Shown here piece after piece: positions 1-21,446 of a stretch of DNA of 21,446 nucleotides (its first letter is position 1; every line of letters begins with the position of its first letter). The stretch is from a virus. The stretch lies in the IMG/VR virus record IMGVR_UViG_3300017729_000052, positions 1-21,446 of that record; one strand, written 5' to 3'. The translations under genes and the position numbers were made by a program. Below the pieces are notes generated by a model. That model was not told the origin of the DNA and made no database searches. It saw only the letters and a program-made list of their open reading frames with translations.

Positions 1-642
1 ACTAAATCTGTGGGAGATATCGAAACTCTTATAAGACAAACAATAACAAATTATAATGATAGTGATTTACAAAACTTTGATGTTGTGTTTAGACATTCTA
101 AATTATCTAGACTTATTGATGCATCAGATACATCAATTCTTTCAAACACAACAAGAATAACTCTTAATAAAGTTTTAACGCCAACATTAAATACTGTAAC
201 TCAATATATTATTAACTTTAATAATCCATTATATAATCCACACACTGGGCATAATTCTGCTATGGGTGGTATTACTAGTTCTACAGGTTTTACTATTGCT
301 GGAAATACAAATACACTATATCTTGATGATGATGGAAATAATAATATCAGAACTTACTATCTGGTTGGTGGTACTACTAGAAACTACGTTGATGAAACGG
401 CAGGAACTATTGATTATGAAACTGGAAAGATTGTTCTTACTGATTTGAACATCACTTCTACAAGTACTGGTAATACAATATCAATTGATATTCTTCCTGC
501 TTCAAATGATATTGTGTCTGTTAGAAATCAAATTCTTGAGATTGATACTGGTTCTGTATCAATTGATGGAACTGTTGATATTATTGTGTCTGGTGGTTCT
601 TCTGCTGGTACAGGATATACTACAACGCAAAACACATACTAG
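1..642 (+). CDS. gp6: Baseplate wedge protein gp6-like, C-terminal part (5' end outside window)
   Basis: The reading frame is open from base 1 and ends with TAG at 640-642, directly followed by an in-frame TAA (643-645), a tandem stop. A GTG at 10 could start it, but the frame continues upstream of it and no ribosome site is visible, so I treat it as the 3' part of a longer gene. About 213 residues are present. The segment around residues 16-60 (NYNDSDLQNFDVVFRHSKLS, then LIDASDTSILS) resembles the C-terminal region of T4-like gp6, which dimerises to hold neighbouring baseplate wedges together. The remainder is beta-rich, Asn/Thr/Gly-rich. Its place directly before a gp7-sized gene, with gp8 further down, agrees with the T4 order 6-7-8. 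The identification rests on remembered family motifs and synteny, not on an alignment. Confidence 0.7.
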   Translation, partial: TKSVGDIETLIRQTITNYNDSDLQNFDVVFRHSKLSRLIDASDTSILSNTTRITLNKVLTPTLNTVTQYIINFNNPLYNPHTGHNSAMGGITSSTGFTIAGNTNTLYLDDDGNNNIRTYYLVGGTTRNYVDETAGTIDYETGKIVLTDLNITSTSTGNTISIDILPASNDIVSVRNQILEIDTGSVSIDGTVDIIVSGGSSAGTGYTTTQNTY

Positions 643-654
643 TAAGGTTTTTAG

Positions 655-3600
655 ATGACTAGTCCAACCCTAAAAAATAAAGTATCTCCTCATATTCAAG
701 AACAACTGCCTGAATATGTAAAATCAGATCATCCTTTATTTTCTCTATTTCTTAAATACTATTATGAGTTTTTAGAATCTGGCGAGCTTGTCGTATCAGG
801 TTCTAATGATTATGTTATTGAAGAAACAATAAGTAAAAACTATATTTTAGATGAACAAGAATTAAAAGTTGTTCTTGAATCTTCTGCTGGTAAGTTTACT
901 GCTGGGGAAACTATTGTAGGTTCTAAATCAAAAGCAACTGCAAGGGTTCTTGTAGATGACTTTGATAATAATAATAGATTATTCATTACATCCCAACAAA
1001 GATTCGAAACTGGTGAAACAATTACTGGTTCATCTTCTGGTGCAACAACAACTGTTGTATCTTATCGTGCAAACCCTGTACAAAATATTCAACAACTTCT
1101 GGAATACGCAGACGTTGACAACACAGTTTATAGTTTTCTTGATAAGTTTAGAGATTCCCTTATGGAATCTATTCCGAATACTCTTGCCGAAGGTACAGAG
1201 AAAAGAAAACTTATCAAGAGCATTAAAGACTTGTATGCTGCTAAAGGTACAGAGGATGCCCATAAACTATTCTTTAGAATTCTTTTCAATCAAGAAGCGG
1301 AATTAATTTATCCTAGAGATAATCTTATCCGTTCATCAGATGGTGAATGGTCTACAGACAAAGTAATTCGTATTGTTGAAAATGGAAACTCAGATTTTAC
1401 TTCTGCTATTGGTGAGTTTATAACTGGTTCTACTTCTGGTGCAACTGCTATTCTTATAACTGTTATTAAGTTTAGAGAAGGTGCAACTGATATCGCTGAA
1501 TTGAGTTTGGATGAAAACTCAATCGTTGGAGATTTTGTTGAGGGAGAAATTATTACCTCTACAGATGTAGCTAGAGATTTAGAAATTGCTGGTACTGTTA
1601 AGGGAATTGTTACAGGACTATCTGTTTCCAATAGAGGTTCTTATTATAATATTGGTGACACGGTTAATATTAAAACGGGCGGTAATAATGCTGCAACTGC
1701 CAGAATTGAATCTATATCGCCAGGTTCAGTAAATGAAATTCTAATTGAGAATGGCGGTACAGGATATACCATAGGTGATAATCTTGTATTCAATCTAACT
1801 GGAACTGAAGGTTCTAGTGTTCAGGCAAAAGTTTCTGTAGTTGGTGGTGGTATAAGTCTAGAACAAACTACATCACCAGATTCTATTGTCACTGAGAATG
1901 ATGAAAAGATACTTACAATTGCCATCGACAATTTTGAACTTGAAGATTCGACATTGGGCAACTCATACTTGTCTAGTGAGTCAGGAGACTATATTGTTCT
2001 AGAAGATGATTCTCTTCTATTAACAGAGACAGATGCTCTAGAGTATGCAAAGCAGCAAGGTACTTCTACAGACCTTACTGGTGATATCATCATGGAAGAT
2101 GGTAAACAACTTCTTAGAGAAGATGCAGATATTTTCTTCTCAGGTCTAGAGACTACAGTAGGTGAAGTTGACAATCTTGTTTTAGAAGATGGAACTCAAA
2201 TTATACTTGAACCAAGAACCTTTACTGCCTTGGGAGTTGCATCAGAGATAGGAGAGATTACTAAAGTTGAAGTTGTCAACTCAGGTAATGGTTTCTTAAA
2301 GACGCCTCTCGTTACAGTATCATCAACTACAGGCTCTGGGGCAGAACTTTATGCTTGCTCCACTTCTGCACCAAAGATTGGTGCTATAGGTGATGTTTCA
2401 ATAACAAACTTTGGTTTAGATTATACCATTGTTCCAGAGGGACAGTTTAATAGAAACTTCATCATTAAGAATTATACTGGAACATTCTCTGCCGGCGACA
2501 CTCTTACGAGTCACGTTGGTGAAGTTATCAACTTTGATGCAACAAGAAACTTATTGATTGTTCGAACAGATGTTACCTTAGATGAGGGAGATATTCTTAC
2601 AACGATTACTGGTGCCACTGCAACTATCGTCCAAGGCGACTTTGCAATTGGTACTGTTGAAATAGGAACTGTTGGTACTACAGTTGGCGACTTCCAATCT
2701 GAAAGAGGTAAACCATCTGTTGATAGTATGAAGGTTCAAGATAGTTTCTACTATCAAGATTACTCATATGTTGTTCGTGTTGGTGAATCTATCAATCAAT
2801 GGAGAGATTCGATTCGCCGTTCTGTTCACCCTGCTGGTTGGAACGTCTTTGGTGAAGTATCGTTTGCATCACAAGTATCTGCAACAATTCAAGTTCCTGC
2901 TGCTGGTTCTATCGCCGACTTTACTGGTGACGATACGTTCTCACCAGAACTTGCATCTACATTCACTAACCTATTCACTACCATATTTGGTAGAAGATTG
3001 GGTACGGTAACTGATGGGACATCATTAGTATCTGCTCCTGTAACTGGATATTCAGATATATCTGATATACCAAATGGAAGAGATGTTACATTAACATCTG
3101 ACGTTTCTGTTAGGATGAATCTAAACAGAGGTTCACATTATAGTGGTTCGACATTGGAAAATGTTGCAATGTTTGGATTCACTGCTGACCCACATTATGA
3201 AGATACATTCCTTCTTATGACAGAAGATGATAATCATCTGTTACAAGAGACAGGAGAAGATGATGCACACCACGGAGAAAGTGCTCATCAACACTTTGTT
3301 CAAGAATTTGAACATGAAGCTATCCCACACTATCCTGGCATTTACAGGACACCAACATTGGGTAAAGACTTCTCTCGTGACCAATATAGTCTTGCACAGA
3401 TAGGACGGTATAGAATTGATGAACTTTCTGAACCAGATGGTTCTGGTGGGTATCGTATACCTCTTACAGCATATTCGACTATTATTAATATACCACCACC
3501 AAGTGAAATTATTATCACTCGCACTGGTTTGACTAATGCATTCGATAATAACTTCGCTACCTTCGATAGAGGTGATCAGACATTCGATGAGAGTGGTGGA

Positions 3601-3840
3601 ACTCGTGATACTGCTGCAAGATACACAGATTCATTCGATCAGAATGATATGTACTTTGATAGTTCTAACACCAAGTTCGATAGGGCTGCTGGTGAAGATG
3701 AACAATTGTTCTCAAGAACAAGCACAAAATTTGATAATGGTACAATAAGGTTTGATAATGAAATTGGCGGACTTTTGACATTCGACCAAATTGATATTTC
3801 TATGGATTCTAATGCATATACCCTTGACGAAACCTTATAA
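655..3840 (+). CDS. Large virion structural protein in gp7 position, probable baseplate wedge component (1061 aa)
   Basis: Starts at ATG 655 with AAGG at 644-647, just after the gp6-like stop. The N-terminus (QLPEYVKSDHPLFSLFLKYY, residues about 18-37) is typical of a large structural protein next to gp6 in marine T4-like phages. Its length is close to T4 gp7 (about 1030 residues) and it lies between gp6 and gp8, so I infer a gp7-equivalent wedge role; sequence homology to gp7 is not shown. Visible modules: 'GE-x-I-x-G-x-xSGA' beta motifs near residues 79-97, 116-136 and 250-270; 'GxGY' modules near 316-400 and 532-610; four 'LEDG-x-x-LL-x-E' segments near 443-457, 477-490, 506-519 and 852-867; and a C-terminal tail (962-1055) with nine Phe-Asp pairs. 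A His-rich stretch lies near residues 873-890. No signal peptide or membrane segment is seen. Alternative: a baseplate-attached fibre protein. Confidence 0.65.
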   Translation: MTSPTLKNKVSPHIQEQLPEYVKSDHPLFSLFLKYYYEFLESGELVVSGSNDYVIEETISKNYILDEQELKVVLESSAGKFTAGETIVGSKSKATARVLVDDFDNNNRLFITSQQRFETGETITGSSSGATTTVVSYRANPVQNIQQLLEYADVDNTVYSFLDKFRDSLMESIPNTLAEGTEKRKLIKSIKDLYAAKGTEDAHKLFFRILFNQEAELIYPRDNLIRSSDGEWSTDKVIRIVENGNSDFTSAIGEFITGSTSGATAILITVIKFREGATDIAELSLDENSIVGDFVEGEIITSTDVARDLEIAGTVKGIVTGLSVSNRGSYYNIGDTVNIKTGGNNAATARIESISPGSVNEILIENGGTGYTIGDNLVFNLTGTEGSSVQAKVSVVGGGISLEQTTSPDSIVTENDEKILTIAIDNFELEDSTLGNSYLSSESGDYIVLEDDSLLLTETDALEYAKQQGTSTDLTGDIIMEDGKQLLREDADIFFSGLETTVGEVDNLVLEDGTQIILEPRTFTALGVASEIGEITKVEVVNSGNGFLKTPLVTVSSTTGSGAELYACSTSAPKIGAIGDVSITNFGLDYTIVPEGQFNRNFIIKNYTGTFSAGDTLTSHVGEVINFDATRNLLIVRTDVTLDEGDILTTITGATATIVQGDFAIGTVEIGTVGTTVGDFQSERGKPSVDSMKVQDSFYYQDYSYVVRVGESINQWRDSIRRSVHPAGWNVFGEVSFASQVSATIQVPAAGSIADFTGDDTFSPELASTFTNLFTTIFGRRLGTVTDGTSLVSAPVTGYSDISDIPNGRDVTLTSDVSVRMNLNRGSHYSGSTLENVAMFGFTADPHYEDTFLLMTEDDNHLLQETGEDDAHHGESAHQHFVQEFEHEAIPHYPGIYRTPTLGKDFSRDQYSLAQIGRYRIDELSEPDGSGGYRIPLTAYSTIINIPPPSEIIITRTGLTNAFDNNFATFDRGDQTFDESGGTRDTAARYTDSFDQNDMYFDSSNTKFDRAAGEDEQLFSRTSTKFDNGTIRFDNEIGGLLTFDQIDISMDSNAYTLDETL
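3538..3822 (+). repeat. Phe-Asp repeat region at the C-terminus of the gp7-position protein
   Basis: Nine Phe-Asp pairs occur in about 95 residues (AFD, TFD, TFD, SFD, YFD, KFD, KFD, RFD, TFD), usually written TTCGAT or TTTGAT. The first three are seven residues apart, later ones 8 to 17 apart. It is a low-complexity, Asp-rich tail of the 655-3840 product. Confidence 0.7.
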
Positions 3841-3855
3841 ATAACTGTATAAATA
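3836..3855 (+). promoter_or_regulatory. Tandem T4-type late promoter boxes
   Basis: Two perfect TATAAATA octamers lie at 3836-3843 and 3848-3855, with starts 12 bases apart. The stop codon of the upstream gene (TAA, 3838-3840) lies inside the first box. T4 late promoters consist of this octamer alone at about -10, recognised by the phage late sigma factor, so transcription would begin around 3849 and 3861, ahead of the gp10-like gene. An AGGAGA ribosome site follows at 3868-3873. Confidence 0.8.
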
Positions 3856-3882
3856 ATATAAACTTTTAGGAGAAACTACAAA

Positions 3883-4911
3883 ATGTCATATCAAGCAATT
3901 GGGCGTGGTTCTGCCGCAAATGACGGAACTGGCGACGACCTTCGTACAGGCGCAGGCAAACTAAACGCCAACTTTACAGAACTATATACCAAATTGGGTG
4001 ATGGTTCTTCTTTAACTTCTGATTCCTTTGTAACACTTACAGGAACACAGACGTTAACAAACAAAACTTTAACTACACCAAAAATCAACGCAATCGAATT
4101 TGAAGGTGCAACTGCTGATGCACACGAAACTACTCTTGCAGTTGTAGATCCAACAGCAGACAGAACAATCACTCTGCCAGATGCAACTGGTAAAGTATTG
4201 TTGGATACTCAAATCGAACTTGCAAACGGTGCTAAGATTTCTGATGACAGTGAAAACGAATTACTTGTTTTCGGTAAAACTGCAAGTGCTGTAAATAACT
4301 TTACACTTTCAAACGCAGCTACTGGTGGTAACGCTTCGGTTGCAACATCTACTGCACCAGTTTTTAGTGTTTCTGGTATTAATACTAATATTGACATGGC
4401 ACTCACTCCAAAGGGAGCAGGCCATATAACTATTCGTTCAACTACTGGTGCAAACAATCAAGGTGCAATTAGATTGAACTGTGAGAATAATACTCACGGA
4501 CAAACTATAATGGGACAACCTCACTCTGCAACCGATAGTGGTTTCTTCATGTTACCTCTAGATGGTGGTTCTGCAAGAGCAACTCCAAACGTATTGTTGA
4601 GTGGTGCAAAGACTGTTGTTGCTACTCAAACTGCAACTGGTGGTGGTTCTGCCGTTGCATTGTCACTTAATACAGCACATAGTGCGATTGTAACATCTGG
4701 TGCTCAAGCGTTTACACTTGCAAATGGTGTTAATGGGCAGATTAAAACTATCTCAATGGTAACGGATGGCGGTGACGCAACCCTTACTCCAGCAACTTTA
4801 GCTGGTGGTTCAACAATTACCTTTAATGACGTAGGTGATAGTGTAGTATTGATTTACAATACAACTGGCGGATGGGCAATACTTTCGCAAAATGGCGTGA
4901 CAGTCGCTTAA
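3883..4911 (+). CDS. gp10-type baseplate/fibre attachment protein (342 aa)
   Basis: ATG 3883 is preceded by AGGAGA at 3868-3873. The N-terminus (residues 3-45) carries NDGTGDDLRTGAGKLNANF followed by ELYTKLGDG, which matches the start of T4 gp10 (DDGTGDYLRKGGIKINENF, ELYYELGDG, from memory). In T4 that segment is part of the baseplate protein that holds the short tail fibres. The middle has fibre-shaft features: LTNKTLTTPKI (about residues 57-67) and a TITLPDATGK strand (about 95-104). The C-terminal 80 residues (ALSLNT... to GGWAILSQNG) look like the gp10 beta domain that ends in a 'GRWEYV'-type strand. Residues matching the C-terminal half of T4 gp10 are absent. Likely role: a trimeric adaptor or fibre base anchoring the downstream glycine-rich protein to the baseplate. 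Strong late promoters precede it. Confidence 0.7.
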   Translation: MSYQAIGRGSAANDGTGDDLRTGAGKLNANFTELYTKLGDGSSLTSDSFVTLTGTQTLTNKTLTTPKINAIEFEGATADAHETTLAVVDPTADRTITLPDATGKVLLDTQIELANGAKISDDSENELLVFGKTASAVNNFTLSNAATGGNASVATSTAPVFSVSGINTNIDMALTPKGAGHITIRSTTGANNQGAIRLNCENNTHGQTIMGQPHSATDSGFFMLPLDGGSARATPNVLLSGAKTVVATQTATGGGSAVALSLNTAHSAIVTSGAQAFTLANGVNGQIKTISMVTDGGDATLTPATLAGGSTITFNDVGDSVVLIYNTTGGWAILSQNGVTVA

Positions 4912-4932
4912 TAATTAAGTAAGGAGTAGACA

Positions 4933-5724
4933 ATGACTATTGATACATTAGGAGCAAACGCTCTTGCAAGTAACTCTGTAACAACTGCAAAGATAGCGAA
5001 TAATGCCGTAACTGGTGCAAAAATTCCTGCTGATGCAGTTGTTGCTGCTGACATTGCTGATGGTTCAATCACTCAAGCAAAAATTGCTTCTACTGTAAGA
5101 TTAGGTCTTAAATCTGTTCAAGTCTTTACCTCAAGTGGAACATATACAAAACCAACTGGTATTAATACTGTCAAAGTATTTGTAACTGGTGGTGGTGGTG
5201 CTGGTGGTGCTCATGGTACTTTAGCTAATGACATGGGTTCTGGAGGTGGTGCTGGTGGTACTGCGATTGAAACTATAGATGTATCTTCTGTATCATCAGT
5301 AGCGGTCACTGTAGGTGCAGGCGGTGCTAGTGTTTCAGCAGGTGCTAATAATGGTTCTGGTGGTGGTACATCTTCATTTGGTTCTTACTGTTCTGCCACA
5401 GGCGGAAATGGAGGCTCTCATGGTAATGTTGGGGCTGGTATTGGTGGTGCTGGTGGCGTTGGAAGTGGTGGTGCCATAAACATATCTGGTGGTACTGGTG
5501 GTAATGGTTGGGATAATTTTAATGTAACTGACACTTATGCAAGAAGTTTTGGTTTTGGAGGCGCTTCTTTTTATGGAGGGGGTGGTCGTGGTTCATCTCA
5601 TACTTCAGTCGCTGCTTCGGGAGGTGAAGCCTTCGGTTCTGGTGGTGGTGGGGTACACTCAAGACACGGTGGTTCTTCTGGTGCTGGAAAAGCAGGAGTA
5701 GTTTATGTTGAGGAGTATGCATAA
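4933..5724 (+). CDS. Glycine-rich tail fibre / adhesin (263 aa)
   Basis: ATG 4933 follows a strong AAGGAG (4921-4926). Residues 14-54 form a ten-residue repeat (TTAKIANNAV, TGAKIPADAV, VAADIADGSI, TQAKIA), with the Lys or Asp exactly ten residues apart, as often seen at the start of marine phage fibres. From residue 63 (VFTSSGTYTKP) a glycine-rich domain runs to the end. It has a leading beta strand (NTVKVFVTGGGG), then VTVGAGG, then many Gly-Gly-x runs, and it closes with GVVYVEEYA. Gly-rich tip domains of this kind occur in tail fibres, and the gp38-type adhesins of T-even phages use polyglycine helices for receptor binding. The receptor role here is inferred. It overlaps the next gene by one base (TAATG). 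It shares domain layout with the product of 16325-17449. Confidence 0.75.
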   Translation: MTIDTLGANALASNSVTTAKIANNAVTGAKIPADAVVAADIADGSITQAKIASTVRLGLKSVQVFTSSGTYTKPTGINTVKVFVTGGGGAGGAHGTLANDMGSGGGAGGTAIETIDVSSVSSVAVTVGAGGASVSAGANNGSGGGTSSFGSYCSATGGNGGSHGNVGAGIGGAGGVGSGGAINISGGTGGNGWDNFNVTDTYARSFGFGGASFYGGGGRGSSHTSVAASGGEAFGSGGGGVHSRHGGSSGAGKAGVVYVEEYA

Positions 5725-6074
5725 TGAAAGCACTTATTTTAGATGGTATAGTCGTAGACGTTCAAAAAGAAGAATTTGAAGTACACTCTTCTATGTCATG
5801 GGTAGACTGTGATGATACAGTTATCGTTGGTTGGACTTATGATGGTAAAGATTTTAAGACAAACGAGATTAAATTTACAGAGGAAGAAGAGTTACAAAAA
5901 TTACGTTCAGTAAGAAATAATTTACTTACTTCGTCAGATTGGACTCAGATACCAGATGCTTCTATCACAAACGCAAAAAAAGAAAAGTGGAAAACTTACC
6001 GTCAAGAACTTCGTGATATTACTAAAACTGCGAGTAGTGTAGATGATGTAAAGTGGCCCACAAAACCTTCTTAA
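5724..6074 (+). CDS. Tail assembly chaperone-like protein (116 aa)
   Basis: ATG 5724 overlaps the stop of the glycine-rich fibre gene (TAATG), with GAGGAG at 5710-5715 inside that gene, so the two are probably translationally coupled. The C-terminal half (residues 60-116) has the pattern of the 'phage tail assembly chaperone' family often found beside tail-fibre genes: R-x-x-LL-x-x-x-DWTQ, then SITNAKKEKWKTYRQELRDI, then VKWPTKPS at the end. The N-terminal half (MKALILDGIVVDV...) is a short acidic beta region. The family is thought to help fold or attach the fibre encoded just upstream, which fits the gene order here. The protein is small and acidic and has no signal peptide. Whether it remains in the virion cannot be told. 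Confidence 0.75.
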   Translation: MKALILDGIVVDVQKEEFEVHSSMSWVDCDDTVIVGWTYDGKDFKTNEIKFTEEEELQKLRSVRNNLLTSSDWTQIPDASITNAKKEKWKTYRQELRDITKTASSVDDVKWPTKPS

Positions 6075-6081
6075 CAATATG

Positions 6082-6089
6082 CATAAATA
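6082..6089 (+). promoter_or_regulatory. T4-type late promoter box (CATAAATA)
   Basis: CATAAATA lies in the 33-base gap between the chaperone-like gene and gp8, 19 bases before the gp8 start at 6108. It is a one-base variant of the T4 late box TATAAATA. Transcription would start near 6095, giving a very short leader that contains the TAGGAAAA ribosome site (6096-6103). It would allow gp8 and the giant gene to be expressed independently of the fibre cassette. Confidence 0.6.
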
Positions 6090-6107
6090 ACTTTATAGGA
6101 AAAAACA

Positions 6108-7517
6108 ATGGCAGCAATTATTACTGAACATTTCAGGCAACACAATGCAGAACAATTCTTTGAGTCGTTCTCTGAGGCAGCGCCAACAAGATATTACCTT
6201 TTTATTGGTAAGAGTACTCCATTTACACTATCTACTTCTGGTGGTTCGGATAACTCACCACCAGTTCCAAATGATGATGTAACTACGGAACATTATAAAT
6301 GGGATTCTATGCTTGCTGCCAAATTAATCTCATCTTCGGATGTTTCATACGTTATTCCAAGACGGAACTGGACTAACAACACACGATATGACATGTATGA
6401 ACATGACATTAGTTCAACCAATCCAACAACAAGTAATGTAACAAACCTGTATGGTAGTACATTTTACTTTATGACTTCTGACTATAGAGTCTATAAAGTA
6501 CTTGACAATAATGGTGGTGCTGTGTATAGTGGTAGTGAACCTACCTCTGAAACTTCAACTCCTTTTGAGTTGGGTGGATACAGACTACAATACATGTATA
6601 AGATTACAACTTCAGAAGTTACTAAGTTTTTAACATCAGATTTTATTCCAGTAAGTACTGATGCAACTGTATCAGGTGATGCCGTAGATGGTTCTTTGGA
6701 TGTTGTAAGAACAACCGCTGGTTCTGGATATACAGATGGAACTTATTATTCCCCAATAGATGGAGATGGTGCAAATGGTATCGTCAAGATTGTAGTATCT
6801 GGAAACTCTATTGTAAAACAAGGTTCGGCTGGAACTAACATATATGCGGGCGGAACAGGATATAGATTTGCTACTGTAGATTTAGGAAATGTTTTCAGTA
6901 ACACAGGATTAACCACAGCTGCAAATATCGGTTCTGGTTCTGGTGGTAAAGTAGAACCAATTATTTCACCAAAGGGTGGACATGGTAAAGATGCAGTACA
7001 TGAACTTGGTGCTCACTTTGTGATGACTAATATCAAACTAGAACAGAATGAAGGTTCAGATTTTACAATCGCAAATGACTTTAGAGAAGTTGGTATCATC
7101 AAAGACCCATTTAACTTTGGTACAACAACAGTTTCTACTGCTTCTACAGCGAGACAAACATTTAGTGTTACACTTACAGGTGCGCCAACTAAACCATATG
7201 AGATTGATGAAAAGATTACTCAGTCAACAACTGGTGCAATAGGTAAGGTTGTTGAGTTTGATGCTTCAAACAATATTATCTATTATCAACAGGAAAGATA
7301 TGCAAACTATGGTATCGCTGCAAACGGAAATGTTATTGCATTTAGTGGTTCTAATGTTATTACAGGTGGCACTAGTGGTGCTGTTGGTACTGCAAGTTCA
7401 TATGCAAATCCAGAACTACAACCAGACAGTGGGAAGGTTATCTATATAGAGAATAGACGCCCAATCTCTCGTGCGTCTGACCAAACAGAAGATATTAAAA
7501 TCGTAGTGGAATTCTAA
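6108..7517 (+). CDS. gp8: Baseplate wedge protein gp8 (469 aa, enlarged)
   Basis: The T4 gp8 signature is visible at both ends. N-terminal: EHFRQHNAEQFFESF then YYLFIGKSTPF (residues 7-38), and VIPRRNW (82-88) matching T4 VIPRRDW. C-terminal: GKVIYIENRRPISRASDQTE (442-461) matching T4 'GEMIYMENRPPI...DQTEEI' (T4 sequence from memory). gp8 is part of the baseplate wedge and binds gp10, gp7 and gp6 in T4. The protein is about 135 residues longer than T4 gp8 (334). The extra length appears to lie in two places. One is a 'GSGYTDG...AGGTGY' module around residues 200-265. The other is a 'YEIDEKITQSTTGAIGKV' module around 357-435. Start chosen at ATG 6108, with AGGAAAA at 6097-6103 and a late promoter just upstream. 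Only three bases separate it from the next gene. Confidence 0.9.
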   Translation: MAAIITEHFRQHNAEQFFESFSEAAPTRYYLFIGKSTPFTLSTSGGSDNSPPVPNDDVTTEHYKWDSMLAAKLISSSDVSYVIPRRNWTNNTRYDMYEHDISSTNPTTSNVTNLYGSTFYFMTSDYRVYKVLDNNGGAVYSGSEPTSETSTPFELGGYRLQYMYKITTSEVTKFLTSDFIPVSTDATVSGDAVDGSLDVVRTTAGSGYTDGTYYSPIDGDGANGIVKIVVSGNSIVKQGSAGTNIYAGGTGYRFATVDLGNVFSNTGLTTAANIGSGSGGKVEPIISPKGGHGKDAVHELGAHFVMTNIKLEQNEGSDFTIANDFREVGIIKDPFNFGTTTVSTASTARQTFSVTLTGAPTKPYEIDEKITQSTTGAIGKVVEFDASNNIIYYQQERYANYGIAANGNVIAFSGSNVITGGTSGAVGTASSYANPELQPDSGKVIYIENRRPISRASDQTEDIKIVVEF

Positions 7518-7520
7518 ACA

Positions 7521-10500
7521 ATGGAAAATACAAATCTTAATGTAGCCCCGTATTATGATGATTTTGCAGAAGACAAAAACTTTCATAGGGTACTCTTTCG
7601 GCCTGGGTTCTCAATCCAAGCGAGAGAGTTAACTGCACTTCAAACAATTTTACAAAACCAAGTTGAGAGACATGGTAGACATATGTTCAAAGAAGGAACA
7701 GTTGTCATCCCTGGCGCAACTGGTTTTACTAATGAATACTATGCAGTTAAACTACAGGGACTTTTGGAGACAACAGAAATCTCCACATACATTCAAGATT
7801 TTGTTGGAAAGAAAATTACTGGTTCAGCTAGTGGTGTTGTCGCAGAGGTTGTTCAAGCAGTCGCAGCAACTACAACTGATCCAATTACGCTATATGTAAA
7901 ATACGTTGCAACAGGTTCAGACAACACTACAGTCGTATTCCAAAACGGAGAAAAGATTTCTGCTGATGGAATCGTTGGTGCATTTGGCGCTGGTATTGAT
8001 TCTGCACAACTTCAAGCAACAGACGCAACTGCAACTGGTTCTTCTGCGAACATCCAAGAAGGTGTTTACTTTGTTCGTGGACATTTTGTTAAGGTATCAG
8101 AACAAAGAATTATCCTAGACAAGTATACAAACACACCATCTTATCGTGTTGGTTTGACGGTAACTGAAACTTTGGAAACTCCAGAAGAAGATACTTCTCT
8201 TTTGGATAATGCACAAGGTTCTTCAAACGTAAACGCTAAAGGCGCACACCGTCTAAAGATTTCTTTGACACTTGCAAAACTTACTTTAGATTCTGTAGAA
8301 GATGAGAACTTCATCGAACTTCTTAGAACTGATACAGGTGTTGTACAAGAGAAAGTTAGAAATACAGAATACTCAGTTCTCGGCGATACTCTCGCAAGAA
8401 GAACTTATGATCTATATGGTGACTTCACCATAAACAAATTCGATGTTGAAAAGTTAGAAACCTTGGATGATGGATTAAATGATGGTGTATATTCTACAGG
8501 CGAAACTACAGACAGTGGCAATACTGCATCTGATGATTTTTTGACAACACAAATATCGCCAGGCAAAGCATATGTTCGTGGTTATGAAATTGAAACAATT
8601 GTTCCAACATATGTTGACGTAGAAAAACCAAGAACCTTTAATTCTTTCAATGGTGCCGTTACTCCTGTTGAGGTTGGTAACTTTGCTTTGATTGAAAATG
8701 TTCATGGACAACCAGAAGTCACTCCAGAAATCTCAGGTTCAATCGGGAAACCATATCGTGACATTCAATTATTTGATACACAAAATTCAAGTGGTGGTTC
8801 ATCAAATGGAACGAAGATTGGTGTAGCACGTGTTCGTGCTATGGAACACCATGCAAATCAAACTGGAACTAGTGTTGGTGTAATGAACGCATCTGCTCAG
8901 TTCAAACTTTATATGTTTGATTTGAGAATGTTCACAAAGATTACAATGAGTGGAACTCCTGCCGGCGGTGCAGCTGGTGGTATGATTACAGGTGCAAAGG
9001 TAACTGGTGCAAACTCTGGTGCATATGGATTTGTACATAGTGATAGTACTGGTACATCACTTGTTCTCACAACAGTTGTTGGTGTTTTCCAAACTGGCGA
9101 GAAGTTGATTTCAACATCTTCTAGTGTTGCTGATGAATTTATGGAAACATCTGGTAATGCCGATGTTACTGTATCTGCTATTTCAAGTTTTAACTTTGAT
9201 GCAGTAAAACAAGTTTACATGGACAGTACTGCTGGTTCTGCTCAAGACTTTACTGCTGATTTGGTTCTTAACGATTCATTTACAGTCAATGGTACTATTA
9301 CTATTGCTAATGGAGACAAAGATGCTGTTGGTGGTTTCCAATCAGACTTTGCAAATGATGTAAGAGTTGGTGATATTGTTTCTCTTCCTACTGGTACTAA
9401 CGGTGCTTTACAAACTAGAAGAGTTGATTCTATATCTGGACAGACTTTAGATTTAAGTTCTGATGTTACTACAGCTGTAACATCTGTTCAGATGAAAAGA
9501 CTTAGGGCTAAACTTGTAGATCAAAATAAGAACGTACTTCTTAGAAAACTACAGAAGAATACAATCAAAACACTAAAGACAACTGCTAACAATTTTGTTA
9601 CAGATTCATCAGTTACAATTCGTAAGTCTTTTGTGGGTACAACTTCAAGTTCTGGTGTTGTTACATTTACAACAACAGGCGCAAACGAAACATTTAATTC
9701 TGTTGACAATGAAGATTATATTCTAGTTGTAACTGCCGCTGGTGGTGGTTCTGCTGCTGTTGGTGATATCATTAACCTCAACTCTAGTAATGTTACAGTT
9801 AGCAACGCTAGTACATCTTTAACAATTACTTCGACTTCTCTTTTAGGTAACGCTGCAACTGTAAGACTTATTGCTACATTAACTAAGACTGCTGCTGTAG
9901 AAAAAACTAAGGTTAGAAACAGAATGTCTATGACTATCGTAGACAATGATGGTGTTGGAGGCGGCGCAGCATTTGGTACTTCTGCACACGATCACGAAAT
10001 TTCTCTTGGTTATGCAGACATACATAAACTTCAGGCGGTATTCGAATCACCAAGTAGTTCAACCAACCCAAGACTTCCTCAATGGACTCTTACTGGTTCA
10101 ACTGGTGTGTTCCTTCAAGGTGAGATTGTTACTGGACAAACTTCAGGCGCTAAAGCATTCGTGATTAATCCACAATCTCCAATGACTTTCGTTCCTATCA
10201 GAGATGCAGTCTTTGATGCTAACGAACAAATTTTAGGACTAGAGAGTGGTGAAACTGCTACTCTAGAAACATTCTCTGCTGGTGACAAGTTAGTAACTAA
10301 TAACTTTACTTTAGACAGTGGACAGAGAGATAACTTTTATGATATAGGTAGACTTGTAAGGAAAGGAAATATTCCAGCTCCTGTAGGTAAGTTGCTGGTT
10401 GTGTTTGATTACTTCACTCACAGTACAGGCGATTTCTTTACTGTAGATTCATACTCTACTATTCCATATAAAGAAATTCCAACATACTCTGCTACTCGTG

Positions 10501-13500
10501 TTGACCCAGAGGTTGCAGAACCAAGTGGTGAATACGACTTGCGTGACACAGTTGACTTTAGGCCTCGTGTTGCTGATGCAACAATATCTGCTACAAATGT
10601 AACTCTTACAGACCCCGCTCAAATATATTCTGCTGGTAAAGTTACAAGTCTGTCATTTACTTTTGAGTCAAGGGATTTTGAAGGTAGTGGTGGGTCTGTA
10701 ACAAACATTCCAAAGGATGGTTCAAATTTCGGATATGATTTTGAATTTTATCTTCCAAGAATAGATGCATTATATCTCACTTCTAATGGACAATTTATTG
10801 TATCGAAAGGTACTCCTTCTGAGAATCCATCTGACCCTCCAGTTATCCAAGAAGCTATGTTGATTGCAGAACTCGCTCTAAATGCTTATATTATAAGCTT
10901 AGACGATGCACAATTGTTAATAAAAGATAGTCCAAAATATTCAATGTCTGACATTGCTAAGTTGGAAAGTCGTATTGACAATATGGAATATTATACTGTA
11001 CTTAACCTTTTGGAAAAGGATGCAGAGTCATTACAGATACAAGATGCAAACGGACTTGATAGATTTAAGTCTGGTTTCCTTGTAGATAACTTTGCTGGAC
11101 ACGCAACTGGTGATGTTAAACATCCAGACTATCGTGTTGCAGTAGACATGTCTGCTGGTGAGTTGCGTCCAAAATACTTTATGAAGAACGTATTGATGAA
11201 CGAAGATAATACTAATGAGACTGATCGTGCTTCTAGTAATTATCAGAAAACTGGTTCTATTCTTACTCTTCCATACGAACATAAAGTTACTGCTGAACAA
11301 CCATACGCTACTCGTGTAGAAAACCTTAACCCTGTATTAAACTTCTCATGGGCTGGTGATATGAGACTTACACCAGAAGGTGATGAGTGGTTTGAAACAA
11401 GAAGACTTCCAGACATTATTGTCAATAGAGAAGGTAACTTTGATTCAGTTCTTGCTGCAAATAGAAACGCAATTGGTACAGTTTGGAATGCATGGCAGAC
11501 TCAATGGAGTGGTGTTACTGCAACAAGTAGTACAAGATTCAGAGAAAGATCTTGGGCTCGTGCTCAACCTAGAGTTCCATTCCGTCCTATCATTGAAAGA
11601 ACTACATCAACTACTACAACAAATAGTACAAGAAGTGGTATTACTACTTCAGTTGTTCCTAGAATTAGTCAAGAGTCTAGAGGTGACAGAGTTGTATCTC
11701 GTGCAATCGTTCCATTCATTCGTGCAAGAAACGTACACTTTGAAGTAACAGGAATGAAACCTTTAACTCAGGTTTATCCATTCTTTGACAAAAGAAGTGT
11801 TGCTAAGTATGTGTTCCCTACTGGTGGTGGTGTTAAGGGTGTCGTATCAGACCTCGTAACTTCATTAGTTGGTTCTTGGAGTAGTATTTCTAAGATTGAA
11901 TTTGACTATCATAAAATTGGATCAGATCCATTGATTGCTACTACTATGTATCGTAATGATGGAACAACAGGATTTGATGATATTAATACACAACAATTGC
12001 CAGGTTCTACAAGATCAGTTGTTACTAATTCTGGATTGACATTAGTTCCAGATTCATCTGGTGAAGTTTCAATTAGAGGTTTCTTTACGGATACAAACAA
12101 TGCTCTTGGAACAGATGATAGATTATATGATGTTCGTGTTTACGACCAAGATGGAACTCTAATTCCTAGAAGTCTTTATCAAATTGAAAGTTCAAAAAGA
12201 TTTACTAATATTGGTAGGGCAATTGACTCTAGTACAAACAGTTTTGCATTCTTTAATACATCAAGATATTCTAATGCAGATAAACAGTGTGAGATTACAA
12301 TTAAAGTAATTGATGGTGCGAAAACATTGTTGCCTTCTAGTGGTAGACTGAAGAGATATGATTATCTTCGTGCAGACGAAACCTCTTTGGTTACAGACGC
12401 AGCTGGTTCTGTTGAAGGTTACTTTGCAATTCCAGATGCTAGAATGGCAAACAATCCAAGGTTCAGAACTGGTGAGAGAGTGTTTAGACTTACATCTTCA
12501 CCTACTAATACTAAGAGTCCAGAACCAGAAACTTTTGCACAGGCAACTTATACTGCTACTGGTGAAATCAGAAGTGTAAGAGAAACTATTGTTAGAACTC
12601 GTAATGCAAGAGTTGTCACAAGAAATGTAAACCAAACAAGAACAACAAGTAATACTGAAACAAGAGATGAGATTGTTGGTTGGTGGGATCCAGTTGCTCA
12701 ATCGTTTATGCCTCAAGTTGAGGGTGGTGAGTACATCACAAAGATTGATGTATTCTTCTCACAAGTGGATGATAATATTCCAGTTACATGTCAGATTCGT
12801 GAAATGAATACTGGTTATCCTACAACTAAAGTTCTGCCTTTTGCAAGTAAGACTTTGTTGCCTGAAGAGTGTGTGGTATCAAGTGATGCTACTGCTGCAA
12901 CAACATTTACTTTTGACGAACCAGTGTATGTTAAGAATGGTGTAGAGGTTGCAATTGTTCTGCAAACAGATTCGCCAGATTACCTCGTGTGGATTTCACG
13001 AATGGGTGAAAAGGATGTTGGTGGTAAGAGGCTTGTATCTGAACAACCATACTTGGGTGTTCTATTTAAGTCACAGAACAACTCTACATGGACAGCATAC
13101 GATATGGAAGATTTGAAATTCAAAATCTATCGTGCTAAATTTGATACAACAAAAACTGGTACAGTTAAATTTGTAAATGATGCCGTGGAAACTACTGATT
13201 TAGAAACTGATCCTATCAGATCATATAATGGTGTCACAAAGGTTAAGGTTCTACATAGAGACCATCACATGTATGATGACACAAAGAATAATGTCACTAT
13301 TAGTGGTATAACTTCTGGTGTAACATCTACACTGAATGGTGCAATAACAAACTCTGCAACAACTTTAACTCTTGCATCCACATTAACTGGTGTAGGAACA
13401 AGTACTGCTGTTACTCTAAAACTATTCTCTACAGATGCAGAAGGTGATCCAGTAACAGAAGTTGTTACAGGAACAACTAATGGATCGGATGCTAAGATTG

Positions 13501-14483
13501 TTGAAAGTATCACTCGTGGAGTAGAGGGAACTGCAATCGCACATGTAACTGGTATTACTGTAGAAAGATATAGTGTCAATAATATTCCTCTGACAGAGAT
13601 TAATAAGACGCATACAAATATCAACGATGTTGAGATTGATAGTTACACTATTCCAATTACATCTACACCAAACGCTGATGGAAGTTTTGGTGGTAGTTCT
13701 GGTATTGTTTCTGAAAATGCTCAGATGGATCAGATGCAGGCATTGTTCTCTACTATCGAAAGTCCAGACACATCTCTAACCGCTAAGATAAGAACTACAA
13801 GTGGTACTTCACCAAGTGGTACAGAGACTTCTTTTGTTAAACAGTCGGTATCACAGTCAGAGACTATTCCTATCAATGACAACTATGTTTTTGATAAACC
13901 AAGACTTGTTGCATCTCAGATTAACGAGACAAATGAAATGAGTGGTGAGAAGTCAATGGAATTGACATTCACTATGCAATCTCAAAAGGATAATCTATCT
14001 CCAATCATTGACTTGGAGAAGAGATCAATCGTGACAGTTGCAAACAGATTGGACAATGTTGATTCTGCTGCTGCTGTATATCCAACAACAGAATATACTC
14101 CACCAACTGCTCCAGATGGTGACAGTAATGAGTGTGTGTATATTACTCGTAAGGCACAGTTAAAGAATCCAGCAAACTCAATCAAGTGTTACTTGGATGC
14201 TGCTAAGTTTCAAAGTTCTGAAATTCAAGTAATGTTCAAGATACTTCGTTCTGATGATGCGTCAGACTTTGATGAGATTGGTTGGCAATATTTCAACACA
14301 GATGGTTCGCCAGATGTTGCAGTTAATGATTCAATAAATCCAGATGATTTTATTGAAAGAGTATATACTGCTGATGATATTGGTGAATTTATTTCCTTTG
14401 CTATCAAGATTAGACTGCAAGGAACAAACTCAGCAGAAGTTCCACGCTGTAAAGACTTACGAGCAATTGCATTGGCGACATAA
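7521..14483 (+). CDS. DUF4815-family giant virion structural protein (2320 aa)
   Basis: Starts three bases after gp8 with only a weak GTGGA (7506-7510), so translation is probably coupled to gp8. The N-terminus (YYDDF, then FHRVLFRPGFSIQARELTAL, residues 12-41) is the hallmark of DUF4815 proteins. Other family motifs follow: YDLRDTVDFRP (1005-1015), a coiled-coil-like IAKLESRIDNMEYYTVLNLL (about 1145-1164), GELRPKYFMKN, and VTGMKPLTQVYPFFDKR (about 1408-1424). A second recognisable domain begins at GWWDPVAQSFMP (1720) with ITKIDVFF and IREMNTGYPTTKV. A beta module with 'ITRGVEGTAIAHVTG' lies near 1995-2010, and the C-terminus is a beta domain (DSNECVYITRKAQL... onward). 'SGA'-type modules recur near 92, 486 and 864. 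The molecular role is not established. As a gp8-linked, very long protein it is probably a baseplate-peripheral arm or fibre. No protease, lysozyme or membrane motif was seen. Confidence 0.75.
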   Translation: MENTNLNVAPYYDDFAEDKNFHRVLFRPGFSIQARELTALQTILQNQVERHGRHMFKEGTVVIPGATGFTNEYYAVKLQGLLETTEISTYIQDFVGKKITGSASGVVAEVVQAVAATTTDPITLYVKYVATGSDNTTVVFQNGEKISADGIVGAFGAGIDSAQLQATDATATGSSANIQEGVYFVRGHFVKVSEQRIILDKYTNTPSYRVGLTVTETLETPEEDTSLLDNAQGSSNVNAKGAHRLKISLTLAKLTLDSVEDENFIELLRTDTGVVQEKVRNTEYSVLGDTLARRTYDLYGDFTINKFDVEKLETLDDGLNDGVYSTGETTDSGNTASDDFLTTQISPGKAYVRGYEIETIVPTYVDVEKPRTFNSFNGAVTPVEVGNFALIENVHGQPEVTPEISGSIGKPYRDIQLFDTQNSSGGSSNGTKIGVARVRAMEHHANQTGTSVGVMNASAQFKLYMFDLRMFTKITMSGTPAGGAAGGMITGAKVTGANSGAYGFVHSDSTGTSLVLTTVVGVFQTGEKLISTSSSVADEFMETSGNADVTVSAISSFNFDAVKQVYMDSTAGSAQDFTADLVLNDSFTVNGTITIANGDKDAVGGFQSDFANDVRVGDIVSLPTGTNGALQTRRVDSISGQTLDLSSDVTTAVTSVQMKRLRAKLVDQNKNVLLRKLQKNTIKTLKTTANNFVTDSSVTIRKSFVGTTSSSGVVTFTTTGANETFNSVDNEDYILVVTAAGGGSAAVGDIINLNSSNVTVSNASTSLTITSTSLLGNAATVRLIATLTKTAAVEKTKVRNRMSMTIVDNDGVGGGAAFGTSAHDHEISLGYADIHKLQAVFESPSSSTNPRLPQWTLTGSTGVFLQGEIVTGQTSGAKAFVINPQSPMTFVPIRDAVFDANEQILGLESGETATLETFSAGDKLVTNNFTLDSGQRDNFYDIGRLVRKGNIPAPVGKLLVVFDYFTHSTGDFFTVDSYSTIPYKEIPTYSATRVDPEVAEPSGEYDLRDTVDFRPRVADATISATNVTLTDPAQIYSAGKVTSLSFTFESRDFEGSGGSVTNIPKDGSNFGYDFEFYLPRIDALYLTSNGQFIVSKGTPSENPSDPPVIQEAMLIAELALNAYIISLDDAQLLIKDSPKYSMSDIAKLESRIDNMEYYTVLNLLEKDAESLQIQDANGLDRFKSGFLVDNFAGHATGDVKHPDYRVAVDMSAGELRPKYFMKNVLMNEDNTNETDRASSNYQKTGSILTLPYEHKVTAEQPYATRVENLNPVLNFSWAGDMRLTPEGDEWFETRRLPDIIVNREGNFDSVLAANRNAIGTVWNAWQTQWSGVTATSSTRFRERSWARAQPRVPFRPIIERTTSTTTTNSTRSGITTSVVPRISQESRGDRVVSRAIVPFIRARNVHFEVTGMKPLTQVYPFFDKRSVAKYVFPTGGGVKGVVSDLVTSLVGSWSSISKIEFDYHKIGSDPLIATTMYRNDGTTGFDDINTQQLPGSTRSVVTNSGLTLVPDSSGEVSIRGFFTDTNNALGTDDRLYDVRVYDQDGTLIPRSLYQIESSKRFTNIGRAIDSSTNSFAFFNTSRYSNADKQCEITIKVIDGAKTLLPSSGRLKRYDYLRADETSLVTDAAGSVEGYFAIPDARMANNPRFRTGERVFRLTSSPTNTKSPEPETFAQATYTATGEIRSVRETIVRTRNARVVTRNVNQTRTTSNTETRDEIVGWWDPVAQSFMPQVEGGEYITKIDVFFSQVDDNIPVTCQIREMNTGYPTTKVLPFASKTLLPEECVVSSDATAATTFTFDEPVYVKNGVEVAIVLQTDSPDYLVWISRMGEKDVGGKRLVSEQPYLGVLFKSQNNSTWTAYDMEDLKFKIYRAKFDTTKTGTVKFVNDAVETTDLETDPIRSYNGVTKVKVLHRDHHMYDDTKNNVTISGITSGVTSTLNGAITNSATTLTLASTLTGVGTSTAVTLKLFSTDAEGDPVTEVVTGTTNGSDAKIVESITRGVEGTAIAHVTGITVERYSVNNIPLTEINKTHTNINDVEIDSYTIPITSTPNADGSFGGSSGIVSENAQMDQMQALFSTIESPDTSLTAKIRTTSGTSPSGTETSFVKQSVSQSETIPINDNYVFDKPRLVASQINETNEMSGEKSMELTFTMQSQKDNLSPIIDLEKRSIVTVANRLDNVDSAAAVYPTTEYTPPTAPDGDSNECVYITRKAQLKNPANSIKCYLDAAKFQSSEIQVMFKILRSDDASDFDEIGWQYFNTDGSPDVAVNDSINPDDFIERVYTADDIGEFISFAIKIRLQGTNSAEVPRCKDLRAIALAT

Positions 14484-14484
14484 C

Positions 14485-14712
14485 ATGACAGAATATATCA
14501 AAGTAGAAGAACACCCTAAACTTGTAAGAGATACATATTCTCGTGCAATTATTAATACAGACGTATATGCATACGAAGCTGCAATTACAAGATCAAGAAA
14601 TGCTAAACAGCAAAAAGATGATATGAGAGATGCAGTAAGGGATATAAATAACTTAAAGAGTGAGATGCATGAAATTAAGTCCTTGCTTCTAAAACTAGTG
14701 GATAAAGAATAA
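14485..14712 (+). CDS. Small charged coiled-coil protein of marine T4-like phages (75 aa)
   Basis: The start is placed at ATG 14485, one base after the stop of the giant gene. An upstream in-frame ATG at 14344 would overlap that gene by 140 bases and read as non-protein-like sequence. The product begins MTEYIKVEEHPKLVRD, has an AIINTDVYAYEAA segment (residues 21-33), and ends in a heptad-like, highly charged helix (about residues 38-75, DDMRDAVRDINNLKSEMHEI then LLLKLVDKE). The 'INTD-x-x-AY' plus terminal coiled coil pattern is one I know from small uncharacterised proteins in cyanophage and pelagiphage structural regions. It may be a small virion connector or assembly factor; no function is known. 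No clear ribosome site precedes it, so it is probably read by coupling. It overlaps the next gene by one base (TAATG). Confidence 0.75.
   Translation: MTEYIKVEEHPKLVRDTYSRAIINTDVYAYEAAITRSRNAKQQKDDMRDAVRDINNLKSEMHEIKSLLLKLVDKE
14643..14650 (+). promoter_or_regulatory. Possible internal late promoter box
   Basis: A perfect TATAAATA lies inside the 75-residue gene, 62 bases before the ATG at 14712. It is read as codons for Asp-Ile-Asn. If used, it would start transcripts near 14656 and drive the short fibre-like gene and what follows. In AT-rich coding DNA the match could be chance, so this is tentative. Confidence 0.4.
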
Positions 14713-15122
14713 TGGCAGATAGAAACGCACCTTCATCATTTACTTTAGAAGAGTGGAGAGTAGAGTTTAATGAACTGGCATCAGATGTTGGTGATGTTAC
14801 CTCTCTTCCTTCTACTGTAAATGGACAGAACGTAACAGATGTTGTTGGGGCAGTTGTTCAACTTGAAAGCGCTCTATCTTCTGTAATGTTCCCTACGGTT
14901 ATTGATTTTGATGACTCTTCGGGCGTAGCTTCTGAAAGAATTTTAATGGGTACACATGACGATCTCCAACTGTACCATGATGGAACAAAATCAGTAGTAA
15001 GTCACACAGGGACAGGTGAATTAGAACTTATTTCTAATACAACAACCTTGACATTTCCGAATGTTGGTGGTAAAATAGCTACTGAAGGTTTTGGAATTGC
15101 TCTTGCGATTGCACTTGGTTAA
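14712..15122 (+). CDS. Short tail-fibre-like protein (136 aa)
   Basis: ATG 14712 overlaps the previous stop. The N-terminus (SSFTLEEWRVEFNELASDVG, residues 8-27, then VTDVVGAVVQLE) is an attachment-type segment that starts many marine T4-like fibre genes. It is followed by a module with DDLQLYHDG (83-91) and GTGELELISN (about 99-108). In larger fibres that module is repeated; here it occurs once. The end, LTFPNVGGKIATEG then FGIALAIALG, is a 'LPD..GK'-type strand, like one in the gp10-type protein at 3883-4911, plus a hydrophobic C-terminal tail. The protein is complete, so it is a minimal fibre: attachment domain, one shaft module and a hydrophobic tip, perhaps a trimerisation or docking stub. 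Function inferred from modules only. Confidence 0.65.
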   Translation: MADRNAPSSFTLEEWRVEFNELASDVGDVTSLPSTVNGQNVTDVVGAVVQLESALSSVMFPTVIDFDDSSGVASERILMGTHDDLQLYHDGTKSVVSHTGTGELELISNTTTLTFPNVGGKIATEGFGIALAIALG

Positions 15123-15126
15123 GACT

Positions 15127-15134
15127 TATAAATA
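15127..15134 (+). promoter_or_regulatory. T4-type late promoter box (TATAAATA)
   Basis: A perfect TATAAATA lies in the 36-base gap, five bases after the stop of the preceding gene and 25 bases before ATG 15159. The predicted start of transcription is near 15140, followed by an AAAGGAAAA ribosome site (15144-15152). It probably drives the 15159-17806 gene run. Confidence 0.75.
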
Positions 15135-15158
15135 ATAGAGATTAAAGGAAAATAATAA

Positions 15159-15503
15159 ATGGCTAATAACTTTAAGAATGCATTTGCAACGAGTGTCAGT
15201 ACTAATGGCAGTTCACCTACAGATGTATATACAGCAAACAATGGTTCTGCCTGTAACTCCATTCTAATTGAACTTGATATCGCAAACACAGGTGTATCTG
15301 CTGTTCAGATTTCTGTTGTGATTAGAGATAGTAGTGGTAGTGCATCATTTCATCTAGTTAAAAACGCTCCAGTTCCAGTTGGATCTTCTTTGAAGGTTGT
15401 TTCTGGACAGAAGATTGTTTTGAATGGTAATGATAAAGTACAGGTTTATGCTACTGCAAATACTGTGGACGTTATTGCATCAGTTCTAGAAGACGTAGCA
15501 TAA
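15159..15503 (+). CDS. Small beta-rich virion protein, 'MANNFKNAF' family (114 aa)
   Basis: ATG 15159 follows AAAGGAAAA and a late promoter. The product begins MANNFKNAFATSVS and contains HLVKNAPVPVGSSLKVVSGQ (residues about 65-84), KIVLNGNDKVQVYA and a final VDVIASVLEDVA. This is the pattern of a small, all-beta protein that I recognise from many marine phage tail regions. It has alternating hydrophobic strands throughout, one cysteine, no signal peptide and no membrane segment. The family probably forms a small beta-sandwich that decorates the tail or a fibre, but no function has been assigned. It sits between two fibre-type genes, with a 12-base gap containing GAGGGG before the next gene. 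Confidence 0.7.
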   Translation: MANNFKNAFATSVSTNGSSPTDVYTANNGSACNSILIELDIANTGVSAVQISVVIRDSSGSASFHLVKNAPVPVGSSLKVVSGQKIVLNGNDKVQVYATANTVDVIASVLEDVA

Positions 15504-15515
15504 GAGGGGTAGATA

Positions 15516-16325
15516 ATGTCTAACTACATCGGCACTCCATTTGTGAATCAAGTATCTCCCGCTTTTCAGCAGGAAGATTTTACTGATTCAAATTTTGGAA
15601 ACGTAACAGTAGGTTCTACTACACACACAAACTCTACTACCTTGTCACAACAAGTGCCGGGCGGAAACGGAGAAAATATACTCGTTGTAATTAATAACGT
15701 AATTCAACAAGCAACATCTGCATATACTATTCAACAGGATGCAAATGGTGAACCAAAGATTTTGAAACTTGCAGGAGCTCCTGCTTCTAGTTCTATAATC
15801 TATGTTGTTCATAGAGGTATTGGTGGATTCCAAATGAAACCACCTACAGGTTCAGTCGGTGCAGATGAACTTGCAGCAAACTTAAAGTCTTTTACCAATG
15901 ATGTATTCACAGGTAATGGTTCAGCTACTGCATTCACTCTGTCAGAGACACCACCAAATGCAAACTCAGTTTTAGTATTTGTTGATGGTATCCTACAGAA
16001 GTCTTCATCAAACTATTCAATAAGTGGTACAACACTCACATTTACTTCTGCACCAGATGCTAGTGCAGAGATTGAGGCAAAACATTTTGGTATTCGTGGA
16101 GTAGTTCGTAGAAGTACAGACTATCAATATGATGCATTTACTGGAAACGGTTCTGCGACAACATTTAATTTAAGTACATCTGGTGCAACAACTAATAGTG
16201 CTTTTGTTTTTTATAACGGTATAGCACTTAAACCTTCCACAGACTATTCTATCAGTGGTATTGTTTTAACAACAACATTCACACCAATTAACGCATCTGA
16301 AATCACAGTGAGGTATCAAATCTAA
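15516..16325 (+). CDS. Fibre protein built of three repeated beta domains (269 aa)
   Basis: ATG 15516 is preceded by GAGGGG (15504-15509). After a short N-terminus (MSNYIGTPFVNQVSPAF), the protein has three copies of one domain, about residues 28-104, 128-195 and 205-269. The pattern is FTGNGSAT-x-F-x-LS, then V-x-V-x-x-x-G-x-x-x-x-x-x-x-Y-x-I, then a terminal strand. Copies 2 and 3 share FTGNGSAT (A/T)F almost exactly; copy 1 is diverged (HTNSTTL, NILVVINNVIQ). The domain resembles the 'VRFNGILQ...DYSV...' segment of T4 gp10, and the same unit occurs once at the start of the protein at 17839. It is probably a stalk or adaptor on which fibres are mounted. The gene overlaps the next by one base (TAATG), with GTGAGG (16308-16313) as ribosome site. 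Confidence 0.7.
   Translation: MSNYIGTPFVNQVSPAFQQEDFTDSNFGNVTVGSTTHTNSTTLSQQVPGGNGENILVVINNVIQQATSAYTIQQDANGEPKILKLAGAPASSSIIYVVHRGIGGFQMKPPTGSVGADELAANLKSFTNDVFTGNGSATAFTLSETPPNANSVLVFVDGILQKSSSNYSISGTTLTFTSAPDASAEIEAKHFGIRGVVRRSTDYQYDAFTGNGSATTFNLSTSGATTNSAFVFYNGIALKPSTDYSISGIVLTTTFTPINASEITVRYQI
16128..16322 (+). repeat. Third copy of the FTGNGSAT beta domain
   Basis: This is a tandem protein-level repeat inside the 15516-16325 gene. Copy 2 lies at 15897-16097 and copy 1, more diverged, at about 15598-15827. The DNA of copies 2 and 3 is only moderately similar, so the duplication is old rather than a recent slippage event. Confidence 0.6.
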
Positions 16326-17449
16326 TGCCAAGTAACTCAAAAAACCTAGCAGAACTCTTAAATACAGACACTACATTGGCTGCTGGAGATGTTGCATCTG
16401 GTTCTATTACAGCAGCTAAACTTGCTTCTAATGCAGTAACAACTGCAAAGATTGCTGCCGATGCAGTAACAGATGCAAAGGCAGACATCACAGCTGATGC
16501 AATATCTGATAAAGCAAATGCTTCTACAGGATATATACAAATACCAAAGGGAACAACTGCACAACGTCCAAGCAGTCCAGCAGATGGAATGATTAGATAT
16601 AATTCAACTCTTGACCTCTCAGAAGAATATAGAGATGGTCAATGGAGAGCGTTATCTAATGTTATTACCATAAGTGGAGGTACAAAAACAACCTCTGGTG
16701 GTTATACTATTCATACATTCACATCATCTGGAACTTTCTTGATTGATGGTGGTAATTTAACTGGTGTAGATTATCTAGTTGTCGCTGGTGGCGGCGGCGG
16801 TGGTTCTAGAAGAGCTGGTGGCGGTGGCGGCGGTGGAATGGTCAACGCAACCAACCAAACCATAACAGCAGGAGCTCACACAGTCACAATCGGTGCTGGT
16901 GGTGCTGGTGCTACTAGTGACACTGCTAATGGAGTAGTAGGTGGAAACACTTCTTTTGGCTCAATCCAAACTTGTACTGGTGGTGGTTACGGTGGTGGTG
17001 AAGCAAAAACAGGAGGCGCTGGCGGCTCTGGAGGCGGTGGTTCAGACGGGCAAGGGCCTGGTTCTGGAACTTCTGGTCAAGGTAATGCTGGTGGTACTTC
17101 TTTTGGTTCTTCTGGAGGCGGTGGAGGCGGCGGCAAAGGTGCCGTTGGTGAAGCTGGTGGAACAGACGGAGCAACAGAAGGTGGCGATGGCGGTGGCGGT
17201 TTAACACTCGCATACAGTGGAAGTTCAGTCGCATACGCTGGAGGCGGCGGTGGTGGAAGTCGTGATGGAGGAGCTGGTGGTACTGGTGCTAGTGGTGGTG
17301 GTAATGGTGGTGTAGATAATTCAACCGTAGCTACAGCAGGAGCCGCAAATAGAGGCGGTGGAGGCGGCGGTGGTGGTCGTAACGGCGGTACACCATTTGT
17401 TGGTGCTAACGGTGGTTCTGGTGTCGTTATTATTAGGTATCAAACGTAG
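16325..17449 (+). CDS. Second glycine-rich tail fibre / adhesin (374 aa)
   Basis: ATG 16325 overlaps the previous stop (TAATG). Residues 1-65 hold an attachment-type start (NSKNLAELLNTDTTL) and ten-residue repeats (GSITAAKLAS, NAVTTAKIAA, DAVTDAKADI) with lysines at 32, 42 and 52. A short domain with GTTAQRPSSPADGMIRYNS (about 78-96) and EEYRDGQWRAL follows; this 'RP.sp..G.iryN' motif is common in phage fibre proteins. From residue about 131 (TFTSSGTFLID) a glycine-rich domain runs to the end. It has the same order of landmarks as the product of 4933-5724: a strand into GGGG, VTIGAGG, a 'TSFGS' element, and a closing GVVIIRYQT. It is longer and richer in Gly runs. Likely receptor-binding, by analogy with polyglycine adhesins. 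The DNA here has dense GGT/GGC/GGA runs. Confidence 0.75.
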   Translation: MPSNSKNLAELLNTDTTLAAGDVASGSITAAKLASNAVTTAKIAADAVTDAKADITADAISDKANASTGYIQIPKGTTAQRPSSPADGMIRYNSTLDLSEEYRDGQWRALSNVITISGGTKTTSGGYTIHTFTSSGTFLIDGGNLTGVDYLVVAGGGGGGSRRAGGGGGGGMVNATNQTITAGAHTVTIGAGGAGATSDTANGVVGGNTSFGSIQTCTGGGYGGGEAKTGGAGGSGGGGSDGQGPGSGTSGQGNAGGTSFGSSGGGGGGGKGAVGEAGGTDGATEGGDGGGGLTLAYSGSSVAYAGGGGGGSRDGGAGGTGASGGGNGGVDNSTVATAGAANRGGGGGGGGRNGGTPFVGANGGSGVVIIRYQT

Positions 17450-17458
17450 GAGATTATT

Positions 17459-17806
17459 ATGGCACATTTTGCAAAAGTACTTAATGGAATAGTAGAAAAT
17501 ATTATAGTAGCAGAACAAGAGTTTATGGATACTTTTATTGATGACTCTCCAGGCGAATGGATTCAAACTTCATATAATACAAAAGAAGGTGTACATTCAG
17601 ATGGTGGTACTCCTTTAAGAAAAAACTATGCCATAATTGGTGGTACATATGATTCAACTAGAGATGCATTTATTCCTCAAAAACCATATCCAAGTTGGAC
17701 TTTAGATGAAGACAAATGTATTTACGTTGCACCCAAAGCATATCCAACTGACGGAAAAGATTATGATTGGGACGAGGACAAAACCTCTTGGATTGAATCA
17801 GACTAA
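17459..17806 (+). CDS. Small 'MAHFAK' family protein, possible fibre companion (115 aa)
   Basis: The ribosome site TAGGAG (17447-17452) includes the stop codon of the glycine-rich gene; ATG is at 17459. The product starts MAHFAKVLNGIVENIIVAEQ and contains WIQTSYNTKEG (about residues 34-44), GTPLRKNYAIIGGTYDSTRD (50-69) and PYPSWTLDEDKCIYVAP (about 76-92). It ends in an acidic YDWDEDKTSWIESD. I recognise this family from marine T4-like phages, next to fibre genes, but no function is assigned. Its start echoes that of the chaperone-like protein at 5724 (MKALILDGIVVDV), and it likewise follows a glycine-rich fibre. A companion or chaperone role is therefore plausible but unproven. It is acidic, Trp/Tyr-rich, with one cysteine and no signal peptide. 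Confidence 0.7.
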   Translation: MAHFAKVLNGIVENIIVAEQEFMDTFIDDSPGEWIQTSYNTKEGVHSDGGTPLRKNYAIIGGTYDSTRDAFIPQKPYPSWTLDEDKCIYVAPKAYPTDGKDYDWDEDKTSWIESD

Positions 17807-17838
17807 ATAGTATTATAAAAGATATGGGAAATAATTAA

Positions 17839-19164
17839 ATGCCATTTATAGGAAAACAACCAGAAGTAGGTGCATACTCTAAGTTAGACGCTATTACTGC
17901 GTCTGCTACTGCAACGTATAATCTAACTTTAGATAGTAGTGCATACTATCCAACAAGTGCAAATCATCTATTGGTTTCTCTGAACGGTGTCATGCAGGCT
18001 CCACAAGATTCATTCACAGTAAGTGGTTCGACAATCGTATTCGACTCTGCTCTAACAAGTTCTGATAGTATCGACTTTATCATGGCACTTGGTGACGTTC
18101 TAGATATTGGAACTCCAAGTGATGGTACAGTAACAAGTGCAAAACTTGATACAAATCTTTCTGCTACTACGTTGGATGTGACTAACCTAACATCTAAAGA
18201 TGATTTTATAGTTAATGGTACTGGAAGCAATTCGTCAAACTCTTTTACTATACAGCAGGGTACTAATGGATATGTTAGATCAAATAATAACTTGTATCTT
18301 GGTACACAAAATACGGATAGAGTTGCCATTATAAGTGGTAAAGTCGGTATTCAACATATGACACCTACAACGCCTTTACATGTAGAAACAGCTGGTGGTG
18401 GTAATTTTGTTGCTAAATTCAAAAATACTACTACTGCCACACCTTATGGTGTTCATGTACAAGATGCTAGCAGTGGTGCTAACGGATACCCTCTATTCCA
18501 AGTAACAGACCATGCAGGCACTGCCACATATTTTAGAGTTGATAGTGGAACGAGAAGGGCATATTTTAACAGTGCCGCAACTTACAATAATTCGGCTGTA
18601 AACATTAAAACTGATGTAGACAAAAATGGCATTGGAATTCATGCACTGAAATCATCAAACTCTAATTACTATTTTCTGAATTTTAGGACTGGCAGTGGTA
18701 CTACAGAAGTTGGTAATATTTATTCTAATGGTAGTAATACAACATATGCTACATCTTCAGATTATCGGCTTAAAGAAAATGTAAAAGATTTAGAAAATGC
18801 ATCTGATAGATTGAATCAATTAAATCCTAAGAGATTTAACTTTATTAATGATGAAACTAATACTCTAGTAGATGGATTCTTAGCGCATGAAGTACAGTCA
18901 ATTGTTCCAGAAGCAGTTGTTGGAGAAAAAGATGCAACAAAAGAAGAAGAGTATATTAAAACTGAAGCTGTTCTAGAAGTTCGTGATGAAGATGGAAAAG
19001 TATTAAAAGAAGAAGTTCCAGCTGTTATGGGAAAAAGAACAGTTGACTCATATCAAGGCATAGATCAAAGCAAACTTGTGCCTCTACTAGTCGCTTCTCT
19101 GCAAGAAGCTCTTGCAGAAATTGAAACCTTAAAAACTCGTGTGAAAACATTAGAAGATGCATAA
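17839..19164 (+). CDS. Tail fibre/spike with C-terminal S74 intramolecular chaperone (441 aa)
   Basis: ATG 17839 follows GGGAA (17826-17830). Residues 1-88 comprise MPFIGKQPEVGAYSKLDAIT and one copy of the repeated beta domain (HLLVSLNGVMQAPQDSFTV). A 'TVTSAKLDTNLSATTLDV' segment and a beta shaft follow (about 110-300; KVGIQHMTPTTPLHVETAG is a common fibre motif). The C-terminal part is a peptidase S74 / intramolecular chaperone domain: SSDYRLKENV at 306-315, GFLAHEVQSIVPEAV, YQGIDQSKLVPLL and a final coiled coil. In this family the domain helps the trimer fold, then cuts itself off. The Ser-Lys pair would be Ser307 and Lys312, with cleavage between 306 and 307. An unusual acidic stretch (about 368-403) sits inside the domain. 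The mature fibre would be about 306 residues. Confidence 0.85.
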   Translation: MPFIGKQPEVGAYSKLDAITASATATYNLTLDSSAYYPTSANHLLVSLNGVMQAPQDSFTVSGSTIVFDSALTSSDSIDFIMALGDVLDIGTPSDGTVTSAKLDTNLSATTLDVTNLTSKDDFIVNGTGSNSSNSFTIQQGTNGYVRSNNNLYLGTQNTDRVAIISGKVGIQHMTPTTPLHVETAGGGNFVAKFKNTTTATPYGVHVQDASSGANGYPLFQVTDHAGTATYFRVDSGTRRAYFNSAATYNNSAVNIKTDVDKNGIGIHALKSSNSNYYFLNFRTGSGTTEVGNIYSNGSNTTYATSSDYRLKENVKDLENASDRLNQLNPKRFNFINDETNTLVDGFLAHEVQSIVPEAVVGEKDATKEEEYIKTEAVLEVRDEDGKVLKEEVPAVMGKRTVDSYQGIDQSKLVPLLVASLQEALAEIETLKTRVKTLEDA

Positions 19165-19192
19165 AATATATAGAAACTTAGGAAATTAACAA

Positions 19193-20338
19193 ATGGCGTT
19201 GATTAAATTAAATACAAGAAGTATCCCAGACAATGCGGTGACGCCTGCCAAGGTATCACAAAACCTTGGGCGCAGAAATATGATAATTAATGGCGCCATG
19301 CAAGTATCACAATACGGCACCTCCGCAACAGGTATTACGAGTGGCAGCAATCTAACAGCAGATAGGTTTAGTTTTTCTACAGGAACTAATGGTGGTACAT
19401 ATACATTATCTACAACTACAACCGTTCCATCTGGTGAAGGATTCGAAAAAAGTCTAAAAATTGATTGTACAACTGCCGGAAATTATTCTACTGCTGGTAC
19501 TGCCACTATGTTAAGATGTTCGCCATTTGAAATTCAAGATTGTGCAAGACTAGCATACGGAACTTCTAGTGCAAAGAAATTAACAGTGTCATTTTGGACT
19601 CGTGCTAGTTATACAGGAACATTTACAGCATTGCTTGTAACACATGATTCTGCACAAAGAAATATTATAAAGACATTTACTATCTCTTCTGCTAACACAT
19701 GGCAAAAGGTTGTTCTAACTTATGATGGAGATACTGGAAGTACATTCACTGGGGCTGACATTAATCTGGGATTAAGCTTAGATATTTGGTTTGGTGGTGG
19801 AACTGATTATACTGGTGGTTCTCAAACAGATGGTGTCTGGAGAGCTCGATCAACACATAACACTTCTGTCTTACAAGGTAATGGTACATTGTTTGGTACA
19901 AACACTTCCCATGACTTCTATATAACAGGAGTACAGGTAGAAATTGGCGATGCAGCTACAGATTTCGAACACCGATCATATGGTGAAGAACTTGACCTTT
20001 GTGAACGCTATTTTCAAACTTATTCAAACCGAAACTGGCAAGGAACTAATGAACACGCAGTTAACTATAGTTTGTACTTGGATGGAGTTTTTACAAAAAA
20101 AATGAGATCTGCTCCAGCAGCAAGTATAGTTGGATTAGTAACTATTGGTAGACCACAAGTTTCTGTGAGTCAAAGACCAAACGTCATTGACGGTATATCT
20201 AATACTGGTTTTAGAGTGTGTCGATGGCCATCCAGTGGAACTTATGGTGGGTCGTTAGGTTCACATGGTGATGCGTATTATAGAATGTCAGTCGGTACTG
20301 GGCCTACAAATCGAATTGATTTTAGTGCTGAACTTTAA
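19193..20338 (+). CDS. Tail fibre tip / receptor-binding protein, GRRN family (381 aa)
   Basis: ATG 19193 follows TTAGGAAA. The N-terminus (SIPDNAVTPAKVSQNLGRRN, then MIINGAMQVSQ) has one AV-TPAK element and the GRRN-x-x-ING motif found in many fibre-tip or prophage tail proteins. A lectin-like beta-sandwich follows, about residues 50-260, with KLTVSFWTRA and NTWQKVVLTYDGD. Next comes ITGVQVEIGDAATDFEHRSY then GEELDLCERYF (about 246-280), another landmark of this family. The C-terminal 100 residues appear unique to this gene and would be the variable receptor-facing part. Function inferred from family motifs: trimeric host-recognition tip. It is paralogous to the truncated gene at 20536. Cysteines near 92, 106, 114, 270 and about 343 are unusual for a fibre but need not pair. 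Confidence 0.75.
   Translation: MALIKLNTRSIPDNAVTPAKVSQNLGRRNMIINGAMQVSQYGTSATGITSGSNLTADRFSFSTGTNGGTYTLSTTTTVPSGEGFEKSLKIDCTTAGNYSTAGTATMLRCSPFEIQDCARLAYGTSSAKKLTVSFWTRASYTGTFTALLVTHDSAQRNIIKTFTISSANTWQKVVLTYDGDTGSTFTGADINLGLSLDIWFGGGTDYTGGSQTDGVWRARSTHNTSVLQGNGTLFGTNTSHDFYITGVQVEIGDAATDFEHRSYGEELDLCERYFQTYSNRNWQGTNEHAVNYSLYLDGVFTKKMRSAPAASIVGLVTIGRPQVSVSQRPNVIDGISNTGFRVCRWPSSGTYGGSLGSHGDAYYRMSVGTGPTNRIDFSAEL
19955..19980 (+). repeat. Direct repeat in fibre-tip paralogues (first copy)
   Basis: These 26 bases (GCTACAGATT ... CGATCATA) recur at 21145-21170 with a single difference (C to T at the tenth base or so). They encode ATDFEHRSY in both fibre-tip genes. The copies are about 1.19 kb apart in direct orientation and so could support recombination between the two genes. 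Confidence 0.7.
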
Positions 20339-20350
20339 GGGAGATATATT

Positions 20351-20533
20351 ATGAAAATAATTACAGATGCACAGTATATAAAAAATGAAGATAAAGTAAA
20401 TCAGACTATTTTTTGTAAAATTAATGGTAAGGAATGGAGTATTCCAATGGACGTAGACAATTCTGATTATGCAGAAATTCTAAAACAAGTGTCTGATGGT
20501 ACTTTAACAATTAAAGATGCTGATGAGGAATAA
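20351..20533 (+). CDS. Small acidic fibre-associated protein (60 aa)
   Basis: ATG 20351 is preceded by a strong AAGGGAG (20337-20343) that begins with the last base of the upstream stop. The product MKIITDAQYIKNEDK..., with KINGKEWSIPMDVDNSDYAE (about residues 24-43) then ILKQVSDGTLTIKDADEE, belongs to a kind of short protein that often follows fibre-tip genes in phages. The recurring pattern is 'sVP.D..N.dYaEi..qv..G.L.i'. It is acidic, 60 residues long and has no membrane segment. Function is unknown; by position it may assist folding of the adjacent tip protein. It lies between two paralogous tip genes, two bases before the second, and carries that gene's ribosome site (GAGGA, 20525-20529). 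Confidence 0.75.
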   Translation: MKIITDAQYIKNEDKVNQTIFCKINGKEWSIPMDVDNSDYAEILKQVSDGTLTIKDADEE

Positions 20534-20535
20534 AA

Positions 20536-21446
20536 ATGGCACTTAGTAAAGTAAATCCAAGTCTAGTTCAAAACTTTGGACGTAGAAATCTTTTAATCAA
20601 TGGCGACTTTCAAGTTAATCAGAGAGGCGATGGTAGTGGTGTAGGTACTAATGCTGGTTATGTAGGTGTCGATAGATGGCGTGCTTATATTTCAACTAGT
20701 AGTACCGTAAATTTTGTTCAACAAACATTTGCGAATGGACACTCAGATGTTGATAGAAACTTGCGTCACTATTTGAAATTTGATTGGTTAGGAACTGGTG
20801 CTGCTCAAACAAAAACTTTAACCCAACACATAGATAATGTTAATACAGGCAATGGACAAAAGGTTACTGTTTCTTTTTGGGGAAGAACAGAACAAGGAGA
20901 TGATTGTGTCCTAAAATTATACCAAGTTTTTGGAAGTGGTGGTTCTTCGACTGTTGAGCATGCTAGTGGAACAATTGATCTTACAACATCATGGAAATAT
21001 TTCACACATACATTTGATGTGACTTCAACTTCTGGTAAGACAACTGGAGCAGGGAATAAATTAAGTTTAGAATTTGTATTTGGCCCAGCAACACTGAATT
21101 CATACTTTGAAGTAGCAGGAGTTCAACTAGAACTTGGCGACACTGCTACAGATTTTGAACACCGATCATACGCAGAAGAACTTTCGGCTTGTCAGAGGTA
21201 CTTTGAGCGTCAACATTACCCTGCTAACGATCAAGTGTGTGTTTCAATGAAATGGTCTGGGTACGGATACATGGGTCACATTACCTGTATGGAAGTCAAA
21301 AGAACAGAACCGACTGTAAGTTCTACTGGGATAGTTAAGCACATGGGGCAGGCGTCCTTCTCTAACACTGTCTCACCAACATGGCAGTATATGACTCCCC
21401 AAGGTGTTGGGATATATTCAACTCCAACTAGCGGGCCAACAGGTGA
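20536..21446 (+). CDS. Second GRRN-family fibre tip protein (3' end outside window)
   Basis: The frame is open from ATG 20536 to the window edge, 303 codons so far, with GAGGA at 20525-20529. It begins MALSKVNPSLVQNFGRRNLL, INGDFQVNQRGDG, with YVGVDRWRAY next, as in many fibre tips. The body is a lectin-like beta-sandwich (QKVTVSFWGRTEQGDD at about 113-128, TSWKYFTHTFDV). VQLELGDTATDFEHRSYAEE follows (about 196-215), then LSACQRYFERQ. The layout follows that of the gene at 19193, with strong similarity at both landmark segments and little between them. The last 80 residues present (WSGYGYMGH... onward) have no counterpart upstream and are likely variable. It was easy to miss because it has no stop in the window. 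Confidence 0.75.
   Translation, partial: MALSKVNPSLVQNFGRRNLLINGDFQVNQRGDGSGVGTNAGYVGVDRWRAYISTSSTVNFVQQTFANGHSDVDRNLRHYLKFDWLGTGAAQTKTLTQHIDNVNTGNGQKVTVSFWGRTEQGDDCVLKLYQVFGSGGSSTVEHASGTIDLTTSWKYFTHTFDVTSTSGKTTGAGNKLSLEFVFGPATLNSYFEVAGVQLELGDTATDFEHRSYAEELSACQRYFERQHYPANDQVCVSMKWSGYGYMGHITCMEVKRTEPTVSSTGIVKHMGQASFSNTVSPTWQYMTPQGVGIYSTPTSGPTG
21145..21170 (+). repeat. Direct repeat in fibre-tip paralogues (second copy)
   Basis: This is the second copy of the 26-base segment at 19955-19980, 25 of 26 bases identical, encoding the ATDFEHRSY segment that precedes the variable end of the tip protein. Confidence 0.7.

What the first reader, a model, noticed from the sequence alone, without database searches (positions are those of the whole stretch)
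14485..21446. Dense array of modular receptor-binding genes with small companions
Several fibre or tip genes are each followed directly by a small protein: the glycine-rich fibre at 4933 by the chaperone-like 5724 gene, the glycine-rich fibre at 16325 by the 115-residue gene, and the tip at 19193 by the 60-residue gene. The 5724 product resembles known fibre-assembly chaperones. The other two are uncharacterised families in the same position. This suggests a general rule of fibre plus dedicated folding partner, with three partner types in one phage.
Basis: partly seen in the sequence, partly recalled or inferred. Interest (0 to 1): 0.6.

Follow-up and report, generated by a model that had tools for sequence, protein, structure and literature searches.

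The report
Phage fibre tips with matched partners
In this marine virus each of three tail-fibre tip genes is followed by a small gene whose family matches the kind of tip, and in sister viruses the tip and its small partner are replaced together, so the small proteins are probably folding helpers or caps dedicated to particular tip types.

Summary
The window is a fragment of a marine T4-like phage related to Melnitz. Three fibre genes are directly followed by small genes: 4933/5724, 16325/17459 and 19193/20351.

The 5724 product is a known-type tail-fibre assembly chaperone (PF16778). The 115-aa product (phrog_7759, function unknown) shares that chaperone's N-terminal beta domain but lacks its helical domain. 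So two of the "three partner types" are related. The 60-aa product matches nothing described.

Pairing by tip class is near-exclusive:
- 146/148 sixty-aa genes follow one fibre family ending -(A/S)EL (32/33 among bystander pairs).
- 70/75 members of the 115-aa family follow glycine-rich tips ending like IIRY.
- 11/11 chaperones with the 5724-type N-terminus follow glycine-rich tips ending like VEEY.

Melnitz isolates reported to share at least 99.95% ANI exchange whole cassettes. The companion family changes with the tip (115 to 88 aa, 60 aa to chaperone, 74 aa to 115), and identity resumes within 4 bases of the companion's stop codon. The sister contig of the window does the same: an S74 self-chaperoned tip became another tip plus a new 88-aa gene.

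Fibre-plus-downstream-chaperone is known (T4, Mu, V22, Pam3). The new parts are the tip-companion code and undescribed companion families. Folding function and absence from virions are inferred, not shown.

The parts
4933..5724 (+). Glycine-rich fibre/tip, C-terminus ...AGKAGVVYVEEYA (VEEY class)
   Evidence: PF21722 1e-14; phrog_863 7e-45
5724..6074 (+). Tail-fibre assembly chaperone (TAP): N-terminal beta domain (about residues 1-50) plus C-terminal APC helical domain (about 55-115)
   Evidence: PF16778 3e-18, PF02413 5e-5; solved structure 2kz6 matches residues 56-115 at 5e-13
14485..14712 (+). Small conserved virion protein of about 75 aa at the start of the array (not a companion)
   Evidence: phrog_473 3e-22
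14712..15122 (+). Short fibre-like protein, no companion
   Evidence: weak tail-fibre PHROG hits
15159..15503 (+). 114-aa conserved protein of unknown function; also present in Melnitz at the same place
   Evidence: phrog_26609 1.5e-12; Melnitz 96740-97084
15516..16325 (+). Fibre/connector protein without companion
   Evidence: phrog_18673 1e-13
16325..17449 (+). Glycine-rich fibre/tip, C-terminus ...GGSGVVIIRYQT (IIRY class)
   Evidence: PF21722 4e-18, phrog_2295 7e-67
17459..17806 (+). 115-aa companion: Tfa-like N-terminal beta domain, no APC helical domain, Trp/Pro-rich beta C-terminal part
   Evidence: phrog_7759 8e-29; AlphaFold2 pLDDT 94.9; profile match to the 5724 N-domain
17839..19164 (+). 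Fibre with C-terminal S74 intramolecular chaperone; no adjacent companion. In the sister contig the tip from about 18149 on is replaced by a non-S74 tip followed by an 88-aa gene
   Evidence: PF13884 1e-12
19193..20338 (+). Fibre of the 'GRRN-IINGAMQV ... AEL' family (jelly-roll-like N part, hypervariable distal part, conserved C-terminal AEL)
   Evidence: phrog_4492 1e-45; family analysis
20351..20533 (+). 60-aa companion, predicted beta-beta-beta-alpha
   Evidence: 67-member alignment A4; AlphaFold2 pLDDT 89.3; adjacency
20536..21446 (+). Second fibre of the same GRRN/AEL family, cut by the window end; its companion is predicted just beyond the window
   Evidence: phrog_4492 1e-54; the sister contig has a 57-aa companion after its homologue

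Best explanation
The small genes encode tip-class-specific assembly partners of the fibre encoded just upstream. A partner binds the distal end of the newly made fibre trimer, helps it fold and register, and is then shed or stays as a cap. Tip plus companion is the unit that recombination exchanges, onto a resident N-terminal shaft. The 5724 protein is a classical two-domain fibre assembly chaperone: the N-domain recognises VEEY-type glycine-rich tips and the helical C-domain trimerises. The 115-aa protein keeps the fibre-recognition domain, matched to IIRY-type glycine-rich tips, and replaces the helical domain with a Trp/Pro-rich beta extension. The 60-aa protein is an unrelated minimal partner for the GRRN/AEL fibre family. 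The S74 fibre carries its chaperone in cis. Shown: adjacency, class specificity, co-replacement, and the shared domain of 5724 and the 115-aa protein. Inferred: binding, chaperone activity, and fate in the virion.
For: (1) Adjacency: 79/79 sixty-aa genes with an upstream gene follow the GRRN fibre family. Over deduplicated loci the counts are 146/148 for c60, 70/75 for c115 and 11/11 for 5724-type chaperones after VEEY tips; bystander pairs not used as queries give 32/33 and 5/5. (2) Reverse test with the fibre as query: 62/73 intact fibres have a 60-aa family gene next, 6 more have a 54-62 aa ORF (at least 5 recognisably divergent homologues, one unclear), and 5 lack one. (3) Natural exchanges: Melnitz versus Melnitz-3 changes 115 to 88-aa, 60-aa to TAP and 74-aa to 115 exactly where tips change, and keeps fibre and TAP at 99%/98% where the tip is unchanged. 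In the two replaced blocks that end in a companion, identity resumes within 4 bases of its stop codon. Window versus sister contig: S74 tip replaced by another tip plus an 88-aa gene (phrog_6228); 60-aa companion 48% identical beside a replaced tip, 115-aa companion 99% identical beside an unchanged tip. The slot before gp8 has VEEY+TAP in the window and IIRY+115-family in Melnitz. (4) Shared domain: hhalign score 29.7 against at most 17.2 in 200 column shuffles; phrog_14370 matches both N-termini. Best PDB fold hit of the 115-aa model is Pam3 7ypx chain a, E 0.73, not significant alone; its 162 residues equal the length of chaperone gp25, whose N-domain has the same element count and whose fibre gp24 is glycine-rich (PMC9608196). 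(5) Companions are the conserved part: mean pairwise identity 0.51 for the 60-aa proteins against 0.28 for fibre distal parts, unlike a receptor-binding protein.
Against: No binding, folding or virion data. The 60-aa protein has no detectable relationship to any chaperone. Several tandem glycine-rich fibres share one 115-aa gene, some VEEY tips (L143, L265, L406) and one Melnitz-3 glycine-rich fibre have no adjacent companion, and five GRRN fibres lack one. Within the 60-aa family the companion need not change when the distal part changes (L191/L226, L165/L203). Five cyano-, roseo- and pelagiphage loci were included, but most loci are environmental contigs chosen for similarity to the window.
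Confidence: 0.72

Rival explanations
1. The companions are permanent structural parts of the tip (a cap or small adhesin kept in the virion, as Mu Tfa or the gp38 adhesin of T2/S16-type fibres) rather than transient folding aids.
For: Mu Tfa stays in mature particles (reported in PMC9608196). The 115-aa protein lacks the trimerising helical domain of Tfa-type chaperones, so it could act purely as a tip-bound cap. Co-replacement with the tip fits equally well.
Against: As adhesins they should be the variable part, but the 60-aa companions are much more conserved than the distal fibre. One 115-aa gene serves several tandem fibres in some phages, which fits a catalytic or shared role better. V22 gp27, a downstream partner, is absent from the mature fibre (PMC7289586).
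Confidence: 0.2
2. Hitchhiking: the small genes have no functional link to the tips and are swapped only because they lie beside a recombination hotspot.
For: Linkage alone would also give joint replacement. Within the 60-aa family the companion can stay nearly unchanged when the distal part changes. The partial Mantel correlation of companion with tip is weak (r 0.17, p 0.001).
Against: Class-exclusive pairing across podo-, sipho- and myophages, exchange boundaries at the companion stop codon rather than at random places, and homology of two of the families to a fibre chaperone.
Confidence: 0.06

Closest known systems
Myocyanophage Pam3 gp24 (glycine-rich fibre) and gp25 (Tfa chaperone), PDB 7YPX, PMC9608196
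   Same: Glycine-rich distal fibre domain; partner co-cloned as one gp24-gp25 segment; N-terminal beta-sandwich of two plus three strands with one short helix, as in the 115-aa model; C-terminal helical domain as in 5724
   Different: The 115-aa protein lacks the helical trimerising domain and has a Trp/Pro-rich beta extension; fold match E 0.73 only; several glycine-rich fibres and partner families in one phage
Tail-fibre assembly proteins Tfa/gpK/APC (Mu Tfa; Pfam PF02413, PF16778)
   Same: 5724 is a member by both Pfam profiles; modular N-domain matched to the fibre and conserved C-domain
   Different: The 115-, 60- and 88-aa families do not hit these profiles (and hhalign for the 60- and 88-aa families)
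Alteromonas phage V22 gp26/gp27 and A5 gp8/gp9 (PMC7289586, PMC10579305)
   Same: Downstream small protein needed for, or acting as transient cap on, the fibre; fibre and chaperone shared as a module between distant phages
   Different: Larger chaperone (21.8 kDa, DUF4376 type); no family code between several tip classes in one phage was described in the passages read
S74 intramolecular chaperone (PF13884)
   Same: Present in fibre 17839; alternative solution in cis in the same array
   Different: Encoded within the fibre; no separate gene
Melnitz isolates EXVC044M/043M/040M/039M (PMC9004378)
   Same: Same gene array and same companion families; the authors noted nine genes of altered length in one isolate in this region
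   Different: They judged the genes to have the same function where annotated; here they are shown to be different tip classes with different companion families

Membership tests
Tfa/APC tail-fibre assembly chaperones (5724 product) | APC or Caudo_TAP domain above the curated cut-off | tested here: met
   PF16778 65.8 bits (cut-off 26.6), PF02413 24.0 (cut-off 22.1)
Tfa/APC tail-fibre assembly chaperones (5724 product) | Gene directly downstream of a fibre gene | tested here: met
   Overlap of 1 base with 4933-5724; 11/11 relatives follow VEEY-type glycine-rich fibres
Tfa/APC tail-fibre assembly chaperones (115-aa product) | N-terminal fibre-recognition beta domain | tested here: met
   hhalign to the 5724 N-domain prob 84, score 29.7 against at most 17.2 in 200 shuffles; phrog_14370 hits both; topology as Pam3 gp25 N-domain
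Tfa/APC tail-fibre assembly chaperones (115-aa product) | C-terminal helical trimerisation domain | tested here: not met
   No Pfam hit; model has only short beta strands after residue 72
Tfa/APC tail-fibre assembly chaperones (60-aa product) | Any sequence or fold relationship to Tfa/APC | tested here: not met
   hhalign prob 0.3; no relevant PDB sequence or fold hit
Intermolecular fibre chaperone (functional class, all companions) | Genetic unit with its fibre: conserved adjacency and co-transfer | tested here: met
Intermolecular fibre chaperone (functional class, all companions) | Physical complex with the fibre distal end | not testable with these tools
   Only single-chain prediction was offered; no natural fibre-companion fusion among the loci
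Intermolecular fibre chaperone (functional class, all companions) | Required for folding; absent from or capping the mature fibre | not testable with these tools
   Needs co-expression and virion mass spectrometry
S74 intramolecular chaperone fibre (17839) | PF13884 domain at the C-terminus | tested here: met
   48.2 bits, cut-off 22

The most novel reading that the evidence does not exclude
Marine tailed phages use a readable code in which each fibre-tip class is bound to its own small-protein family. The 60-aa and 88-aa families would be two fibre-assembly partner families unrelated to any known chaperone, and tip plus partner is the exchange unit of host-recognition modules, so the partner gene alone predicts the tip class.
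Probability: 0.4. Interest if true: 0.75.

Novelty: new variant of a known kind. Interest (0 to 1): 0.6.

Why it matters
Receptor-binding tips of uncultured marine phages are hypervariable and hard to recognise, but the companions are short and conserved (51% mean identity in the 60-aa family), so they mark tip genes and tip classes in metagenomes: at least 566 IMG/VR stretches match the 60-aa family alone. If companions are needed for folding, tips expressed without the right partner would be non-functional, which matters for anyone producing or swapping fibre tips of laboratory phages. The Melnitz isolates give a ready cultured system: same host strain, near-identical genomes, different tip and companion cassettes.

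Tried and rejected
- Natural fibre-companion fusions that could be folded as one chain: none among 60-aa and 115-aa loci.
- PDB fold search of the 60-aa model: no credible match, best E 0.24 to ribosomal proteins. PDB sequence search with its profile: only mite allergen at E 0.04, taken as chance.
- Homology between the 60-aa family and TAP, 115 or 88 families: none.
- C-terminal AEL as a signal present only when a 60-aa gene follows: rejected, because fibres of the family without a detected neighbour also end in -EL.
- Tip-sequence-specific coevolution within the 60-aa family: only weak (partial Mantel r 0.17, p 0.001), with counter-examples of unchanged companion beside a changed tip.
- First 60-aa single-sequence scan of viral contigs found one locus; the family alignment was needed.
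- The scan of bacterial genomes gave only 5 loci, all metagenome-assembled contigs. Three with an intact upstream gene again show the -(A/S)EL fibre, one is truncated and one is a chance match.
- Literature searches for an earlier description of these companions found none in the held library. Subscription papers, including the Mu Tfa structure paper, are not held.
Full report
WHAT THE WINDOW IS. The record is a 21,446-base virus fragment. Its nearest relatives among isolates are the four Melnitz myophages of OM43 bacteria, about 79% identical over scattered stretches. Reading left to right: gp6, a gp53/gp7-like wedge protein, a gp9/10-type connector, Gly-rich fibre 4933-5724, chaperone 5724-6074, gp8, a 2320-aa DUF4815 protein, then the dense array from 14485 to the end.

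THE THREE PAIRS. 4933/5724, 16325/17459 and 19193/20351 are adjacent with gaps of -1, 9 and 12 bases. 5724 is a tail-fibre assembly chaperone by two Pfam profiles and by the solved structure 2kz6 (5e-13). The 115-aa protein has only phrog_7759, of unknown function, and the 60-aa protein has nothing significant. The S74 fibre at 17839 has an intramolecular chaperone and no small neighbour. The second GRRN fibre at 20536 is cut by the window end.

CONSERVED, CLASS-SPECIFIC ADJACENCY. Of 80 IMG/VR loci found with the 115-aa protein, nearly all have a glycine-rich fibre directly upstream, gap -4 to +29. All 79 sixty-aa loci with an upstream gene have the same fibre family there, gap -14 to +26, with C-terminus -AEL or close to it. 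Reverse test: taking the fibre 19193 as query, 62 of 73 intact relatives are followed by a 60-aa family gene. Six more are followed by a 54-62 aa ORF, at least five of them recognisably divergent relatives, and five have none. After removing near-duplicate loci the table is near-diagonal: c60 with GRRN-AEL 146/148, c115 with Gly(IIRY) 70/75, 5724-type TAP with Gly(VEEY) 11/11; other TAPs, with other N-domains, follow other tips. Counting only bystander pairs, whose companion family was not the query that fetched the locus, c60 is 32/33 and c115 5/5. The VEEY rule holds from companion to tip but less well in reverse: three VEEY fibres have no adjacent TAP.

EXCEPTIONS. In S-CAM8, DSL-LC04 and L081 a glycine-rich IIRY fibre lies a little further upstream and 2OG-Fe(II) oxygenase genes sit between it and the 115-aa gene. 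Several phages have two or three glycine-rich fibres in tandem before a single 115-aa gene (L017, L038, L075, L078, L242). So the rule is one companion per tip class and cassette, not one per fibre.

NATURAL SWAPS. The sister contig 3300021185_000666 (L003) is about 97% identical to the window up to 18148. It then differs only in: the tip of 17839, where the S74 tip is replaced by a non-S74 tip and an extra 88-aa gene (phrog_6228) appears, with identity resuming 4 bases after that gene; and the tip of 19193, replaced from 20011 together with most of its 60-aa companion (48% identical). The 115-aa companion beside the unchanged tip is 99% identical. Beyond 20587 the second GRRN fibre also diverges. 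Melnitz and Melnitz-3, described as 99.95-100% identical by ANI (PMC9004378), show the same in culture. Slot A: Gly(IIRY)+115 becomes another tip +88-aa, N-terminal 98 residues kept. Slot B: GRRN-AEL+60-aa becomes another tip +TAP. Slot C: unchanged fibre and unchanged TAP (99%, 98%). Slot D: another tip +74-aa becomes Gly(IIRY)+115. Slot E: fibre replaced, no companion in either. Slots A and B were replaced as one block. Identity resumes within 4 bases of the stop codon of the companion that ends each block (B, D), or of the fibre (E). The authors had noted nine genes of altered length there and identical host range on three OM43 strains, without this reading. The slot just before gp8 carries VEEY+TAP in the window, IIRY+115-family in Melnitz and a MEIAQ-ended tip+TAP in Mosig.

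THE 115-AA PROTEIN IS A TRIMMED RELATIVE OF THE CHAPERONE. The N-domains of 5724 relatives and of the 115-aa family align by hhalign (prob 84, score 29.7; 200 column-shuffled controls reach at most 17.2, and unrelated family controls 9). phrog_14370 matches both N-termini at 1e-5 level. Melnitz gene 164 and S-CBS4 gp049 look intermediate by eye. The AlphaFold2 model of the 115-aa protein is confident (pLDDT 94.9) with order strand-strand-helix-strand-strand-strand, then four short strands. Its best PDB match among 350,542 chains is 7ypx chain a; E is 0.73, so this is only suggestive. The chain's 162 residues equal the length of chaperone gp25, whose N-domain is described as two plus three strands and one short helix, and which caps a glycine-rich fibre (PMC9608196). 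The APC helical domain of 5724 is missing.

THE 60-AA PROTEIN. Confident model (pLDDT 89.3), beta-beta-beta-alpha, no known relatives. It is more conserved (mean 0.51) than the fibre N part (0.38) and the distal part (0.28), and can stay nearly unchanged while the distal part changes. It therefore most likely recognises a conserved feature of the family, such as the C-terminal AEL end (inference).

MECHANISM. Shown: genes, adjacency, class specificity, co-replacement, shared domain. Inferred from Tfa-type and V22/Pam3 precedents: binding to the distal trimer, help in folding or registering, then release or capping.

LIMITS. Loci were selected by similarity to the window, mostly environmental. 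Tip classes were assigned by simple rules (glycine content, C-terminal motifs, one HMM). No interaction, folding or virion data. One natural pair of isolates and one contig pair are few events, though independent and concordant.

Noticed in passing
L239 (S-CAM8), L244 (DSL-LC04), L081; also L240 (S-RSM4), L242 (HTVC023P): 2OG-Fe(II) oxygenase genes sit between, or directly after, a glycine-rich fibre and its 115-aa companion in several cyano- and pelagiphages; possible modification of the fibre or its partner.
   Followed up: partly
L010-L015, L017, L025-L032, L041-L050 and others; Melnitz 100717-101931: Many glycine-rich fibres end, after the Gly-rich domain, with an extra copy of the strand that normally precedes it (...SSGGYTIHTFTSSGTYTA*), as if a second repeat were cut short just before its glycine part.
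   Followed up: no
L003:7277-7543 and Melnitz-3 101644-101901: 88-aa family (phrog_6228, unknown function), a further companion type following tips that often carry a DDYEEGTWTP motif; more than 200 IMG/VR stretches match.
   Followed up: partly
Melnitz MZ577097 105372-105596: 74-aa protein after a 220-aa fibre, replaced by a 115-aa family gene in Melnitz-3: possibly yet another companion family.
   Followed up: no
L243:2792-3487 (phiPsal1) and the gene upstream of L080:6001: Valine- or leucine-rich annotated or mechanical ORFs directly upstream of 115-aa family genes look like glycine-rich fibres read in a shifted frame; could be sequencing error, a frameshifted gene or wrong annotation.
   Followed up: no
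Melnitz-3 MZ577098 105375-107057: Glycine-rich fibre ending GIVIVRYAI without an adjacent companion, in a genome with other 115-aa family genes: a test case for sharing in trans.
   Followed up: no
L045, about 3 bases after 4056: A glycine-rich fibre ending GIVVVTTYF is followed by a 60-aa ORF (MRYAIVDDATKVVQNVIIWDG...) that looks like the TAP N-terminal domain alone.
   Followed up: no

Follow-up and report, generated by a model that had tools for sequence, protein, structure and literature searches.

Heads and tails of tandem phage tail-tip genes are exchanged separately between phages at a conserved connector

The sequence analysed here (the window) is an IMG/VR virus record of 21,446 bases, which carries two tandem tail-tip genes, A and B, at the end of a row of fibre-type genes and ends inside gene B. 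Both tip genes are real open frames where the original prediction had placed them, A at 19193-20338 and B from 20536 to the window's end. Their parts, and the small ORF between them, are given below (L numbers are our handles for loci; the F codon is that of the ATDFEHRSY motif; domain names for A follow its predicted structure).

19193..20338, + strand: gene A, tip protein of 381 residues, with an anchor of about 25 residues, a predicted CBM4-like head, a connector and a beta tail (open frame; phrog_4492; AlphaFold model)
19259..19305, + strand: joint 1 of A, GRRN-x-x-ING start and predicted first jelly-roll edge (79% DNA match to B)
19306..19913, + strand: exchangeable head of A, predicted jelly roll (model fold match; 94% DNA in L004, absent from L005, L006, L007 and L008)
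19914..20014, + strand: joint 2 of A, predicted last head strand, ATDFEHRSY and helix, F codon at 19964 (74% DNA match to B)
20015..20335, + strand: exchangeable tail of A, terminal SAEL (about 80% DNA in L005 and L007, lost in L004)
20351..20533, + strand: 60-residue ORF between A and B, joint 3 together with the tip's stop (the same ORF type after 54 of 170 family genes tested)
20536..21446, + strand: gene B, second tip, 303 residues visible, no stop because the record ends (open frame; phrog_4492)
20569..20615, + strand: joint 1 of B (79% DNA match to A; heads differ past it in comparison with L004)
20616..21103, + strand: exchangeable head of B (80% DNA in L084 over 20582-21200, which has a different tail)
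21104..21204, + strand: joint 2 of B, F codon at 21154 (74% DNA match to A; L085 identity begins here)
21205..21446, + strand: visible part of the tail of B (96% DNA in L085 over 21103-21446)

Among the cultured phages searched, the nearest by backbone was Methylophilales (OM43) phage Melnitz, to which the 7521-14483 gene was 68% identical in DNA over a 3-kb test stretch and the 655-3840 gene 53% identical in protein. The 7521-14483 gene, upstream of the tips, matched records annotated VrlC; in Melnitz the neck genes come after the corresponding region, and the window stops before its own downstream side. The two genes are best explained as two copies of one modular adhesin of the tail tip, carried within the host-recognition cluster of a T4-like marine phage that is related to Melnitz. 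The fibre gene adjoining A (17839-19164) has an S74 chaperone domain at its end; its N-terminal stretch recurs in Melnitz at 80% DNA, and in its L004 version the first 103 residues are 97% identical and followed by an unrelated C-terminus, so that this gene looks like the holder of another exchange joint. The N-terminal anchor of a glycine-rich protein (16325-17449) starts ORFs with an A-type tip head in L219, L281 and L285, and because this anchor precedes A-type heads in relatives, the tips seem also to move between anchors. The small ORF at 20351-20533 has a terminus (...YAEILKQVxxGxLTIxDAD) that occurs in many loci, and its Melnitz counterpart is annotated as a 'tail assembly chaperone'.

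A and B are paralogues (28% protein identity over 268 residues, E 4e-20), with strong DNA matches in two places only: 19259-19305 with 20569-20615 (37 of 47 bases, 79%) and 19914-20014 with 21104-21204 (75 of 101 bases, 74%). All remaining blastn pieces had E values of at least 0.059. Likeness in DNA is confined to the start and the motif, as claimed; the tails are not entirely different, in that members of the family have an MRxxP element and an AEL-type C-terminus in common. The GRRN-x-x-ING start and the VQ-x-E-x-GD-x-ATDFEHRSY-x-EEL segment are present in both genes but are family-wide rather than peculiar to the pair, the connector consensus of the family being VQxExG..TDFEHRSYxEELxxCxRY; MRxxP is common to the family tails examined, and an AEL terminus was found in 69 of 99 complete family tails, most of which end in AEL or a like triplet. 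A 26-base near-identical stretch, also part of the original prediction, is there (25 of 26 bases match), at a level reached by 532 of 13,544 otherwise unrelated between-genome family pairs, which makes it high and not unique. In profile searches both genes matched phrog_4492, a tail fiber protein family (E 1.3e-45 for A and 1e-54 for B), through the C-terminal part of the profile alone (approximately positions 781-1075 of 1096); the window genes are stand-alone copies of what forms the terminal part of phrog_4492.

An AlphaFold model of A was built from 52 sequences (mean pLDDT 82), and the architecture of B was assigned by homology to A. In the model, residues 1-24 are of low confidence and are followed by a beta head, after which come a helix (263-271) and another beta domain (274-378). 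Residues 27-252 matched the CBM4-2 structure 2y6j (Z 13.4, rmsd 2.8, 160 residues aligned) at 14% identity, a likeness of fold only, and the head fold also matched phage spike and fibre domains (5w6h, Z 11.2; 7xyc, 10.5; 9b45, 9.7). The Foldseek list for the head also contains unrelated beta-sandwich domains, some from bacterial toxins, and a shared fold shows no function. The modelled head of A has the beta jelly-roll fold of the Pfam CBM_4_9 family; at the sequence level, the CBM_4_9 profile scored B at 16.2 bits against a curated cut-off of 25.9 and did not list A at E 0.1, and a sequence search against solved structures returned nothing strong (best E 0.0042). Because the head model matches CBM4-type modules, the conserved start is predicted to be the first edge of the jelly roll, and the motif its last strand (248-251) plus the helix leading into the next domain. 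Modelled alone, the tail of A reached a pLDDT of 88.8; its fold, considered as a possible H-type or R-pyocin-type terminal lectin, was weakly matched by spike C-termini (4ru4 and 4ru5, Z 5.5), discoidin (4.9) and a pyocin fibre (4.1), with no Foldseek match at E 0.001. From N- to C-terminus, the predicted tip consists of a short anchor, a jelly-roll head with a CBM4-like fold, the strand-helix connector and a further beta domain, and is a putative binder of host surface glycans.

Hybrids of the window's own genes were found on both sides of the motif. L004, on another contig, is 97% identical to the window over 13285-18148 and 94% identical over 19170-20019, which includes the head of A, after which its tail is unrelated; it rejoins the window at 91% identity over 20474-20587, where the small ORF ends and B starts, before continuing into another head. 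At base level, L004 and A agree through ATDFEHRSY and diverge after it. The tail of A and the small ORF occur in L005 and L007 at about 80% DNA behind other heads, with matches starting at 19911 and 19923, respectively, and L006 and L008 also have the tail of A and not its head. At joint 1 of A the homology of many relatives stops. For gene B, L084 has the head at 80% DNA (20582-21200) with another tail, and L085 has the tail at 96% DNA (21103-21446) with another head; in the stretch shown by the alignment, identity between L085 and B is complete starting 7 bases upstream of the F codon and is about 30% ahead of the connector. In the six pairs inspected base by base, the junctions are in register and free of visible indel scars.

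For a family-wide test, 206 loci plus the window yielded 260 family ORFs, of which 239 contained the motif (21 without the motif pattern were dropped) and 219 of these were full length; merging identical genes left 180, to which the cut gene B was added, giving 181 genes from 148 loci. The data set was selected by similarity to A, B or the motif, most of its genes come from metagenome contigs, and the motif scan gave at least 119 stretches, so that copy numbers are not a census. A backbone-protein scan supplied context for the arrays and few tip genes, with 30 matches in the loci that it added; these loci stand outside the break-point and codon sets. Two genes were scored as sharing a half when identity times coverage was at least 60 and as not sharing it below 30. 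Among the 16,290 pairs, which are not independent, 68 shared the head and 35 the tail; one half was shared without the other in 68 pairs and both in 13. The tail fell below 30 in 53 head-sharing pairs and the head in 15 tail-sharing pairs, and head and tail similarity are nearly uncoupled across the 181 genes.

Break points were counted from in-register DNA matches of at least 150 bases and at least 78% identity, once per lineage pair. Of 31 in-gene break points, 29 lay within -80 to +75 of the F codon (p 7e-20 against an expected fraction of 0.179) and the remaining 2 inside the head; when every lineage was counted a single time, the median was 13 of 15 in the connector. These positions cannot be placed much more finely than the connector, which is similar in all members. 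A looser count, in which both genes end in the same zone, gave right ends of 63 at joint 1 or upstream, 22 in the head (most just past the start joint), 17 in the connector, 0 in the tail and 143 at joint 3 or downstream, and left ends of 64, 2, 15, 0 and 196 in the same order. This distribution defines three joints, located at the start, at the connector, and at the C-terminal end together with the small ORF. L022 and L054 illustrate the flanking joints: their 96% identity reaches as far as the start joint, and 93% identity sets in near the stop. The layout foreseen originally, exchange at conserved flanks, has therefore to be corrected to three joints, with head and tail traded separately.

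The same joints are present in isolate genomes, for which 17 of 50 matching records were used (15 chosen records and two of Melnitz). The Synechococcus myoviruses RB11-B and S-B05 match at 96% as far as the start joint, have different heads, and match again at 95.6% starting 41 bases ahead of the F codon; the podoviruses WH11-B and S-B28 follow the same pattern, at 99.1% up to the start joint and 95.8% from 60 bases before the F codon. Tails are replaced in the myoviruses S-N03 and MA01: their 92% identity extends to 55 bases beyond the F codon, and they match again, at 96%, starting 19 bases ahead of the stop. The heads of S-B43 and RB11-B are 100% identical and their tails unrelated; Venkman and MEP401 have a common head (69%) and no common tail. 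A tip-profile match was obtained in 16 of the 17 isolate records tested, the exception being Melnitz-3, in which other genes occupy the place of the Melnitz tip gene and small ORF, between flanks that are 98.6-100% identical. Around this place (approximately 7010-13230, L288 and L289) several genes differ between the otherwise nearly identical phages Melnitz and Melnitz-3, and several of these genes keep a common N-terminus while the rest is replaced. According to the Melnitz paper (PMC9004378), one isolate has nine genes in this region whose lengths are altered, and four Melnitz isolates, one of them with the region altered, had the same host range when tested on three OM43 strains. S-H34, S-N03 and MA01 (L294, L295 and L296) have 10-12 tip-profile matches each, some partial, so that large tip arrays occur in isolates.

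Taken together, the hybrids, break points and isolate joints show that head and tail are exchanged separately between phages at the conserved connector. The proposal of tip exchange by recombination at conserved flanks is borne out by hybrids on both sides of the motif for both genes, by the break-point statistics and by isolates with matching flanks; natural hybrids exist and divergence is uneven along the length, not the absence of hybrids and equal divergence that had been named as counting against it.

Two or three copies of the tip are carried by 29 of 148 loci among the loci listed. Not one of the 37 same-contig pairs has a head or a tail in common at the threshold of 60, so the copies on one contig differ. 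The deletions or hybrids between the window's two copies that had been suggested were not found, and because no same-contig pair shares a half, exchange runs between phages and not between the window copies. The other half of the original prediction, two tips of different specificity carried at once, is compatible with A and B differing in both modules; since copies on one contig differ, multiple specificities fit the data and are not shown by them.

How the joints arise was considered against several explanations. Chimeras made by metagenome assemblers at the shared motif could in principle mimic the hybrids, as exact matches between unrelated genes reach 95 bases there (30 at the 99th percentile) and the window itself stops inside gene B. 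Isolate genomes, however, have the same joints, the shared half is 78-95% identical in most hybrid pairs and not near 100%, and some whole arrangements recur across contigs (L132 and L160 at 97%, L084 and L086 at 98%, L157 and L168 at 99.8%); as a general explanation chimeras are refuted by the isolate joints and are very improbable, though single contigs could still be chimeric. That no exchange took place at all, and that constrained ends were kept while heads and tails diverged rapidly from a common ancestor, would agree with the family-wide conserved ends and with the MRxxP and mostly AEL-type ends kept in the tails examined, but is refuted for the window's genes because no single rate yields both the L004 pattern (97% backbone and 94% head of A against an unrelated tail) and the L085 pattern (96% tail against an approximately 30% head); it retains almost no probability. 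A programmed switch within one genome, by a diversity-generating retroelement, an invertase or recombination of tandem copies, could account for adjacent tandem copies sharing joint codons within a contig and is scarcely credible given the 0 of 37 same-contig pairs that share a half and the single weak inverted pair (29 nt, 76%) within 17800-21446. Genes for a reverse transcriptase and for a resolvase or invertase were each found in 0 of 10 isolate records, a survey of isolates, the window itself being a fragment of its genome.

The alternative that keeps exchange at the connector is random (illegitimate) joining anywhere followed by selection for folded tips, in which the connector is a protein hinge with no role in crossover. 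In its favour, the connector coincides with a predicted domain boundary and its synonymous codons are not specially conserved between unrelated genes, where codon identity was 1.08 of expected (1.15 in a VSFW control block); the same value led us to reject a DNA-level recombinase site at the motif. As the connector lacks clear DNA conservation beyond that of the protein, selection for workable junctions could give the same map. Donor identity was ordinary in most of the hybrid-plus-donor triples (28 of 39 with exact runs below 20 bases), and the 11 of 39 with donor runs of at least 20 identical bases all came from two hybrid genes, so that the triples leave the mechanism unsettled. Against random joining, tandem copies on one contig share joint codons beyond expectation, with observed/expected ratios of 1.32 at the connector (26 pairs) and 1.51 at the start (25 pairs) and 0 of 5000 resamples reaching them; after thinning to 15 unrelated loci, the ratios were 1.42 for the connector core (95% 1.25-1.57) and 1.44 for the start (1.25-1.66), compared with 1.07 between contigs. 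Same-contig controls showed no clear excess (VSFW 1.12, AEL 0.76, random positions 1.03, the first two with few codons). This excess at the joints over the between-contig value suggests that the joints recombine as DNA, and the in-register, scar-free junctions of the six inspected pairs also speak against random joining. A RecA-type recombinase was matched in 7 of 10 isolate records, with no match in S-B43 and both podoviruses. Homology-driven crossover is judged about twice as likely as random joining with selection, which is a possible but less probable account; exchange at the connector stands under both.

The full explanation that we favour, modular tips whose heads and tails are exchanged at three joints by homology-driven crossover, is judged likely. 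Crossovers between phages fall at these three places. The connector would be conserved as it fits many heads to many tails, and would at the same time supply enough local DNA identity for strand exchange; the crossovers would be ordinary, mismatch-tolerant homologous recombination during co-infection, and the exchange would change receptor choice, against which stands the equal tested host range of Melnitz isolates with different tips. More tentatively, and with the balance of probability against it, the tips may belong to a shared combinatorial adhesin pool in which heads and tails reassort freely, by way of a shared protein connector, among marine myo-, sipho- and podoviruses, and the two joints of the tandem copies in each genome are kept alike in DNA by local conversion. 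If so, the joints would stay usable as recombination ports for incoming modules.

With a defined exchange point in a tip that several phage groups use, break points become a record of how new combinations of adhesin parts arose in marine phages that are not in culture. The host-range question is also divided into two testable ones, the ligand of the head and the ligand of the tail, and isolate pairs with one half exchanged already provide natural experiments.

In T-even phages, adhesin segments (gp37/gp38) are swapped at conserved motifs (Tetart 1998 and Trojet 2011, as cited in PMC3797505; for background on T4 fibres, PMC6957217). The present tips resemble gp37/gp38 in having variable receptor-binding parts between conserved segments, in the exchange of segments between phages and in lying at the distal tail-fibre locus of T4-like phages. 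They differ from that system, as far as it is set out in these sources, in that the joint is a strand-helix connector between predicted domains and not glycine-rich motifs, and in that both sides of the joint are traded. No relationship to gp38 was seen in family profile scans of the window proteins; the window tips work like T-even adhesin exchange and are not members of that system. The setting resembles the variable host-recognition cluster of pelagimyophages and cyanomyophages, between VrlC and a neck gene (PMC7029224), and metaviromic islands with fibre genes (PMC3909814), with which the window shares its position downstream of a VrlC-type gene and its variable fibre and carbohydrate-binding genes; in the parts of these reports available, however, it is the island, whole genes or C-terminal regions that vary, and here the two halves of a tip vary separately. 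Whole-domain mosaicism of receptor-binding proteins is prominent in tail fibres and spikes (PMC10684548), and unlike the tail-fibre example given there, in which the N-terminus is kept and the C-terminus replaced, the middle joint described here frees both halves. The fold of the head is that of domains in CBA120 TSP4 (5w6h), Kp7 gp52 (7xyc), K2-2 TSP (8iqe) and the Pa193 fibre (9b45), with Z scores of 9.7-11.2 and 10-20% identity to the window head. No description of a connector-mediated separate exchange of two tip domains in several phage groups was found in searches that covered few subscription journals, a weak negative. The swapping of adhesins at conserved motifs is known, and what appears new is that two domains are separately traded at one shared connector, an unusually clear form of such exchange.
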